Shown here: piece by piece, positions 1 to 64,000 of the stretch | Layout: the number at the start of each line of letters is the position of its first letter | How positions within the stretch are numbered: position 1 is the first letter of the stretch | DNA from: Gallionellaceae bacterium | GTDB taxonomy: Bacteria; Pseudomonadota; Gammaproteobacteria; Burkholderiales; Gallionellaceae | NCBI GenBank assembly: GCA_030834965.1 | Contig: JAUQWW010000036.1 | Location: forward strand, 1 to 64,000 | DNA length: 64,000 nucleotides | Direction: 5' to 3' | Notes under the pieces: generated by a model | What the model saw: the letters and a program-made list of their open reading frames with translations, nothing else | The model's database searches: none | What the model was told of the DNA's origin: nothing | Translations under genes and position numbers: made by a program

Positions 1-189
1 AGAATTTGCACACGCGTCAATGCGCCTGCCGTACTGCTCAGGCTGGAGCTTGAACATATGACAGAGCAAATCCAGAAATTTGGCGGATTGATGGAGCAGC
101 ACGGCAAAGAGAAATCATTCTACCCCTACTTTTTCCCAAGATGGGATGAACCAGGCATCACCGACAGGCTTATAACCGGGAGAACATGA
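1..189 (+). CDS. C-terminal fragment of an unidentified protein (5' end outside window)
   Basis: Frame 1 is open from the first base to a TGA at 187-189, giving the last 62 residues of a protein whose start lies outside the window. The fragment is charged and amphipathic, with an aromatic-rich stretch (SFYPYFFPRWDEPG) near the end. I do not recognise the family. The gene is followed after 87 bp by the same-strand ThiF-nitroreductase gene and may be co-transcribed with it. From context only, a GNAT/FeeM-like acyltransferase of the kind found in PEP-CTERM genomes would be a reasonable idea, but nothing in these 62 residues proves it. Confidence 0.5.
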   Translation, partial: RICTRVNAPAVLLRLELEHMTEQIQKFGGLMEQHGKEKSFYPYFFPRWDEPGITDRLITGRT

Positions 190-276
190 GTACCGCGATA
201 ATCTAGCAATTCGGTTCTGTTTCATGCATGCTTATAGTATTTTTTAAGCATGGCGACGCTTCGCACCAACACATAA

Positions 277-2289
277 ATGACTGAAGCCTTTTCCTACCAT
301 CAAGCCTTCTCACGCAACGTCGGCTGGGTCACTCCCCAAGAGCAGGAAATTCTGCGCAACAAGCGGGTTGCCATTGCAGGCATGGGCGGTGTGGGCGGCG
401 TCCACCTGCTGACACTCGCGCGATTAGGAATCGGTGCCTTTCACATCGCCGACTTCGACGTCTTCGATATAGTCAACTTCAACCGCCAAATCGGCGCTAC
501 CGTATCCACCCTCGGCCAGCCAAAGGCGGATGTTTTGGCAAGTATGGCCAAAGATATTAATCCCGAGCTGGATATCCGAATTTTCCCAGACGGGGTGAAC
601 CAGAATAATTTGTCGGATTTCTTTACAAACATAGATCTATATGTAGACGGCCTTGATTTTTTTGCATTTTCTGCCAGGCAGGCGACATTCGCCGCCTGTG
701 CTAGACTGGGCATTCCTGCGATCACAGCTGCCCCTCTAGGGATGGGAACCGCGTTACTAAATTTCCTGCCGGGAGGGATGACCTTTGAACAGTATTTCCA
801 GTGGGGCGATCTGCCCGAAGAGGAAAAAGCACTTCGCTTCCTCCTCGGCTTGGCCCCTGCTGGACTGCACGCATCCTACCTCGTCGACCCGTCCGCTATC
901 AACCTGAAGGAACGCCGTGGACCGTCCACCATCATGGGATGCCAATTGTGTGCCGGCGCAGCCGCGACAGAGGCGCTGAAGATATTACTTAGCCGGGGCA
1001 GAGTACTTGCTGCACCGCACGGCATTCATTTCGACGCCTATCGCAACAAACTCGTCCATACGTGGCGTCCCGGCGGAAACGGCAACCCAATTCAGCGGCT
1101 GGGACTTTCCATTGCGAGAAAGCGACTTAACAGCGGAACCGGCTCGGCAGCCGCCCAAATCGCACCCACTGTGTCCCGCGATACGACTCCCCACTCCACA
1201 CCCATAGCCGCAGAGAAAGCGCATCCCCCATCTACCATTGAACAAATTCTCGACCTTGCGCGTTGGGCGCCCAGTGGAGACAACACGCAGCCCTGGCGTT
1301 TTGAGATTATTGACGACCATCATGTGGTAGTGCACGGATTTGATACCCGCGACCACTGCGTCTATGATCTGGATGGCCATCCAAGCCAGATTGCATTAGG
1401 CACGTTGCTCGAGACAATTTCCATCGCAGCAACAGCGCACGGCTTACTTGCAAGAATCTCTCGCCGTATGGAAATGCCCGAAACCGAGCCTACCTTTGAT
1501 GTGCATTTCGTGCCAGACAAGAGCCTTAAGCCTGACCTCCTCATCCCCTATATTCCTTCCCGCAGTGTGCAACGCCGGGCCATGCGAACCCGCCCCCTAA
1601 GTCGAGCAGAAAAAAGCGCATTAGAGGCTGCGGCAGGCGAGAGGTACACCATCCTGTGGCTTGAAGGGGCAGCCAAGCGGGCGGCAGCCGCCCGACTGAT
1701 GTTCAACAATTCCAAGCTACGCTTAACCATGCCCGAAGCGTACCAAGTGCATCGTGACATCATTCAGTGGAATGCTCGGTACAGCGCGGACAAGGTGCCC
1801 GACCAGGCACTCGGGCTTGACTCCCTTACACTGAAAATTATGCGTTGGGTAATGGGAAGCTGGGGACGTGTCGACTTTTTTAACACCTTCCTCGGTGGTA
1901 CTCTGGCACCTCGCATTCAGATGGACTTGGTCCCCGGACTTGCTTGCGCTGCCCATTTCGTGATTCAGGCTAATGAAACCCCGCGGACTATTGACGACTA
2001 TGTCAATGCTGGCAGAGCCGTCCAGCGGTTCTGGCTAACCCTGACGCAACTGGGGCTCTTCATGCAACCAGAAATGACGCCTCTTATTTTTTCGCGTTAC
2101 GTGGAAAACGGGATACAGTTCTCAAGAGGTAGGGGCATGCAGGAACGCGCGCATCAGCTTTCCCGCCAACTCAGTCAGCTGATCGGAGAAGGAACAACCT
2201 CCCGCTCCGTTTTTATGGGAAGAATCGGTGCGGCGCCCCCCCCCTCGGCTCGTTCCTTGCGAAAGCCTCTTTCAACTCTAAAGCTGTAG
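277..2289 (+). CDS. ThiF-family adenylyltransferase fused to a nitroreductase-like domain
   Basis: The 670-residue protein has two domains. Residues about 10-265 are a ThiF/MoeB/E1-like Rossmann domain with the nucleotide-binding motif GMGGVGG at 35-41, the acidic strand end ADFD at 58-61, NFNRQ at 67-71 and a single CxxC (GCQLC, 221-225). E1-like enzymes adenylate a carboxylate, usually the C terminus of a ubiquitin-like or sulfur-carrier protein. After a Ser/Pro/Thr-rich linker (about 282-318), residues 320-640 resemble the FMN nitroreductase fold (ARWAPSGDNTQPW at 328-340). No sulfur-carrier gene is seen nearby, so the substrate is unknown. ThiF-nitroreductase fusions also exist in actinobacteria (Rv1355c type). 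No clear ribosome binding site precedes the ATG; the start rests on domain completeness. A hairpin terminator follows. Confidence 0.85.
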   Translation: MTEAFSYHQAFSRNVGWVTPQEQEILRNKRVAIAGMGGVGGVHLLTLARLGIGAFHIADFDVFDIVNFNRQIGATVSTLGQPKADVLASMAKDINPELDIRIFPDGVNQNNLSDFFTNIDLYVDGLDFFAFSARQATFAACARLGIPAITAAPLGMGTALLNFLPGGMTFEQYFQWGDLPEEEKALRFLLGLAPAGLHASYLVDPSAINLKERRGPSTIMGCQLCAGAAATEALKILLSRGRVLAAPHGIHFDAYRNKLVHTWRPGGNGNPIQRLGLSIARKRLNSGTGSAAAQIAPTVSRDTTPHSTPIAAEKAHPPSTIEQILDLARWAPSGDNTQPWRFEIIDDHHVVVHGFDTRDHCVYDLDGHPSQIALGTLLETISIAATAHGLLARISRRMEMPETEPTFDVHFVPDKSLKPDLLIPYIPSRSVQRRAMRTRPLSRAEKSALEAAAGERYTILWLEGAAKRAAAARLMFNNSKLRLTMPEAYQVHRDIIQWNARYSADKVPDQALGLDSLTLKIMRWVMGSWGRVDFFNTFLGGTLAPRIQMDLVPGLACAAHFVIQANETPRTIDDYVNAGRAVQRFWLTLTQLGLFMQPEMTPLIFSRYVENGIQFSRGRGMQERAHQLSRQLSQLIGEGTTSRSVFMGRIGAAPPPSARSLRKPLSTLKL

Positions 2290-2370
2290 GTATTATCAAG
2301 TCATCGTATACACATGGCTCAACTCGTGATCGCTAGTATACTTTACGCAGTGATATGAGAGCGCCAAATA

Positions 2371-2398
2371 CAAAACCCCGCATTGCGGGGTTTTGTTT
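2371..2398. terminator. Intrinsic terminator, possibly bidirectional
   Basis: A perfect inverted repeat (CAAAACCCCGC / GCGGGGTTTTG, 3-nt loop) is followed by TTTTGTTT on the plus strand and preceded by an A-rich stretch, so it can work in both directions. It lies between the ThiF fusion gene and the convergent PEP-CTERM gene. Confidence 0.85.
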
Positions 2399-2416
2399 GG
2401 TCAAGATTTCCTTAAT

Positions 2417-3274
2417 TTAGAACTTCATCGAACGACGACGGCTGAAACCCACCAAGGCCAACAGTCCAGCTCCAATCAGCGCAACGCTGCCAGGCTCAGG
2501 AACTGTCAGGTTCAAGCTACCATCGCTGTTGACAACCAGATCACAGTCGATGATCTGTCCTGCAACAACATTACAGGCGGCCGCCTGACCCAATGTGTTT
2601 TGGGTGTGAATTGCTGCAAACAAGGTTCCCAGCGGCAGTGCGTTAACAAAAGGATCATACGAAGCACCGGTAGAATCACGGAACAGATTACTGGTGTAAC
2701 CCGCCGAGTTAACTCGAGTGAGCATGTCGGTTGTTCCATTTGGGAGAAGCCCGCCCAAGAAGGCGCCCAATGAACCACCTGACGGGTTAACGGGGGTAAG
2801 ATCGGTCAAGGTGGTGTAAGTGACTCCGCCATCAGTGGTCCCCTGAATGGCGATATTACCCACTCCTGAAGTGAACGCATAGGTTACCGCTCCTGATGGG
2901 GCAACCGACGTCAGAACTCCAGCAAGACCAGTATATACTAATTGCAGGCCATTTAACGGAGAGGCGAAGCCAGCGGGGAAACCAGCGTCACACGCCCCAA
3001 CACAGCTTTCGTTTGTAACACTAATTGAGAAAATTGACCCAAACTCAGTAAATGGATCACCCGGGTCCAGTACGCCATTGCCACCAAAGTTCTGGTTAAC
3101 GTAACCGACACCACCACTTAAGTTGAGATGACCAATGTTTGTCGTTACCGAAGCAATCCCGGCAGCCGTTGTATCTAGCCGCCACGCATCCTGAATACCC
3201 ACTGTTACTGCGCTAGCTGCCGAGCTAGCTATGGCGAATAAACCCGTTAACACGAGTTTTGGAATTGTTTTCAT
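2417..3274 (-). CDS. PEP-CTERM sorting domain-containing secreted protein
   Basis: The 285-residue exported protein starts with a Sec signal peptide (hydrophobic LVLTGLFAIASSAASA, cut near residue 22). It ends with a classic PEP-CTERM tripartite signal: VPEPGSVAL, a hydrophobic helix (LIGAGLLALVGF) and a basic tail (SRRRSMKF). By the Haft model, exosortase cleaves or transfers proteins at the Pro-Glu-Pro motif; the exosortase A gene is in this window (19521-21092). The mature part is rich in Gly, Ser, Thr and Val, with two close Cys (CVGAC) and two more near the C terminus (AACNVVAGQIIDC). That is typical of low-complexity extracellular matrix proteins, and its specific function is unknown. 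GGGAG stands 8 nt before the ATG. A sigma-54 promoter lies about 65-80 bp upstream. Confidence 0.92.
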   Translation of the reverse strand: MKTIPKLVLTGLFAIASSAASAVTVGIQDAWRLDTTAAGIASVTTNIGHLNLSGGVGYVNQNFGGNGVLDPGDPFTEFGSIFSISVTNESCVGACDAGFPAGFASPLNGLQLVYTGLAGVLTSVAPSGAVTYAFTSGVGNIAIQGTTDGGVTYTTLTDLTPVNPSGGSLGAFLGGLLPNGTTDMLTRVNSAGYTSNLFRDSTGASYDPFVNALPLGTLFAAIHTQNTLGQAAACNVVAGQIIDCDLVVNSDGSLNLTVPEPGSVALIGAGLLALVGFSRRRSMKF

Positions 3275-3338
3275 GTTCGCTGCTCCCCTATCGTAAAGTA
3301 TTTAGCATCTAGAAAATTCTACTGCTCGTCAGTAGACT

Positions 3339-3354
3339 AGCAACGACCATGCCA
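3339..3354 (-). promoter_or_regulatory. Sigma-54 (-24/-12) promoter of the PEP-CTERM gene
   Basis: Read on the minus strand the site is TGGCATGGTCGTTGCT. It matches the consensus TGGCACG-N4-TTGCW at all but one position, with the invariant GG and GC 10 nt apart. Predicted transcription starts about 11-12 nt downstream, giving a leader of roughly 55 nt before the ATG at 3274. RpoN together with the PrsK/PrsR two-component system is the established regulator of PEP-CTERM genes in some Betaproteobacteria; PrsR itself is not encoded in this window. Confidence 0.8.
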
Positions 3355-3484
3355 ACATAATTAAACACCTACAATACATATAGTTAAAAACTATCTTGAT
3401 TACCTTCCAAGTAAATTTTAGAAATTTTGTAAAAAAACCCGACAAGCCTAATTTGGCCTACTGCCAGATATTTACAGATTAGTA

Positions 3485-4468
3485 CTATTTCGCATCGCCA
3501 ACTGGTGTGACTATTGCCGAAGCTGATTCCACTACGTTGCGCTGGTAAGGATGTTCTGTTTTCCTATAGAGCCTGGCAATTTTTCGCACATAATCCTGCG
3601 TCTCAGGATAGGGCGGAATTCCACGGTATTTTTCAACTGCCTTCTCTCCCGCGTTATAGGCTGCAGCCACCAACGGTACGCTGCCCTTGAAAACCGCCAG
3701 CAGCCATTGCAGATAGGCCAGACCACCCTTGATATTTTCCTTCGCATCAAAAGCATCTTTGACGCGGAAGCGTTGAGCAGTTTCGGGAATGAGCTGCATC
3801 AGACCTTGTGCATTTTTCGGGGATTGTGCGCGGACATTGAATCCGGATTCGACTGAAATGACCGCCATCGCCAGCTTGGGGTCCACCTCGTAGCGTGGCG
3901 CCAGTTGGTGCACCAGCTTGAAGATAGGACCATTCAGGTAAACGGGCTCATCCGTTTTCGATCCTTCATCTGCATTCTCAGCCACTTTTTCAGCCTCCGC
4001 CTTCTCTTCAGCTTCGGCTTGCTTTACAGGCTCAGCTTCTGGCTCGGGCAACAGGCAGGAAGGAAGCGGGTTTGACGTGGATGACTGTGTGTAGCCTGTC
4101 ATTTTCCGCGCATGGTCATGCCCCTGTTCGGCTGCCAGCGCGAATAGCTGTGCGGCCACACCATCATCCTTGGGAATGCCGCGCCCGTTGGCATACATCC
4201 ATCCGAGAGCGTATTGTGCATCCGCGTAGCCCAACCTTGCTGCGCGGCAATACAGCGCAATGGCCATGGCGTAATCGCGCGGCACACCTTCGGCATGTTC
4301 GTATTTGACCGCCAGTTCCAACAGCGACTTGGGGTTATCTGGATTTTCAGATTCCCCTTGCTTGTGTAAACCCTGCAAGGCTACAGCCAGATTGTCGGCA
4401 GCTGCTTCATTGCCAACGGACAATGCCAGCACAACCAGCGCCATAAATGAATTTAAGTGAAAAGACAT
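3485..4468 (-). CDS. Sel1-repeat lytic transglycosylase (SLT family)
   Basis: Start chosen at ATG 4468 (327 aa), not an upstream in-frame ATG, because AAGGTGG sits 8 nt before it and the signal peptide (hydrophobic MALVVLALSV) then begins properly. Residues about 45-122 carry two Sel1-like TPR repeats (YADAQYALGWMYANGRG type). A charged Ala/Glu-rich linker (about 135-175) leads to a C-terminal goose-type lysozyme/SLT domain with the catalytic Glu in SVESGF (E207), GLMQL (222-226) and AYNAGE (270-275). The family cleaves the MurNAc-GlcNAc bond of peptidoglycan in the periplasm with anhydro-MurNAc formation. It probably opens the wall locally for assembly of envelope machinery. A 39-bp element shared with the region before the eps operon lies just upstream (4544-4582). 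Confidence 0.88.
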   Translation of the reverse strand: MSFHLNSFMALVVLALSVGNEAAADNLAVALQGLHKQGESENPDNPKSLLELAVKYEHAEGVPRDYAMAIALYCRAARLGYADAQYALGWMYANGRGIPKDDGVAAQLFALAAEQGHDHARKMTGYTQSSTSNPLPSCLLPEPEAEPVKQAEAEEKAEAEKVAENADEGSKTDEPVYLNGPIFKLVHQLAPRYEVDPKLAMAVISVESGFNVRAQSPKNAQGLMQLIPETAQRFRVKDAFDAKENIKGGLAYLQWLLAVFKGSVPLVAAAYNAGEKAVEKYRGIPPYPETQDYVRKIARLYRKTEHPYQRNVVESASAIVTPVGDAK

Positions 4469-4543
4469 TACGATTACCACCTTGCTTGTGATTACCCTCA
4501 TAAGCGTAAATTCGCAAACCAAATCAGAGGGTGCGTTGCATCA

Positions 4544-4582
4544 TATCGGCTACGGCAACAAGAACAATTGGACTTTGGTACA
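4544..4582. repeat. 39-bp conserved element, copy A
   Basis: Starts TATCGGCT and ends TTGGACTTTGGTACA. It is identical at 33 of 39 positions, without gaps, to 8743-8781. Here it lies 76 bp upstream of the minus-strand lytic transglycosylase start, in a spacer of only about 125 bp. Conservation outside any recognisable ORF suggests a regulator-binding site or promoter element. Confidence 0.6.
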
Positions 4583-4594
4583 GGCGGCAGGCCC

Positions 4595-5404
4595 CTAGTG
4601 TTTTTCCATGGGAGAGGCTCTTTGCGAAGTAGGCGCTTTGTCCGCGTGCTCAGCACTTTCTCGCACCATCCGCTTGCTGTGCCGCTGCAAGTTGCTGCTC
4701 AACTGGTGAATGATTTCCGAGGCGGCATTGACGATCTGTTTTGATCCGAGGCCAGCCCGGGTCATTTCCCTGAAGAAAGATTTTGCCAGAATTTTGGCCA
4801 CTTGGTCAGGATTCTGAAAGGCAATCCCCAAGGAGCCCTCCATATCTTTATTTGCTTCCTGCACCATTGCCAACTGGGCGAAGCGGGAATTCAGGATGCT
4901 CTGAAGCTGAAACACCTGGATTGATTTGCCGATAAACAGGGCAACTACATCAAGCAAATTCAGATCTGTCAGATTGAAAGCGTTTCCATGCGCATGGCCG
5001 CTCACGTTGACCACTCCAACAATCCGCCCACTGATGGTAATAGGTGAGGACAGCAGACTCTTGCGTGGGTCATGGGCACGCCGGGCCCACTTGGCAAAAC
5101 CGGATTGATCAATATCTTCGATCAATAAGGATCGGCCGGTTGCAATCACATGCCCGGCAATGCCATCGCCCTGCCCGATCGACTCCTTGTAAGCCGCAGC
5201 TGGCAACGGACCGTAGCAAGCGTAAACACTCATGCGCATATTTTCTGATTCGCCATCATTCAGCAGCATGATGGAACAATTTTCTGCGCCGAGGATTTTT
5301 GCCGTCACTGCCGCAAGTTGCTGGAGATTGTCGTCAAGGCTGCCTTTCTCCAGGAGCCTGGATAGATCCTGAAGCTTGATCAGAGGATTTTCCATTTCAC
5401 CCAT
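4595..5404 (-). CDS. GAF-domain sensory protein
   Basis: The 269-residue cytoplasmic protein has no signal peptide. Residues about 20-165 form a GAF domain (ENCSIMLLND, GDGIAGHVIATG, SSPITISGRIVGVVNV), followed by a helical region likely to be coiled coil (about 165-250). No kinase, GGDEF or HTH output domain is attached, so it must act through a partner. AAGGAG lies 7 nt before the ATG at 5404. It is on the same strand as the transglycosylase, but the 126-bp gap holding element copy A suggests separate transcription. The ligand is unknown; GAF domains bind cyclic nucleotides, haem or other small molecules. Confidence 0.8.
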   Translation of the reverse strand: MGEMENPLIKLQDLSRLLEKGSLDDNLQQLAAVTAKILGAENCSIMLLNDGESENMRMSVYACYGPLPAAAYKESIGQGDGIAGHVIATGRSLLIEDIDQSGFAKWARRAHDPRKSLLSSPITISGRIVGVVNVSGHAHGNAFNLTDLNLLDVVALFIGKSIQVFQLQSILNSRFAQLAMVQEANKDMEGSLGIAFQNPDQVAKILAKSFFREMTRAGLGSKQIVNAASEIIHQLSSNLQRHSKRMVRESAEHADKAPTSQRASPMEKH

Positions 5405-5467
5405 GACATTGCTCCTTCATTGGTCAGTCGATTGTTGTTGCAGTATAGCTGTTTGACTGGGCCATCA

Positions 5468-6544
5468 TCATTTGTGCTTGGGTGAAATGAAGGCTTTGTG
5501 AAGCAGATGGCGCGCAAGCAATAAGGGGGGCATGCGGAGCCAGTTTGCGCGGATATAAAGCATCCACCGCGCGGTACCCGTCAGCCAGTCGGAACAGCTT
5601 GGGTGATCCGGCATGAGCGCGCGTGAGAATAGTGCATCCATGAGAGCCAGGGTTAGCCGGCCCGGGCGGCCGATCCGGGCGGCTTCCATTGCCTCTGAGG
5701 GGATAGGCGTGTGCAGGATCTGGGCTGTATAGCGCAACGCGTAATAAAGCGAACGCGTCAACTCAAGCTCCTTTGCGCGCTCGACCAGTCTTGGCCAGAA
5801 TGATGGGAGAGTGCTAAAGTGGCGCAGCAAGCTGTCAATATCAACCAGGTCCCGGAGCCCATTATGCAGTTCACCCTCATGGAATAGATGGACAGCACTG
5901 TGCAGAACCATATCAGCTGGGGCGAAAACCTTCAGGCCGCTATATCCATCCAAAGTATGCGCCGCTGCACGAAGCTTTTCCGGGTCGGGGTGAACGCAAG
6001 CCGTTTCCGGCAAGATCGCATGATGCACATCAATCACAGTCAATCGTTTGATGTGTTGCATGGGAGGCAACTCATGCATCCAGGTACGATAATAGCGCTG
6101 GTCATAGGCATCGATACCCGTTGTGGCCCAGCCATGAAGCATCAAGGCAGCCTCCACCGCATTGATGTTGGTCTTGGGCACCATGATATCGATATCGGAA
6201 AAAAGACGCCCCTGCGCAAAAGGCAGCTTTGCCATGACATAGGCAGCCCCCTTGAGAAGGATGATCGGCACTCCCTCCTTCTCCAATGCCTTCCTGATCA
6301 GGACTATTTCCCGATGAACGGCTTGTGCATGTCGTTCAGACAGGACGCGCGACCATTCAAGGTGTTCACGGGGTTGAGGCGGCACCTGATCAATCAGGCC
6401 GCGCTCATCCAGCAATGCGCGAATGCTTGACAGCAGGTTGGAGTGCCGTGCCTGACGCAAGAGCATGTCCCAGTCCGCAAGGCTCAGGGAAGCCAGCGCA
6501 TCGGGCTGACGAAACGCTTGTAATATCACTGGACTTGGGATCAC
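5468..6544 (-). CDS. NTP_transf_5 nucleotidyltransferase of the HPr-rel-A module
   Basis: The 358-residue protein belongs to the uncharacterised nucleotidyltransferase family 5. The polymerase-beta-like signature is visible: LLKGAA (96-101) and, about 16 residues later, LFSDIDIMV (114-122) with the two metal-binding Asp at 117 and 119. A third acidic patch (IDVHH) follows near residue 170. It starts with GTG one base after the TGA of the upstream kinase gene, so translation is probably coupled. As last gene of the Tat protein-PqqD-kinase-nucleotidyltransferase operon it may transfer a nucleotide to a peptide, sugar or small molecule; the substrate is unknown. Confidence 0.85.
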   Translation of the reverse strand: MIPSPVILQAFRQPDALASLSLADWDMLLRQARHSNLLSSIRALLDERGLIDQVPPQPREHLEWSRVLSERHAQAVHREIVLIRKALEKEGVPIILLKGAAYVMAKLPFAQGRLFSDIDIMVPKTNINAVEAALMLHGWATTGIDAYDQRYYRTWMHELPPMQHIKRLTVIDVHHAILPETACVHPDPEKLRAAAHTLDGYSGLKVFAPADMVLHSAVHLFHEGELHNGLRDLVDIDSLLRHFSTLPSFWPRLVERAKELELTRSLYYALRYTAQILHTPIPSEAMEAARIGRPGRLTLALMDALFSRALMPDHPSCSDWLTGTARWMLYIRANWLRMPPLLLARHLLHKAFISPKHK

Positions 6545-6545
6545 A

Positions 6546-7460
6546 TCAAGGGGTAGGCGGTTTTAATGCGGCAAATGTTTCAATGGCTTCATCCAGCTTG
6601 CTATAGGTGAAATCATAGCACAGCGACACATCAATCAGACCCGCCAAGGCCTCAAAGCCCTTGACTCCGAGAAGACTGTAATTAAACGCGTTCTCTGCAA
6701 CCCGCATGAAAGCGCGCGATTGAGGCAGTGCTTCCAAACATGCAGCAGCATTCGCCTTGTATTTCGGGAAAATCACCCAGGCCGCCCGCACAGCTTCCGA
6801 AGCGCGTGCGACACTGTTAGCGGGCGCTTTCATATGAGCGACGGTACCCTTCATTGTATCGGCCACCATGCGGCCCAAAACCGCACTAGGTTCGTAGTTC
6901 CGGATGATATCGATGGATGCATTTTTCAGGCTGACAGGCCGGGGGATTGGAACAAGTTTCCCGTCGCTGATGCGTATCAATGCGAGTTCATCGGAAAGAA
7001 GACGCCAGCCGCGATTCACCAGGGCAGCACACAGTGTGCTTTTCCCCGAGCCGGGAGGGGCGGGCAAAATGGCGGCATAGCCACCCTTTTCAACCACTGC
7101 CGCATGGATAATCAGATAACGGTTCGCATGGTTCGATACGCACCAGTTGAGCCCCCACTCGAACATGGGGAACGCCTGATCGAGTGGCAAGGGCTTGAAT
7201 GGAGAGTAGCCATCAAACCGAAATTGAACCTGCGGCCTGAACCATCTCCTCAGGTCACGCGGAGGGGCGAGGCTGACATGGAAATCTGCGAAACCGTCCT
7301 GTTCCGCCAAAGGGTAATCGGCGTATAGCAATCCAATACCCTCAGCCACGCTGGAAATCGAAGTTTGCAGGTGGGTAATGAAGGAGCCCGTCCTGAGCCG
7401 TATCCCGGACTTATTTAGACGATGCCGAAGCTCTGAGGACGTTAACGCGGAAACATTCAA
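6546..7460 (-). CDS. HprK-related kinase A
   Basis: The 304-residue protein resembles the C-terminal catalytic domain of HPr kinase/phosphorylase. It has a P-loop APPGSGKS (134-141), a preceding IIHAAVVEKGG segment and LLSDELALI (154-162) as the acidic Walker-B-like motif. It matches the HprK_rel_A family of exosortase-bearing Betaproteobacteria, where it co-occurs with a PqqD-like protein and an NTP_transf_5 protein. True HprK phosphorylates Ser46 of HPr, but no HPr or PTS gene is present here, so a different substrate is likely. The gene overlaps the PqqD-like gene by 4 bp (ATGA) and is followed immediately by the nucleotidyltransferase. Confidence 0.88.
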   Translation of the reverse strand: MNVSALTSSELRHRLNKSGIRLRTGSFITHLQTSISSVAEGIGLLYADYPLAEQDGFADFHVSLAPPRDLRRWFRPQVQFRFDGYSPFKPLPLDQAFPMFEWGLNWCVSNHANRYLIIHAAVVEKGGYAAILPAPPGSGKSTLCAALVNRGWRLLSDELALIRISDGKLVPIPRPVSLKNASIDIIRNYEPSAVLGRMVADTMKGTVAHMKAPANSVARASEAVRAAWVIFPKYKANAAACLEALPQSRAFMRVAENAFNYSLLGVKGFEALAGLIDVSLCYDFTYSKLDEAIETFAALKPPTP

Positions 7461-7753
7461 AATCTGGTCTGTTCTATCAGCGCAAGCGCATTGAGATCAG
7501 CGAGAAGGTTTTCAATTTGAGGTGCGAGGGATTCATCCATCATTTCAACTCGCAACAAGGATGCGAGAGATTCAGCCAACGTGATTGCATCTGATGGCGC
7601 CTGCTGTAGTTTTAGCAAGACCTGGGCGGCGGCAGAACCCAGCAGATGAGTGTCCCCTGAAAGATTGTTATAGACAACGAACTCGTCGTCCCAGGAACGA
7701 AGCCGAAGAGCTTGATCTGACATCAATCTCCACTTCATGTTTGAGTCCATCAT
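7457..7753 (-). CDS. PqqD-like peptide chaperone of the HPr-rel-A module
   Basis: The 98-residue protein has the PqqD fold pattern: W-R near the N terminus, DEFVVYNNLSGDTHLLG (beta strands with a conserved G-D-T), a helical middle (AAQVLLKLQQ) and a C-terminal helix (LLADLNALALIEQ). PqqD-type proteins are RiPP recognition elements that bind a leader peptide and present it to a modifying enzyme. Its presence beside a kinase and a nucleotidyltransferase suggests that the operon modifies a peptide or protein. The start at 7753 is uncertain because no strong ribosome binding site is seen. It overlaps the kinase gene by 4 bp. Confidence 0.82.
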   Translation of the reverse strand: MMDSNMKWRLMSDQALRLRSWDDEFVVYNNLSGDTHLLGSAAAQVLLKLQQAPSDAITLAESLASLLRVEMMDESLAPQIENLLADLNALALIEQTRF

Positions 7754-7798
7754 GACATTACGGCGAGAATTAAATTATTGAGTGCACGCAAACAACTG

Positions 7799-8431
7799 CT
7801 ACAACGTCATCGTAGTTTTCAAGTAGTTGACAATATCTGCCTCGTACCACTTGACACCCGCAGTAGGTTCAAAATAACTATTCAGATCCCATTCGTTGAA
7901 TATATTTATGACCTGCGCTTCGGTTAACACTGGAGTCAATGCCTTTCTGGCATTAACTATTGCAGCGACGATGTAAGCGCCTAACTGGGTGTGGTCGAGG
8001 AAAATCACCTGCATCATGCTGTAATTCTTGTATTTCGCTCCATAACCGTTGCAGCTAACCACCTTGTCAAATGTGGTTCCCTGAATCCAATCATCTACCT
8101 GTGTGCATGACGTGTTGTTCTTGCATTTGCCAGGCGAGTATGGAGGATCCGGCCATGCCTCCGGATGGTCTCGATAATAGAGCGGGTTCTGGCCACTGCA
8201 CACTGGAGGCGTACCATGGGAACTGACATTGCCCGAAACAAAACCAGACGGTGTGTGGCACGCCCAGTCGCCGAGTACGGGCCGACTGGCAAGAGTAAGC
8301 AATACACCAGACGCGACCAAGCCTGACTTGGTGAAGCTTCTGCGCGACTTATCAACCAATTTCGTTGGTCCGGCAATTTCTTGAAATGCCTGTTGCTTTT
8401 CTTCGCCGTTCTGGTGTTCCTGGACAGCCAT
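7799..8431 (-). CDS. Tat-exported cysteine-containing protein heading the HPr-rel-A operon
   Basis: The 210-residue protein has a long charged N-region, then a twin-arginine motif SRRSFTK (29-35) and a hydrophobic stretch (about 36-48), so it probably leaves the cytoplasm folded through Tat. The mature part has five Cys (in DWAC, PVCSG, GKC, TSC and SCNG), many Pro/Gly/Asn in its first half and a helical C-terminal half. I do not recognise the family. AAGGAG lies 5 nt before the ATG. It is the first gene of an operon with PqqD-like, HprK-like and nucleotidyltransferase proteins, so it is a natural candidate for their substrate or product carrier; this is inference from position only. Confidence 0.75.
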   Translation of the reverse strand: MAVQEHQNGEEKQQAFQEIAGPTKLVDKSRRSFTKSGLVASGVLLTLASRPVLGDWACHTPSGFVSGNVSSHGTPPVCSGQNPLYYRDHPEAWPDPPYSPGKCKNNTSCTQVDDWIQGTTFDKVVSCNGYGAKYKNYSMMQVIFLDHTQLGAYIVAAIVNARKALTPVLTEAQVINIFNEWDLNSYFEPTAGVKWYEADIVNYLKTTMTL

Positions 8432-8534
8432 ATAAACTCCTTAAATGCTGCTTCTGTATTTCATGCGACTCTTCGAATACATTATCAATTGTTGTAGTTA
8501 TAGCATTAAGTGACGAGAGATTGACTATCAAGCA

Positions 8535-8550
8535 TGCAAAATTCATTCCA
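8535..8550 (-). promoter_or_regulatory. Probable sigma-54 promoter of the HPr-rel-A operon
   Basis: On the minus strand the sequence is TGGAATGAATTTTGCA. GG and GC are 10 nt apart and the -12 element TTGCA is perfect; the -24 element TGGAATG differs from TGGCACG at two positions. Predicted start near 8524 gives a leader of about 90 nt to the ATG at 8431. Confidence 0.65.
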
Positions 8551-8604
8551 CCCAATTAATGCCGCGTAATTATATGATATTAATTGGGCCGTTACATAAT
8601 TGGG
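8551..8604. promoter_or_regulatory. Inverted/direct repeats, possible enhancer-binding site
   Basis: CCCAATTAAT (8551-8560) and ATTAATTGGG (8579-8588) form a perfect inverted repeat with an 18-nt spacer. A third half-site TAATTGGG follows at 8597-8604. They lie directly upstream of the sigma-54 promoter, where a bacterial enhancer-binding protein could act. TAATTTGGCC at 3449-3458, about 95 bp upstream of the PEP-CTERM promoter, resembles the half-site TAATTGGGCC (8581-8590). Confidence 0.45.
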
Positions 8605-8742
8605 CGTTGAGAATTTTTTGCGTCACCGGACTGTTTTGTGCCAAGCGTAAAAAATCCCGACATTCGACCGCGACTAGTTGCGACCTCCGTACCTCGAGGC
8701 AAGTTCAGAAATTGCTCGTATTTCCATTTTGCATCCAAATCT

Positions 8743-8781
8743 TATCGGCTTCGGAAATAAAAACAACTGGACTTTAGTACA
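8743..8781. repeat. 39-bp conserved element, copy B
   Basis: Matches copy A (4544-4582) at 33 of 39 positions in the same orientation, starting TATCGGCTTCGG and ending TGGACTTTAGTACA. It lies about 285 bp before the eps export gene and about 310 bp before the divergent Tat-protein gene. Similarity falls off sharply on both sides. Confidence 0.6.
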
Positions 8782-9066
8782 CTAAACCTGCCCAAGGATT
8801 TCAAGTATCCTTCTTATAATTCAGGAAAGCAACCCCTTGAGATAAGAAGATTTCTTATTTTATTACAATTAGATGGCGAACTCATGGTTAAATGTATATT
8901 ATATAAAAAATATTGGTGTTCCGTTTGGGCGCCAACACAACAATACTGATCTTGAACCATCTCCTAGACCCTTTCCGCCTCATTAAATTTGAGCCTATTT
9001 ATCGAGTTCCTAGCGTACCGCACCGTTACTTCAATTTTCATAAATTCGTTTAAAGAGGAAATCCAA

Positions 9067-9705
9067 GTGAACACTCTCCATATAAATACCCCAAGAAAAC
9101 TGGTCTATTTTTTTGCTATGGCACTTTTAGTTTTTACCGTGGGCGAGAGTAGTGGCAATCCCCTTCCGCCTCCTGCAGCCGAAGAAGCGCAACCCACAAT
9201 GCATAACTACCTGATTGGTCCGGGTGACAGCGTAAACATCATTGTGTGGCGCAATCCGGAAGTCTCAATGTCAGTCCCGGTTCGGCCAGATGGCAAAATT
9301 ACCACTCCGTTGGTGGACGATCTTCCCGCTAGCGGGAAGACGTCATCACAATTGGCCCGCGACATCGAAAAAGCTTTGGCCAAATATATTCAGGATCCGG
9401 TCGTAACAGTTATTGTGACTGGATTTGTTGGACCCTATAGCGAGCAGATCCGTGTCATTGGCCAGGCCGCAAAACCTCAGGCCCTCCCATACCGTGAGGG
9501 CATGTCGCTAATGGATGTGTTGATTGCGGTCGGCGGCATCACAGAATTTGCTTCGGGAAACAAGGCCAGCATTATTCGTGGCGTGGGCGAAAAGCAGCAA
9601 AAGCTTGCGGTCCGACTGGACGACCTGATCAATGAAGGTGACATATCTGCCAACACTCCGATGTATCCAGGAGATATTCTGGTTATACCCGAAAGCTTCT
9701 TTTGA
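9067..9705 (+). CDS. XrtA-system polysaccharide export protein (Wza/OPX family)
   Basis: Start chosen at GTG 9067 (212 aa): AAGAGG lies 8 nt upstream, while the longer frame begins with TTG at 8989 without a ribosome binding site. After a signal peptide (hydrophobic LVYFFAMALLVFTVG), residues about 47-130 form the polysaccharide export (Poly_export) domain (YLIGPGDSVNIIVW, VRPDGKI). Residues about 126-170 are an SLBB-like domain (IRVIGQA, GMSLMDVLIAVGG). OPX proteins form the outer-membrane or periplasmic exit for exopolysaccharide. Most relatives are lipoproteins, but no Cys is present near the signal cleavage site. First gene of the eps operon; a 245-bp gap follows. Confidence 0.9.
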   Translation: MNTLHINTPRKLVYFFAMALLVFTVGESSGNPLPPPAAEEAQPTMHNYLIGPGDSVNIIVWRNPEVSMSVPVRPDGKITTPLVDDLPASGKTSSQLARDIEKALAKYIQDPVVTVIVTGFVGPYSEQIRVIGQAAKPQALPYREGMSLMDVLIAVGGITEFASGNKASIIRGVGEKQQKLAVRLDDLINEGDISANTPMYPGDILVIPESFF

Positions 9706-9950
9706 TTTGCATTTTGCTCTCTTTGAAAATTTTTCGGTTTTTTAAATTAATGACTTGTTTCCCTTGTTTCGGGAGATGGGTATACGGGTAATTTGCCATA
9801 AACCCGATGCATTTGGTAAGCGCATAAAAGAACCGTCGTCTTTAACAAATACACACGATACTTGATGGCTGCGCCATTGTTTTCAACGGGTGATTAACGA
9901 TTGCCCTACAGAACACTGGTTACCCACACCACTATGGAGAGTTTGACAAG

Positions 9951-11483
9951 ATGGAGGAATTGATAACCCGATTGCTTTCCCTCATGAAGGGAGTATGGAA
10001 ATACCGCTGGTATTCGGCGGTTATCGCTTGGATTATTGTCTTGGCTGGGGGAATAAAGGTGTATAGCCTGCCTGACGATTATCAGGCTTCAGCAAGAGTC
10101 TATGTGGACACCCAGAGCATATTGAAACCATTGTTGTCTGGAATGACGACCATTCCCAATGTGGAACAGCAAGTCTCCATCATGAGCCGCACTCTGCTTA
10201 GCCGCCCAAACCTCGAACGAGTATTGCGCATGGTCGATCTGGACGTCAAGGCTAAAACGGCAAAAGACCATGAGCAGCTCGTCAACGAACTAGCATCACA
10301 GATCAGCATCTCGGGGACAGGCCGCGACGATCTCTATACCATTTCTTACAACAACGAAAATCCCAAGCTTGCAAAAGATGTCGTCCAATCATTACTGACT
10401 ATCTTTGTCGAGGGAAGCTTTGGGGACAAGAAGCAAGACTCCGCCACTGCCGTCCAGTTTATCGATGCCCAGATCAAGAGTTACGAGGAGAAATTAATCA
10501 TCGCAGAAAATGCACTTAAGGATTTCAAACTTAAGAACAGCGGACTGTTGCCCCGGCAGGGCAGTGATTACGGATCACAGTTGTCAGCGATTGAAGACAG
10601 CCTGAACCAGGCGAAGTTGGAGTTAAGGGAAGCAGAGCAGGCACGCAACGCCATCAAGAATCAGATTGCCAATGATGAGCCTGCCGAAGATCAAAATGCA
10701 GAACCGGATCCATCAGTCATCGCCAATCCGGAAATCGATGGTCGCATTCAAGGATTACAGAAAAATCTCGATTCCCTCCGCATGCAGTTTACAGAACGGC
10801 ATCCGGATATCATTGCAACCAAACGCCTGATCGCACAACTCGAAGCGCGCAAATTGGCGGAAGCCAAGCTGAAAAAACCCAGCGCTGACCGCGGCATGAA
10901 TTATAGCCCGATGCTACAGCAGCTGAATGTCGCCCTATCCGAAGCAGAAGCCAGGGTTGCCGCTATGAAGGCCCGCGTGGAAGAGTATTCTGCCCGCAGT
11001 AATCGCCTGAGAGCCCTCAGCAATGCAATACCCGAAGTTGAAGCCCAGTTTACCCGGCTCAACCGCGACTATCAGATTAACAAATCGAATTATGATCAGC
11101 TCGTCTCACGCCGGGAAGCCGCAAAACTGTCAGGAGAGTTGAGCAACACAACCGAGATGATGACATTCAGGGTAATTGACCCGCCAACGGTCCCATTTAC
11201 ACCAGCAGGACCGAACCGCCTGAGGCTGTTTTCCTTGGTATTTCTTGCTGCGTTAGCAGCCGGAATCGGGATTGCACTGTTGATAAGCCAGATACGCCCT
11301 ACCTTTTTGAGTCAGAGCGACCTGAGGGTGGCAACTGGGCTGCCAATATTGGGTACGGTATCAATGAATTGGACCGATCGCGAAAAGGCAAAACGAAAAA
11401 AAAGCCTTTATGCCTTTGGACTCTCCTTCTTCCTTTTGTTCTCCCTGTATGGCGGGATCATGGCAAGAATGATGCTTAAATAA
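9951..11483 (+). CDS. XrtA-system polysaccharide chain-length determinant
   Basis: The 510-residue inner-membrane PCP/Wzz-type protein has a transmembrane helix near residues 20-37, a Wzz domain (DYQASARVYVDTQS), a long periplasmic coiled-coil region (about 180-370), the proline-rich segment before the second helix (VIDPPTVPFTPAGPNR) with the helix at about 425-445, and an extra C-terminal helix (about 485-505). It controls chain length and pairs with the separate tyrosine autokinase encoded next. The 245-bp gap before it contains no clear terminator or promoter. Confidence 0.92.
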   Translation: MEELITRLLSLMKGVWKYRWYSAVIAWIIVLAGGIKVYSLPDDYQASARVYVDTQSILKPLLSGMTTIPNVEQQVSIMSRTLLSRPNLERVLRMVDLDVKAKTAKDHEQLVNELASQISISGTGRDDLYTISYNNENPKLAKDVVQSLLTIFVEGSFGDKKQDSATAVQFIDAQIKSYEEKLIIAENALKDFKLKNSGLLPRQGSDYGSQLSAIEDSLNQAKLELREAEQARNAIKNQIANDEPAEDQNAEPDPSVIANPEIDGRIQGLQKNLDSLRMQFTERHPDIIATKRLIAQLEARKLAEAKLKKPSADRGMNYSPMLQQLNVALSEAEARVAAMKARVEEYSARSNRLRALSNAIPEVEAQFTRLNRDYQINKSNYDQLVSRREAAKLSGELSNTTEMMTFRVIDPPTVPFTPAGPNRLRLFSLVFLAALAAGIGIALLISQIRPTFLSQSDLRVATGLPILGTVSMNWTDREKAKRKKSLYAFGLSFFLLFSLYGGIMARMMLK

Positions 11484-11593
11484 CAGTGCCAAGATCAACC
11501 CATCGATTAAACAAAACATATCTAAGAGCAAAGGTGTTGCATGGCACACCTGAGCCGAGAAACGAACAGAACTGAATTCCTTTTGGAGGCAGC

Positions 11594-12457
11594 GTGAGCA
11601 TTATTGAAAAGGCAGCAGGCAAACTTGGCCAGAAAAAGGTAGAGGTAACGCCTTTACCCGAAATAAAGGCCAAAAGCCTGAACAACCCTATATCCAAGGC
11701 ACATGACGCACTCGGTGCACGCACTCCTGACCGGCAAATTCAAAAAAGGGTAGAAATCAACCTCACCCAATTACACCACTTGGGCATGGTCACACCTGAC
11801 CAGGGAAAAACTCTGGTCGCCGAGGAATTCAGGTTAATCAAGCGTCCATTGATCAAGAACGCATTTAACCAGGGTGCTGGGCCGATCAAGCATGGAAATC
11901 TGATCATGGTGACCAGCTCCCTGCCCAAAGAAGGGAAAACCTTCTGCGCCATAAATCTGGCCATGAGCATCGCAATGGAAATGGATCATACTGTTCTGCT
12001 GGTCGATGCAGACGTGGCCCGGCCCTCTGTTCTCCGTACCTTGGGATTGAAGTCGGAAACCGGCTTGATGGACATCCTTCTCGACGACAAACTTGACCTG
12101 GCAGATGTCATGCTCAAAACCAACGTCGAGACGCTCAGCATCCTGCCTGCGGGGAAAAGTCACAAACATGCAACCGAGCTGCTGGCAAGCCAAATCATGA
12201 GCAGCCTGCTGGATGAAATTGCGAATCGCTACCCTGACCGCATTGTCATATTCGATTCTCCTCCCTTGCTGCTGACAACCGAGGCAAGCGTTCTGGCCAG
12301 CCACATGGGCCAGATCATCATGGTGGTGGAAGCCGAAACGACAACCCAGCATGCGGTCAAAGACGCACTCCGTCAAATTGAAACGTGTGCTAACATCAAT
12401 TTAGTCTATAACAAAGCCAAAGCATTTCCAGGCGGCAATTATTATGGTTACTACTAG
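11594..12457 (+). CDS. XrtA-associated tyrosine autokinase (BY-kinase)
   Basis: The 287-residue cytoplasmic BY-kinase has Walker A SSLPKEGKT (108-116), Walker A' LLVDADVARP (135-144) and a Walker-B-type VIFDSPPLL near residue 220. It ends in a tyrosine cluster (NYYGYY, 282-287) of the kind that is autophosphorylated in trans. It works with the preceding chain-length determinant to control polymerisation and export. GTG start with GGAGG 6 nt upstream. It overlaps the next gene by 14 bp if that gene starts at 12444. Confidence 0.93.
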   Translation: MSIIEKAAGKLGQKKVEVTPLPEIKAKSLNNPISKAHDALGARTPDRQIQKRVEINLTQLHHLGMVTPDQGKTLVAEEFRLIKRPLIKNAFNQGAGPIKHGNLIMVTSSLPKEGKTFCAINLAMSIAMEMDHTVLLVDADVARPSVLRTLGLKSETGLMDILLDDKLDLADVMLKTNVETLSILPAGKSHKHATELLASQIMSSLLDEIANRYPDRIVIFDSPPLLLTTEASVLASHMGQIIMVVEAETTTQHAVKDALRQIETCANINLVYNKAKAFPGGNYYGYY

Positions 12458-14012
12458 AATAAAAAGGCCAATGAACCAGGAATTCCGCAAACTTCACATT
12501 CCGCTCGCTTGGACAGTTACCGCTTTAACGCTATCACTATCCCCCATCTCTCACGCTGCTGACTGGAAAATCACACCCAGCCTAGATCTGAGAGAGACCT
12601 ATACCGACAACGTAAGGCTGGCCTCGGCGGGAAATAACAAAAGCGACTTCATCACTCAGGTTTCACCGGGAGTTTCTGTCGCTGGAATCGGCTCGCGCTT
12701 GAAGGTAAACATGAGATATGCAATGCAAAATACTGCCCATGCGCGCGAGGACAGCCAAATCATGACCAGTCATCAACTGAATGCCAATGGAAATGCAGAA
12801 TTGATGGAAGATCTTTTTTTTCTGGATGGAAAAGCCGGACTCAGCCAGCAAAACATCTCCTTGTTTGGCCCGCAGACAACCGACAACACTTATCTCACGG
12901 GCAACCGCGCCAATGTCGCCACCTACAGCATCAGCCCCTACCTGCGCAACCGCTTTGGTTCCATCGCAACGTCCGAGCTGCGCTACACCCATGATGAAGT
13001 CAGAACGCGCGTCGGCGGGCTGTCGAACAGCAAAGGCGACAGCGTTCTATTCAACTTGAGCAGCGGTCCTGAATTCAGCAAGCTGGGATGGGGTCTGCAC
13101 TACAGCAAACATAGAACCGACTACAGCAGTTTCCCGAGTGTTAATACGGAGTCCTATTCAGGCAGCCTTCGCTTTATGATTACGCCAAAATTCAGCCTGA
13201 CAGCCACCAAGGGTTACGAAAAAAACGATTATCTCTCGATAGGTGCGAAGCCGGAAGGAGACTTCTGGACAGCGGAATTTTCCTGGACACCCAGTGCAAG
13301 AACCAGCCTTGCGGCCAGCACCGGGCACAGGTTTTTTGGCAGGACACAGTCGCTCACAGCCAGCCATCGCAGCCGCAACACAATCTGGAGCGCAAATTAC
13401 AGTGAAGATATCAACACCACTCGCTCCCAGTTTCAAATTCCCGTGCCGCTAGGAGACTATCTGGACCAGTTCTGGACCCCCAGTATCCCCGACCCGGTAA
13501 TACGCCAACAATTCCTTGACAGACTGATGCGCGAAAATGGACTGCCAAGCTCTCTTCTTTTGGACAGTCTCAACTACTTCACTAATCGATTTTTTCTGCA
13601 GAAGCGATTACAGGCATCGGTAGCAATCAACAGTGCAAAAAGCACGGTCATATTCAGTGCAGTCAGAACCGAGCGCGAAGCGCAGACAGCACAAGGAATG
13701 GACAGCCTTCTGTATGGAAGCAGCAATCTGGCGTTAAATGATCACACAAAAGTGATTGGCGGCAACGCCGTGTGGAACTGGCGATTCTCTCCGCGCACAA
13801 ACTTCAATATCAATACCGGATACACGAGATCCCGCTCCATCTCCACCGGTATAACGGACATCAACAGGACGGCGGGACTTGGCATGACCAGGCAATTCCG
13901 GCCCAAGCTCAACGGCGCAGTCAATTTGCGGCATAACGAGCGTGACACTACCCAGAGCGCCGGCAATTATCGCGAAAATTCGATCTTTGCCACTCTGCAC
14001 ATGACTTTCTAG
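12444..14012 (+). CDS. PEP-CTERM-system-associated outer-membrane beta-barrel protein
   Basis: The 522-residue protein has a signal peptide ending near SHAADW and a body of alternating amphipathic strands with aromatic girdles (SLDLRETYTDNVRLA at the start of the barrel). The C-terminal Phe (ATLHMTF) is a typical outer-membrane insertion signal. It fits the TIGR03016 family always found in XrtA loci and probably provides the outer-membrane channel for the polysaccharide. Start: ATG 12444 has AGGCGG 8 nt upstream but gives a long n-region; ATG 12471 (513 aa) is an alternative. Confidence 0.9.
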   Translation: MVTTRIKRPMNQEFRKLHIPLAWTVTALTLSLSPISHAADWKITPSLDLRETYTDNVRLASAGNNKSDFITQVSPGVSVAGIGSRLKVNMRYAMQNTAHAREDSQIMTSHQLNANGNAELMEDLFFLDGKAGLSQQNISLFGPQTTDNTYLTGNRANVATYSISPYLRNRFGSIATSELRYTHDEVRTRVGGLSNSKGDSVLFNLSSGPEFSKLGWGLHYSKHRTDYSSFPSVNTESYSGSLRFMITPKFSLTATKGYEKNDYLSIGAKPEGDFWTAEFSWTPSARTSLAASTGHRFFGRTQSLTASHRSRNTIWSANYSEDINTTRSQFQIPVPLGDYLDQFWTPSIPDPVIRQQFLDRLMRENGLPSSLLLDSLNYFTNRFFLQKRLQASVAINSAKSTVIFSAVRTEREAQTAQGMDSLLYGSSNLALNDHTKVIGGNAVWNWRFSPRTNFNINTGYTRSRSISTGITDINRTAGLGMTRQFRPKLNGAVNLRHNERDTTQSAGNYRENSIFATLHMTF

Positions 14013-14027
14013 CGGCGGCAGACTTGG

Positions 14028-15029
14028 ATGTACGAATCATTCTACGGCCTCAGCGCCAAACCGTTTCAACTTAAACCTGACCCGCACTTCTTCTTCGGCA
14101 GCAAGGGCCACAAGCGTGCGATGGCCTACCTGGAATACGGCCTGTCCCAGGGCGAGGGTTTCATCGTCATCACCGGCGAAGTCGGCGCGGGCAAAACCAC
14201 GCTGGTACGCAATCTATTCCAGAGGCTGGAATCGGAAAAAATCCATGCGGCGCAGATCGTCAACACCCATCTCGACGCTGACAACACATTGAGAATGGTG
14301 GCCGCAGCTTTCGGACTCCCCCACGAGGACACCAGTAAAGCCGATCTCCTCACGCGACTCGAACAATTTCTGCGGCAGTGCGAGCAGAAAGGAAAACGGG
14401 CCCTGCTGGTTGTGGATGAAGCGCAGAACCTCAGCCCGCATACAGTGGAAGAATTGAGGATGCTTTCCAATTTCCAGACCGCTGAGAAGTCCTTGCTGCA
14501 AACCTTCCTGCTGGGCCAGCCCGAATTCAGGAAAACCCTGCATAGCCGCAACATGCAACAATTGCGGCAACGGGTGATTGCCACCTATCACTTGGGCCCA
14601 ATGGATGCGACGGAAACCCGGGCATATATTGAGCACCGGCTGCATACCGTTGGCTGGCGCGGCGACCCATCGCTGAGTGAGGACGCATTCGCTGCCATCT
14701 ACGATTACTCAGGCGGCATCCCGCGAAAAATCAATACGCTGTGCGACCGTTTGTTTCTGATGGGATATCTTGAAGAAATCCACGACTTCGGCGATTCAGA
14801 GGTAAATGAAGTCATTGCCGACATCCAGCAGGAATTTGATCTTCCTGCCTCGGAGGCAGGCGCGGAAAATACATCCGGCATTCCCCAGGCTGAGATTGAG
14901 AATACGCTCAGCAACATGGAAAACATGGAGGAAAGAATTTCCAGAATCGAGCGGTCATTCATCTTTGTTCTCGATTTGGTCAGACAAACGCTCACCAAGG
15001 TCAAGGATTCCTCAAAAGAAAACAGTTAA
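14028..15029 (+). CDS. XrtA-associated AAA ATPase (ExeA/GspA-like)
   Basis: The 333-residue protein has Walker A GEVGAGKTT (50-58) and Walker B LLVVDEAQ (126-133), an arginine-rich sensor region (LRQRV) and a GGIPRKINTLCDR motif, as in the ExeA/GspA-like ATPases of the TIGR03015 family. The C-terminal 80 residues are acidic and probably coiled coil, ending in a short hydrophobic segment. It probably energises or arranges the envelope-spanning export machinery. A 142-bp gap separates it from the epimerase gene. Confidence 0.92.
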   Translation: MYESFYGLSAKPFQLKPDPHFFFGSKGHKRAMAYLEYGLSQGEGFIVITGEVGAGKTTLVRNLFQRLESEKIHAAQIVNTHLDADNTLRMVAAAFGLPHEDTSKADLLTRLEQFLRQCEQKGKRALLVVDEAQNLSPHTVEELRMLSNFQTAEKSLLQTFLLGQPEFRKTLHSRNMQQLRQRVIATYHLGPMDATETRAYIEHRLHTVGWRGDPSLSEDAFAAIYDYSGGIPRKINTLCDRLFLMGYLEEIHDFGDSEVNEVIADIQQEFDLPASEAGAENTSGIPQAEIENTLSNMENMEERISRIERSFIFVLDLVRQTLTKVKDSSKENS

Positions 15030-15171
15030 TGGGAGTCCCTGAGAATTTCGTCTTTGTCGATACGGCGAAGACATAAACCCAGCCTGATCCACAACACGTC
15101 CCCGCCTGCCAGAAGGCCAGCATATTGAAACTGCCGCAGGGCGGGAATGACAAATATTCAGAGGTTACCTG

Positions 15172-16329
15172 ATGCACATTTCTACGCCAGCCCCACATCA
15201 CCCGCACAGCATCCTCTGTGTTGTAGGGGCACGCCCGAACTTCATGAAAATGGCGCCGATCATGGCGGCCCTGGACAATCTTGAGCCCGCACTGAAGGTC
15301 AGCCTGGTTCATACCGGCCAGCATTATGACGTGACCATGAACCATCAGTATTTTGAAGCGCTTGGCATCCCGCAGCCGGACATCAATCTGGAGGTCGGCT
15401 CAGGAAGCCACGCCGTACAAACCGCCGACGTGATGCGCCGCTTTGAACCTGCGCTGGACGTGACGCAGCCTTCCGCTGTGCTCGTCGTCGGCGACGTGAA
15501 CTCCACCCTGGCCTGCGCGCTGGTGGCGGCAAAAAAAGGGATACCCGTGATTCACGTCGAGGCAGGCCTGCGCAGCTTCGACCGCGCCATGCCAGAGGAG
15601 ATCAACCGGATATTGACCGACCAAATTTCCGACCTGCTTTTCATCACCGAGCGCAGCGGCCGCGAAAACCTGTTGCGCGAAGGGATAGCCGACTCACGCA
15701 TCCGGTTTGTCGGCAATGTCATGATCGACACCCTGCGCCGCAATCTCGAACGAGCCGTCCCGGTAAATAAAATCCTGAAAGATGCAGGCAAGAAAATGTC
15801 AGTGAACGGCCATGATTACGCCGTCCTCACCCTGCACCGCCCTTCCAATGTGGACGACCCGAACATCCTGCGTACGTTGCTCGAGACTATTCTCAAGATC
15901 AGCACCCGGCTGCCGGTAATTTTTCCGATGCATCCGCGCACCCGCGCCATGACCGAAAAATTCGGACTGAGTGAAATGCTGAATGTCCCTGGGCTAGTGC
16001 AGCTGCCGCCCATGGGGTATCTGGAAATGCTCGGGCTTATGAAGGATGCGCGGGTCGTGCTGACCGATTCGGGTGGAATCCAGGAAGAAACAACAGCGCT
16101 CGGCGTACCGTGCATCACACTCCGAAACAACACCGAAAGACCGATTACGGTGGATGAGGGAACCAACACCATTGCCGGCCAGGATCCGGTAAAAATCCTT
16201 GCAGCCTTCGATGAGATCATGCGCAGCGGCGGCAAGGCGGGCAGGATCCCCGAGTACTGGGATGGGCAGGCGTCGGTCCGAATTGCAGCGGCAATTCACG
16301 CATGGCTGGAAAACGGATTGCGGAGCTGA
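15172..16329 (+). CDS. wecB: UDP-N-acetylglucosamine 2-epimerase (non-hydrolysing)
   Basis: The 385-residue enzyme interconverts UDP-GlcNAc and UDP-ManNAc in the cytoplasm. Visible signatures: GARPNFMKMAP near the N terminus, HTGQHYD, EAGLRSFDRAMPEEINR, TLHRPSNVDD and the nucleotide-binding TDSGGIQEE followed by RNNTERPIT. Length is normal for the family. Inside the XrtA operon it supplies ManNAc-type precursor for the exopolysaccharide. GAGG lies 8 nt before the ATG. Confidence 0.95.
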   Translation: MHISTPAPHHPHSILCVVGARPNFMKMAPIMAALDNLEPALKVSLVHTGQHYDVTMNHQYFEALGIPQPDINLEVGSGSHAVQTADVMRRFEPALDVTQPSAVLVVGDVNSTLACALVAAKKGIPVIHVEAGLRSFDRAMPEEINRILTDQISDLLFITERSGRENLLREGIADSRIRFVGNVMIDTLRRNLERAVPVNKILKDAGKKMSVNGHDYAVLTLHRPSNVDDPNILRTLLETILKISTRLPVIFPMHPRTRAMTEKFGLSEMLNVPGLVQLPPMGYLEMLGLMKDARVVLTDSGGIQEETTALGVPCITLRNNTERPITVDEGTNTIAGQDPVKILAAFDEIMRSGGKAGRIPEYWDGQASVRIAAAIHAWLENGLRS

Positions 16330-16360
16330 CAGTCATGCAGCCTCTGGCAGAAAATATTTT

Positions 16361-17212
16361 ATGACAACCGCGCCGATACGCAATGCGATGACCATAGACG
16401 TGGAAGATTATTTCCAGGTCTCGGCCTTTGCGCCCCACATCCTGCGCGAGCATTGGGACAGCCTGCCGTGCCGCGTGGAGCGCAACATCGACGTCGCGCT
16501 GGCCTTGCTGAATGAAGGCCGCGCGCATGCCACCTTCTTCACGCTGGGCTGGATCGCCGAGCGCTACCCTGCCGTGGTGCGGCGCATCGTGGACAACGGC
16601 CATGAACTCGCCAGCCACGGCTATGGCCATCATCGCGTGAGCGAGCAAGACCGGCACGACTTCGGCAAAGACATCACACACGCCAAGAAACTGCTGGAGG
16701 ACATTTCCGGCAGCCCGGTGATCGGCTATCGCGCCCCGAGTTTTTCCATCGGCGCAGAGAACTTGTGGGCACATGACGTGCTACTGGAAGCGGGCTATCA
16801 ATACAGCTCCAGCGTCTATCCGATCCGGCACGACCATTACGGCATGCCCGATGCACCGCGCTTTGCCCACTACCCGCGCGGCGAAGGCAGCGTACTCGAA
16901 CTCCCGCCTACCACGGTGGCGATGCTGGGCCGCAACCTGCCAGCGGCAGGCGGGGGCTATTTCAGACTGCTGCCCTATCAGGCGTCGCGCTGGCTCATAC
17001 ACCGCGTCAACCGCCAAGAAGGCAAGCCCTGTATCTTTTATTTTCACCCATGGGAGCTGGATCCAGACCAGCCTCGTCAGCAGGGCATCTCGTCGAAAAC
17101 GCGTTTCCGCCATTACGTCAATCTGACACGCATGGAGTCGCGCATTCGTGCACTGCTGCGGGATTTTCACTGGGACCGCATGGATCGCGTGTTCATGAAA
17201 GCAGGAACATGA
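16361..17212 (+). CDS. XrtA-associated polysaccharide deacetylase (NodB fold)
   Basis: The 283-residue protein starts at ATG 16361; the frame extends upstream only by overlapping the epimerase gene, and family members begin just before TIDVEDYFQV. NodB signatures are DVED (metal Asp pair), ASHGYGHHRVS (metal His pair) and GYRAPSFSI. It probably de-N-acetylates the nascent exopolysaccharide, as PgaB/IcaB do. It overlaps the FemAB gene by 4 bp. Confidence 0.92.
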   Translation: MTTAPIRNAMTIDVEDYFQVSAFAPHILREHWDSLPCRVERNIDVALALLNEGRAHATFFTLGWIAERYPAVVRRIVDNGHELASHGYGHHRVSEQDRHDFGKDITHAKKLLEDISGSPVIGYRAPSFSIGAENLWAHDVLLEAGYQYSSSVYPIRHDHYGMPDAPRFAHYPRGEGSVLELPPTTVAMLGRNLPAAGGGYFRLLPYQASRWLIHRVNRQEGKPCIFYFHPWELDPDQPRQQGISSKTRFRHYVNLTRMESRIRALLRDFHWDRMDRVFMKAGT

Positions 17213-18261
17213 ACGGACGCGCACCAATCCCAACCGCATTGAAAGTGCGTGCAATGACACCGGGCGATATCGCACGCTGGGATCAATTCGTTTTCGCCTG
17301 CCCCGCAGCCACATTTTTCCACCGCGCCGGCTGGAAAGAAGTGATAGAGCGCGCCTTTAGCCACCGCACCCACTTCCTGCTGGCTGAAGAAAACGGCACC
17401 ATTCAGGGCGTGCTGCCGCTGGCTGAAATCAATAGCAGACTGTTCGGGCATTCACTTTCCTCGCTGCCGTTTTGTGTTTACGGCGGCATCATCGCCAGCA
17501 CCGAGCCGGCACGCCAGGCGCTGGATGCGGCGGCGCAGAAGCTGGCCGCGAGCCTCAACGTGGATTTCCTGGAATACCGCAACACCGCGCCTTTCCACAC
17601 CGACTGGCCGGGCAAGGATCTGTACGTCACCTTTCGCAAGGCCATCGACCCGGAAGTGGAAGCCAACATGCTTGCCATCCCGCGCAAGCAGCGCGCGATG
17701 GTGCGCAAGGGCATCAAGGCGGGACTCGTCAGCGAGATCGACCACAGCGTGGAGCGGTTCTTTTCCGTGTTCGCAGACAATGTCCACCGTCATGGCACAC
17801 CCGCGCTGCCCAAGCGCTATTTCGCGCTGCTGATGGAAATATTCGGCAGCGATTGCGAAGTGCTGACTGTGGTCAAGGACGGGCAGGCCCTGAGCAGCGT
17901 GCTGAGCTTTTATTTCCGTGACGAGGTGTTGCCCTACTACGCCGGTGACACGCTGGCGGCGCGCGATGTTGCTGCCAACGATTTCAAGTACTGGGAGCTG
18001 ATGCGGCGCGCCTGCGAGCGCGGCATCAAGGTGTTCGATTATGGCCGCAGCAAGCGCGGCACCGGGCCATTCGACTTCAAGAAAAACTGGGGCTTCGAAC
18101 CGCAGCCGCTGCATTATGAATATCAGTTGCACCGCGCACAGGCCGTGCCCGACACCAATCCCTTGAACCCCAAGTACCGGCTGTTCATCAAGCTGTGGCA
18201 GCATTTGCCGCTGTCTGTGGCCAATGCAATCGGCCCGCACATCGTCAAGAACCTGGGCTAG
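17209..18261 (+). CDS. FemAB-related protein of the XrtA locus
   Basis: Start at ATG 17209 (350 aa), which overlaps the deacetylase stop (ATGA) and has AGGA upstream; the longer frame runs into the previous gene. The protein has two GNAT-like halves typical of FemAB/peptidyltransferases (TFFHRAGWKEVIERAF; FDYGRSKRGTGPFDFKKNWGF near the C terminus) and matches TIGR03019. FemAB proteins transfer amino acids from aminoacyl-tRNA to an amino group. Here the acceptor may be an amino sugar exposed by the deacetylase encoded just before it, which is inference from gene order. Confidence 0.9.
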   Translation: MNGRAPIPTALKVRAMTPGDIARWDQFVFACPAATFFHRAGWKEVIERAFSHRTHFLLAEENGTIQGVLPLAEINSRLFGHSLSSLPFCVYGGIIASTEPARQALDAAAQKLAASLNVDFLEYRNTAPFHTDWPGKDLYVTFRKAIDPEVEANMLAIPRKQRAMVRKGIKAGLVSEIDHSVERFFSVFADNVHRHGTPALPKRYFALLMEIFGSDCEVLTVVKDGQALSSVLSFYFRDEVLPYYAGDTLAARDVAANDFKYWELMRRACERGIKVFDYGRSKRGTGPFDFKKNWGFEPQPLHYEYQLHRAQAVPDTNPLNPKYRLFIKLWQHLPLSVANAIGPHIVKNLG

Positions 18262-18265
18262 TGCG

Positions 18266-19528
18266 ATGCAAGACATTCTGTACCTCACACACCGCATTCC
18301 CTACCCGCCCAACAAGGGTGACAAGATCCGCTCCTGGCATCTGCTGAAGCACCTGGCGCAGCGTTATCGGGTACATCTGGGCACCTTTGTCGATGACCCG
18401 CATGACTGGCAACACGTGGATAAAGTAAAGGTATTGTGCGGAGAAACCCATTTCGCAGCCTTGCATCCGCGCAGCGCGCGACTGCGCAGCCTGGGTGCAT
18501 TGGCTGGCAAGCGGCCGCTGACGCTGGACTATTATCGCAATGGCGATTTGCAGCAGTGGGTAGGCAAGGTGATGCGGGAACAAGCCATCGAGCGCGTGCT
18601 GGTATTCTCTTCCGCCATGGCCCAATTTGTGATGGAGGCCCGGCAAGCGCGACGCATCATCGACTTCGTCGACATCGATTCTGACAAATGGCGGCAGTAT
18701 GCCGAGAAAAAATCCTGGCCGATGAGCTGGCTCTACCGGCGTGAAAGCCGCACGCTGCTAAGCTATGAGCGGAAGGTCGCGCACGAATTCGACGCATCGC
18801 TGTTCGTGTCGCAAGCCGAGGCCGATCTGTTCAAGCAACTGGCGCCGGAAAGCACGACAAGGATCGGCTTCTTCAACAACGGCGTAGATACGGAATATTT
18901 TTCTCCTGCCCATGAATATCCCAATCCTTACTCCGCAGATGAAGCGGCTATCGTATTCACCGGCGCGATGGACTACTGGCCCAATATCGATGCAGTGCAA
19001 TGGTTTGCGCAAGAAATACTGCCTCGCGTACTGGCAAGGAATCCCGATGCGCGCTTTTATATTGTCGGCTCCCGGCCTACGCCTCAGGTGCAGGCCCTCG
19101 CGTCGCTGGCTGGTGTGCGCGTGACCGGCGCGGTGCCCGACATTCGTCCCTATCTCGCGCATTCAAGGATTGCCGTGGCCCCGTTGCGCATCGCGCGCGG
19201 CATTCAGAACAAGGTGCTGGAGGCGATGGCCATGGCCAAGCCGGTGGTCGCATCCGCCCAGGCGCTGGAAGGCATTGCCGCAAATATCGGAGAAGAAGCG
19301 CTGCTCGCACGGGACAGCAACGAATTTATCACCGCTGTTACTTCCCTACTGCAATATCCCCAGGACAACATTGGCCATGCCGCACGGGCGCGCGTTGTGG
19401 CGGACTACACTTGGGAACACAACCTGGAACGCGTGGACGAGTTACTTGCACCGGAGGTGACATTGCGCAGCACCGCCACCGCATCACCACCCGTTACGCT
19501 TACAACCGCCGGAGCAATGCATGAGTAA
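18266..19528 (+). CDS. XrtA-associated sugar transferase (GT4, TIGR03087 type)
   Basis: The 420-residue GT-B glycosyltransferase starts at ATG 18266, with MQDILYLTHRIPYPPNKGDK as the family's characteristic N terminus; the longer frame begins inside the FemAB gene. The C-terminal donor-binding half shows VFTGAMDYWPN, VTGAVPDIRPYLA and GIQNKVLEAMAMAKPVV. It adds a sugar to the lipid-linked repeat unit on the cytoplasmic side. It overlaps xrtA by 8 bp. Confidence 0.93.
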   Translation: MQDILYLTHRIPYPPNKGDKIRSWHLLKHLAQRYRVHLGTFVDDPHDWQHVDKVKVLCGETHFAALHPRSARLRSLGALAGKRPLTLDYYRNGDLQQWVGKVMREQAIERVLVFSSAMAQFVMEARQARRIIDFVDIDSDKWRQYAEKKSWPMSWLYRRESRTLLSYERKVAHEFDASLFVSQAEADLFKQLAPESTTRIGFFNNGVDTEYFSPAHEYPNPYSADEAAIVFTGAMDYWPNIDAVQWFAQEILPRVLARNPDARFYIVGSRPTPQVQALASLAGVRVTGAVPDIRPYLAHSRIAVAPLRIARGIQNKVLEAMAMAKPVVASAQALEGIAANIGEEALLARDSNEFITAVTSLLQYPQDNIGHAARARVVADYTWEHNLERVDELLAPEVTLRSTATASPPVTLTTAGAMHE

Positions 19529-21092
19529 ACCTGCCATCCATTCTGACAGCACTGTTATTTCGCGCCACGCTCCCAACTGGAGCGCCGCCACGCTGTTCAC
19601 CGTCACTGCGGTGACAACGTTGCTGCTGCTGTTCTATCAGACTTCCTTGTCCACGGTGGCAATCTGGAACCGTTCGGAAACGTTTGCACACGGCTTCCTG
19701 ATTTTCCCCATCTCTGCGTATCTGATCTGGAGCCAGCGCAAGGAAATCGCGTTGCTCACGCCCCAGCCAGACCTGCGTGGCCTTCCCATTCTGCTGCTGT
19801 TCGGATTCGGCTGGCTGCTGGCCTACCTGGCACGGGTACAGGTGGTGCAGCAATACGCGCTTGTGGCGATGATACCGGTGCTGGTGTGGATCATCCTTGG
19901 TCTGCGCGTCACCCGCGCCCTCATGTTCCCGCTGGGGTTTCTGTTTTTTGCGGTACCGGTGGGTGAGTTTCTCATTCCCTACATGATGGAATTCACCGCC
20001 GATTTCACGGTTGCCGCGCTGACACTCACCGGCATCCCGGTCTACCGCGAGGGCCTCTTCTTTACCATTTCCAGCGGGCAATGGTCGGTCGTGGAAGGAT
20101 GCAGCGGCCTGCGCTACCTGATCGCCTCGCTCACCCTGGGCTGTTTGTACGCCTACCTCACATACCGCAGCACGAAGCGGCGCATCATTTTCACGGTCCT
20201 GTCGCTGATCGTCCCGGTCATCGCCAACGGCCTGCGCGCCTACATGATCGTGATGATCGCGCACCTCTCCGACATGAAGCTGGCGCTGGGAGTCGATCAC
20301 TACATCTATGGCTGGGTATTTTTCGGTCTGGTGATGCTGCTGCTGTTCTGGATTGGCTCATTCTGGCGCGAAGACCTGCCGCATGCCGAAGGCGACAAAC
20401 CTGCCGTTGCACCGCCAGTCAACGCGGCACCGATACCGGTTCGCAGCATCGCCTTGGCCACCCTTGCTGCCGTAGGCATAGCCGCCGTGTGGCCGGCGTA
20501 TGCCGCATATCTGAAAAGCCAGGTTCCGCTACCCGCACCGATCAAGCTTGAAGCGCCCGCCTCCATCAATGGCTGGCAGGCAGACCCGGCACAACTGTCT
20601 GACTGGCAGCCCGATTACAAGGGTGGCGACGCCAGCCTGATGCAGACCTATCGCAAAGGCTCCAAAGCAGTCAGCCTCTACCTTGGCTACTACCTCCATC
20701 AGCGCGAGGGTGCCCTACTCGTTACATCGACGAACGTTATCGTGCGCCAGAAACACCCCGTCTGGAACAACGTTGGCGAGTCAAAACGCGCCATCACGGC
20801 GAACAGCGAGCCGCTTCAGATCGTGCAAACCAAGCTGCGCTCCCCTGGCCAGCGGCTGCTGGTGTGGAACTGGAACCGCATCGGCGACACTTATACCGTC
20901 AGTGCGCATTTTGCCAAAGTGCTGGAAGCCAAGGCAAGATTGCTGGGGCAGCGTGACGATGCGGCGGCCATCATCCTGTCTTCACCCTACGATGGAGACC
21001 TGGAATCCTCTGCCACCGTGCTGCAGGAATTCATCGGCGACATGCTGCCGGCCATCGAAACAAGCCTGAAACAGGCTGCAGACAGGTCGTGA
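19521..21092 (+). CDS. xrtA: Exosortase A fused to an EpsI domain
   Basis: The 523-residue protein has an N-terminal exosortase of about eight membrane helices (20-285). Its conserved catalytic triad is visible: Cys194 in VEGCSGLRY, Arg239 in NGLRAY and His260 in DHYIYGW. It is the transpeptidase-like enzyme thought to process PEP-CTERM proteins at the membrane. After a linker and another helix (about 305-325), residues about 340-520 form a periplasmic EpsI-type domain (ASINGWQAD onward). GGAG lies 6 nt before the ATG. The PEP-CTERM protein at 2417-3274 is a clear local substrate candidate. Confidence 0.95.
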   Translation: MSKPAIHSDSTVISRHAPNWSAATLFTVTAVTTLLLLFYQTSLSTVAIWNRSETFAHGFLIFPISAYLIWSQRKEIALLTPQPDLRGLPILLLFGFGWLLAYLARVQVVQQYALVAMIPVLVWIILGLRVTRALMFPLGFLFFAVPVGEFLIPYMMEFTADFTVAALTLTGIPVYREGLFFTISSGQWSVVEGCSGLRYLIASLTLGCLYAYLTYRSTKRRIIFTVLSLIVPVIANGLRAYMIVMIAHLSDMKLALGVDHYIYGWVFFGLVMLLLFWIGSFWREDLPHAEGDKPAVAPPVNAAPIPVRSIALATLAAVGIAAVWPAYAAYLKSQVPLPAPIKLEAPASINGWQADPAQLSDWQPDYKGGDASLMQTYRKGSKAVSLYLGYYLHQREGALLVTSTNVIVRQKHPVWNNVGESKRAITANSEPLQIVQTKLRSPGQRLLVWNWNRIGDTYTVSAHFAKVLEAKARLLGQRDDAAAIILSSPYDGDLESSATVLQEFIGDMLPAIETSLKQAADRS

Positions 21093-22231
21093 GCATGCGC
21101 CCTCCACTCATCGCCCACGTGGTGCAGCATTTCGGCATGGGCGGACTGGAAAACGGCGTAGTCAATTTGCTCAACCACATGCCGGCAGACCGCTACCGCC
21201 ACGCGGTCGTCTGCCTGGACGGATACACCGATTTTCGCCATCGTCTGCGGCGCAACGATGTGCAGTTTTTTGCTCTGCACAAACAGCCGGGCAAAGACCC
21301 TGGACTGTATGGCAGGCTGTTCCGGCTGTTGCGCGAGCTGCACCCGGATTTGTTGCACACCCGCAACCTGTCGACGCTGGAAGGCCAGTTCGTTGCGGCG
21401 GCCGCAGGCGTGCGGGCGCGCGTGCACGGCGAGCACGGGCGCGACGTGTTCGACCTGCATGGCAAGAACGCCAAATACAACCTGCTGCGCAAAATGGCGC
21501 GGCCGCTGGTGGGCCACTACATTGCCCTGAGCAGAGATTTGGCGACCTGGCTGGAACACACGGTCGGTGTCGATGCGAAGCGCATTGCCCAAATCTACAA
21601 CGGAGTGGACAGCGTGCGATTCCATCCACGCGGGGAACAGCGCAAACCGATCGGCCCGGCCGGCTTCATGAGCGGCAATGAACTGCTGATCGGCAGCGTC
21701 GGCCGCATGGCGGAAGTGAAAGACTACCCCAACCTGGTGCGTGCCTTCCTGCGCCTGCTGGAGTTGAGCCCCGAGGCACGCAGTCGCGCCCGCCTGGTTA
21801 TCCTGGGTGAAGGCACGGCGCGCGCGGAGTGTCTGGCCTTGCTCAAGCAAGCCAATGCCGAACAGCTTGCCTGGCTGCCGGGCAGCCGCGATGACATCGC
21901 GGACCTGATGCGCCAGTTCGACGTATTCACCCTCTCGTCGCTGGGCGAAGGAATATCGAACACCATCCTGGAAGCGATGGCATGCGGCTTGCCGGTAATC
22001 GCCACTTCCGTCGGCGGCAACACCGAACTGGTGGTAGATGGCATCACCGGCACACTGGTGCCACCAGCCGCACCGGAGGCAATGGCACAAGCATTGCTCA
22101 CGTATTTTGAGGATAATGCCCTGGCGCGCAAGCATGGGACAGCAGGCCGAGAAAAAATCGAGGCGCAATTTTCGATGGAAGCGATGGTGCGCGGGTACAT
22201 GGGTGTATATGACGCGGTGCTGGCCAGGTAA
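21089..22231 (+). CDS. XrtA-associated sugar transferase (GT4, TIGR03088 type)
   Basis: The 380-residue GT-B enzyme has the family N terminus HVVQHFGMGGLENGVVNL and a GT4 C-terminal half with IGSVGRMAEVKDYPNLV and SLGEGISNTILEAMACGLPVIAT (the E-x7-E type donor site). The start is GTG 21089 (GTGA overlap with xrtA) or ATG 21095 two codons later. It probably adds one sugar to the repeat unit. Confidence 0.93.
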   Translation: MSMRPPLIAHVVQHFGMGGLENGVVNLLNHMPADRYRHAVVCLDGYTDFRHRLRRNDVQFFALHKQPGKDPGLYGRLFRLLRELHPDLLHTRNLSTLEGQFVAAAAGVRARVHGEHGRDVFDLHGKNAKYNLLRKMARPLVGHYIALSRDLATWLEHTVGVDAKRIAQIYNGVDSVRFHPRGEQRKPIGPAGFMSGNELLIGSVGRMAEVKDYPNLVRAFLRLLELSPEARSRARLVILGEGTARAECLALLKQANAEQLAWLPGSRDDIADLMRQFDVFTLSSLGEGISNTILEAMACGLPVIATSVGGNTELVVDGITGTLVPPAAPEAMAQALLTYFEDNALARKHGTAGREKIEAQFSMEAMVRGYMGVYDAVLAR

Positions 22232-22275
22232 TAACAAGAACTCAAAACACAACCAATGAACACGAATATTCAATC

Positions 22276-24171
22276 ATGTGTGGCATAGCAGGCATCTTCG
22301 ACATGCAAGCGAGACGCGCCATCGACCAGGCGTTGCTCGCGCGCATGAACCAGACTCAACACCATCGCGGCCCGGACGAAACCGGATTGCACGCTGAGCG
22401 GGGAGTGGGGCTGGCGCATAAGCGGCTGTCTATCATTGATCTGTCTTCCGGGCATCAGCCTTTGTTCAACGAAGATGGCAGCGTCGTGGTGGTGTTCAAC
22501 GGCGAGATATACAACTTCGTCGATCTGATCCCCGAGCTGCAGGCGCTTGGCCATGTCTTCCGCACGCGCTGCGACACCGAAGTCATCGTGCATGCATGGG
22601 AGCAATGGGGCGAAGCCTGCGTCGAGCGCTTCCGCGGCATGTTTGCCTTCGCGCTGTGGGATCGCAATAAGGAGACGCTGTTCCTCGCGCGCGACCGCCT
22701 CGGCGTGAAACCACTTTTCTATGCGCTGCTTGACGACGGCCAGCTCATTTTCGGCTCCGAGCTCAAGGTTCTGACCGCGCATCCGGCATTGCGGCGCGAC
22801 ATTGATCCGCTCGCGATCGAGGAATATTTCGCCTACGGCTACATACCCGAGCCGCGCACCATTTACCGGCAAGCCCTCAAGCTGCCACCCGCGCATACCC
22901 TGACCGTAACGCGCGGCCAGCCTCTGCCGCTGCCGCGTGAATACTGGGATGTTCCGTTCGAGCCGCTTGCAGCCATGACGCAAGACGAAGCACAGGAAGA
23001 ACTTGTCGCCCTGCTGCGCGAATCGGTAAAAATCCGGCTGGTATCCGAAGTGCCGCTGGGCGCCTTTCTTTCCGGCGGGGTGGACTCCAGCGCCGTCGTC
23101 GCGATGATGGCCAGCCTGTCGACCGAGCCGGTGAACACCTGCTCGATTTCCTTCGGCGACCCTGCATACAACGAATCCGAATACGCCGCGCAGGTTGCGG
23201 CGCGCTACCATACCAATCACCGTGTGGAACAAGTCGATCCTGACGATTTCGATCTCATCGACAAGCTAGCCGCACTCTACGATGAACCCTACGCCGACAG
23301 CTCTGCCCTCCCCACCTACCGCGTGTGCGAACTGGCGAAAAAGAATGTCACCGTTGCGCTCTCCGGCGATGGCGGCGACGAGAGCTTCGCCGGCTACCGG
23401 CGTTATCGCTGGCACATGAACGAAGAGCACATGCGCAGCATGATTCCCTCCGCCCTGCGCCGCCCAGTGTTCGGCCTGCTGGGCAGGATTTACCCAAAAG
23501 CAGACTGGGCGCCAAAAATTTTCCGCGCCAAGGCTACGCTCGAAGGCATGGCGCGCGATTCGGTGGAAGGCTATTTCCACAGCATCTCGCTGATGAGCGA
23601 CGCCATGCGCGCTCGCCTGTTCAGTCCAAGCTTCAGGAACGCGCTGCAAGGCTATCGTGCAGTGGAAGTCATGCAGCGGCACGATGCACGCTCGCCCACG
23701 CGCGAACCGCTCGCCCGCGTGCAATACCTCGACATCAAGACCTATCTGGTCGGCGATATCCTCACCAAGGTCGATCGCGCCAGCATGGCGCACGCCCTCG
23801 AAGTGCGCGAGCCGCTGCTCGACCACAAGCTGGTGGAATGGGCCTCGCGCCTGCCTGCGTCGCTCAAACTTCAGGGCGGAGAAGGCAAGTATGTATTCAA
23901 GAAAGCGATGGAACCCTACTTGCCGAACGATATTTTGTACCGCAAGAAAATGGGCTTCGCGATACCGCTGGCAAGCTGGTTCCGCGGCCCGCTAAAAGAA
24001 AAAGTGCGAAGTGCCGTCCTGGGTCCGGTGCTGGCCCAGACCGGCTACTTCAATGCCGACTATCTGCGCGAACTGGTCGATCAGCATCAATCCGGTTTGC
24101 GCGACTACAGCACACCACTGTGGACGCTGCTGATGTTCGAATCGTTTTTGCGCAACCAGCAGACAAGCTAA
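22276..24171 (+). CDS. XrtA-system amidotransferase (asparagine synthase-like)
   Basis: The 631-residue protein keeps both functional halves of the glutamine-hydrolysing AsnB family: Cys2 in MCGIAGIF, HHRGPDETG and FNGEIYNF in the N-terminal glutaminase, and the ATP pyrophosphatase loop SGGVDSSAV (about 267-275) in the C-terminal domain. XrtA-locus members (TIGR03108) probably form an amide on a uronic acid or other carboxylated sugar rather than make asparagine. It is clearly active-looking, unlike the second copy at 31004-32851. Confidence 0.93.
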   Translation: MCGIAGIFDMQARRAIDQALLARMNQTQHHRGPDETGLHAERGVGLAHKRLSIIDLSSGHQPLFNEDGSVVVVFNGEIYNFVDLIPELQALGHVFRTRCDTEVIVHAWEQWGEACVERFRGMFAFALWDRNKETLFLARDRLGVKPLFYALLDDGQLIFGSELKVLTAHPALRRDIDPLAIEEYFAYGYIPEPRTIYRQALKLPPAHTLTVTRGQPLPLPREYWDVPFEPLAAMTQDEAQEELVALLRESVKIRLVSEVPLGAFLSGGVDSSAVVAMMASLSTEPVNTCSISFGDPAYNESEYAAQVAARYHTNHRVEQVDPDDFDLIDKLAALYDEPYADSSALPTYRVCELAKKNVTVALSGDGGDESFAGYRRYRWHMNEEHMRSMIPSALRRPVFGLLGRIYPKADWAPKIFRAKATLEGMARDSVEGYFHSISLMSDAMRARLFSPSFRNALQGYRAVEVMQRHDARSPTREPLARVQYLDIKTYLVGDILTKVDRASMAHALEVREPLLDHKLVEWASRLPASLKLQGGEGKYVFKKAMEPYLPNDILYRKKMGFAIPLASWFRGPLKEKVRSAVLGPVLAQTGYFNADYLRELVDQHQSGLRDYSTPLWTLLMFESFLRNQQTS

Positions 24172-24181
24172 AGCAAAAATA

Positions 24182-25402
24182 ATGAATTACCGCATCCTCC
24201 ACGTCCTCGACCATTCCATCCCGCTGCACAGCGGCTACACGTTCCGCACGCTCGCGATTCTGCGCGAGCAGCGCGCGCTGGGCTGGGAGACATTTCATCT
24301 GACCAGTCCAAAGCAAATCAAGTGCGATGTACTCGAAGAAGACGTGGACGGGTTGCATTTCTACCGTACGCCCAAACCCACCAGCGCCATGAGCAAACTT
24401 CCGCTGCTCAACCAGATAGCGTCTATCGACGCGCTGACGCAGCGCCTGGATGAGGTGGTGGAGCAGGTGAAGCCGGATATTCTGCACGCGCATTCGCCGG
24501 TACTGGATGCCATCCCCGCGCTGCGCGTGGGCCGACGCAGAAACATTCCGGTGGTGTATGAAGTGCGTGCGTTCTGGGAAGATGCCGCAGTGGACCACGG
24601 CACCACGACTGAGGGCAGTGCACGCTATCGGCTTACACGTGCGATGGAAACCTACGCCTTCAAGCATGCTGACGCCGTGACCTGCATTTGCGAAGGCCTG
24701 CGCCAGGACATCGTAGCGCGCGGCATACCTGCGAACAAAGTCACCGTGATCCCGAACGCGGTGGATATCGAAAAATTTCCCCTCGGCAGCCCCCCGGACG
24801 AAACGCTCAAGGCCAGCCTCGGGCTGGCCGGTGCGCGCGTGCTGGGTTTCATCGGCTCGTTCTACGCTTACGAGGGGCTGGACCTCCTGCTCCGAGCGCT
24901 GCCGCAAATCCTGGTGCAGGCGCCAGATGTGCGCGTGCTGCTCGTGGGCGGAGGTCCGCAGGAGGCCAATCTCAGACAACAGGCAATAGATTTGGGAGTT
25001 GCCGACAAAGTTGTGTTCGCCGGCCGTGTGCCGCACAGCGAAGTGAACCGATATTACGACCTGGTGGATATGCTGGTCTATGCACGCCATTCCATGCGCC
25101 TCACCGAACTGGTTACACCATTAAAACCGCTGGAAGCGATGGCCCAGGGCCAGTTGTTCGTCGCCTCTGACGTGGGCGGCCACAAAGAACTGGTGCGTCA
25201 TGGCAAAACGGGATGGCTGTTCAAGTCAGATGATGTGGAAGCACTCACCGAGGGCGTGTTATCCATGCTGAACAATCAGGATCGCTGGCCTGCAATGAAA
25301 GCCGCCGGGCGCAAATTTGTGGAAACCGAGCGCAACTGGAAGGCCTCCGTTTCGCGCTATCAAGATGTATACAGCGGCTTAGTGCAAGGAGCAAACGGAT
25401 GA
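24182..25402 (+). CDS. Exosortase A-associated glycosyltransferase (GT4, Daro_2409 type)
   Basis: The 406-residue GT4 enzyme has the N terminus RILHVLDHSIPLHSGYTFR typical of the TIGR04063 family, VIPNAVDIEKF between the two Rossmann halves, FIGSFYAYEGLDLLLRA and TPLKPLEAMAQGQ in the donor site. It lies 10 bp after the amidotransferase gene and overlaps the next glycosyltransferase gene by 4 bp. Confidence 0.92.
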   Translation: MNYRILHVLDHSIPLHSGYTFRTLAILREQRALGWETFHLTSPKQIKCDVLEEDVDGLHFYRTPKPTSAMSKLPLLNQIASIDALTQRLDEVVEQVKPDILHAHSPVLDAIPALRVGRRRNIPVVYEVRAFWEDAAVDHGTTTEGSARYRLTRAMETYAFKHADAVTCICEGLRQDIVARGIPANKVTVIPNAVDIEKFPLGSPPDETLKASLGLAGARVLGFIGSFYAYEGLDLLLRALPQILVQAPDVRVLLVGGGPQEANLRQQAIDLGVADKVVFAGRVPHSEVNRYYDLVDMLVYARHSMRLTELVTPLKPLEAMAQGQLFVASDVGGHKELVRHGKTGWLFKSDDVEALTEGVLSMLNNQDRWPAMKAAGRKFVETERNWKASVSRYQDVYSGLVQGANG

Positions 25403-26514
25403 TGAATGCCCCATCCATCCGCATTGCCCTGGTCGGACCGCTGCCCCCGCCTTTTGGTGGCATGGCCAACCAGACGCGCCAGCTTGCCGAACTGTTACGC
25501 AGCGAGGGCGTGGGGGTCGAGGTGGTCCGGGTCAACGCGCCCTACCGCCCCGCATGGCTGGAGCCCGTGCGCGGGGTGCGCGCGTTATTCCGCCTGCTGC
25601 CATATCTTGCACGCCTGTGGGCAGCGGCTGGCCGCAATGACCTGTTCCACATCATGGCAAATTCGGGCTGGTCTTGGCATCTCTATGCAGCCCCCGCCAT
25701 CTGGATCGCCAAGCTGCGCGGCAAGGTAGTAGTGATAAATTATCGCGGCGGCGAAGCGGAGGAATTTTTTGCACGCGCCTTCGCTTGGGTCAAACCGAGC
25801 CTGAAGCGGGCCGATGCGATTATCGTGCCTTCCGGGTTCCTCGCAGAAATTTTTGGCAAGCGCGGCTTCGCCACGCACATCGTACCCAACATCGTTAATC
25901 TGGAACGCTTCGCCGCCATCGATCCGGCGGAAAAACCCGCAGCGCCGCATATGCTGGTTGCGCGTAATCTGGAACCGCTCTACGACAACACGACCGCCTT
26001 GCACGCTTTTGCGCGCATCCGGCAACATCATCCGGACGCGCGCCTGACCATCGCCGGTTCGGGGCCTGAACGGGCAGCGCTCGAACAGTTGGCATGTTCG
26101 CTGAACATCGCCGATGCGGTAACATTTGCCGGGCGTGTCGAGAACGCAGAAATGCCTGCGCTTTACCAGACAGTGCACATTGCCTTGAACCCCAGCCTCG
26201 CCGACAACATGCCGATTTCGATACTTGAAGCCCTGGCGAGTGGAGTGCCGGTGGTGAGCACCGATGTTGGTGGTGTGCCGTTTCTGGTGAAGCACGAGAA
26301 GACCGCACTGCTTGTGCCGCCGGCAGATGCCGACGCAATGGCCGGTGCCTGCCTGCGCATCCTCTCTGATACGCAATTCACTCAGCAGTTGATCGCAGCC
26401 GGACAGGAGTTGGTGCATGAGTTCGCCTGGAGCCAGGTACGCAGCAGGTTGTTTGAGGTTTATCACGATGCACCAAACGGTGGCACACGACTGCCCGCAG
26501 TGGAGACGCAATGA
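25399..26514 (+). CDS. Glycosyltransferase family 4
   Basis: The 371-residue GT-B fold protein has GPLPPPFGGMANQTRQLAE at the N terminus and, in the donor-binding half, LTIAGSGPER, VTFAGRVENAEM and NPSLADNMPISILEALASG. Ser-Leu-Ala-Asp-Asn replaces the more common SxxEG(F/L) segment, while the second conserved Glu is kept. It is embedded in the XrtA operon by ATGA overlaps on both sides, so it is probably part of repeat-unit assembly. Confidence 0.88.
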   Translation: MMNAPSIRIALVGPLPPPFGGMANQTRQLAELLRSEGVGVEVVRVNAPYRPAWLEPVRGVRALFRLLPYLARLWAAAGRNDLFHIMANSGWSWHLYAAPAIWIAKLRGKVVVINYRGGEAEEFFARAFAWVKPSLKRADAIIVPSGFLAEIFGKRGFATHIVPNIVNLERFAAIDPAEKPAAPHMLVARNLEPLYDNTTALHAFARIRQHHPDARLTIAGSGPERAALEQLACSLNIADAVTFAGRVENAEMPALYQTVHIALNPSLADNMPISILEALASGVPVVSTDVGGVPFLVKHEKTALLVPPADADAMAGACLRILSDTQFTQQLIAAGQELVHEFAWSQVRSRLFEVYHDAPNGGTRLPAVETQ

Positions 26515-27884
26515 GCAGAATTTACACGCGTGTAGTTTCGTCGGTGCTGTTTCCTTTGCAGGAACAACTTAAGCATCACAACACCGTCGCCATACGGCGC
26601 GAGATGGAACGCAGCGAATGGTGGCCCACAGACCAGATTCGACAACTGCAGATCGATCGCCTGCGTGCTTTCTTGTGTGACGTGCGGGAACATGTCCCCT
26701 ATTACCGCGACCTCTTCGCGCGCACTGGCTTCGATCCGCGCGATGTGTCTGATCTCGCCGCACTTTCGCGCCTGCCGTTCCTCACGAAAGAAGTCATCCG
26801 CGCACAGACCGAAGCGCTCAAGGCAGACAATGCGCGAGGCTTGACCCGTTTCAACACCGGCGGATCCAGCGGTGAACCGCTGATCTTCTATATCGGCAAC
26901 GAACGTGTCTCGCATGACGTCGCCGCGAAATGGCGCACAACACGCTGGTGGGGAGTGGATATCGGTGATCCGGAGATCGTCGTGTGGGGATCGCCCATCG
27001 AACTTGGCTCCCAGGATCGTGCGCGCCAAATGCGCGACAAGCTGATGCGCACCAAGCTGCTGCCGGCATTCGAGATGTCTGCCGCTAATCTGGACGGGTT
27101 TGTTGCCGACATACGTGCGATGCGGCCTAAAATGCTGTTCGGTTACCCATCGGCAATTGCACATATCGCGCGTCATGCCGAGATGCGCGGTATTGCGATG
27201 AACGACTTGGGCGTGAAGGTGGCCTTTGTCACTTCGGAACGGCTATATGACCACCAGCGGGCGCAGATCGAAAAAACATTCGGTTGCCCTGTTGCAAACG
27301 GGTATGGCGGACGCGATGCCGGGTTCATCGCGCATCAGTGCCCGTCAGGCGGTATGCACATCACCGCGGAAGACATCATCGTCGAAATCATCGGCCCGGA
27401 TGATGAAGTGTTAGCACCGGGGCAAAGCGGCGAAATCGTGGTCACCCATCTCGCCACGCGGGATTTTCCATTCATCCGCTACCGCACCGGCGACGTAGGC
27501 GTGCTGGATGAAGAACTTTGCGCATGCGGGCGCGGCCTGCCACTGCTCAGGGAAATCCAGGGTCGCACCACGGATTTTGTCGTGGCGCAGGATGGCACAG
27601 TGATGCACGGTTTGGCATTGGTCTATGTAGTGCGTGATTTACCGGGAGTAAAGGAGTTCAAGATCGTTCAGGAAAGTCTGAATCTCACGCGGGTATCTTT
27701 GGTGACTGATGCGGCTTTTCAGCCAGAAAGTGAGCAAGTGATCATTGCGGGTTTCAGGCGGCGCCTTGGGGCAGGCGTCGATATTCAAATCGAACACGTA
27801 GCCGCCATTCCGAAAGAAGCTTCGGGTAAGTTTCGCTATATCGTGAGCAAGGTTGCAGGGGCAACTACAGGGGCAATGGCATGA
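26511..27884 (+). CDS. CapK/phenylacetate-CoA-ligase-like adenylate-forming enzyme
   Basis: The 457-residue ANL-superfamily protein has the adenylate-binding loop NTGGSSGEP (115-123), GYGGRDAG near residue 265, and RYRTGDVGV followed by CACGRGLPLL, a zinc-like Cys pair also seen in PaaK-type ligases. It probably activates a carboxylic acid for transfer to a sugar or lipid carrier. No acyl carrier or aromatic degradation genes are nearby, and the position between a glycosyltransferase and the polymerase/ligase gene (4-bp overlaps) ties it to the polysaccharide. Substrate unknown. Confidence 0.85.
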   Translation: MSRIYTRVVSSVLFPLQEQLKHHNTVAIRREMERSEWWPTDQIRQLQIDRLRAFLCDVREHVPYYRDLFARTGFDPRDVSDLAALSRLPFLTKEVIRAQTEALKADNARGLTRFNTGGSSGEPLIFYIGNERVSHDVAAKWRTTRWWGVDIGDPEIVVWGSPIELGSQDRARQMRDKLMRTKLLPAFEMSAANLDGFVADIRAMRPKMLFGYPSAIAHIARHAEMRGIAMNDLGVKVAFVTSERLYDHQRAQIEKTFGCPVANGYGGRDAGFIAHQCPSGGMHITAEDIIVEIIGPDDEVLAPGQSGEIVVTHLATRDFPFIRYRTGDVGVLDEELCACGRGLPLLREIQGRTTDFVVAQDGTVMHGLALVYVVRDLPGVKEFKIVQESLNLTRVSLVTDAAFQPESEQVIIAGFRRRLGAGVDIQIEHVAAIPKEASGKFRYIVSKVAGATTGAMA

Positions 27885-29200
27885 GAGATATCTTTGTGAC
27901 AGTTGCGGTATTTGGTGCCCTGCTGATGACGTTCAGGCATCCTCACTACGGAATCTATCTGTGGTCCTGGCTGAGCTACATGAACCCACACAAACTGGCG
28001 TGGGGGTTCGCGACAAGCCTTCCATTTGCGTTCATGACCGCAGTAGTCACATTAACGGTATACCTGCTCTCGAAAGAACCCAAACGCATGCCGTGGACTG
28101 CGGAGACTGTCCTGTTGCTCATCTTCCTCGGCTGGATGACGTTCACGACTTTCTTTGCCTTTTATCCCGATGTGGCATGGGAACAGTGGAACAAGGTCAT
28201 GAAGATTCAGATCATGACGCTGGTGACCGCAATGCTGATAACGAACAAAAAACGCCTCGAGGGCCTGGTGTGGGCTATCGCACTTTCTCTTGCATTCTAT
28301 GGTGTCAAAGGCGGAATCTTTACCATCACGCGTGGCGGCATCTATCGCGTGCAGGGGCCGGACGGGACGTTTATTGCCGGCAATAATGAGTTGGGCTTGG
28401 CGCTGATCATGACGATCCCGCTGCTTCGCTACCTGCACCTTCAGGCACAGAACAGGCTCATTCGGTTAGGCCTGGCGGCTGCCATGGTATTGACCGGATT
28501 GGCGGCAATCGGGTCTCAATCAAGGGGAGCGCTATTGGCGGCAATCGCCATGGGAAGCTTCCTTTGGATAAAAAGCCGCAACAAGATCGCCACTGGGATC
28601 TATATCCTTGCCGCGGTCGGCCTAGTCACCGCGATCATGCCGCAGGAATATTGGGATCGCATTGATACCATCAAGAACTACGAGCAGGACAACTCGGCGA
28701 TGGGCCGTATCAATGCCTGGCATGTCGCCTTTAACGTGGCCAAGGATCGCATCACCGGCGGCGGATTTGAAACCTTTCGTACCCCGACTTTTCACCAGTA
28801 CGCCCCGGAACCCAATAAGGTACACGACGTCCACAGCATTTATTTCGAAGTGATGGGCGAACACGGCTTTATTGGCTTTGGCTTGTTCGTGCTTATTGGT
28901 TTGATGGCGTGGCGGACAGGACGAAAGGTCATCGGTGAATGCCGCAAAGATCCCAGCCGAAAATGGGCCGCCGATCTGGCCGCCATGACACAGGTAAGCA
29001 TGATCGGGTATGCCACGGGTGGGGCATTCCTGGGCCTCGCATATTTTGACTACTACTATCATCTGGTGATTATTCTGGTACTGACATACCAGATCGCAAT
29101 CAAGAACAAATGGGGCACGCTGGAGCAGGGTGAACCTGCTCCTCCCAACGCACCAATCCATCATGAAGACTCCCGCAGCGCATACCGGCGGTATCGTTAA
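27881..29200 (+). CDS. Exosortase A-associated O-antigen ligase/polymerase-like protein
   Basis: The 439-residue integral membrane protein has about ten to twelve helices and the Wzy/WaaL domain. A large periplasmic loop (about 262-325, with GGGFETFRTPTFHQYAPEP and VHDVHSIYFEVMGEHGFIG) contains the H-S/E-x-G region typical of the superfamily. It matches the TIGR03097 family. It may polymerise the exopolysaccharide or attach glycan to PEP-CTERM proteins; the sequence does not decide. Last gene of the eps operon. Confidence 0.92.
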   Translation: MRDIFVTVAVFGALLMTFRHPHYGIYLWSWLSYMNPHKLAWGFATSLPFAFMTAVVTLTVYLLSKEPKRMPWTAETVLLLIFLGWMTFTTFFAFYPDVAWEQWNKVMKIQIMTLVTAMLITNKKRLEGLVWAIALSLAFYGVKGGIFTITRGGIYRVQGPDGTFIAGNNELGLALIMTIPLLRYLHLQAQNRLIRLGLAAAMVLTGLAAIGSQSRGALLAAIAMGSFLWIKSRNKIATGIYILAAVGLVTAIMPQEYWDRIDTIKNYEQDNSAMGRINAWHVAFNVAKDRITGGGFETFRTPTFHQYAPEPNKVHDVHSIYFEVMGEHGFIGFGLFVLIGLMAWRTGRKVIGECRKDPSRKWAADLAAMTQVSMIGYATGGAFLGLAYFDYYYHLVIILVLTYQIAIKNKWGTLEQGEPAPPNAPIHHEDSRSAYRRYR

Positions 29201-29417
29201 TCGCTCATAAACGGCGCGCATCACAGTTACTATATGGTTCGCAACTGCCCATCACATCGATTATTGGAGAGACTGTTGTTCTTGTCATATCAGCACAATT
29301 TGCATATCCGGATCGAAGCCATCCGTTTCGCGCATCCAGCATATTCCTCTTGGCGGCTCCGCTTCGGTGGAGCGGAGAAATGGCTGAGCGCCCTTCTGCT
29401 ACAGCCGGAGATGAATC

Positions 29418-30446
29418 GTGCGTAAGGTTAAGCTTCTGCTATTCTTCTTTTGCAGGACACTGGGGCTATTCCGCCTCGCCAGATGGATAACAAGCGATCG
29501 TCTGAAGATTCTCTGCTACCACGGTTTCGCCCTGAACGACGAGACAGCGTTCCGCCCCAAGCTGTTCATCAAGCCGGAACGATTCGAAGAGCGGCTCGCA
29601 ACGATCCGCCGCTGCGGCTTTCGGGTGTTGCCACTCGGCGAGGCGGTTGAGCGCCTCTATTCAGGCACGCTGCAGGATAACTCGTTAGTCATCACAATAG
29701 ATGATGGCTTTCATTCCGTACATCGGCTGGCAGTGCCGCGTCTAAAGCAACACGGTTTTCCTGCAACGGTATATCTCACCACTTATTACGTCGAGCACCC
29801 CAATCCGATATTCAGACTGGTAGTCCAGTACATGTTCTGGAAGACCGCCAGGAGGACGCTTGAACTGAAGAGTGTTCCCTGGGCGCCGGATGGCCTGATC
29901 GACCTTTCTGTCCCGGCACAGAAGGAGAAGGCCATGTCAGATTGCATCCGGCACGGAGAGAGCCAGTGCACGGAAGACATGCGCTGCGCACTCGGTCTGC
30001 AACTGGGCACACTGCTCGATGTCTCCTATGAGGATATTGTTCGGTCAAGAATCCTCCACCTGATGACCCCGGAAGAATTGCAGAGCTTGGCTAGCGCAAA
30101 GATCGATGTCGAATTGCATACACATCGGCATGTGTTCCCCATCAATGGCCAGGAAACGGCCCAGCGGGAAATCGTTGACAACCGGGCCGCCATCCAACGG
30201 CTCCTGGGCAGGGAAGCTAGCCACTTCTGCTATCCCAGCGGGCTCTGGGACGAAAGTCAATGGCAGTGGCTGGATGCATTAAGTGTAAAGAGCTCTACCA
30301 CCTGCATCCCTGGGCTGAATTCTGGCAAAACCCCTCGGCATGCGCTGCGGCGCTTCCTGGACGGTGAGAACATTCACTCACTGGAATTCGAGGCTGCATT
30401 AAGTGGCTTCTCGGACCTCTTGCGCCGAAACCGCTCCAATACATAG
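29418..30446 (+). CDS. Polysaccharide deacetylase (NodB fold), second copy
   Basis: The 342-residue protein starts at GTG 29418 with GGAG 7 nt upstream. NodB motifs: VITIDDGF (metal Asp), LHTHRHVF (metal His pair) and CYPSGLWDE. It has a hydrophobic N-terminal segment but no clear signal peptide. It follows the eps operon after 217 bp, a gap containing an imperfect GCTCC/GGAGC hairpin near 29353-29370. Probably another N-deacetylase acting on envelope glycan. Confidence 0.88.
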   Translation: MRKVKLLLFFFCRTLGLFRLARWITSDRLKILCYHGFALNDETAFRPKLFIKPERFEERLATIRRCGFRVLPLGEAVERLYSGTLQDNSLVITIDDGFHSVHRLAVPRLKQHGFPATVYLTTYYVEHPNPIFRLVVQYMFWKTARRTLELKSVPWAPDGLIDLSVPAQKEKAMSDCIRHGESQCTEDMRCALGLQLGTLLDVSYEDIVRSRILHLMTPEELQSLASAKIDVELHTHRHVFPINGQETAQREIVDNRAAIQRLLGREASHFCYPSGLWDESQWQWLDALSVKSSTTCIPGLNSGKTPRHALRRFLDGENIHSLEFEAALSGFSDLLRRNRSNT

Positions 30447-30565
30447 TGGAAAATAGAAGACTGATTGATCACGACATATATGCTGGTGTCTTATCATGCA
30501 TACTACGGGAAACGACGGCGTCTTCTCAGATCAACCCAATAACAATGTGAGGCCATTGCTGAGCC

Positions 30566-30934
30566 ATGGAGAACCCGCATAAAGGCAAGACTGGCCTTAG
30601 ACGCCTGTTAAATGCATTCGCTTATTCCTGTTCAGGCATTAAGGAAGCCTACCGGAATGAGGACGCATTCCGCCAGGAAGTACTGTTAGCCGCCATCCTG
30701 CTGCCGCTGGCCTTCTGGCTTACGTCGGATGCGATCGAACGTGCCCTGCTGATAGGCAGCGTGCTGCTATTGCTCATTGTCGAGTTGGTAAACTCGGCGA
30801 TTGAAGCCGTAGTTGATCGCATCTCCCTTGAAAACCATCCTCTCTCAAAGCGCGCAAAGGATATTGGCAGCGCGGCCGTTTTCATCTGCATTCTCAACCT
30901 GCTGGCAGTCTGGTTGCTGGTCCTGCTCAGATAA
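30566..30934 (+). CDS. dgkA: Diacylglycerol kinase
   Basis: The 122-residue trimeric-type membrane kinase has three helices. The catalytic segment is complete: VELVNSAIE (E73, N76, E80) and SKRAKDIGSAAV (K98, D99), matching E69/N72/E76/K94/D95 of the E. coli enzyme. It phosphorylates diacylglycerol left over when phosphatidylglycerol or phosphatidylethanolamine headgroups are transferred to glycans. That fits the transferase-like sulfatase-fold protein in the window. Convergent with the next gene. Confidence 0.95.
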   Translation: MENPHKGKTGLRRLLNAFAYSCSGIKEAYRNEDAFRQEVLLAAILLPLAFWLTSDAIERALLIGSVLLLLIVELVNSAIEAVVDRISLENHPLSKRAKDIGSAAVFICILNLLAVWLLVLLR

Positions 30935-31003
30935 TCCGCTCAGCCGCTCCGCCTGTGCCGCGACGACAAACTGGCCGGCACTTTCCATTCCCAGCGATCC
31001 GGC

Positions 31004-32851
31004 TCAACGCTCGTGCTGCTGCAACCACTGCTCCAGCATCATCAGAACCCAGATCATCACACCGTAGTATGCCGCATGGCCCGTGCGGTGCTGCTCTATC
31101 AATCCATCGAGATATTCGGGTTTGATATAACCGCGCCCACGCAGTGACTTCAAGCTGTCGTACGCCAGCTCTTGCAGTGCCGGATGAGTTTGCATCCATA
31201 CCCCGAAAGGCAGGCCGAAGCCCTGCTTGGTCTTGGTAATCGTCTCATGTGGCAGAAAATCACGCAGCGCTTCCTTGAAAAAATACCGAAGCTTCAGGCC
31301 CTTCACTTTGAGCGACGGGGGAAGCTGCGCCGCAAACGCAACGATATCCTCATCCAGCAGCGGATAATGAACTGCCACACCCGCCAGCTCGCACATGCGG
31401 TTGACCTTGCGCAGATCGTTATCGGCCAGAACGAATTTCAGGTCAAGATGCAGCATGCGATTAGTCGCAGAAGTGGCGTCGGTGCGTCCATATTCAACAC
31501 GCAGAAGTTCATCAGGCTGTCGATGATTTATCTGCCCCAAAAAGCTTGAAGTAAACATTTCGCCCAACGCAGTACGGTGCAGGAAATTGTAGGTTTCCAG
31601 CCGGTCCGGCAACGGCACTCGTGCCTGCTGAATATAGCTCCTGAGCTTGCTCAGCAAAGGGATGCGCTCCATTCCAGGCACCGTCAGGAAGGCCGGCTCC
31701 AGCACACCTTGGCGCAACAATGCAGGCACAAGAAAATAAGCCTCAAATATTTTCTGTTTGGCATAGGGTGGGTTTCCCCCAAAAATCTCGTCTCCGCCAT
31801 CTCCCGCCAGCATCAGCCGGATCCCTTTCTCCCTGGCCAGCTTGGCACAACAGTAAGCCGGCACTGCGGACGCGTTGCCAAAAGGCTCATCATAAGCTCG
31901 CGCAATCTGCGGAATTGCATCGACGACATCCTGCGCAGTCACATAGTATTCGTGGGCCCGCGTGCCAAAATGCCTGCTTGTGGTCCGCGCAAATTCCATC
32001 TCGTCATAGCCCTCGGCCGCAAACCCCATGGAAAAGGTATCGGCCGGCCTGTTCAACACTTCGGTGAGCACGCCTGCAACCGTAGAACTGTCCGTGCCGC
32101 CGCTCAGGAAGGCGCCGACCTGATCGTCCGTCACTGCCCTGCTCACGGCTGCTCGCAGCAATTCGCGCAAACGCGCCTTGCGCTCCGCAAACTGGCTCGG
32201 CCCCGAATCCGCATACTTAAGATTCCAGTAGAAATCCACTTCGACCTTTGCGTTATGGAATAACGCATATTGCCCGGGCTGCAACTTGTAAACGTTCTTA
32301 TAGATGCTTCCCGGCGAGGGCACTTCATGGAAATATATGTAATTGAATATCGATTGTGGGTCGATCACCCTGTCCATGGCGGGATGAGCCACGACCCCAT
32401 CGGTGCGCGTGGCAAAAATGAAATGTCCATCTGATACAGCATGGCACAGAGGATAAATACCCAGCCTGTCTATCGCAATCAGCGCTGTACCAGCCTGTGC
32501 ATCGATAACGGCAACGCAGAATGCGCCGTGCATATCCTCAAGGAATTCCTTGCCTGATTTGAGGTAGGCCCTCGCTACTGCACAGGCTGGAGAGCATTCC
32601 CGCGCCAGCCCATTCAGCTCATCATTCCCCCAATACACATTCCCGACAATCGCGACCTTGAGCGAGCCCTCTTCATGGCAGCTTGCCGGATCGATTGCCG
32701 ACCAGGCCGCGACTCCGTCATGAGAACCGTGGAGTGCATGTATTATGGAATTTTGCTGGCGATCTGCCATGGCCCCCATCATGGCATCGGAAATTCTCCT
32801 GATATCGCCGGAATCCTTGACGCTACTGCACCAACCCCACATCCCTTTCAT
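31004..32851 (-). CDS. Asparagine-synthase-like protein lacking the glutaminase nucleophile
   Basis: The 615-residue AsnB-family protein has a C-terminal synthetase domain intact (SGGTDSSTVAG, MLAGDGGDEIFGG). The N terminus reads MKGMWGWC, so the invariant Cys2 of MCGI is Lys; the RGPD motif is missing too. The start is firm: AAGGAG lies 5 nt before the ATG. The protein therefore cannot use glutamine in the normal way. It may use free ammonia, or act as an AMP-forming amide/lactam synthetase like the beta-lactam synthetase branch. Its place in an envelope cluster suggests sugar amidation. Divergent from the sulfotransferase gene. Confidence 0.88.
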   Translation of the reverse strand: MKGMWGWCSSVKDSGDIRRISDAMMGAMADRQQNSIIHALHGSHDGVAAWSAIDPASCHEEGSLKVAIVGNVYWGNDELNGLARECSPACAVARAYLKSGKEFLEDMHGAFCVAVIDAQAGTALIAIDRLGIYPLCHAVSDGHFIFATRTDGVVAHPAMDRVIDPQSIFNYIYFHEVPSPGSIYKNVYKLQPGQYALFHNAKVEVDFYWNLKYADSGPSQFAERKARLRELLRAAVSRAVTDDQVGAFLSGGTDSSTVAGVLTEVLNRPADTFSMGFAAEGYDEMEFARTTSRHFGTRAHEYYVTAQDVVDAIPQIARAYDEPFGNASAVPAYCCAKLAREKGIRLMLAGDGGDEIFGGNPPYAKQKIFEAYFLVPALLRQGVLEPAFLTVPGMERIPLLSKLRSYIQQARVPLPDRLETYNFLHRTALGEMFTSSFLGQINHRQPDELLRVEYGRTDATSATNRMLHLDLKFVLADNDLRKVNRMCELAGVAVHYPLLDEDIVAFAAQLPPSLKVKGLKLRYFFKEALRDFLPHETITKTKQGFGLPFGVWMQTHPALQELAYDSLKSLRGRGYIKPEYLDGLIEQHRTGHAAYYGVMIWVLMMLEQWLQQHER

Positions 32852-33045
32852 CCGATCTCCTTGCTACTTAATTTTTCCAGCATGTTACCTTATGATCTCA
32901 TCCAAAAAACCGTCATTCCCAAGACTGGTTCCGCCCAACGGCAAGTGCGCTATTATAGGTGTATTCACCAACATAAGACGACATGCCCACCGCCCTCGTC
33001 CGCCCGTGCCATGGCCCACAATTCACCCGACGAAAACCTGAACCC

Positions 33046-34020
33046 ATGACTCAGCCCCTCATTCTCCTGTTCGGCATGCCCCGTAGCGGAACGACCTGGT
33101 TAGGCAAGATATTCGACAGTCACCCCGACACGCTTTATCGGCACGAACCGGACAGCCACGGGACACTCAACACGCTGCCGCTATTCGTCTCCGTCAGAGA
33201 TTCAGAACGCTACCGTGCTTTTCTCGAAACGTATGCGAAACACCTGCCATCCATCCGGGACGAGAAAATCTCGGCGTCTTTGCCCATTTTTGCCAAGAGC
33301 TACTATGCTCCATACCAACTTGCGTTGCGCAAAATGCTGGTATTCGGCACGAAGGCTGCTTCGCGTTTCTTGGGATCATTGCCTGTCTATGACTTGGTAA
33401 ATATCTCCCGGCACCCGCAAGCTCGCGTGGTGTGGAAATCGATTGAATCCCTCGGACGCCTTGGAGTGTTATCCCATATCTATTCAAGTGCCCGATGCGT
33501 GATCATTTTTCGCCACCCTTGCGGCTATGTCGCCTCGGTATTGCGCGGTGAAACCAAGCATAAATTTGAAACGAGCACGCCCTCGAGCGAGGACTGGGGT
33601 GAATATGAGATGTTGCTGGAGCTGGCGGTTGCAAGGGAAAAAGGCCTGGAATTGCAAACCGTGCAGTCCATGACACCCGTAGAGAGGCTTGCGCTAAAAT
33701 GGGCCCTCTATTATGAGCATGCATTAGCCGAAACCGATGGCATGAAAAATGTGCTATCCGTGCGCTACGAAGATTTTTGCGAAAACCCAATAACCGAGAC
33801 AATGAAAGTGTTCCAACACTGCGGATTATCCTGGAGTCCGAACACCGAACGCTTCATTGCAAACAGCACGTCTCACGAGAACACTGAGTACTACAGCGTC
33901 TTCAAGGATCCTAAGGCTTCAGCCTGGAAATGGAAGAAGGAACTGACACAATTGGATATCGAACAAATCATGAGAATAGTTAGCCAGTTCAAGTCTGGCG
34001 AAAAATACGCGCAAGCGTAA
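33046..34020 (+). CDS. Sulfotransferase (PAPS-dependent)
   Basis: The 324-residue protein starts at ATG 33046, placing the 5'-phosphosulfate loop GMPRSGTTWLGKIF close to the N terminus as the family requires. The 3'-phosphate-binding region (VIIFRHPCGYVAS) and the RYEDFCENP motif are present. It probably moves sulfate from PAPS to a hydroxyl or amino group of the polysaccharide or a lipid-linked precursor. No clear ribosome binding site is seen. A second sulfotransferase is at 49405-50361. Confidence 0.88.
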   Translation: MTQPLILLFGMPRSGTTWLGKIFDSHPDTLYRHEPDSHGTLNTLPLFVSVRDSERYRAFLETYAKHLPSIRDEKISASLPIFAKSYYAPYQLALRKMLVFGTKAASRFLGSLPVYDLVNISRHPQARVVWKSIESLGRLGVLSHIYSSARCVIIFRHPCGYVASVLRGETKHKFETSTPSSEDWGEYEMLLELAVAREKGLELQTVQSMTPVERLALKWALYYEHALAETDGMKNVLSVRYEDFCENPITETMKVFQHCGLSWSPNTERFIANSTSHENTEYYSVFKDPKASAWKWKKELTQLDIEQIMRIVSQFKSGEKYAQA

Positions 34021-34466
34021 TTCCAGGCAGAGTCAGATATATTCTGTGTACTGATTTGAGTTAAGAATCTTTGCGTTCAGTCTGCTCGCAAATCGTTCCC
34101 ACATAGAGATGACCTTGCAGCAGTTTGCCGTGTTTCAAATAACTTCTTGCCGTGCTATGTTTTGCGCAACACCGCCAATCAGGGGGAGAAGACGCACTAT
34201 TCCAGCTTATGCTGCAAACAGGTACCGAATATACAGAGCTCTTGCCGTCTGCTTCAGCCTACTCTTGCTATTGATCCGGCATACAAATACTATGAACTTT
34301 GTCATTCCGGGCTTGACCCCGAAAACAAGCGAAGCGAAGTTTCGAGCGTGCAGCCATCCAGCAATAATCAATATCGGCGCCCCTTGCACGCCACCGGAAC
34401 CCGGCCTTCTCCGGCATGACGGTGCTGCTGTTTATGTGCCGGAGCAATCAACAACAAGGGAGTTGC
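34021..34466. other. 446-bp spacer with a degenerate intergenic repeat
   Basis: No convincing gene. At 34301-34420 a degenerate palindromic element is bounded by GTCATTCCGG and CCGGCATGAC (9 of 10 complementary), the kind of short interspersed repeat common between genes in Proteobacteria. The rest is A/T-rich and unremarkable. Confidence 0.5.
34301..34420. repeat. Degenerate interspersed palindromic repeat
   Basis: Starts GTCATTCCGGGCTTGACC and ends CTTCTCCGGCATGAC. The ends form a near-perfect inverted repeat about 120 bp apart. Confidence 0.5.
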
Positions 34467-35108
34467 ATGAGAACGATTGACTATCACCTGAACGAATTGG
34501 AGATATCGCTAGACAGAAATGACAGCAGGCGAGTTCTGCCAGATATTCTTGATTCAGACCAGATGATCCTGGACATCGGCTGTGGCATCGGTCAGTCGTT
34601 CGTCGCACTCAATTGCACAGACAGAACCTGTATTGGAATTGACATCGACGAAGATGCCATAAGATATGGAATCGAAAACTATGGGAGCAAAATCCAGTTC
34701 ATTCTCTCCGATGCTGCCCACATACCATTACCTTCGAAAACGTTTAATCTCGTATACAGTCGCGTATCCCTGCCATACACCAACATCCCTCAAGTGATAA
34801 GAGAAATCCGGCGTGTATTGCGCGGCAACGGGAGAGTCTGGATGACCTTGCACGGAAAAAGCATGGCGGACAAGTATCTCAAAGAAGCAATCAGCTCGCG
34901 GAATATTAAACAGCTGATTCACGTGATCTACATACTGATCAATGGATACCTGCTAAAGTATTTTGGCTTTGTGCTTCCATTCATAACTGGCCGCTATGAA
35001 AGCTGGCAGGACACATCAGCGATGGAGAAACTGCTGACTCGCAATGGTTTCAAAGTCCACGTGCATGAGGTTGGCAGGCATACGGTTATTGAAGGCCGCC
35101 TCATCTGA
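34467..35108 (+). CDS. SAM-dependent methyltransferase (class I)
   Basis: The 213-residue protein starts at ATG 34467 with GGGAG 5 nt upstream. Motif I is ILDIGCGIGQS, followed by the acidic GIDIDED, then SDAAHIPLPSKTFNLVYSR (motif II) and VIREIRRVLRGNG (Methyltransf_11 pattern). It probably methylates a sugar, lipid or small molecule. It is isolated between a repeat-bearing spacer and a convergent operon. Confidence 0.85.
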   Translation: MRTIDYHLNELEISLDRNDSRRVLPDILDSDQMILDIGCGIGQSFVALNCTDRTCIGIDIDEDAIRYGIENYGSKIQFILSDAAHIPLPSKTFNLVYSRVSLPYTNIPQVIREIRRVLRGNGRVWMTLHGKSMADKYLKEAISSRNIKQLIHVIYILINGYLLKYFGFVLPFITGRYESWQDTSAMEKLLTRNGFKVHVHEVGRHTVIEGRLI

Positions 35109-35110
35109 GA

Positions 35111-35133
35111 GCTGGCGAGCCATAGGCGCCAGC
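35111..35133. terminator. Hairpin between convergent genes
   Basis: A perfect 7-bp stem GCTGGCG / CGCCAGC with a 9-nt loop lies between the methyltransferase and the minus-strand aminotransferase. There is no T-run, so termination is only possible. Confidence 0.4.
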
Positions 35134-35138
35134 GTGCT

Positions 35139-36272
35139 TCACGCATGCATCAAGCCCAGGGTCACGTGCTGAATCACGCGCGCCTGGTGTTCCTCAAGCC
35201 CCAGCCAGAGCGGCAAGCGCAGCAACCTGTCCGACATTTCCAGAGTCACCGCCAAGCCATCCGCAGCGCGCCCATAGCGTTCCCCGGCAGGTGCGTTGTG
35301 CAGCGGCACATAGTGGAACACCGAGTGGATATCATGCTTCTTGAGGTGACCGATCAACTGTGTGCGTGTCGCCAGATCCGGCAGCAGGATGTAATACATG
35401 TGTGCGTTATGCGCGCATTCCTTGGGTATGATAGGGCGGCGCAGCTTGCCTTCTGCCTCCAAAGACTCGAACCATTGGTGATAAATATTCCAAATCGCGA
35501 GTCGGCGTTTAGTAATGGCGTCGGCTTCCTCCATTTGCGCCCAGAGAAACGCTGCGATCAATTCGCCCGGCAGGTAAGATGACCCCAAATCGACCCAGGT
35601 GTATTTGTCCACTTGGCCACGGAAGAACTGGCTGCGATTTGTACCCTTCTCCCGAATGATCTCCGCGCGCTGCATGATTGCCTCATCATTTACCAGAAGT
35701 GCACCGCCTTCGCCCGAGATCACGTTCTTGGTCTCGTGAAATGAGAGTGCTGAAAACTGGCCAATGGAGCCCAGCGGGCGCCCCTTGTAAGTCGCCATGA
35801 TACCTTGGGCGGCATCTTCGATGACCAGCAGATTGTGTTTCTTGGCGATCGCCATGATCGCATCCATCTCGCAGCCCACTCCGGCATAGTGCACCGGCAC
35901 GATGGCCCTGGTGCGTTCGGTAACGGCCGCCTCTATCTTTGTCTCATCAATATTGAGTGTGTCAGGCCGAATGTCCACGAATACCGGCACGGCTCCGCGC
36001 AGCACGAAGGCGTTGGCGGTGGAAACGAAAGTATAAGACGGCATGATCACTTCGTCGCCCGGCTGGATGTCGGCCAGTAGTGCCGACATCTCCAGTGCCG
36101 CAGTGCAGGAGTGGGTAAGAAGCGCTTTCTGCGCACCGGTGCGCGCTTCCAGCCAGGCATGGCACTGCTTGGTAAAGCTTCCGTCGCCCGCAAGGTGGCC
36201 ATTGGCGTGCGCCTGGGCGATGTACCACAACTCTTTGCCGGTCATGAATGGCTTATTGAAGGGAATGACCAC
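35139..36272 (-). CDS. DegT/DnrJ/EryC1 aminotransferase (WecE/RffA-like)
   Basis: Start chosen at GTG 36272 (377 aa): AGGAG lies 5 nt upstream and the protein then begins MVIPFNKPFMTGKELWYI as WecE proteins do. PLP-enzyme signatures: SCTAALEMSALL, the Asp of IEDAAQG, and SFHETKNV with the Schiff-base Lys. WecE converts dTDP-4-keto-6-deoxyglucose to dTDP-4-amino-4,6-dideoxygalactose with glutamate. Last gene of the seven-gene minus operon; the NeuD- and WbqC-like genes could then acylate the amine. No rmlA/rmlB is in the window. Confidence 0.9.
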   Translation of the reverse strand: MVIPFNKPFMTGKELWYIAQAHANGHLAGDGSFTKQCHAWLEARTGAQKALLTHSCTAALEMSALLADIQPGDEVIMPSYTFVSTANAFVLRGAVPVFVDIRPDTLNIDETKIEAAVTERTRAIVPVHYAGVGCEMDAIMAIAKKHNLLVIEDAAQGIMATYKGRPLGSIGQFSALSFHETKNVISGEGGALLVNDEAIMQRAEIIREKGTNRSQFFRGQVDKYTWVDLGSSYLPGELIAAFLWAQMEEADAITKRRLAIWNIYHQWFESLEAEGKLRRPIIPKECAHNAHMYYILLPDLATRTQLIGHLKKHDIHSVFHYVPLHNAPAGERYGRAADGLAVTLEMSDRLLRLPLWLGLEEHQARVIQHVTLGLMHA

Positions 36273-36315
36273 GATTGCTCCTCTTGAAATGACTGGGCCG
36301 CCGCCCAAGTCTATT

Positions 36316-37365
36316 TTATGCGAACCGATAGAAGACGCGCCTTTCGAGCGCCCTGCAGAGCGCATTACCCGGCTGTTCAATATAACGATAGCTCAAGTGC
36401 GATATCCAGATGATCGCCATGCCTGCTATCAGCATGGAAAGCGGTCCGGCGAACGCGTTTGGCAATGCAGGATAGAACGGAACGAGCGCCAGAATAATTA
36501 TCGTATGTGACAAGTAGGTCGAGTAGGAAATATTCCCGAGATGATTCAGTGCCTTCTGCCTGGCGAACCACGGCTCCATCAGCAGGCCCGCCACGACGAT
36601 CATACCTGCCGCAATGATCCGAACATAAGCATTGTAATAGGATATCAAGATTGCCAGTGCGAAGATCACCATCATGGCCGAAATGAGAGGCAGCACCTTG
36701 CTGGCATTGGCCGCAGGTAAATGTTTGCGGCATGACGCAATCAGTGCGCCAAGGCCAAATTCCAGCATGACCGGATCGCGTAGCCAGCTACTGCCCGGCC
36801 AATGCCACGGATAAATATAAGTACATGCGATCAGCGCAAACAACAAGGCGGCAAGCCTCACCCTTGCCGGAAAAAACAGGGCCAGCGCAAAAATCAGGTA
36901 AAAGGCAAATTCAAAGAAGAGCGTCCATCCCACTGTAAGCAACGGAAAGTGGTGATCCATGCCATTCGGGTTTGGATGCGGAATAAAAAACAGAGACTGA
37001 AGCACGTGATCACCAGCTGGACTCACGCTTGAAAAAGCTGTGAGCTGCAGGAGCGCGAGGCTCGCAAGCGCGAGCGTGAAAAACCAGTAAGCAGGCACAA
37101 TGCGAAAGACGCGGCGAAGAAAGAAAGTGACAGGCTTGATGGCGCCGTGAGAGGTGGATGCCATCATAATAAAACCACTAATGACGAAAAAAATATCCAC
37201 CCCAAAATTCCCGCGGTGCGCAAAATACCACCCCACGCCCTCGCCATAAGCCGCTCTCGCACCTGGAATGAGCTGAATAAAATGGTGCGCGACAACGAGC
37301 CATGCCGCCACAGCGCGCATAGCTTGAATGGAACAAACGGTATTGTTGGGGCTCTCGCTTTTCAT
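36316..37365 (-). CDS. Acyltransferase 3 family membrane protein
   Basis: The 349-residue protein starts at ATG 37365, overlapping the GtrA stop by 4 bp (ATGA). It has about ten membrane helices, the R-A-V-A-A-W-L-V-V-x-H-H N-terminal motif with the conserved His pair, and GVDIFFVISGFIMM. The family moves acetyl or other acyl groups across the inner membrane onto glycans (OafA type). Probably O-acetylates the polysaccharide product. Confidence 0.9.
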   Translation of the reverse strand: MKSESPNNTVCSIQAMRAVAAWLVVAHHFIQLIPGARAAYGEGVGWYFAHRGNFGVDIFFVISGFIMMASTSHGAIKPVTFFLRRVFRIVPAYWFFTLALASLALLQLTAFSSVSPAGDHVLQSLFFIPHPNPNGMDHHFPLLTVGWTLFFEFAFYLIFALALFFPARVRLAALLFALIACTYIYPWHWPGSSWLRDPVMLEFGLGALIASCRKHLPAANASKVLPLISAMMVIFALAILISYYNAYVRIIAAGMIVVAGLLMEPWFARQKALNHLGNISYSTYLSHTIIILALVPFYPALPNAFAGPLSMLIAGMAIIWISHLSYRYIEQPGNALCRALERRVFYRFA

Positions 37366-37760
37366 ACCTGACGCGGCACGCCATCTTTCGCAAACACCCA
37401 ATACTTTTGTAGCAAGAACAGCATGCCCGCCAGAATGAAAATCATCACGCCCTGCACGATCTGGTGGGGCCACTGCGCCCAATCTACAAAAATTAGCAGC
37501 GCGGCAAGATTCAGCAGGTAACCGAACGCGTACGACGACACGTAGCGGACAAATGGACCGTAAAATGCTCCATCATGGGAAAACGTCCAGCGCTTATTAA
37601 AAAGAAAAGTCTGTGCCACACCCATGACGTAGAGAAGCGTCATCGCCAGCTTATGCCCCATGCCAGCATAGGTAAGGATGAGATAAAGGAGAAATCCAAT
37701 TGCGTTGGAGACAAGGCCAACGGTCGCATAGCGCATCAACTGTCCCCCAGCTTTTGTCAT
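37362..37760 (-). CDS. GtrA-like four-helix membrane protein
   Basis: The 132-residue protein has four membrane helices and the GtrA pattern (RYATVGLVSNAIGFLLY, FNKRWTF, QKYWVF near the end). GtrA proteins flip undecaprenyl-phosphate-linked sugars to the periplasm. With the GtrB-like GT2 at 39034-39987 and the GT-C-like protein at 39968-41275 it recalls the three-gene gtrABC glycosylation cassettes, here with modifying genes inserted. Overlaps neighbours by 4 bp on both sides. Confidence 0.9.
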   Translation of the reverse strand: MTKAGGQLMRYATVGLVSNAIGFLLYLILTYAGMGHKLAMTLLYVMGVAQTFLFNKRWTFSHDGAFYGPFVRYVSSYAFGYLLNLAALLIFVDWAQWPHQIVQGVMIFILAGMLFLLQKYWVFAKDGVPRQV

Positions 37761-38464
37761 GGCGCAAGCGACCCTTCACGCCAGCCCCAGATATACCAAG
37801 GCGCATCGGGACCAACGTTGAAAAGCAAATCGAGGATTGAAACCCCGTGTTCAAAAGGCGGGAAGCGCTGCGGGTATTCGGGGTAGCCCGAATAATCTTT
37901 CCATGCCAGTTCGATCCCCGCCTCGGTGAAACGTGCTGGCTCGATGTAATCTTTCGCTGCCGGTCCGGAAATATATCGATCCGTCTCGGCCTTGGTCACC
38001 AACTCCATCAGCCGATCAAGTTTCTGCCCACTGAGTCCATATTCGCGCGAGTCACGAAACACCGTCTTGAGATTCAGAAGCTCTTTCGAGATTGAGCGGA
38101 TCAGATAATGATTCAGCTCGGAAAGATTGCCCCACTGCCGCCCCAGGTACACTTCCTCAAAGAACGCCTGGTAACGGGCAAAGTGCGGGCACTTGCCGTA
38201 GTAGTGCTGTATCGTCTTCCAGTGTTTCGTCTGCCAGAAGGAATCCTTGATTTCCACCTCACAGATCAGGCGATGGGCATCGGCACCCACCGGAATCGTG
38301 ATCCATTCGGCCCCCTTCGGGATCTTGATTTTGTTGCGGTTACGCCAGTCATTTTTGGTGAACTGAAGATCGTCATAAAAGATGAACAGATCGGCATCGT
38401 GTACAAGGTCGAAGTAGCCTTTCCACGGTATGTAATTGGACTGGAGGATGACAACGGTTCTCAT
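37757..38464 (-). CDS. WbqC family protein
   Basis: The 235-residue protein starts at ATG 38464 (ATGA overlap with the NeuD-like gene). Its N terminus MRTVVILQSNYIPWKGYFDLV, then FIFYDDLQFTKNDWRNRNKIK, is the WbqC family signature. WbqC proteins occur in O-antigen clusters next to WecE-like aminotransferases and are thought to help N-acylate amino sugars; the reaction has not been settled. Soluble, no signal peptide. Confidence 0.9.
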   Translation of the reverse strand: MRTVVILQSNYIPWKGYFDLVHDADLFIFYDDLQFTKNDWRNRNKIKIPKGAEWITIPVGADAHRLICEVEIKDSFWQTKHWKTIQHYYGKCPHFARYQAFFEEVYLGRQWGNLSELNHYLIRSISKELLNLKTVFRDSREYGLSGQKLDRLMELVTKAETDRYISGPAAKDYIEPARFTEAGIELAWKDYSGYPEYPQRFPPFEHGVSILDLLFNVGPDAPWYIWGWREGSLAP

Positions 38465-39027
38465 TGCGTCTGCCCTGCATAGCGTGCAAGCATCTTTATG
38501 AAGCTCTTTTCGGGAACCTGGCAGTGATCGACAATGACGGCACCCGCACCAATGAAACTGTGTGGTCCAATGTCCACGAAACCACAAATAGTGGCGCTGG
38601 GCGACACGAATGTATTAACACCGATCTTTGAGTCGTGATTGATGCACGTGTTTGGCCATAGCACCGTGAGGTCACCGATGTCCGCGCGAACATCCACAAT
38701 GGCACCAGCCATGACCATGGCACCCTCACCTACGCGGGCAGTGTCCGCCACATAGGCGCGGGGGTGGATGAGCGCAGGAGCGCGATACCCCGCCGACCGA
38801 ATCTTTTGCCATGCTGCCCAGCGCGCAGGAATATTTGAGTAGCCAATCGCTACGGCAACACCATACTCCGGCGGCGGATGAGATTGGGTAACAGAATCGA
38901 GATTACCGAGGATACCGGGGCCGCTGTTGTAGTCGTCAACCATGCCGACCACTTCATGCCCGCAGTGACGGGCAAGTTCTGCTACCGTCGCTGCAAATTC
39001 CTTTGAGCCATAAATTAGCAGGCGCAT
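38461..39027 (-). CDS. NeuD/PglD-like sugar O/N-acyltransferase
   Basis: The 188-residue protein has an N-terminal Rossmann-like domain (RLLIYGSKEFAATVAELA) and a C-terminal left-handed beta-helix of hexapeptide repeats (VGEGAMVMAGAIVDVRADIG, the catalytic-type NHDSKIG, SIGAG-like FIGAGAVI). PglD and NeuD relatives acetylate amino sugars or sialic acid with acetyl-CoA. Here it probably acylates the amino-deoxysugar made by the WecE-like enzyme. Confidence 0.88.
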   Translation of the reverse strand: MRLLIYGSKEFAATVAELARHCGHEVVGMVDDYNSGPGILGNLDSVTQSHPPPEYGVAVAIGYSNIPARWAAWQKIRSAGYRAPALIHPRAYVADTARVGEGAMVMAGAIVDVRADIGDLTVLWPNTCINHDSKIGVNTFVSPSATICGFVDIGPHSFIGAGAVIVDHCQVPEKSFIKMLARYAGQTQ

Positions 39028-39033
39028 GGAGCC

Positions 39034-39987
39034 CTATCCTTTGGATGACGTACCTGTGGTACGTCCCACCACGAACAGCGGCTTCTTGGATGACTTGAAG
39101 TTCATCCGCCCCAGATACTCGCCAAAAATGCCCAGTACCAGCAGTTGCACCCCTCCAAACAATAGGATGCCTGCCATGATGGAAGAGTAGCCAGATACTG
39201 AGATACCGCCAATAAAGTACCTGCCAACGATGACCGCCAGCCATCCCATACCAATAATGAAGGCGGTGAGCCCAATCCAAGTCGCAATTCTGAGCGGCAG
39301 ATCGGAGAAGGTGACAAAAATATTGATGGTGTGGATGATCAGCTTGCGAAAGTTATAGTTACTCTTGCCGTCGGCACGCTGGGAATGCGGCACTTCCACC
39401 GTGGCATAGTTATTAGTCAGCCAGGACAGATAGCCGTCCACAAAAGGAAACGGCGAATCGAACTCAGCCAGCGCTTTCGCAATGCCCGATTCGATGACGC
39501 GGAACGAGGTGTACTCGTGATTAAGGGTGGGAATAGCCTTGTTAAAGGCATACCTTGCCAATCCCGAAGTGAGGTTACGCCACGTAGAATGAGTGCGGTT
39601 CCTGAATACGCCGTAGACCAGGGCATAGCCTTCGCGCGCCTTCCCGATTAACTGGAGAATGACCTCGGGCGGATGCTCCAGATCATCATCCAGCGTGATG
39701 ATGTGCTTACCCTGCGCTTTTGAGATTCCGCAAATCGTTGCCGCGTGCTGACCAAAATTGCGTGACAGCTTGATTCCGCGCACATGGGTATCATGTTGAG
39801 CGATTGCCTCAATGACCTCCCAGGAGTTATCTCCTCCACAATCTTCCACCAGCAGAATCTCATAATCTTCATTCAATTGCGTCAACACTTCCGTCAGCCT
39901 GCGATGGAGCTCAGGCAGCACCCGTGCAGAGCGATAGACAGGAATGACGACTGAGAGGATCACGTTATCAGGCTTTGCTTGCATCAT
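39034..39987 (-). CDS. GT2 glycosyltransferase, GtrB/DPM1-like
   Basis: The 317-residue protein has the GT-A domain with VVIPVYRSARVLPELH, VEDCGGDNSW and the DDDLEHPP metal motif, then two C-terminal membrane helices (about 232-252 and 265-288), as in GtrB, which makes undecaprenyl-phosphate-glucose. It probably loads the sugar onto the lipid carrier for flipping by GtrA. Overlaps the upstream gene by 20 bp. Confidence 0.9.
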   Translation of the reverse strand: MMQAKPDNVILSVVIPVYRSARVLPELHRRLTEVLTQLNEDYEILLVEDCGGDNSWEVIEAIAQHDTHVRGIKLSRNFGQHAATICGISKAQGKHIITLDDDLEHPPEVILQLIGKAREGYALVYGVFRNRTHSTWRNLTSGLARYAFNKAIPTLNHEYTSFRVIESGIAKALAEFDSPFPFVDGYLSWLTNNYATVEVPHSQRADGKSNYNFRKLIIHTINIFVTFSDLPLRIATWIGLTAFIIGMGWLAVIVGRYFIGGISVSGYSSIMAGILLFGGVQLLVLGIFGEYLGRMNFKSSKKPLFVVGRTTGTSSKG

Positions 39988-41275
39988 GCACCCCCAAACG
40001 CATCACCATTCCCGCCATCATCAAGAATAGACCGGGGAAGTACACATAACGCACAGCATAGTTGTTGAAGTACACAGCCCAGATGTAGGCTATTCCAGTA
40101 ACCAAGAGAAACGCAGGGAGATCTGGCTTGCGGCGGTACAGCCAGAACATGGCGGCCAAGAGCGTTGCAGCTTGAACGGGTTTGAGCAGGAAACCCAGCC
40201 CGGCAGATGACAACCAGATGGACGCGCTGATATGCGGCTGAATGGTGTTCATGTCGGCAATCCCGAGATACATGACTTTCCAGAATTCCGCTCCCTTGCC
40301 AAAAGCAAACGGCAGAACCAAGGCTGCATAAGCGGCCAAGGCGATTAGCGCAAGGCGCAGTGTCGCCATCCAGCCCAGATGCGCTGCCAAGTAGCCACAC
40401 AGAGGCGGGACTATCCATAAGGCCGGCTGGCGGGTAGCAAGCGCCAGGCCGAACACGATCCCTGCAGCAACATAACGTTCCTTCACCAGCAAAACCACCA
40501 TGATTGAAAGCAGCAACCAGTAGGGCCAGACATGGCCATGCACCAGCATTACTGATACCGGCGGAGAAAGCAGGAAGGGGTAGAGCGTTGCTCCAAGGAT
40601 TACAGCACGCTTTTCCGGGGCAATCTTTAAGCCGCACTCGAACAGCAATGCGATCAACACAACAGCAATGACATTGAACACACGCGTGTCTATGTCCATG
40701 AAAACCAATAGGGCGTAGGGTAGCCAGAGTCCGGGAGGATAGCCGAAGGGAGTCTCGGATATCCCTGCAAACATATGGTAAGGGTTATTCCCGCCGATAA
40801 AATCCCGCGCCGCAGCCTCAATGATTTCCAGCATATTGGCGCCGTCCGTGTGGGGAATCTTTGATATAAGAATAAGATTGAGGACAAGGCCCGATGCACA
40901 GATGAAGTAGATTCCCGCGCGCGCATTCCACCGGGCCAACCCGAAGGATAACAACATTGAAATGGCAACATAGCCCAGCCAAACAGGGGTGCTGACGACC
41001 TTGCTCAGAAAAAAGTAAGCCGTCATGGCCAGAGTAAGATTGGAGAGCGCAACGCCCAACCAGGCGGGAACAGATTCGCTGACCGTGTCGCGCGATGTAT
41101 ATGCAAAATAAGTTAGCCCTGCCAGCGGCAGCAGAAATAACAAGGACCAGACACGAAAATAGCTATCCAAACCAGCTTTGACGAACAAGTACTGAAAGCC
41201 ATAACAAAGGCTGATGATGAGGGGGATGCTGTAGAGCGCGATGATAGGCGCGGATATTTTTTTCATATTATTCAA
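39968..41275 (-). CDS. GT-C type polytopic glycosyltransferase-like protein
   Basis: The 435-residue protein has about eleven membrane helices. An early periplasmic loop carries AARDFIGGNNPYHMFAG and the segment FGYPPGLWLPYALLVF, the pattern of GT87/DUF2029 polyprenyl-phosphate-dependent mannosyltransferases. It probably transfers the lipid-linked sugar made by the GtrB-like enzyme to an acceptor in the periplasm. First gene of the seven-gene operon (transcribed leftward from 41275). Confidence 0.78.
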   Translation of the reverse strand: MNNMKKISAPIIALYSIPLIISLCYGFQYLFVKAGLDSYFRVWSLLFLLPLAGLTYFAYTSRDTVSESVPAWLGVALSNLTLAMTAYFFLSKVVSTPVWLGYVAISMLLSFGLARWNARAGIYFICASGLVLNLILISKIPHTDGANMLEIIEAAARDFIGGNNPYHMFAGISETPFGYPPGLWLPYALLVFMDIDTRVFNVIAVVLIALLFECGLKIAPEKRAVILGATLYPFLLSPPVSVMLVHGHVWPYWLLLSIMVVLLVKERYVAAGIVFGLALATRQPALWIVPPLCGYLAAHLGWMATLRLALIALAAYAALVLPFAFGKGAEFWKVMYLGIADMNTIQPHISASIWLSSAGLGFLLKPVQAATLLAAMFWLYRRKPDLPAFLLVTGIAYIWAVYFNNYAVRYVYFPGLFLMMAGMVMRLGVHDASKA

Positions 41276-42055
41276 TCAAGATACCAGATTTAGCATTTTC
41301 TCATACACGGCTGAGTCCAAGCGATAAATCGTGCATCTGCCCCCCTTTCTCACTCGCTTGAGCCAGCAGACAATGAAAAAACACTTTGGCGACTACTAAA
41401 TCTTGCAAAATATCAAGGTACTGATGAGGCCGTTCAGGAGGTTTCGGAAAGAAAATCATGTTTTGGGCAGCAAGATTGGAAGATTGACGCGTGGCCAGGC
41501 TGTTAGGTACGCGGCAAGTAACAATATATTACGGGTGCAACATTACAAAGCGGTTTCCCGAAACACAATAAGGAACTTCCTTAATATGTTTCAGCGACGG
41601 CAAAACTATACTTGTTTAGCGTTTTCTCAAATTATTGAGTTTGCCAAAATACATGACAGCGTGGCTGCAAACAGAGAGCCTCCCCCTCCCTCGACTGTCC
41701 CCCGGCGGGAGAAGCAAGGGTTGGGATGAGAAAAAGCGGTCGCCAACTAATTATGGAAACATCAATAAGTCAACGCTACCATTGAAGAATGAAATTCCGG
41801 GCGAGGGATGGAAAGTAGCGGCAATGTATAATCAGGCCAAATCATCCCGCTATTACAGAGCCGCGCCGCTTTCGCTTACGCAATATGCCAGCCGCCAATA
41901 ATTATCTGATGGACACTTCGAAAAATTTTTTATTCCCGCGAAGGCGGGAATCCAGTTTGTGGATTTTACTGGGCTCCCGCCTTCGCAGGAGCGACAAGAA
42001 TGTATTTTTTGATGCGCCCTGATGTGAATCTTGTAAAGATCAGTACAACATCAAC
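41276..42055. other. 780-bp intergenic region with two degenerate repeats
   Basis: Divergent spacer between the minus operon and the plus deacetylase-like gene. Short ORFs in it are not convincing as genes. It contains a degenerate palindromic repeat at 41679-41730 (CTCCCCCTCCC ... GGGTTGGGATGAG) and another at 41931-42000 with GC-rich inverted arms. The remainder shows nothing I can assign. Confidence 0.55.
41931..42000. repeat. Interspersed palindromic repeat (two GC-rich hairpins)
   Basis: CCCGCGAAGGCGGG (41935-41948) and CTCCCGCCTTCGCAGGAG (41974-41991) are each self-complementary and also complementary to one another. This is the structure of mobile intergenic repeats often seen as CCCGCGAAGGCGGGAATCC in proteobacterial genomes. 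Confidence 0.65.
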
Positions 42056-43258
42056 ATGCTCGGCTACCTCACGCTTCTTATAATTCTGGCTTGGAGCAGT
42101 CTGCTCGGTTTTTACGCCAGAGATTTGCGCCGTTGCTGGCGTGAGCCGGTATTGCGCTTTCCGGTCGTGATCTTCGAAAGCGATGACTGGGGCGCTGGGC
42201 CGCTCGATCAAGCAGCCGCTCTGGAAAATTTGCGCGCAATATTGGCAAGCTGCAAAGACAGGACGGGACGCTCACCGGTCATTACCCTCGGTATCATTCT
42301 GGCCATTGCCGATACTAAACGCATCAGGGATGGCGGCGGCGCCGAATATTATTCGGCCAGCTTGCTGGAGCGGGTTTATGACCCATTGCGCGAGGTGATT
42401 CATGCGGGAGGCCGGCAAGGCGTATTTGCTCTGCATCTCCATGGCATGGAGCATTACTGGCCGCAAGCGCTGATGCAGGCCGCAGCAAAGGACACGAATA
42501 TTCGTGACTGGTTACAGAGCAACGGCATCCCGAGTACGGAATCATTACCCTCGCCGCTTCAATCACGCTGGACAGATGCGAGCGTATTGCCTTCACGCGC
42601 CCTCGACAAGGAGGCTCTGCGCTCCGCCATTTCCGATGAGGCAAATCTGTTCGCCACGTGCTTCAATGCGCGGCCGCGCGTCGCGGTGGCGACCACTTTC
42701 GTCTGGACGGAAGAAATCGAAACCGCATGGGCCAGCGAAGGGATCGATGTTGTTATCACGCCGGGTGCACGAAACACTTGCCGCGAAGCAACAGGCAAAC
42801 CCGGCGGCGTGGATAAGCGCATGGTCAACGGTGAATTGAGCAACAGCGGACAACTTTATCTGGTGCGCGACGTTTATTTCGAGCCATCTCTGGGGCACCT
42901 GCCGGAACGGTTGGTGCACGATGCACAACGATGCTCGCACCTGGGGCGGCCATGCCTGGTGGAAATGCATCGTTTCAACTTTATTGGCCCACCAGAAAAA
43001 TGTGCGCTGAATTTTCGCACCTTGAAGGCAGCTCTGGAACAGTTGCAGCGTGCACTTCCGGACATGCGCTTCCTGACCAGCCTCGAACTGGCAGATGCAA
43101 TGCGAACAAGAATGCCGGAAATAATAGAGTCAAAGCCGGCCCCACGCATAAGAATCTGGCTACGGCGCATTGAGCAGCTGCGCGGATTCTCCAAGCTATC
43201 CAGATTGAGTGGGCTTGCCGCATCTTTGTGGCTTCTGGGCAAGGCATTGGGCGGATAG
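42056..43258 (+). CDS. Membrane-anchored deacetylase-like protein
   Basis: The 400-residue protein begins with a membrane anchor (LGYLTLLIILAWSSLLGFY). The soluble part shows VVIFESDDWG (acidic pair at a strand end), ALHLHGMEHYW and VEMHRFNF, reminiscent of the divalent-metal beta/alpha barrel of NodB-type deacetylases or related glycosidases. I would not name a precise family. It is the first of three plus-strand genes with a GT4 and a TPR protein, 117 bp apart. Confidence 0.65.
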   Translation: MLGYLTLLIILAWSSLLGFYARDLRRCWREPVLRFPVVIFESDDWGAGPLDQAAALENLRAILASCKDRTGRSPVITLGIILAIADTKRIRDGGGAEYYSASLLERVYDPLREVIHAGGRQGVFALHLHGMEHYWPQALMQAAAKDTNIRDWLQSNGIPSTESLPSPLQSRWTDASVLPSRALDKEALRSAISDEANLFATCFNARPRVAVATTFVWTEEIETAWASEGIDVVITPGARNTCREATGKPGGVDKRMVNGELSNSGQLYLVRDVYFEPSLGHLPERLVHDAQRCSHLGRPCLVEMHRFNFIGPPEKCALNFRTLKAALEQLQRALPDMRFLTSLELADAMRTRMPEIIESKPAPRIRIWLRRIEQLRGFSKLSRLSGLAASLWLLGKALGG

Positions 43259-43374
43259 CACCACGATCGCTGCACATCGGCTCAGGCTTATTGCGTACGG
43301 AGTTTTATCCTGTAAACTGTTGCGCCAGCCAGTTGCGCTGCCATATTTTTATTCAGCCGATCAACCTCAACATA

Positions 43375-44520
43375 ATGCGCCTGCTAGTCATCACCGAATT
43401 GTATTTGCCAACCAAGGGTGGGACTGCGGTATGGTTTGACGAGGTGTACCGCAGGCTTGGCGACAAGGAAATACATGTTGTCACTGCTGACGTCCCGGGC
43501 GCGGCGGAGCATGACCTTAATCATCCCAATACGGTACATCGCGTTCGCCTCGAGCGCCACTGGTGGCTGAGGCCGGAATCGCTGGCCATGTACGCGAAGC
43601 TGTTGTGGCGATCTGCCAATGTAGCGTTGAGCAATCGTATCGATGCAGTCCATGCCGGGCGCGTGCTACCCGAAGGCCTCGTCGGGTGGATCGTGGCGCG
43701 ACTGGTGGGTGTGCCGTTGGTGATTTATGCCCATGGTGAGGAAATAACCTCTTGGCGGAATCCGAAAAAAGCCAAAGTGTTGCGATTTGTCTATCGCCGT
43801 GCAGATATTCTGGTTGCAAATAGCGAATTTACACGCAGCGAATTACTCAAATTAGGCGTGGCCGAAAATCGCATCCGCCTGATTTATCCCGGCGTAGACG
43901 TGGAGCGTTTTCGCCCTGACTTGCCGTGCGAGGATCTCAAAGCACAAATCGGCTTGCGGCCGGGTCAAAAGCTCATTCTTTCCGTTGGGCGGCTCAGCAG
44001 GCGAAAGGGATTTGACATGGTGATCCGTGCATTACCATTGCTGCAGGAGCGTGGAATAGAATACCAGTACGCCCTGATCGGGATCGGAGAGGACCAGGAA
44101 TATCTTGCTGAATTGGCCAATGACATGAAGGTGGCTGATCAGGTGCATATGCTTGGCCACGTTTCGCCAGACGATCTTCCCCGTTGGTGCAATGCATGCG
44201 ATGTCTTCGTGATGCCGAACCGTGAGATCAACGGCGATACCGAAGGCTTTGGAATGGTGTTTCTGGAGGCAGCCGCGTGCAGAAAACCAGCCATTGCAGG
44301 CGCCGCCGGCGGCACGGGGTCGGCCATACTGGATGGGGAAACCGGGCTGCGCGTGGATGGCACGCAGGTCAAGACTGTAGCCGGAGCGCTTGCGCGGATT
44401 CTTTCCGATGAGGGATTCGCGACTCGCATGGCGCAGGCTGCGTATGACCGGGCAATCGCCTTGTTCAGCTGGCAGGCCGTGGCCGAGCAAACACGAAAAT
44501 TGCACCAGACAGGGGAATGA
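43375..44520 (+). CDS. Glycosyltransferase family 4
   Basis: The 381-residue protein starts at ATG 43375, where MRLLVITELYLPTKGGTAVWF gives the standard GT4 N terminus. Donor-half motifs: LSVGRLSRRKGFDMVIRAL, NREINGDTEGFGMVFLEAAACRKP (canonical E-G-F-G-x3-E) and an HGEEI segment in the acceptor half. Closely resembles PimB/WcaL-like hexosyltransferases. Overlaps the TPR gene by 4 bp. Confidence 0.92.
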   Translation: MRLLVITELYLPTKGGTAVWFDEVYRRLGDKEIHVVTADVPGAAEHDLNHPNTVHRVRLERHWWLRPESLAMYAKLLWRSANVALSNRIDAVHAGRVLPEGLVGWIVARLVGVPLVIYAHGEEITSWRNPKKAKVLRFVYRRADILVANSEFTRSELLKLGVAENRIRLIYPGVDVERFRPDLPCEDLKAQIGLRPGQKLILSVGRLSRRKGFDMVIRALPLLQERGIEYQYALIGIGEDQEYLAELANDMKVADQVHMLGHVSPDDLPRWCNACDVFVMPNREINGDTEGFGMVFLEAAACRKPAIAGAAGGTGSAILDGETGLRVDGTQVKTVAGALARILSDEGFATRMAQAAYDRAIALFSWQAVAEQTRKLHQTGE

Positions 44521-45320
44521 AAATGCGTCATATGAAACTGCTGCTGTCAGCGCTTGCCTTGCATGCACTTGCCTTCTGTTCCGGCAACGCATTCGGCATA
44601 GGCGACTTCAAGCCGACAAAGGCCGAGCTGATGCTATTGCCCGCGTATTGCGCGCCGCGCGCCCAACCCTATGGCAATCAGAATGACCACCCGGAAGTAT
44701 CCCGGTGGGCTGGCATGTTCGGCCCCGACTGGATTCATATGCATCACTATTGCACAGCACTGCTACTGCAAAAAAAAGCTTCGCTGAGCCTGAGTGACAG
44801 GAAGATCCGCGATGGAATGTTACAAAAGGCATTGTCCGAGATCGCCTATGTGGAGCGCGCAGTGTCGCCCACTTTCGTGTTTCGCGCCGAGATGGCAACC
44901 GTCAAGGGGGATGCCCTGGAACAGCTAAACCAGTCCCCGCTTGCCTTGCTCGCCTATCGGCAGGCCATTGAATCCGACCCCACTTACCCCAGGGCCTACA
45001 TACGCCTTGGCGCCTTGCAGGCAAAATTGGGTCAAAAGGAAGCGGCGCTGGCAACGGTCACGCAAGGCTTGCAGGTCGTCCAGAACTCGAAGGCATTGAA
45101 GCGCGCCTACGATGAATATGGCGGCACGCCACCTTACCCGGCGCCGTTGGTCAAAGAAGTGCCGAGTGAAATCAGAGAAGCGGAATCCCGCATTGCCCCT
45201 GTAGCACCTGGGACGGAAACGGCTCCACAGATAGACCAGGATGTCGATGCAACAACAAAACCTGAGGAACCTACCATAGGCTCCCCGAAAAACCCCTATT
45301 GCCGCTTCTGCACCGACTGA
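44517..45320 (+). CDS. Exported TPR-repeat protein
   Basis: The 267-residue protein has a signal peptide (LLLSALALHALAFCSGNAFG) and a TPR pair at about 120-190 (LALLAYRQAIESDPTYPRAYIRLGALQAKLGQKEAALATV type). The C-terminal 60 residues are Pro/Glu/Thr-rich, ending NPYCRFCTD with two Cys. Likely a periplasmic scaffold for the polysaccharide machinery. Its last 25 bp overlap the end of the convergent sulfatase-fold gene. Confidence 0.82.
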   Translation: MKMRHMKLLLSALALHALAFCSGNAFGIGDFKPTKAELMLLPAYCAPRAQPYGNQNDHPEVSRWAGMFGPDWIHMHHYCTALLLQKKASLSLSDRKIRDGMLQKALSEIAYVERAVSPTFVFRAEMATVKGDALEQLNQSPLALLAYRQAIESDPTYPRAYIRLGALQAKLGQKEAALATVTQGLQVVQNSKALKRAYDEYGGTPPYPAPLVKEVPSEIREAESRIAPVAPGTETAPQIDQDVDATTKPEEPTIGSPKNPYCRFCTD

Positions 45321-47410
45321 TCGGCCTGGTCATCGAGCATCAGGCTGTGCAGTTTTTCCTGAAGGGTACGCGCAATCTCAGGCTGTTCAGCGAATACGTC
45401 ATGACGGCATTCAGCATCTTTTTCCATGTCAAACAAGCGATATAGCGGCCCGTCTTCCATTGGTTGATAGGTAAGCTTCCAACGCCCTTCCCGGACCATG
45501 CGATCCTTGGCACGCACGATGACGCCGCGATACTCGGGGCGAATTCCTAACGTGCCGGTCTGCTTGTCTGCCACTTCCAGGAGCTCCATAAGGTTGGGGT
45601 AGAACAGGTGCTTCTCTGCGATTCCGGGCAACCGTGCCAGCCACATGCCAGTCTCGTTATAGGCAGCCAGATTCATTGCGGGGACATTGTTTACCGGATC
45701 GAGGCACGGTCGCAGAGAAACGCCGTCCATGGCTTGCGGTGCCGCAATGCCTGCCAGCTCGAGCAAGGTGGGCGCGATATCGACGCTACGCACGATCTGA
45801 TCCACTTGGCGATTTTTTGCGAGGCCGGGGCCGCTTATGATCAATGGTACACGCGCACTCACGTCGCTGATCGCGGAGTTGCCCTGCCCCCAGGTGTCAT
45901 GCTCAAAAAACTCGAAGCCATGGTCACTGTATATCACGACTACGGTATTTTCCAGCACGCCACACTGATCGGCATATTCGATGATCTCGCGGACACGGTC
46001 GTCAAAGGCACGCACGCAGCCCTCGTACAAGTCAATGACCTGATCGAGATCAAAAGCTTCCTTCGGATCAGCCTGACGGCGCAGCACTTCCCACGGATCG
46101 GTCAACCGAGCCATGACGAACTTGGATTCACCTTCATATTTCGGGTCGCCGTAAAGCGTGTAATACGGGTGCTCCACACCGAATGGCGGATGCGTGGTCG
46201 CCATGAATACGTTCAAAAGAAACGGCTTCTCGCCCTGTGCCAATTGATGCAGCGCACGCTGCGCGTCATTGCTCACTTGCTGGTTAAGCGGAACACCAGC
46301 GAGGAAATGCACCTCTGGAATAAACTGCTTTCCAAAACGGTTATGGCAGAACAGGGACAGAAATAGCCGCATGTCCTTCGGCCCCTGCCGCAGAAAGAAT
46401 TTCATGTTCCATTGATCGCTTGGCACATCGCACAGCTCGAAACCAAACGGGAACTTGCCCATATCGGCGCCGCACCAATCAGACACGGCGGCCGTGTGAT
46501 AGCCTTGTTCACGCAACAATGCGGGAAGGGCGGGTACGGTAAGCTGTGCTTCCTCATCCGAGACAAAATTGTCGCGAATGCCATGATGGTGCGGCCAAGT
46601 TCCGGTCAGCAACGACACCAGGCTTGGCGCGGTACGTGCACAGGGCACATAGCAACTGGAGAAGTTGACCCCCTTCTGCGCAATGCTATCCAGGAAAGGC
46701 GTCAAATCCCTCTCATGCCCAGCCACACCCAGGCGGTCTGCACGCCAGGTGTCGGCGCCAATTAACAAGAAATTAGGTCTGTCATTGTGGCGCGCCTTGC
46801 GTGCCGGCTTAGGTGGCGTACCCGCGCGCACCCAGAGAATCGGTGTTGCCAGCATCGCGACCAAAGCTAGTAGTACCGCTGCTTCTGCTAGCGATTGGGC
46901 GACAAGCAGGCGTGCCTCCGCTGCGAGCAACAGCAACACGCCTGCCACTAACGCCCCCCACCTGAACAAGCGGAGGCGAAACGGATTCAACAGGCGCCAG
47001 AATCGATACAAATGACTGTAACGGTAGTTGAACGATGCGACAAGGGTGGCCGGGGAATAAAACAGCAATTGCAGAAAACGCGCCGCAGCGCCAAAGCCAA
47101 TCCCCATGAACGCGGCAAAAGTCAGCGCCCATGGTGAAGTATTCAACTCAAACACGATGGCCATGCACCAATAAACAACTTGACCCCACAAAGCCAGCCA
47201 AGCTGCGATGAGAGCTACCCAGAAGGTCAGGCGAAGCAATGTGTAGGCGAGATAGCCCTTGTAATGTTTTTGTACCTCATCACGAACCTGAGGTCCGGTT
47301 CGGCTGTAATGCAGCAAGGAGAAAGAGAGGAGCGCGACCGAAAAAATTGCCCCCATCAAGCCGGCGATGCGCGGAAGAACAAAGAGGGTGTTCCAGAAGT
47401 CTGTGATCAT
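45296..47410 (-). CDS. Membrane sulfatase-fold protein with Thr in place of the formylglycine Cys
   Basis: Start at ATG 47410 (704 aa), overlapping the upstream GT2 stop by 4 bp; the longer frame lies inside that gene. About five to six N-terminal membrane helices (to residue 195) precede an alkaline-phosphatase-superfamily domain: LLIGADTWRADR (metal Asp220), TAPSLVSLLTG at the active site and IYSDHGFEF (second metal pair). True sulfatases need C/S-x-P-S-R here. This protein has Thr260 and no Arg, like LtaS and EptA, which use Thr to carry phosphoglycerol or phosphoethanolamine. A headgroup transferase role is therefore more likely than sulfatase. Confidence 0.85.
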   Translation of the reverse strand: MITDFWNTLFVLPRIAGLMGAIFSVALLSFSLLHYSRTGPQVRDEVQKHYKGYLAYTLLRLTFWVALIAAWLALWGQVVYWCMAIVFELNTSPWALTFAAFMGIGFGAAARFLQLLFYSPATLVASFNYRYSHLYRFWRLLNPFRLRLFRWGALVAGVLLLLAAEARLLVAQSLAEAAVLLALVAMLATPILWVRAGTPPKPARKARHNDRPNFLLIGADTWRADRLGVAGHERDLTPFLDSIAQKGVNFSSCYVPCARTAPSLVSLLTGTWPHHHGIRDNFVSDEEAQLTVPALPALLREQGYHTAAVSDWCGADMGKFPFGFELCDVPSDQWNMKFFLRQGPKDMRLFLSLFCHNRFGKQFIPEVHFLAGVPLNQQVSNDAQRALHQLAQGEKPFLLNVFMATTHPPFGVEHPYYTLYGDPKYEGESKFVMARLTDPWEVLRRQADPKEAFDLDQVIDLYEGCVRAFDDRVREIIEYADQCGVLENTVVVIYSDHGFEFFEHDTWGQGNSAISDVSARVPLIISGPGLAKNRQVDQIVRSVDIAPTLLELAGIAAPQAMDGVSLRPCLDPVNNVPAMNLAAYNETGMWLARLPGIAEKHLFYPNLMELLEVADKQTGTLGIRPEYRGVIVRAKDRMVREGRWKLTYQPMEDGPLYRLFDMEKDAECRHDVFAEQPEIARTLQEKLHSLMLDDQADQSVQKRQ

Positions 47411-48306
47411 AGCGTGCGCCCAAAAACCATATCGCGTAAGAGCCCAAGCATCAGGCGCCCAGTGCGCAAAGGGGATAACGCCAACCCCCACAGCACGTCG
47501 CGCAGGGCCTGGTTGCGCTGCCCCGTACGGTAACCCCACTTTGCGTAATCGGCCAGCGTCGAAGCATAGGCCGCTCGCCAGAAACTTCCGCGCCTTGCCG
47601 GTGGCAGCAGTGAGCGGTTCTTTTGCATCACTGTCAGCGCCGACGCGCGCATGACTGCCAGATTTCGGCTCATACTTTCCGGGTGTTTGAGAATAAAGAC
47701 CAGCTTTTCCGGTATGCAGGCATAGCCAGAGACTGCGCCCAGCCTCATCCACATATCGATATCTTCCAGTGAGCGCAGTGTCTCATCGAAACCGCCAACC
47801 TGCGCAAACAGCGTGCACCGCGCCATTACCGCCGAGCCGCTGCCCGCAACCGCACCGTTAGTCCTGAATATCGTTTCCAGAACGCCACCCTCGACAGCTG
47901 GACATTCCCAGATGGAGAGAGTCTCGCCGGCTGGCGTGTGCACCATCGTCGCGCAGGAGCAAAACCCAATCTCCGGGTATGCGTCGAGCAGCGCTACCTG
48001 GCGCGAAAGTTTTTCGGGTAACCAGCCATCATCCGCGTCAAGAAATGCCACGTACTCGCCATGCGCCGCCGCAATGCCCGCATTACGCGCACTGGAGAGC
48101 CCGCCATTCGGCTTCGATACGATGCGTATCAAAGTACCGTAGCTGCGCAGTATCTCCGAAGTATCATCCGTGCTGCCGTCATCCACGACGATCAATTCGA
48201 AATCGCGAAAGCTTTGCGCAAGCACGCTATCTATTGCACGGCGAACGCACCATGCGGCGTTATAGGCGGGAATGATCACGGAAACACGTGTCTGCGTCTT
48301 TGTCAT
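47407..48306 (-). CDS. Glycosyltransferase family 2
   Basis: The 299-residue GT-A enzyme has VSVIIPAYNAAWCVRRAIDSVL, VVDDGSTDDT and FLDADDGW (DxD). Followed by a helical C-terminal region without transmembrane segments. It is the fourth gene in a minus operon running from a Wzx flippase. It probably contributes one sugar to the unit moved by that flippase. Confidence 0.92.
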   Translation of the reverse strand: MTKTQTRVSVIIPAYNAAWCVRRAIDSVLAQSFRDFELIVVDDGSTDDTSEILRSYGTLIRIVSKPNGGLSSARNAGIAAAHGEYVAFLDADDGWLPEKLSRQVALLDAYPEIGFCSCATMVHTPAGETLSIWECPAVEGGVLETIFRTNGAVAGSGSAVMARCTLFAQVGGFDETLRSLEDIDMWMRLGAVSGYACIPEKLVFILKHPESMSRNLAVMRASALTVMQKNRSLLPPARRGSFWRAAYASTLADYAKWGYRTGQRNQALRDVLWGLALSPLRTGRLMLGLLRDMVFGRTL

Positions 48307-48358
48307 TGAAGTGTGAGTCTATAAGTCCGAGTAAGATGTAGGACCGCCATGAGTGTAA

Positions 48359-49408
48359 CTAGCCGCCAAGCCGCGACTTTAGCCGCAGGAATTTTTCTTC
48401 AAAGAAATGATAACTGATTGCCGATACAAATATCACGAAGCAAACTTCTACAAAAAACGTTAATAAGGGGAAATCTGCTCTGTCTATGCGTAACCGAGAT
48501 GTAAGCTGGACAAAATAGATGGAAAGCAGGAGATGATAAATGTAGATCCCGTAGCTGATTTTCCCAAGCCATACAATAGGCTTGGAAGTGAGAAAGCGCC
48601 CTTGATGGTCGTGCAATTGCAGAATAATCCATACAGAAACCAGCGTCCATGACACATCCGTAACTAGCTGAAGCATGGTATGCGACCAGGTATGGATGTT
48701 CGCTATCGCAACGGCCAGGAGTCCAACTCCGGCGACAATCAAGGCATGCTGTATTGGTCTCGCGAGGTCGACACCCCCACTCGTCTTGCATGCAAGCCAA
48801 GCTCCAGTAGATAGCGCAAAAGATGCCCCCCCCATAGGCACATACCCTGCGAATTTGGCGGTTGTATCAAGCACTACCCACAAACATCCGGCAAAGAGCG
48901 AGACTGCAAGGGCGACCGCAACAAGGACGTGGCTGCGCCGCACTGGCACCAAGAGGAGAATCGCGGGCCATACCAGGTAGAACTGCTCTTCTACACAGAG
49001 AGACCAAAAATGGTTTGCTACCCCAAAGTTTTTTTCTTGTATGGCTTGGCCGAAATTTGACGCATAGGCCGCGTGCCACCAGAAATCTTCTCGTAGTTTT
49101 TCGTAACCCAGCATAAACCCAAAGACGAGCAAGACTCCGAAGTACAGCGGAAAAATGCGGAGTGTGCGACGCACAAGAAATTTCTTCCACGCGCCGCCAA
49201 GGCTCAAAGCGCCCGTTTCGATCTGCGAGCGATAGCCTCGCAGGATGTGTGTGATCAAAAATCCAGAAAGCACAAAAAAGGCAATCACGCCCAAGCGACC
49301 GTAGTGAAAGGCGGTATATGGGTATATCTCGGGTGGAAACAGATGTGCAAAAACTACAATAGAGACGGCAACTGCGCGAAAACCATCAAGGCTAGGGTTG
49401 TACGTCAT
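48359..49408 (-). CDS. Acyltransferase 3 family membrane protein (OafA-like)
   Basis: The 349-residue protein starts at ATG 49408, overlapping the sulfotransferase stop by 4 bp. Signatures: LDGFRAVAVSIVVFAHL with the conserved His, FFVLSGFLITHIL and SLCVEEQFYLVWP, which are diagnostic for the OafA/NolX branch. About ten membrane helices. Expected to acylate a glycan hydroxyl during or after export. Confidence 0.93.
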   Translation of the reverse strand: MTYNPSLDGFRAVAVSIVVFAHLFPPEIYPYTAFHYGRLGVIAFFVLSGFLITHILRGYRSQIETGALSLGGAWKKFLVRRTLRIFPLYFGVLLVFGFMLGYEKLREDFWWHAAYASNFGQAIQEKNFGVANHFWSLCVEEQFYLVWPAILLLVPVRRSHVLVAVALAVSLFAGCLWVVLDTTAKFAGYVPMGGASFALSTGAWLACKTSGGVDLARPIQHALIVAGVGLLAVAIANIHTWSHTMLQLVTDVSWTLVSVWIILQLHDHQGRFLTSKPIVWLGKISYGIYIYHLLLSIYFVQLTSRLRIDRADFPLLTFFVEVCFVIFVSAISYHFFEEKFLRLKSRLGG

Positions 49409-50361
49409 CCGCCAACGTCCGGTGTCAAATATCCAAGTTTCACCATTATAGGGTGAATCATGGGCATGATGCGCTCGATGTCTGCGGCATTGCGGCTCTT
49501 GCGCCATTTTTCTTTTTCCGGAGGTCCCGCCACGATGCTGGTGGGACGGCGGTTCAGTGTGGCGCAACGCTCTTCCATCATCGCGTCAAAAGGAATACCA
49601 AGCCGCGAAAAGGCGTCGCGGAACATCTCCACCGGCTGGTCAAAGATATCCTCGTAACGCATATGTATCCATTGCCCGGGCGGGATGATTTCCTTTGCCT
49701 CAAGCGCCATGCGATTTGCAGTCATCCACTGGAAGGCGCACACCTCCGCCAGCGGCGCAGCATTCCAGTCGCGCCAGCCCGGTGGCAAGAAAAACGCCCA
49801 ATCATCGAATTCACCGTTCTCGATTGCAACCTTGGCGGGAAGCGCGCCAAGAAACTGCTTCAGCGTGAAGTGGCGGTCTTTGCGCCAGCCGTCTATCATG
49901 GAGCTGATGTTGTCACGCCCGTCGCGCTGGATGAACACAAAGCGCGCATTCGGAAACAAGGCATACAGATATGGCACCCGCATCACGTTGATGCAGGTCT
50001 TGTCCAGCACCAACCCTGCACCGAGACGGGCATAAAAATGGGCCAATGCCGCGTCGCGATGCTCTGGCCGCGCATCTTGGGCGCGGGCCGCTTCGGAATC
50101 CCATCCATTATGATGAGGCCCCCACAGGCCATTCCAGAATTGAGGGATTTCGTATCCGATGGAACGAAACTGCGGCGTCGCTGCCAGCGTTTCGAAGGTA
50201 ACTGTTGTGCCTGAGCGCGAACATCCGATGACAAACACGGGGTCAGGCATCGATGGCCGAGCAAGTTTCCACCAAGACTCGCGGGCTTTAAGCCGCAGTG
50301 CGTGCAGGTTCTTACCGATGATTTCGGGATCGATAATCTTGAGGAAATGTGCAGAATGCAT
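49405..50361 (-). CDS. Sulfotransferase (PAPS-dependent), second copy
   Basis: The 318-residue protein has the 5'-PSB loop VIGCSRSGTTVTFETL (about 44-59), a 3'-phosphate-binding FIQRDGRDNISSMI and RYEDIFDQPVEMF near residue 240. It is unlike the copy at 33046-34020 outside these motifs. Probably sulfates a sugar of the lipid-linked unit before flipping. No strong ribosome binding site is seen; start kept because the motifs fit. Confidence 0.88.
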   Translation of the reverse strand: MHSAHFLKIIDPEIIGKNLHALRLKARESWWKLARPSMPDPVFVIGCSRSGTTVTFETLAATPQFRSIGYEIPQFWNGLWGPHHNGWDSEAARAQDARPEHRDAALAHFYARLGAGLVLDKTCINVMRVPYLYALFPNARFVFIQRDGRDNISSMIDGWRKDRHFTLKQFLGALPAKVAIENGEFDDWAFFLPPGWRDWNAAPLAEVCAFQWMTANRMALEAKEIIPPGQWIHMRYEDIFDQPVEMFRDAFSRLGIPFDAMMEERCATLNRRPTSIVAGPPEKEKWRKSRNAADIERIMPMIHPIMVKLGYLTPDVGG

Positions 50362-50450
50362 AGGAGATATTGTTTGTAACGCAAATGAGCGATTTGACCC
50401 GCTCGAAATTCAAAAGAAGAAACATTTGCTACCTCGAACAAATGGACGGG

Positions 50451-51914
50451 TCATGTCACTTTTCTATATATACGTTGGCATGCGGCCAGCGCTATTGGTT
50501 CAATGCCATCAGGCTTTCCCGCCCTCCACCACAGCAACAACAGCGTTGCGGAATATACTGAAGCGCCTACTGTAATGTAACCCCCCAATGCAAGCAAAGA
50601 TGAAGCGAAAAACGCCTTGGGAATGACTGCTAATGCCGCTGCCATCACCATCACGCTGAGCATAGGGCGCGACAGGCCATAAACGAGATGAACGATGGTA
50701 ATGCCTGCGAACTTAGTTAAATAATATACAGTTACTATACCCATCGCCAACGCGACGAACAGCCGCGCCATGGCAATCCCGAATAGCCCATCGAGTACTC
50801 CGCCGATGATGCAGAAACCGACCAGCATGGCAGCCTCCGCCCATTGCAGCGCTGATATTGTACGCACTTTACCCAACGCCATCAGTACGCTGTTTGCACC
50901 AGAATAGGTAAAACGCAATGCGCCGTAGAGGGCGAATACTTGCACATAGGGTACCGCCTCTTGCCACTTTGCGCCCAGCACCACCACAACAACATAGGGC
51001 GCGCTGAATGCCAGCCCCACACCTGCCGGCAGAGTGAGCGTATTCACACTGGCCGTAATTTTCAGGTAAGTGGCGCGCATACGCTCTGCTTCGTCCTGAA
51101 GCTTGGAAAGCAAGGGATACAGCACGCGATTAATGGGATGCGCCAATTCATTCGTCACCATTTGCCCGATATCCAAAGACACGCTATATAGCCCCAAGGT
51201 GCTGGCCGGCGCGATGCCGCCGACAATCACTTCATCTGCCTTACTATTTGCAAAAAGACCAATATTGCTTAGCAACATCCACTGCGAGAAGCCCCACAAT
51301 GAGCGAAACTTCCTGAGCGAGAACCGAGGGCGATAGGGATGCATGATGTAGCTCAATGCAAATCTGAAGAAATAGCCGAAAAAAATGCCGTAAGCGAGCG
51401 CCCAGAAATTTCGTAGCCAGTAAGCAAATGCAATCGTGACAATAACGCCTAACAATTTTCCGATGATGGAAAAGATAAATTCCTGCTTAAAATTGAGTTC
51501 TTTCTGAAAATTTACTGTGCCAATGTTGGCTGCCCCGGCTACGGTAATGGCAGCCGCCATCAGCCAAAGCAAAGGCGGAAGACGCGGTTCGTGGAAGTAT
51601 TGGACCGCAAGGGGGGCAGTGGCAACCAGAGCCAATCCTACACAGGCACCCTGCAGGGTACGCAGTGTCCAGGCAGTATCGTAGTCATCCTTTGTTGCGT
51701 TTTTATTCTGAATCAGGGCAGTTTCAACGCCAAACCCGAACCAGACTTCCACAAAGGCTACTGCGAGCATCGCCATGGCGATGAGTCCAAAATCCTCGGG
51801 CGCAAGCAGGCGCGCCAGAATAGCAGTGTTAGCCAGGCCCAAGAGTTTGACCGCCCAGCGCAGCGCTGTCATCCAGGCGGCACCGGCAATGAAGCTCTGG
51901 CGAAGGTTCGACAT
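50451..51914 (-). CDS. Wzx-type polysaccharide flippase (MOP superfamily)
   Basis: The 487-residue protein has about twelve to fourteen membrane helices with the Polysacc_synt pattern (GAAWMTALRWAVKLLGLANTAILARLL at the N terminus, DYDTAWTLRTLQG, ASTLGLYSVSLDIG). It flips undecaprenyl-diphosphate-linked repeat units. First gene of the minus operon with sulfotransferase, acyltransferase, GT2 and sulfatase-fold genes. It most resembles WzxC-type colanic-acid transporters. Confidence 0.92.
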   Translation of the reverse strand: MSNLRQSFIAGAAWMTALRWAVKLLGLANTAILARLLAPEDFGLIAMAMLAVAFVEVWFGFGVETALIQNKNATKDDYDTAWTLRTLQGACVGLALVATAPLAVQYFHEPRLPPLLWLMAAAITVAGAANIGTVNFQKELNFKQEFIFSIIGKLLGVIVTIAFAYWLRNFWALAYGIFFGYFFRFALSYIMHPYRPRFSLRKFRSLWGFSQWMLLSNIGLFANSKADEVIVGGIAPASTLGLYSVSLDIGQMVTNELAHPINRVLYPLLSKLQDEAERMRATYLKITASVNTLTLPAGVGLAFSAPYVVVVVLGAKWQEAVPYVQVFALYGALRFTYSGANSVLMALGKVRTISALQWAEAAMLVGFCIIGGVLDGLFGIAMARLFVALAMGIVTVYYLTKFAGITIVHLVYGLSRPMLSVMVMAAALAVIPKAFFASSLLALGGYITVGASVYSATLLLLWWRAGKPDGIEPIALAACQRIYRKVT

Positions 51915-52289
51915 TTTGAGCTAGCTTAATTCAGTGCGTTGATGGCGCGGGTCGGTCGCGGTTTGGTGTGACGCAAGGCAATAGTGCGCAAGCATGCTCC
52001 TTTCGAACAGGGGCAGTGGTACCATCATGTTGAGGCTGGCAACGCCTTTCGGCGCTCCCTCTGCTAAACAGAGCGCATGCCGCCTTCAGTTCCCGGATGG
52101 CTTCGTGGATAATGTCACCAAGGCTCGCCACGTCAATATTCCTGCATTGCCGGACGCCGTTTCTTCTTGCCGAAAAACAAAGAATTGACGTCTTCCTGGA
52201 GTTCACCTTCATAATAAAGAACCTGTTATTGGGGGCAAGTGATTGCTGTGTAGCAAATTAGACATGGCAGATAGTTTAAAGAATAAAGT
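51915..52289. other. Divergent spacer between flippase operon and beta-helix gene
   Basis: 375 bp without a convincing gene. Plus-strand TTGACG (52185-52190) and CATAAT (52210-52215) with a 19-nt spacer could form a sigma-70 promoter for the beta-helix gene. A 93-codon minus-strand ORF (51931-52212) ends 16 bp before the flippase gene but has an unlikely Cys/Arg/Pro-rich composition. Confidence 0.45.
52185..52215 (+). promoter_or_regulatory. Possible sigma-70 promoter of the beta-helix gene
   Basis: TTGACG (5/6 of TTGACA) and CATAAT (5/6 of TATAAT) are spaced by 19 nt, slightly long. The leader to the GTG at 52290 would be about 65-70 nt. Confidence 0.35.
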
Positions 52290-53633
52290 GTGTTGCGGAT
52301 AGGCTCAATTCAACATCAATGTGCAACGCTGTCATTGGCAGTGCTATTTTGCACGGGCCCTGTATGCGTGGCGGAAACCCATTCCGCCACCCCCGACAAT
52401 TACCTTGCAACCCTGAAAAAGCTGGTTCCCGGCGACTATCTGCAATTACTCCCGGGCGAATATAGACAAGGCCTGCCCATCGCCTATCTGAACGGCACGA
52501 TGCAAGCACCCATTGTAATTTCGGGCCCGGCAATTGGCCCGCCCGCAGTTCTGGTTGCGCGCCCAGAGCACAATACGGTGAGCATCGTAAATTCGAGCCA
52601 TGTCGTGCTGCGCAATATGGATATTGATGGCCGGGGTTTGCCGGTAGATGGGGTTAAGTGCGAAGGCCATGCCGACTGGGCACATCACATTACACTGGAG
52701 GGTTTGCGCATTCGTGGGCATGGCAACAATCAGCAGACGGTTGGCATTTCCACTAAATGCCCGGCGTGGAATTGGATTATCCGCCGGAATGTCATCGAGG
52801 GCGCCGGCACGGGCATGTATCTCGGCAATTCGGATGGGCGGGCGCCATTTATTGCGGGGCTGATCGAGCACAATCTGGTCGTTGATGCGCTCGGTTATAA
52901 CTTGCAGATCAAACATCAGCAGCCACGCCCGGCATTAGCGGATATGCCGGTTGAAAAGAGCGCGACGATCATTCGCCACAATGTGTTCAGCAAAGCGCAC
53001 GGTGGGACGAAAGAGACGGCAAGACCAAACGTGCTGGTGGGGCACTGGCCGCTCAACGGGCCGGGGAGGAACGATCAATATTTCATCTACGGCAATTTCT
53101 TTTACCAGAACCCGCACGAATCGCTGTTTCAGGGCGAAGGCAATGTTGCGCTGTACAACAACCTGTTCGTGAACCATTCCGGCGATGCGGCGCACATCCA
53201 ACCGCATAACGACACGACGCGCAGGGTCGCGGTATTTCACAACACCGTGGTTGCCAAGGGAGTTGGAATCACGCTGGCCCGGCGCGAGCATGATCCGGCC
53301 TATCCGCAGTTTGTCACGGCAAATAGCGTGTTTGCCAATCCGCCGCTGCACGGTGCTGCGGTGGGCGCCAATCTGACCGGCGCGTATGACGAAGCGCGTG
53401 ACTATCTTGCCCAGCCATTCACCGCCTTGGGTAAGATCAACTTAATGCCTGCTCCGGGCAAGGCGAAGCGGAAGGCGATTGATATGCAGCGCTTGAGCGT
53501 CTATCCCGATTGGGATATTGATTTCGATGGCCGGACACATGACGGCCACATATCCGGTGCATATGGAACTGACAGCGGACAGCCGCGTTGGATGCCAAAA
53601 CTGGAGATCAAGCCGGTACCTGTGGCAAGGTGA
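52290..53633 (+). CDS. Secreted right-handed beta-helix protein
   Basis: The 447-residue protein (GTG start) has a signal peptide (LSLAVLFCTGPVCVAE). It then follows a Poly-Asp/PelB-like start (ATLKKLVPGDYLQLLPGEYRQGLP), and repeats of about 22-25 residues (VVLRNMDIDGRG, ITLEGLRIRGHG, WIIRRNVIEGAGTG, ALYNNLFVNHSG) mark a right-handed parallel beta-helix (about 90-350). Such proteins are often polysaccharide lyases, epimerases or hydrolases; the catalytic residues cannot be assigned by eye. It lies next to the heparinase-like fusion, so both may trim the exopolysaccharide. Confidence 0.85.
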   Translation: MLRIGSIQHQCATLSLAVLFCTGPVCVAETHSATPDNYLATLKKLVPGDYLQLLPGEYRQGLPIAYLNGTMQAPIVISGPAIGPPAVLVARPEHNTVSIVNSSHVVLRNMDIDGRGLPVDGVKCEGHADWAHHITLEGLRIRGHGNNQQTVGISTKCPAWNWIIRRNVIEGAGTGMYLGNSDGRAPFIAGLIEHNLVVDALGYNLQIKHQQPRPALADMPVEKSATIIRHNVFSKAHGGTKETARPNVLVGHWPLNGPGRNDQYFIYGNFFYQNPHESLFQGEGNVALYNNLFVNHSGDAAHIQPHNDTTRRVAVFHNTVVAKGVGITLARREHDPAYPQFVTANSVFANPPLHGAAVGANLTGAYDEARDYLAQPFTALGKINLMPAPGKAKRKAIDMQRLSVYPDWDIDFDGRTHDGHISGAYGTDSGQPRWMPKLEIKPVPVAR

Positions 53634-53658
53634 GCCTATTGATATTTGAAATAAAGCA

Positions 53659-53678
53659 CCCCGCGGCAAGCCGCGGGG
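53659..53678. terminator. GC-rich hairpin downstream of the beta-helix gene
   Basis: Perfect 9-bp stem CCCCGCGGC / GCCGCGGGG with a 2-nt loop, 25 bp after the stop codon. Strong hairpin, but followed by TATTAACG rather than a T-run. Confidence 0.55.
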
Positions 53679-53924
53679 TATTAACGTCGCTCGTCAAGCC
53701 GCCAACTTTCGGCCAGCCTTCGCCCCAAGGAACGGGGAATTGAAGCCGAAGAGATTGAATCCAAGAAATCCATTATTGGGCCCAAATGGATGATCACGCT
53801 CTCACGCATCTCCTGCAAAGAGAGGCATGGGTCGTGTACAAATATTATCCATCTGGGGAGAAAACACCATTTTTTCCAGAAGGTGTATTATATGATTCGG
53901 TTTACTCAAGAACGGGGAATGATG

Positions 53925-54347
53925 ATGAAACTACTACGAATTGCTGGCTTGATCGTATTAACATTTGCCGTCGATGTGGCGATGGCAGCCTGTTCTAACC
54001 CTGCCACACAAATTAAACACAACTCTAATCCTGACCTTGCCACCTTACTGAGCGGCAACACGGTGTGCGGGGTACGGGGTGGTGATCGTTGGCAGGAAGA
54101 GCATCATCCGGGTAACGTGCTCAAGGATTACAAGAAAGGCCCTACTGACAAGATCGATCCTACAACACAGGTTGGGACATGGAGCATTGGAGGAACTGGC
54201 GCCAACACCATGGTGACCTACAACTATGGCACCGGTGGAACTTATCAATATACCGTATGGGACAACGGTAACGGTAGCTACAGTTTCTGCGGCACGGGTG
54301 GGTTGGATGTGACCTTGACGCCGGGAACGGGCACTGGCTGCCCTTGA
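53925..54347 (+). CDS. Small secreted four-Cys protein of unknown function
   Basis: Start chosen at ATG 53925 (140 aa), the third of three consecutive ATG codons and 6 nt from GGGGA. The signal peptide (LLRIAGLIVLTFAVDVAMA) is followed by a mature domain of about 120 residues with four Cys (ACSN, TVCG, SFCG, TGCP), likely forming two disulfides. Gly/Thr/Tyr-rich beta segments (GTWSIGGTGANTMVTYNYG, GGTYQYTVWDNGNGSYSFC) suggest a small beta-sandwich or jelly-roll, perhaps carbohydrate-binding. I do not recognise the family. Convergent with the heparinase fusion, 10 bp apart. Confidence 0.72.
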   Translation: MKLLRIAGLIVLTFAVDVAMAACSNPATQIKHNSNPDLATLLSGNTVCGVRGGDRWQEEHHPGNVLKDYKKGPTDKIDPTTQVGTWSIGGTGANTMVTYNYGTGGTYQYTVWDNGNGSYSFCGTGGLDVTLTPGTGTGCP

Positions 54348-54357
54348 TGGTTGCAGC

Positions 54358-57300
54358 TTATTGAACAGCAGTAACACCGTCCGCAGTAATTCTTAATTTC
54401 ATATCGCGCTTCCCGCGAACAATGCAATCGGCCAGACCGCTTCCTTGCGAACATTGAATCGAGGGGGCGAGTTCTGACCGATTTTGTTTTACGGTCAGCG
54501 CAACGAGAAAAGTATCGGTTTGTGTTGCTTCTGTGTGCCTGACCTCAATCCGCCACGCACCAGGTTCGATGACTTGTTTGTAGTTGCCCCGCGCCAGCAC
54601 CTTGTATATCTCGCCATTGTTGTCGTAATTCCTGCCATCGACCCAGAATTCCTTGCCTTGCCCTCCAACCGCCGTAATCAATGGTGAGCGGGGGATCAGG
54701 ACCTTCCCTTCGAGTACCCCTCCCGCATGTTTGAGATTGTCATCCGGCAACAGGCTGGCCAGAAATTCGTTGGGAGCTGTCAACAATGGCTGCTCCTGAA
54801 AATGGACGAGCCAGCGACTGGTGAATGAGGGATTGGCTTTGGTGATGGAATCGTAAACCAGAAACAGATCGTTGATCGGGTCGTAAACGACGGTGCGCAG
54901 ATAGCGGTTTACGCGCAGTGTGCGGCTGGACAGCGTGCCTTCGCCGGAAAACTGGTTGGTGTAAGCGGCAGTGATATCGGCAGTGACGGTGACGATGCCA
55001 TTCTGTTCCGAAAAATGAGTGATGTCGCCGGTGTGATAAATATCGCGCCTTGCACTCCACTCATTGACGTCCAGTGGATTGGAGTAGATTTCGATGTCGC
55101 CGCCGATGCGGCGCTGGCCGCCGTCATTGGCGATCTGGCGCGGCGCCCGGTTGAACTCGTTGTTGGATACGGCGGCCGCTTCGTCCGGATTGGTGATAGT
55201 CGCAACGTTATGCGCGATGGTCTGGTAGGTGTAGTTCAAATGATGATCTGAACCATAGCCCGCATACAGGCCGCTGTCTATCGCGAGCGCGCCGCCTTTG
55301 TAGATCGTGAAACTGCCTTGATCGAGGTGGCTGAAGGATGAGTAGTTGTCACCCGCCTTGAAGGTGATATAGGTAGCGTCCGGCCCCCAGCCGCTGCGCA
55401 TGACGACCAGCCCGGTGCCGTCAAAATATTTGGTGAGCGGGAGCTGGGCGGCGGCATCGGGGTCGTAGAGACTGTTGTCGGGCAACGGCCCCCATGGCCA
55501 ACTCGTGGGCGCCACAGTGTCGGGCTGCGCATCCAGGCTGTATGCTGGTGCATGGCGATATTCGAGCGCCAGCGCAAGGCGATCAGGAACGCCGCGATTG
55601 AACAAGCTGCTGTCACCGATGTGCATCTGAGCCCCATCCGGGCGCGTGCGATACACCAGAAAATCGAGAAAGCCGCGAATGCCGGGTTCGCTCTTGAAGT
55701 AATCTTCGCCGGTGGCGCTGCGCCACATGGCAGGCAGCTGGTAGATGGCCTGGCCGATGCCTTCGCCGACATGCTCGGCGCCTTCATGCCATCCGCCGTT
55801 TTTGCCCATGACCTGCCGCCACACAGGCAGCGCGCGGTTCTTCCATAGATCATTGGTGAACGCCATCACCGGCTCGCCGCGCGTATCGTCCGTGTAGAGC
55901 GCAATGCTGCATGCCATCAGCGCCTGGATGGGGCCGGTGTAAAGTGTGGCGTTATAGGGTGAGAACTGGCCGCTGCGAATGACTTCGATGAGGTAGTTGC
56001 AGGTATGCGACAGCTTGTCGCGCAATTGCCGGTGCTGCGCTTCGCTCCAACTCGCATAGAGCCAGTCGTAGGCGAGCGCAAACAGCTTGCCTTGCTCGTG
56101 CCCCCGCCAACTCGGTTGCATGGCGATCAATTGATTGAACATCGCATCCAGATTCTGGCTGCCCGGTTCAATATAAGCCATGAAGATGGCGGCATTGAGA
56201 TTGCCCCGGCCGCCTTGCGCCTGCTCGCGTTGTGTTTCGATAAACCTCGGGTTCTCTGATTTCAGGCGAACGATGTCCTGCGCCGAGGGTGCGGGAAGGC
56301 GTGGATGGGCAAGGCGGAAATTAGGCAACGAGGCCACAGGCAGAGCGTCCGGCGCCGGGTATTCATGTTTGATGCGCGCCATGACCACTGCTTCTGAGCC
56401 GGCTGTTCCCTGGATCAGCACCAGGCCCACCCCGCCCAAGAACAGGATGAGCAGGACAATTCCAAACAGCGCCCTGCGCGGCAGATGAACCACTGTGGGT
56501 GCACGCTCCGTAACTCTCGTGGACGCACGCACACATTGCGCCAGCCATTGGCACAGGTGCTGACCCAGTCCGGCCGCTCCCAGCGCAATCAGGACATTGG
56601 TGTAGTCGGGATGAGTGTTGGCAATGAACAGCTTGCCTGATTCGATCACGAAAACAGCCACGGCAGTCCCCAACAACAGCACGAACAGCGGCGGGCGCGA
56701 GAGCGGCGCCATGCCACTGGCATGCCAGAGCCAGAAGGCAATACCGATCGGCAAATAAATGGCGGCCTGCCCGATCAGGCTGGCCACGGCCTCGGTCTCG
56801 GTGGTGAAGTAATGATAATAAAAGGGCAGATACTGTTGCGCGTAAAGATTGCTGCGGAATATCTCCATGTCGCTCCAGTTGGCATTGGCCCAACCGTTGA
56901 GCAGCGCGGCAACCACTAGATAGGGGATGGCTACCAGCACCAGCGCCGGGCGCAGCCAGCGCGCATGATACTGCGCCAGTTTTGGCGAGGGCAGATCGCG
57001 CATCCACAGCCCCAGTGCGATACCCGCAGCTTTGGATAAGGCAGCGGTAACGGTGCTGACACCGGATGCGATCAGGAATTGTGCGGCTTCCACCCCTGCG
57101 CCTATCCCGGCCGCAACCAGAAAACCATGTACCGGGTGCAGCCGCCCCTGATGCAGCAGGCGGGCCAGCAGCAGCCCCACCGGCAGCGCCGCGACTGCCT
57201 CCGCCAGCCATTGGCTGCCACAGCGGATCACTGAGCCGCAACGATCCACCCCCCAGCCATAGCTGCCGTTGAGCAGCTTCCACTGCAAATCCGCTTTCGA

Positions 57301-57846
57301 AATCACAAAATCGTAGGGAAACAGCGCCAGCCCGAAATAGCCAAGCGCATAGAGCGTCAACCCTGCGGAGAGTGCCGCAGGGCCGGGGCGTATCATGGCC
57401 GAAGCAAGGGCGGCAAGCCGGGTATGGCTAGCAGACCACAGCACAAGTCCGAGCACCGTGCCTATGCTTTCCGCGATCAAATCATTGATTGAAACCGTTC
57501 TTGGTGCAAAAAAGATTTGCGTGAATTCCACCCCTGCAGCAAGCGCAAAGCCGAGCCCCGCTGCAATAATCAAAGCCAGGCTTTTGGGCAACCAGCGCAA
57601 CTTACTGAGCCACATGACGCCAAGATAAGCGAACGGGATGTAAAGCAGGATGTTGGCGATCCAGTCGGCGCGTGAGACAACACCGAGGTTCAGGTAAGGG
57701 ATGTGACGGAAGCTGTCGATGGCTTCAGCCAAGGTGTGGGGCCGCCATTCAAACGGCATGAGGCTGCCGTAAATGATCAATGACGCCCAGGCAAACCAGA
57801 GCAGAAAATAGCGGGTCGGTTTATGCGGCATTATTTTGAGCGACAT
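54358..57846 (-). CDS. Triple VanZ-like membrane region fused to a heparinase II/III-like domain
   Basis: The 1162-residue protein has an N-terminal half with three VanZ-like modules. The first (10-140) shows RADWIANILLYIPFAYLG and GVEFTQIFFAPRTVSINDL. The second (about 165-285) shows GVEAAQFL at 251-258. The third (about 345-435) shows VIESGKLFIANTHPDYTNV at 400-418. A last helix near 460-480 leads to a periplasmic region: an alpha/alpha-toroid (about 520-830, with GGWHEGAEHVGEG) and a beta-sandwich (FKAGDNYSSFSHLDQGSFTI, YQTIAHNVATI) as in heparinase II/III lyases and alginate lyases. It probably cleaves uronic-acid-containing glycan while anchored in the inner membrane. The start at 57846 lacks a good ribosome binding site. 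Confidence 0.85.
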   Translation of the reverse strand: MSLKIMPHKPTRYFLLWFAWASLIIYGSLMPFEWRPHTLAEAIDSFRHIPYLNLGVVSRADWIANILLYIPFAYLGVMWLSKLRWLPKSLALIIAAGLGFALAAGVEFTQIFFAPRTVSINDLIAESIGTVLGLVLWSASHTRLAALASAMIRPGPAALSAGLTLYALGYFGLALFPYDFVISKADLQWKLLNGSYGWGVDRCGSVIRCGSQWLAEAVAALPVGLLLARLLHQGRLHPVHGFLVAAGIGAGVEAAQFLIASGVSTVTAALSKAAGIALGLWMRDLPSPKLAQYHARWLRPALVLVAIPYLVVAALLNGWANANWSDMEIFRSNLYAQQYLPFYYHYFTTETEAVASLIGQAAIYLPIGIAFWLWHASGMAPLSRPPLFVLLLGTAVAVFVIESGKLFIANTHPDYTNVLIALGAAGLGQHLCQWLAQCVRASTRVTERAPTVVHLPRRALFGIVLLILFLGGVGLVLIQGTAGSEAVVMARIKHEYPAPDALPVASLPNFRLAHPRLPAPSAQDIVRLKSENPRFIETQREQAQGGRGNLNAAIFMAYIEPGSQNLDAMFNQLIAMQPSWRGHEQGKLFALAYDWLYASWSEAQHRQLRDKLSHTCNYLIEVIRSGQFSPYNATLYTGPIQALMACSIALYTDDTRGEPVMAFTNDLWKNRALPVWRQVMGKNGGWHEGAEHVGEGIGQAIYQLPAMWRSATGEDYFKSEPGIRGFLDFLVYRTRPDGAQMHIGDSSLFNRGVPDRLALALEYRHAPAYSLDAQPDTVAPTSWPWGPLPDNSLYDPDAAAQLPLTKYFDGTGLVVMRSGWGPDATYITFKAGDNYSSFSHLDQGSFTIYKGGALAIDSGLYAGYGSDHHLNYTYQTIAHNVATITNPDEAAAVSNNEFNRAPRQIANDGGQRRIGGDIEIYSNPLDVNEWSARRDIYHTGDITHFSEQNGIVTVTADITAAYTNQFSGEGTLSSRTLRVNRYLRTVVYDPINDLFLVYDSITKANPSFTSRWLVHFQEQPLLTAPNEFLASLLPDDNLKHAGGVLEGKVLIPRSPLITAVGGQGKEFWVDGRNYDNNGEIYKVLARGNYKQVIEPGAWRIEVRHTEATQTDTFLVALTVKQNRSELAPSIQCSQGSGLADCIVRGKRDMKLRITADGVTAVQ

Positions 57847-57893
57847 TCAGCACGCTGAAAAATCATTGAGCAATGGATATTGTCGCATCCCTG

Positions 57894-57918
57894 CTGTTAT
57901 CGTTGGTAACAATAACAG
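57894..57918. terminator. Hairpin downstream of amt
   Basis: CTGTTAT and ATAACAG form a 7-bp stem with an 11-nt loop, 20 bp after the amt stop codon (minus strand). No T-run follows, so it is only a possible terminator. Confidence 0.35.
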
Positions 57919-57938
57919 GCGGGTTCACACATCCAGAA

Positions 57939-59150
57939 CTACCAGCCCGACTCCCGCTCCGGCGTGGCGCTGATTTTGTGGATGCTCAAGTCTGCGCCAT
58001 TGAATTCTTCTTCCGCATCGAGGCGGATGCCCACCGTCTTCTTCATGATGCCGTACACCACGTAGCCGCCGCCAAACGCGATGGCGATGCCCAGCAGCGT
58101 GCCGGTCAACTGCGCCATGAAGCTGACCGCGCCCAGTCCTCCCAGCGCCTTTGCGCCGAAGATGCCCGCCGCAATGCCGCCCCATGCGCCGCATAGGCCG
58201 TGCAACGGCCACACGCCAAGCACGTCGTCGATCTTCCAGCGGTTCTGCGTGAGAGTAAACATCCACACGAACAGGCCGCCGGCAATGCCGCCGGTCAGCA
58301 AGGCGCCAAGCGGATGCATGACATCCGATCCGGCGCATATCGCCACCAGACCGGCAAGCGGCCCGTTATGCACGAAGCCCGGGTCGTTCCGGCCTACCCA
58401 CAATGCGACCAGCGTGCCGCCCGCCATCGCCATCAGCGAATTGACCGCCACCAGTCCGCTGAGCTTGCCGATCTCCTGTGCGGACATGACATTGAAGCCG
58501 AACCAGCCCACGGTGAGTATCCATGCGCCCAGCGCGAGAAAAGGAATGCTGGAGGGCGGATGCGCGGATATCTGCCCCTGCTTGTTGTAGCGGCCGCGCC
58601 GTGCGCCGAGCAGCAGCACTGCTGCCAGCGCGATCCAGCCGCCCATCGCATGCACCACCACGGAACCGGCGAAGTCGTGGAACTCGGCGCCGAACGTGGC
58701 GCTCATCCAGTCTTGAATGCCGAAGCGATGGTTCCATGCGATGCCTTCGAAGAACGGGTAGATGAAACCGACCAGCACAAAAGTGGCGGCCAGCATGGGA
58801 TTGAATCGCGCGCGTTCGGCCACGCCGCCGGAAACGATGGCGGGAATGGCGGCAGCAAAGGTAAGCAGGAAGAAGAACTTGACCAGTTCGTAACCGTTTT
58901 TCTGCGCCAGGTGTTCTGCGCCGCTAAAAAAGTTTACGCCGTAGGCGATGCCATAACCGATGAAGAAATACGCCAGCGTAGAGATGGCAAAGTCGGTGAG
59001 GATTTTCACCAGCGCGTTCACCTGGTTCTTCTTGCGCACCGTTCCCAGCTCCAGAAACGCGAACCCCGCGTGCATCGCCAGCACCATGATGGCGCCGAGC
59101 AAAATGAACAGTGCGTCGCTGCCCGTTTTCAGGTTGCCCAAGTTTTCCAT
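57939..59150 (-). CDS. amt: Ammonium transporter
   Basis: Start at ATG 59150 (403 aa): the sigma-54 promoter at 59186-59201 lies inside the longer frame, so a start at 59237 would be upstream of the mRNA. AAGGGG and AGGG precede the ATG. Eleven membrane helices; twin-His motifs in VVVHAMGGW and WPLHGLCGAWGG, AERARFNP and the pore Phe region match Amt/MEP proteins. It moves ammonium into the cell, and the C-terminal tail would be blocked by GlnK, whose gene is not next to it. The promoter shows nitrogen control by NtrC. Confidence 0.95.
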   Translation of the reverse strand: MENLGNLKTGSDALFILLGAIMVLAMHAGFAFLELGTVRKKNQVNALVKILTDFAISTLAYFFIGYGIAYGVNFFSGAEHLAQKNGYELVKFFFLLTFAAAIPAIVSGGVAERARFNPMLAATFVLVGFIYPFFEGIAWNHRFGIQDWMSATFGAEFHDFAGSVVVHAMGGWIALAAVLLLGARRGRYNKQGQISAHPPSSIPFLALGAWILTVGWFGFNVMSAQEIGKLSGLVAVNSLMAMAGGTLVALWVGRNDPGFVHNGPLAGLVAICAGSDVMHPLGALLTGGIAGGLFVWMFTLTQNRWKIDDVLGVWPLHGLCGAWGGIAAGIFGAKALGGLGAVSFMAQLTGTLLGIAIAFGGGYVVYGIMKKTVGIRLDAEEEFNGADLSIHKISATPERESGW

Positions 59151-59185
59151 GCCCTGCCCCTTCGAAGTGCGAATAAGAAACTGCA

Positions 59186-59201
59186 TGCAAATCCCGTTCC
59201 A
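59186..59201 (-). promoter_or_regulatory. Sigma-54 promoter of amt
   Basis: On the minus strand TGGAACGGGATTTGCA matches TGGCACG-N4-TTGCA at all consensus positions except one. Transcription should start near 59174-59175, giving a 24-nt leader that contains the ribosome binding site for the ATG at 59150. Confidence 0.85.
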
Positions 59202-59264
59202 ATAGATGGACGCATTGATTTGTATGCATTTTCCCAAACACCCCCGCTATCTCTTGGTCAGGTG

Positions 59265-59281
59265 TTCACCAACTTGGTGCG
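59265..59281. promoter_or_regulatory. NtrC-binding site (enhancer) of amt
   Basis: On the minus strand CGCACCAAGTTGGTGAA matches the NtrC consensus TGCACCA-N3-TGGTGCA with one mismatch in each half-site. Its centre is about 98 bp upstream of the predicted start, the usual enhancer distance. Confidence 0.75.
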
Positions 59282-59337
59282 CCGGCGTGGCGCATCGCGC
59301 CCCATATCGGCGCAGCCGAGCGGAGCAAGCGCAGTGG

Positions 59338-59883
59338 CTACACCGGCCAGCCGTCGAGCACTTTCTCCAGCCAGAACAGGCCGACGATAGTCTTACTGTC
59401 GGAGATCTTTCCCTCCTTCACCCACGTTATCGCTTCGCTGAGGGGTAGCTCAAACACCTCGAGAAATTCTCCATCGTCTAGCTGGCTGCCCTGATGGCTC
59501 AGGCCGCGCGCCAGGAAGTATTCAATGCGCTCATCGGAATAACCGATACATGGCCAAGTGGTGGTGAGGTGTGTCCATTCGCGCGCGACGTAACCGGTTT
59601 CTTCCAGCAATTCACGCTGCGCCGTGATGAGGATGTCTTCGTTGTGATCTATCTTGCCTGCCGGAATTTCCATGAATTCCTGCTGCGGTGCATAGCGATA
59701 CTGGCGCTCCATCACCAGGCTGCCGTTATCCAGCAGCGCAAGCACGGCGACCGCGCCGGGATGGACGATGTATTCGCGTGTATGCACCTGACCGTCCGGC
59801 AGCCGCGCATGATCCTTGCGCACCTGCATAAAGCTGCCGTCATAAACAACAGCCGAATCGAGGCGGGTTTCCTTCAAATCCAT
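59338..59883 (-). CDS. nudF: Nudix hydrolase, ADP-ribose pyrophosphatase type
   Basis: The 181-residue protein has a complete Nudix box starting at GKIDHNED: G-x5-E-x7-REL-LEE-TG is satisfied. The preceding RQYRYAPQQEFMEIPAG is typical of ADP-sugar pyrophosphatases. It hydrolyses ADP-ribose and related nucleotide sugars to AMP and sugar phosphate. AAGGAG lies upstream of the ATG. It is downstream of the DUF255 gene by 52 bp and probably in the same transcript. Confidence 0.9.
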   Translation of the reverse strand: MDLKETRLDSAVVYDGSFMQVRKDHARLPDGQVHTREYIVHPGAVAVLALLDNGSLVMERQYRYAPQQEFMEIPAGKIDHNEDILITAQRELLEETGYVAREWTHLTTTWPCIGYSDERIEYFLARGLSHQGSQLDDGEFLEVFELPLSEAITWVKEGKISDSKTIVGLFWLEKVLDGWPV

Positions 59884-59935
59884 TGTTGCTCCTTCATCTT
59901 CGTAACAAATGTGACGCGTACCGAGGAACGCCCCA

Positions 59936-61981
59936 TCAGCGCATCTCCCCGGATTGGCAAACGTCGATCAATTCTTGGCAATTGTTGATGGCCGGCAAAC
60001 ATTTTACGCCCTGGCATACCCATGCGCTGACGCCTTGCGTGCCAGGCTTCGCCAGCGTCTCAGGCAAGCTGGCGAATTCGCCTTCCAATGCCAGGACCAG
60101 CGTGCTGGGCCAATAGTGCTGCGACAGTTGCTGACGCCACGCTGCGCTCGTCCCCGGCGCCCCTCGCAGAATAACGATTCGTGGCGGCGTGAGATATTCC
60201 TGCAGCACCATCAGCAGGCTCATGAAGCCAGTCGGTTGCTGCGCCAGCGCCGGGTAATACAGTGCCAGCGTGCGCCCGGCGGATTCGAGGTAGCGCGTCT
60301 CCCCCAACAGGTGGCCGAGGCGTTGCAAGGCAAACGCGGCGACGCCATTGCCGGACGGCATCGCATTGTCATGGCCGGGCTTGGGGCGGTGGATGAGCTT
60401 TTCGTGATCGTGGCTGGTGAAGAAAAACCCGCCCTGCTGCTGATCCTCGAACTGTTCCAGCAACACATCGGCGAGCGCGCGGGCAAACTCCAGATCGGCC
60501 GGACGAAACTGCGCTTGCAGCAATTCCAGCAAGGCGTCCAGCATGAATGCATAGTCATCCAGATAGGCATTCAGATGCGCCCTGCCGTCCTTGCAGGTCG
60601 CAAGCAGGCGGCCGTTTTGCCACAGCTCGGCACGGATGAAATCCGCTGCGCGCTGCGCCGAGGCTACCCACTCCGGCTCGTCCAGCATCCTGCCGGCGCG
60701 CGCCAAGCCTCTGATCATCAGCGCGTTCCAGCTGACCAGGATTTTTTCGTCGCGACCCGGCCGCACCCGGCTCGCACGCGCGGCGAACAATTTCTGTTGT
60801 GCGCTGGCAAGTTGTTGCGCGACTTGCTCCAGCGGAAGATGACGTGCGCCTGCGATAGCTTCGGGAGTTTGGGCGACGACCAGATTCCACTGCCTGTTTT
60901 CAAAGTTGGGCGGCTGGTCCAGGCCGTAGCGTGCGGCTGCAACGGCATATTCCTCGGGGCTCAGCAGGCTTGCGGCCTGTTCCCGCGTCCACACGTAATA
61001 CTTGCCCTCTTCGTGTTCGGAATCCGCATCCAGGCTGGAATAAAAACCGCCTTGCGGCGACTGCATCTCGCGCATGGCCCAGCCTGCGATGCCTTGCACC
61101 ACACGCCTTAACGCTGCCTCGCCCGTCAGCACACAGGCATCGGCGTACAGCGCCAGCAGCAGCCCGTTGTCGTACAGCATTTTTTCGAAATGCGGAATGG
61201 CCCAGCGATCATCCACGCTGTAACGGCAAAAACCGCCGCCCAATTGATCGTGGATGCCGCCGTCCGCCATTTTGCGCAGCGTGTGCAGCGCCATACGGCG
61301 TGCATCGGAATCGTTTGCATGCGTTGCCTGGCGCAGCAGGAATTCCAGTTCTGTCGGGCGCGGAAATTTTGGTGCGCCGCCAAAGCCGCCGTATACGGGA
61401 TCGAACGATTGCCGCAATTCGCTGCATGCATCATCCAGCGGTATTTTGTTGAAGTCGGCCTGATCCTTCGCACGCGGCAAGGTGGTGTCAAAGGTGCGCA
61501 ACAGCGATGCATTCTGTTTGGCAATATCATCCTGGTGCGTACGGTAAACCCCGGCCACGTGCTCCAGCAGTTGCACGAAACCGGGCAAGTTATAGCGCGC
61601 CTGCTTGGGGAAATACGTGCCTCCGAAAAACGGCACCTGATCCGGCGTCAGAAACAGCGTGAGCGGCCAGCCGCCGCTGCGCTGCGTCAGCATGTTATGA
61701 GCAGCCTGATAAATGTGGTCGAGGTCCGGGCGCTCTTCGCGGTCCACCTTGATATTGATGAAGTGCTGGTTCATCACCGCAGCGACACTGGCATCCTCGA
61801 ACGATTCGTGCGCCATGACATGGCACCAGTGGCAGGCGGAATAGCCTATGGAAAGCAGGATCGGCTTGCCCTGCTCGCGTGCGCGCCGCAGCGCCTCCTC
61901 ACCCCACGGAAACCAGTCCACGAGGTTGTCGGCATGCTGCTGCAAATAAGGGCTGGTTTCCTGAGCGAGGCGATTGGGCAT
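59936..61981 (-). CDS. YyaL/DUF255 thioredoxin-fold protein with glycosidase-like toroid
   Basis: Start ATG 61981 (681 aa) has AGAGG 11 nt upstream; a GTG four codons earlier is possible. The N-terminal thioredoxin-like domain (Thioredox_DsbH, about 1-165) holds the CHWC motif in [18 protein letters not shown]; the remainder (about 180-680) is an alpha/alpha-barrel of the six-hairpin glycosidase type ([45 protein letters not shown]). Related to spermatogenesis-associated protein 20. The function is not established for bacteria; the protein is cytoplasmic. Confidence 0.9.
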
Positions 61982-62040
61982 GGTGGTGGGCACCTCTGAT
62001 GTTGTTCGCGGCCGTGCATCGCGCCACTAGGCAGAACCAC

Positions 62041-62067
62041 AACGAAAACTCCCGCACGTGGCGGGAG
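62041..62067 (-). terminator. Intrinsic terminator of the nuo operon
   Basis: On the minus strand CTCCCGC and GCGGGAG form a perfect 7-bp stem with a 5-nt loop, followed directly by TTTTCGTT. It begins 28 bp after the nuoN stop codon. Confidence 0.85.
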
Positions 62068-62094
62068 CACTCACGATCAGTCAGCCTGTGAAGC

Positions 62095-63546
62095 TCAGTG
62101 CAGCAACAACGACTGCTGCACCGCCACGGCGCACACCGACATGAATGTGCCGGGCATGATGCCCAGAGCAAGCACCGCCAGCCCGTTCATGGAAATCAGC
62201 AGGCCGCTGTCAGGCTGGATAGAAATCGGAACATGGCTTTCGGGGGCATCGAAATACATCAGCTTGACGATGCGCAGGTAATAGAACGCGCCAATCAGCG
62301 AGAACAACACGGCGATAACGGCCAGCGGAATGTGCCCGGCATTCACCACCGCGCTGAGCACCGAGAACTTCGCATAGAAGCCTACCATGGGCGGCACCCC
62401 AGCCATGGAGAACATCAGCAGCAGCATGACGAACGCCAGCCACGGGCTGCGCTGGTTGAGTCCCTTGTAATCGTTGAGCGTGTCGGCCTCGAATCCTTCG
62501 CGCGACAGCAGCATGATCATGCCGAAACCGCCCAGGCTCATCAGTACATAGACTGCTGCATAGAACATGGCCGCGCCGTAGCCATCGATTCCGCCACTGA
62601 GCACGCCGAGCAGCAGGAAACCCATGTGCGAAATGGTCGAGTAGGCGAGCATGCGCTTGAGGTTGGTCTGTGCGATCGCGGTGATGTTGCCCACCGCGAT
62701 GGACAGCACGGCAAGGATCACCAGCATGCCGGACCAGTGCACCATCAAGGGCTGCAAGCCTTCCACCAGAATGCGCATGACAAAGGCAAAGGCTGCAAGC
62801 TTCGGTGCGGTTCCGATCAGCATGGTCATCGCAGTTGGCGCGCCGTGGTACACGTCGGGCACCCACATGTGAAACGGCACCGCCCCGAGTTTGAAGGCCA
62901 GGCCAGACACCACGAACACCAGCCCGAACACCAGCAGCGCCTTGTTCGGCACGCCATGCGTGATGGCATCGGACACAGCTGCGACTTCCAGGGTACCGGT
63001 AGCGCCATAGAACATGGACATGCCATAGAGCAACAGGCCGGAAGCCAGTGCGCCGAGGATGAAATATTTCATCGCGGCTTCGGTGGCGATGGCGGAATCG
63101 CGCTGCAGCGCAACCATCGCATACAGGCTGAGCGACAGCAGCTCCAGCCCCAGATACAGGGTGAGGAAATGGCTGGCGGAAATCATTACCATCATGCCCA
63201 GCAGTGCGAACAGCGTCAGCGCCATGAACTCGCCGGTGAACAGGCCGCGCACCATCAGGTAATTGCGCGAATAGACCAGCATCATGGACACGGACAGATA
63301 GCTCAGCATCTTGAGCACATCTGACATCAGGTCATCCACGAACATGTTGTGAAACAGATACACCACGCCATGCTGGTGCGTGGACACGGTAATCATCGAG
63401 CAGCCGAGCAGGGTCAGCTGCACCAGCGCGTAGGTGACCGTCTTGTTCGGGTTGGTCAGAAACAGATCCACTATCAGGATCGCACTGACCATCACCAGCA
63501 GAAATATTTCTGCATAAGCGGGAAACAGGGTGGACAAGAAACTCAT
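62095..63546 (-). CDS. nuoN: NADH-quinone oxidoreductase subunit N
   Basis: The 483-residue protein is an antiporter-like membrane subunit of complex I, with about fourteen helices, the conserved Glu in [14 protein letters not shown] and the Lys/His-rich proton path ([40 protein letters not shown]). It takes part in proton pumping by the membrane arm. Last gene of the nuo operon, directly after nuoM with a 24-bp gap. Confidence 0.97.
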
Positions 63547-63570
63547 ATCTTCCTCAATAGAGACGGTTGC

Positions 63571-64000
63571 CTACAACTTGGAGCGTGCAACATGCACCAG
63601 CAAATCATTCACCGATGCGTGCATGATCTCGCTGAACGGCAACGGATAAAGACCCATGCCCAGCACAGTCAACGCCAGAATCACGAATACGAATTTTTCA
63701 CGCAAGGTGATATCGGTCAGCTTGGCGACATGATGGTTGGCCACCGCGCCGAAGATCACCCGCTTGTACATCCACAGCGTATAGGCTGCGCCGAAAACCA
63801 GCGTGGCGGCCGCCAGGAATGCGTACCAGAAGTTCACTTTGACCGCGCCCAGGATCACCATGAATTCTCCCACGAAGCCGCTGGTGCCCGGCAGGCCGCT
63901 GTTGGCCATCGCAAACAGCATGAAGAACGCGGCAAATACCGGCATGGTATTGGCCACGCCGCCGTAGTCGGAAATCTGGCGCGAATGCATGCGGTCATAC
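63571..64000 (-). CDS. nuoM: NADH-quinone oxidoreductase subunit M (C-terminal part, runs off the window)
   Basis: At least 142 residues of the C-terminal end are present; the frame stays open to the window edge (YDRMHSRQI continues past the internal Met). GLPGTSGFVGEFMVILGA, AATLVFGAAYTLWMYKRVIFG and LREKFVFVILALTVLGMGLYPLPF are typical of NuoM's last helices. Pumps protons in complex I together with nuoN and nuoL (outside the window). Confidence 0.95.
   Translation of the reverse strand, partial: YDRMHSRQISDYGGVANTMPVFAAFFMLFAMANSGLPGTSGFVGEFMVILGAVKVNFWYAFLAAATLVFGAAYTLWMYKRVIFGAVANHHVAKLTDITLREKFVFVILALTVLGMGLYPLPFSEIMHASVNDLLVHVARSKL

Follow-up and report, generated by a model that had tools for sequence, protein, structure and literature searches.

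The window, a 64,000-nucleotide stretch of a contig from a Gallionellaceae bacterium, carries four minus-strand ORFs at 8431-5468 that encode, in this order, a protein with a Tat-type signal (hereafter the Tat protein), PqqD_rel_X, HprK_rel_A and NTP_transf_5 (Table 1). An exosortase locus adjoins them, and the operon lies beside XrtA/EPS genes. A gap of 45 bp separates the Tat gene from the PqqD gene, the PqqD and HprK genes overlap by 4 bp, and the HprK and NTP genes are 1 bp apart; the coordinates and both tight junctions of these linked genes were thus as the original prediction had described them.

Table 1. Genes, protein segments and regulatory sites of the operon
Feature	Coordinates	Strand	Details
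PrsR-type enhancer box	8646..8662	-	TGTCGGGATTTTTTACG; 10/12 to TGTCGA-N5-TTTACA
Sigma-54 (-24/-12) promoter	8535..8550	-	TGGAATGAATTTTGCA; motif score
Tat-type signal protein, proposed substrate	7799..8431	-	210 aa; Shine-Dalgarno AAGGAG
Tat-type signal peptide, residues 1-54	8270..8431	-	acidic N-region, S29-R30-R31-S-F-T-K, hydrophobic stretch, T46-L-A-S49-R-P-V-L-G54; cleavage after G54 predicted by eye
Serine tail, proposed modification site	8222..8260	-	C58-H-T-P-S62-G-F-V-S66-G-N-V-S70; conservation, low-confidence N-terminal tail in model
Folded mature domain	7802..8200	-	GYW-type motif (NPLYYRDHPEAWP in window protein); AlphaFold2 model
PqqD_rel_X (HPr-rel-A PqqD family peptide chaperone)	7457..7753	-	TIGR04353
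HprK_rel_A kinase	6546..7460	-	TIGR04352; TTG start; H119, K140, D157, E158 invariant
NTP_transf_5, nucleotidyltransferase-fold protein	5468..6544	-	PF14907; GTG start; D117, D119, D172 invariant

The three enzymes belong to known families, and the kinase and the nucleotidyltransferase have invariant key residues. The PqqD-like protein scored 64.1 bits against TIGR04353 (curated cut-off 35), the HprK-like protein 415.7 bits against TIGR04352 (curated cut-off 200) and the NTP_transf_5 protein 190 bits against PF14907 (cut-off 31). When 12 kinases were compared, the P-loop lysine K140, H119 and D157-E158 were invariant, as were D117, D119 and D172 among 11 nucleotidyltransferase proteins, which bears out the earlier claims of an intact P-loop in the former and an intact DxD motif in the latter. 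The kinase resembles HPr kinase/phosphorylase (HprK/P) in its fold superfamily and in an active-site pattern of P-loop, His and Asp, but it differs in its N-terminal half, scored 16.9 bits against the HPr(Ser) kinase/phosphorylase model TIGR00679, far below the cut-off of 240, and would have the Tat protein rather than HPr as its substrate.

The Tat protein and its serine tail

Judged by its twin-arginine motif and the hydrophobic stretch, the product of the first gene is predicted to be a Tat substrate. Because it did not match TIGR01409 or PF10518 at E <= 0.1, models to which some of its relatives gave weak matches, the label "Tat" rests on the arginine pair, the hydrophobic stretch and the presence of tatC in the genome. 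It did not match the PEP-CTERM models TIGR02595 or PF07589 and, unlike PEP-CTERM proteins, has no PEP-CTERM tail, and by sequence it is not an exosortase substrate; its C-terminus is TTMTL.

The most conserved residues of the protein were R31, R30, S62, W93, S66 and C58. The two arginines of the pair were found in 90 and 91 of 91 homologues, S62 in 89, S66 in 88 and C58 in 87. The conservation of these serines may be structural. A TLxS motif in the signal was unusual, occurring in 80/91 homologues versus 3/109 background twin-arginine signals. Mean pairwise identity was 48% in the signal core and 49% in the serine tail, and S62 and S66 both lie within a flexible tail directly behind the signal peptide, which is a low-confidence stretch of the AlphaFold2 model. 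The mature domain (residues 57-210) was modeled with a mean pLDDT of 90.4, and a search of the PDB with its fold found no match.

The original prediction had placed the recognition site for the PqqD-like protein in the N-region of the Tat protein. This did not hold up well: residues 1-26 are the least conserved segment, with a mean pairwise identity of 17% (7.5% after shuffling), although the N-region is usually acidic (net negative in 89%). PqqD-type domains bind peptides, and recognition is more likely to occur via the signal core and the serine tail, since those are the conserved parts.

Recurrence of the Tat gene with the kinase and PqqD genes

We examined whether a Tat-signal gene recurs beside the kinase in other genomes. 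An automatic detector found such a gene upstream of the PqqD gene in 91 of 97 HprK_rel_A loci, and in a phylum-wide sample of Pseudomonadota it was present in 47 of 54, as compared with a detection rate of 4.6% in background ORFs. These frequencies rule out that the Tat gene is a chance neighbor. The order Tat-PqqD-HprK-NTP was kept in all 91 loci with a detected Tat gene; a PqqD gene was near the kinase in 96/97 loci and an NTP gene in 97/97. About one in eight loci phylum-wide had no Tat gene nearby, and one locus (L078) had neither a Tat nor a PqqD gene. The Tat gene is a real and recurring partner of the kinase/PqqD pair, and the original prediction, which would have fallen without such co-occurrence, was not refuted on this point.

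The recurring element can be written as RR...TLASRPVLG...C-x-SPSGxxSGN. A profile of the signal and the serine tail gave strong matches (E <= 2e-7) in 23 of 321 genomes, and all 23 were HprK_rel_A-positive. The mature domain was seen too in large or Sec-type secreted proteins, where it lacks the serine tail, and the tail was absent from every readable mature-domain homologue of the kinase-free genomes. We therefore rejected the idea that the Tat protein is one of a broad family of secreted proteins with no link to the kinase, as the readable stand-alone proteins with this domain have no serine tail.

In divergent HprK_rel_A branches, the Tat partners have an unrelated mature part and a similar signal, suggesting that the signal region is the feature common to Tat partners. 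These divergent partners also lack SPSGxxSGN, with no more than Ser/Thr close to the cleavage site; a single common modification site is therefore not proven. The partner on a Vibrio plasmid (L233) retains RR and C-S-I-T-S-C-M-S-G-N. In a few genomes, kinases below the TIGR04352 cut-off adjoin ORFs of ~57-100 aa that have the same type of twin-arginine signal and a short tail; sometimes two or three copies of these ORFs are present. Such sub-cut-off relatives had a Tat partner at L350-L353 and L365, and a Tat partner as a rule for them was rejected, as none was present at 9 of 10 further loci (L357-L364 and L366).

Promoter, enhancer box and the exosortase regulon

A sigma-54 type promoter had been predicted to head the operon, and the site was located upstream of the Tat gene (Table 1). 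Comparable sites, scoring at least 11.5 out of 14.5, were found in 92% of comparable loci; the rates in shuffled and reverse-complemented sequences were 5% and 1%, respectively. An enhancer box with at least 10 of 12 matches to TGTCGA-N5-TTTACA lay upstream of the Tat gene in 88% of 89 loci, as compared with 0% of their reverse complements and 0.4% of their shuffles, with the consensus having been read off the same loci on which it was scored. Our first guess for the box, TGTAAA-N5-TTTACA, was weaker. The box in the window ends in TTTACG, one mismatch to TTTACA at the end, and resembles the box of a nearby PEP-CTERM gene. It lies just beyond the region 5468-8604 with which the original prediction dealt.

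The PEP-CTERM/exosortase regulon (PrsK/PrsR/sigma-54) is marked by a 17-nt box and a -24/-12 site spaced by 63 +/- 11 nt (Haft 2006, PMC1569441). The window operon shares the 17-nt box (consensus end TTTACA), the -24/-12 site and co-occurrence with PrsR, although the spacing for Tat-gene loci is 87 +/- 11 nt. Using PrsR to mark the exosortase regulon across genomes, we found it in 32 of 33 HprK_rel_A genomes versus 55 of 288 others. The proposed link of the operon to the exosortase system is thus upheld by PrsR co-occurrence together with the PrsR-type box and the -24/-12 site.

Comparison with known systems

The window kinase and PqqD protein are over-cut-off, adjacent members of the HPr-rel-A system (NCBIfam TIGR04352/TIGR04353). 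We found no NCBIfam or Pfam model and no paper that names a Tat-exported partner or a regulon of this system, nor did we find a substrate of the trio in the literature searched.

A related chemistry is found in lasso peptide tailoring (paeninodin PadeK, ThcoK; pseudomycoidin PsmK and PsmN), which involves an HprK-like kinase, a nucleotidyltransferase-like protein and a PqqD-like B1 protein. HprK-like kinases phosphorylate a serine of the lasso precursor, and PsmN adds hexose onto the phosphoserine of pseudomycoidin (PMC9266682, PMC8498205). The PqqD-like, HprK-like and NTP_transf_5 families are all present in the window, PF14907, to which PsmN may belong, being tied to lasso clusters by its fusion, in Deinococcus, with a protease domain of the lasso B2 type. 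The evidence supports placing the trio in families whose members appear to cooperate on peptides within lasso clusters. The differences are also clear: among the genes searched (window 277-9705), the B2 transglutaminase-like protease and the C asparagine-synthetase-like cyclase had no counterpart; a lasso precursor is a short peptide that ends in the serine targeted by the kinase, whereas the partner in the window is a 210-aa protein with a Tat-type signal and a folded domain, ~16 kDa in size, whose candidate serines are near the mature N-terminus.

Proposed mechanism and alternatives

The pairing of the Tat gene with the trio across Pseudomonadota suggests that a small protein is chemically tagged in the cytoplasm and then exported. 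We consider it somewhat probable that the operon encodes a system devoted to protein tagging, whose target is the product of its own first gene. PrsK/PrsR and sigma-54, the drivers of PEP-CTERM genes, would turn the operon on, as the observed sites and the co-occurrence with PrsR suggest. As read from the sequence and the structural model, the Tat protein has the RR...TLASRPVLG signal, followed directly by the flexible tail C-x-SPS62-GxxS66-GN and the compact domain. The PqqD-like protein may capture the segment of signal and tail and present it, as expected from the role of PqqD-type domains, and the HprK-like kinase would then phosphorylate Ser62 and/or Ser66. NTP_transf_5 could add a nucleotidyl or hexosyl group, probably on the phosphate, as PsmN reportedly does on pseudomycoidin. 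The tagged protein would exit by the Tat route and may work in the envelope or matrix with exosortase-sorted proteins. Tat carries folded cargo, and thus this route suits an ATP-dependent modification in the cytoplasm.

A wider reading, which we hold slightly less likely than not, is that the operon is a hitherto undescribed system of pre-export protein modification. The Tat signal would double as a RiPP-like leader read by a PqqD-type chaperone, and before export the HprK-like kinase and NTP_transf_5 would attach a nucleotidyl or sugar group, phospho-linked, to a conserved serine near the N-terminus of the small protein. Related kinases would also act on further Tat-signal proteins and on short peptides in Pseudomonadota.

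With its two named serines, the Tat protein gives the HPr-rel-A trio a well-defined candidate substrate, so that the substrate question can be tested directly. If the tagging model is true, the reach of lasso-peptide tailoring enzymes extends to entire secreted proteins, the need to modify the cargo in the cytoplasm first explains the use of Tat, and a new and widespread secreted component is added to the exosortase/exopolysaccharide regulon.

The Tat protein might instead be merely a co-regulated envelope or matrix protein, in which case the trio would act on a different peptide, or on a precursor, sugar or lipid, from which the exopolysaccharide of the XrtA locus is made. The window operon and many of its relatives do lie beside XrtA/EPS genes (several Massilia-type loci, for example, have a pepcterm_export-like ORF ~1 kb upstream), and a small-molecule substrate is conceivable because HprK and PEPCK share a fold. 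We nevertheless regard this as unlikely, since the Tat gene is adjacent also where no EPS genes are beside it (L056 and the Vibrio plasmid L233), PqqD-type domains bind peptides, and the serine tail was confined to genomes that have the kinase.

Less likely still is a role in export proof-reading, in which the PqqD protein would hold the signal peptide in the manner of Tat chaperones, with export gated by a phosphorylation that is reversible and leaves no permanent mark. HPr kinases can be bifunctional kinase/phosphorylases, and the strong conservation of the signal core, including the TLxS motif, would fit such a role; however, it leaves unexplained both NTP_transf_5, kept at every locus, and the near-invariant serines behind the cleavage site. 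That the signal peptide is the leader of a RiPP-like pathway, from which a small modified serine-tail peptide is later freed from a carrier domain, seems very improbable in spite of the short ORFs beside sub-cut-off kinases, as the operon has no protease gene and the mature domain of the window family is a confident fold with conserved residues of its own.

The Tat-signal gene and HprK_rel_A co-occur

Reading of the window sequence confirmed the four minus-strand genes of the operon (see table), as the original prediction had them. The product of the first gene, a 210-aa protein with a Tat-type signal peptide (the Tat protein), matched no family in NCBIfam or Pfam.

Features of the window
Feature	Position	Strand	Remark
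Tat protein gene	8431-7799	minus	ORF in window
PqqD-like gene	7753-7457	minus	PqqD_rel_X (TIGR04353) above curated cut-off
HprK-like gene	7460-6546	minus	HprK_rel_A (TIGR04352) above curated cut-off
NTP_transf_5 gene	6544-5468	minus	strong PF14907 match
PrsR-type box	8646-8662		upstream of Tat gene
PrsR-type box	3444	minus	upstream of PEP-CTERM gene
PEP-CTERM gene	2417-3274	minus	product weakly similar to floc_PepA (43 bits; cut-off 80)
ThiF/nitroreductase-like gene	277-2289	plus	E1-like (PF00899) and nitroreductase-like (PF00881) domains in one protein, PRK14851-like
PrsR-type box matches	611, 1869	plus	11/12, within coding region of 277-2289; perhaps chance
Exosortase A gene	19521-21092		inside window

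We then consider the claim that a Tat-signal gene recurs beside HprK_rel_A homologues. Among 100 relatives, the kinase was found above cut-off in 17 and the Tat protein in 13, each within those 17; on reading, every one of these loci carried an RR-signal gene, including those with an unrelated mature part. A scan of named genomes added 80 loci, for a total of 97, and an automatic detector placed the Tat gene directly upstream of PqqD in 91 of them. The gene was also recognized by eye at three loci (L104, L118 and L071), and at L074 and L109 the hydrophobic and mature parts were seen, but in an ORF with too late a start. Only L078 (Nitrosospira SZUA-177) had neither a Tat nor a PqqD gene beside HprK_rel_A and NTP_transf_5. 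The NTP gene was present at all 97 loci, and the order Tat-PqqD-HprK-NTP held in 91/91 loci with a detected Tat gene. A comparable detector was positive in 27 of 586 ORFs outside the operons (4.6%). Because the loci are related to one another, p values for this co-occurrence overstate independence, and an even sample of the phylum is the fairer test. The kinase occurred in 61 of its 398 genomes, and the Tat gene in 47 of 54 usable new loci: 44 automatic (47 detector positives less 3 that were other genes) and 3 by eye. The predicted recurrence is thus borne out.

In the reverse direction, a mature-domain profile matched in 29 of 321 genomes of the class, 24 of which had the kinase above cut-off. 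In two of the other five (G183 and G198) the match was a GYW-type domain alone, in large or Sec-type secreted proteins, as likewise in a protein of 2194 aa from the genome to which the window belongs; in G179 it started only at profile position 21, inside a 650-aa frame, and those in G314 and G121 were fragmentary. A profile of the signal plus the serine tail (C58 to S70, after the signal peptide) gave strong matches (E <= 2e-7) in 23 genomes, all with the kinase; the next matches (E >= 7e-6) resembled ordinary signals or small peptides.

Large or Sec-type secreted proteins with the GYW-type domain ([ST]PG[YF]W...VAALLNA) are encoded at L229 26-6610, L223 3726-5153 and L224 1443-2315. Orphan Tat-family copies lie apart from the kinase operon in kinase-positive genomes (L072 6327-6977; L354, G395:C20:42444-42578) and are possible substrates in trans.

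Conservation and structure of the Tat protein

Across 91 homologues, conservation was highest at R31, R30, S62, W93, S66, C58 and S49. Mean pairwise identity was 48% in the RR-signal core and 49% in the serine tail, 36% around the GYW/WP motif, 26% in the remainder and 17% in the N-region. A T-L-x-S motif occurred in the signal of 80 of the 91 homologues, compared with 3 of 109 background RR signals. The AlphaFold2 model of the mature part had a mean pLDDT of 90, low confidence being confined to its first 20 residues, the segment that holds the serines, and had no fold match in the PDB. In a few homologues (L087, L098, L112 and L131) a Cys directly follows the predicted cleavage site (LLAC, GMAC, VLGC), and some may thus be Tat lipoproteins.

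Regulatory sites and PrsR

In 92% of loci the Tat gene was preceded by a -24/-12 site, and in 88% the PrsR-type box TGTCGA-N5-TTTACA lay a further 87 +/- 11 nt upstream. PEP-CTERM genes are preceded by a 17-nt box ending in TTTACA and a sigma-54 site, tied to PrsR (Haft et al. 2006, PMC1569441), and an RpoN requirement was later demonstrated for Aquincola PepA (PMC9850573). PrsR scored above cut-off in 32 of the 33 genomes with the kinase versus 55 of 288 others.

Proposed modification of the Tat protein

The kinase model (pLDDT 93) was assigned to the PEPCK/HprK superfamily, and H119, K140, D157 and E158 were invariant among aligned kinases; this set corresponds to the His-Lys-Asp-Asp of lasso-peptide kinases, except for Glu at the last position. 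The NTase kept D117, D119 and D172, and so did a Deinococcus protein that joins PF14907 to a lasso B2-type domain. In lasso clusters a kinase phosphorylates Ser, PsmN attaches hexoses to that Ser once it is phosphorylated, and the B1 protein resembles PqqD (PMC9266682; PMC8498205). Because of these precedents, we propose by analogy that the three enzymes may phosphorylate their substrate, with or without adding a further group. The Tat protein would be that substrate: PqqD would capture it, S62 or S66 could be the serine that receives a phosphate-based mark, and the product would leave through Tat for a putative role in the envelope. What the Tat proteins beside divergent kinases share is limited to the type of signal and a start rich in Ser/Thr; this argues for recognition through the signal-plus-tail region.

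The kinase and PqqD families are already named. The family libraries and open-licence literature searched contained no mention of the Tat partner, its serine tail or the link to the regulon, and prior description elsewhere is conceivable. The operon may be read as a variant of peptide tailoring by PqqD, HprK and NTase, with a real chance that it is more than that.

HprK-like kinases far under the TIGR04352 cut-off (L350, L351, L352, L353 and also L365) adjoin ORFs of some 57-100 aa whose products have a signal of the Tat type (SRRxFxKKAxYxAPAxLTLxAxPxxA) followed by a short tail. The short ORF occurs in two or three copies at L352 and L353, and a PqqD-like ORF lies nearby at L350 and L353. Possibly, these loci form a sister system with RiPP-like substrates.
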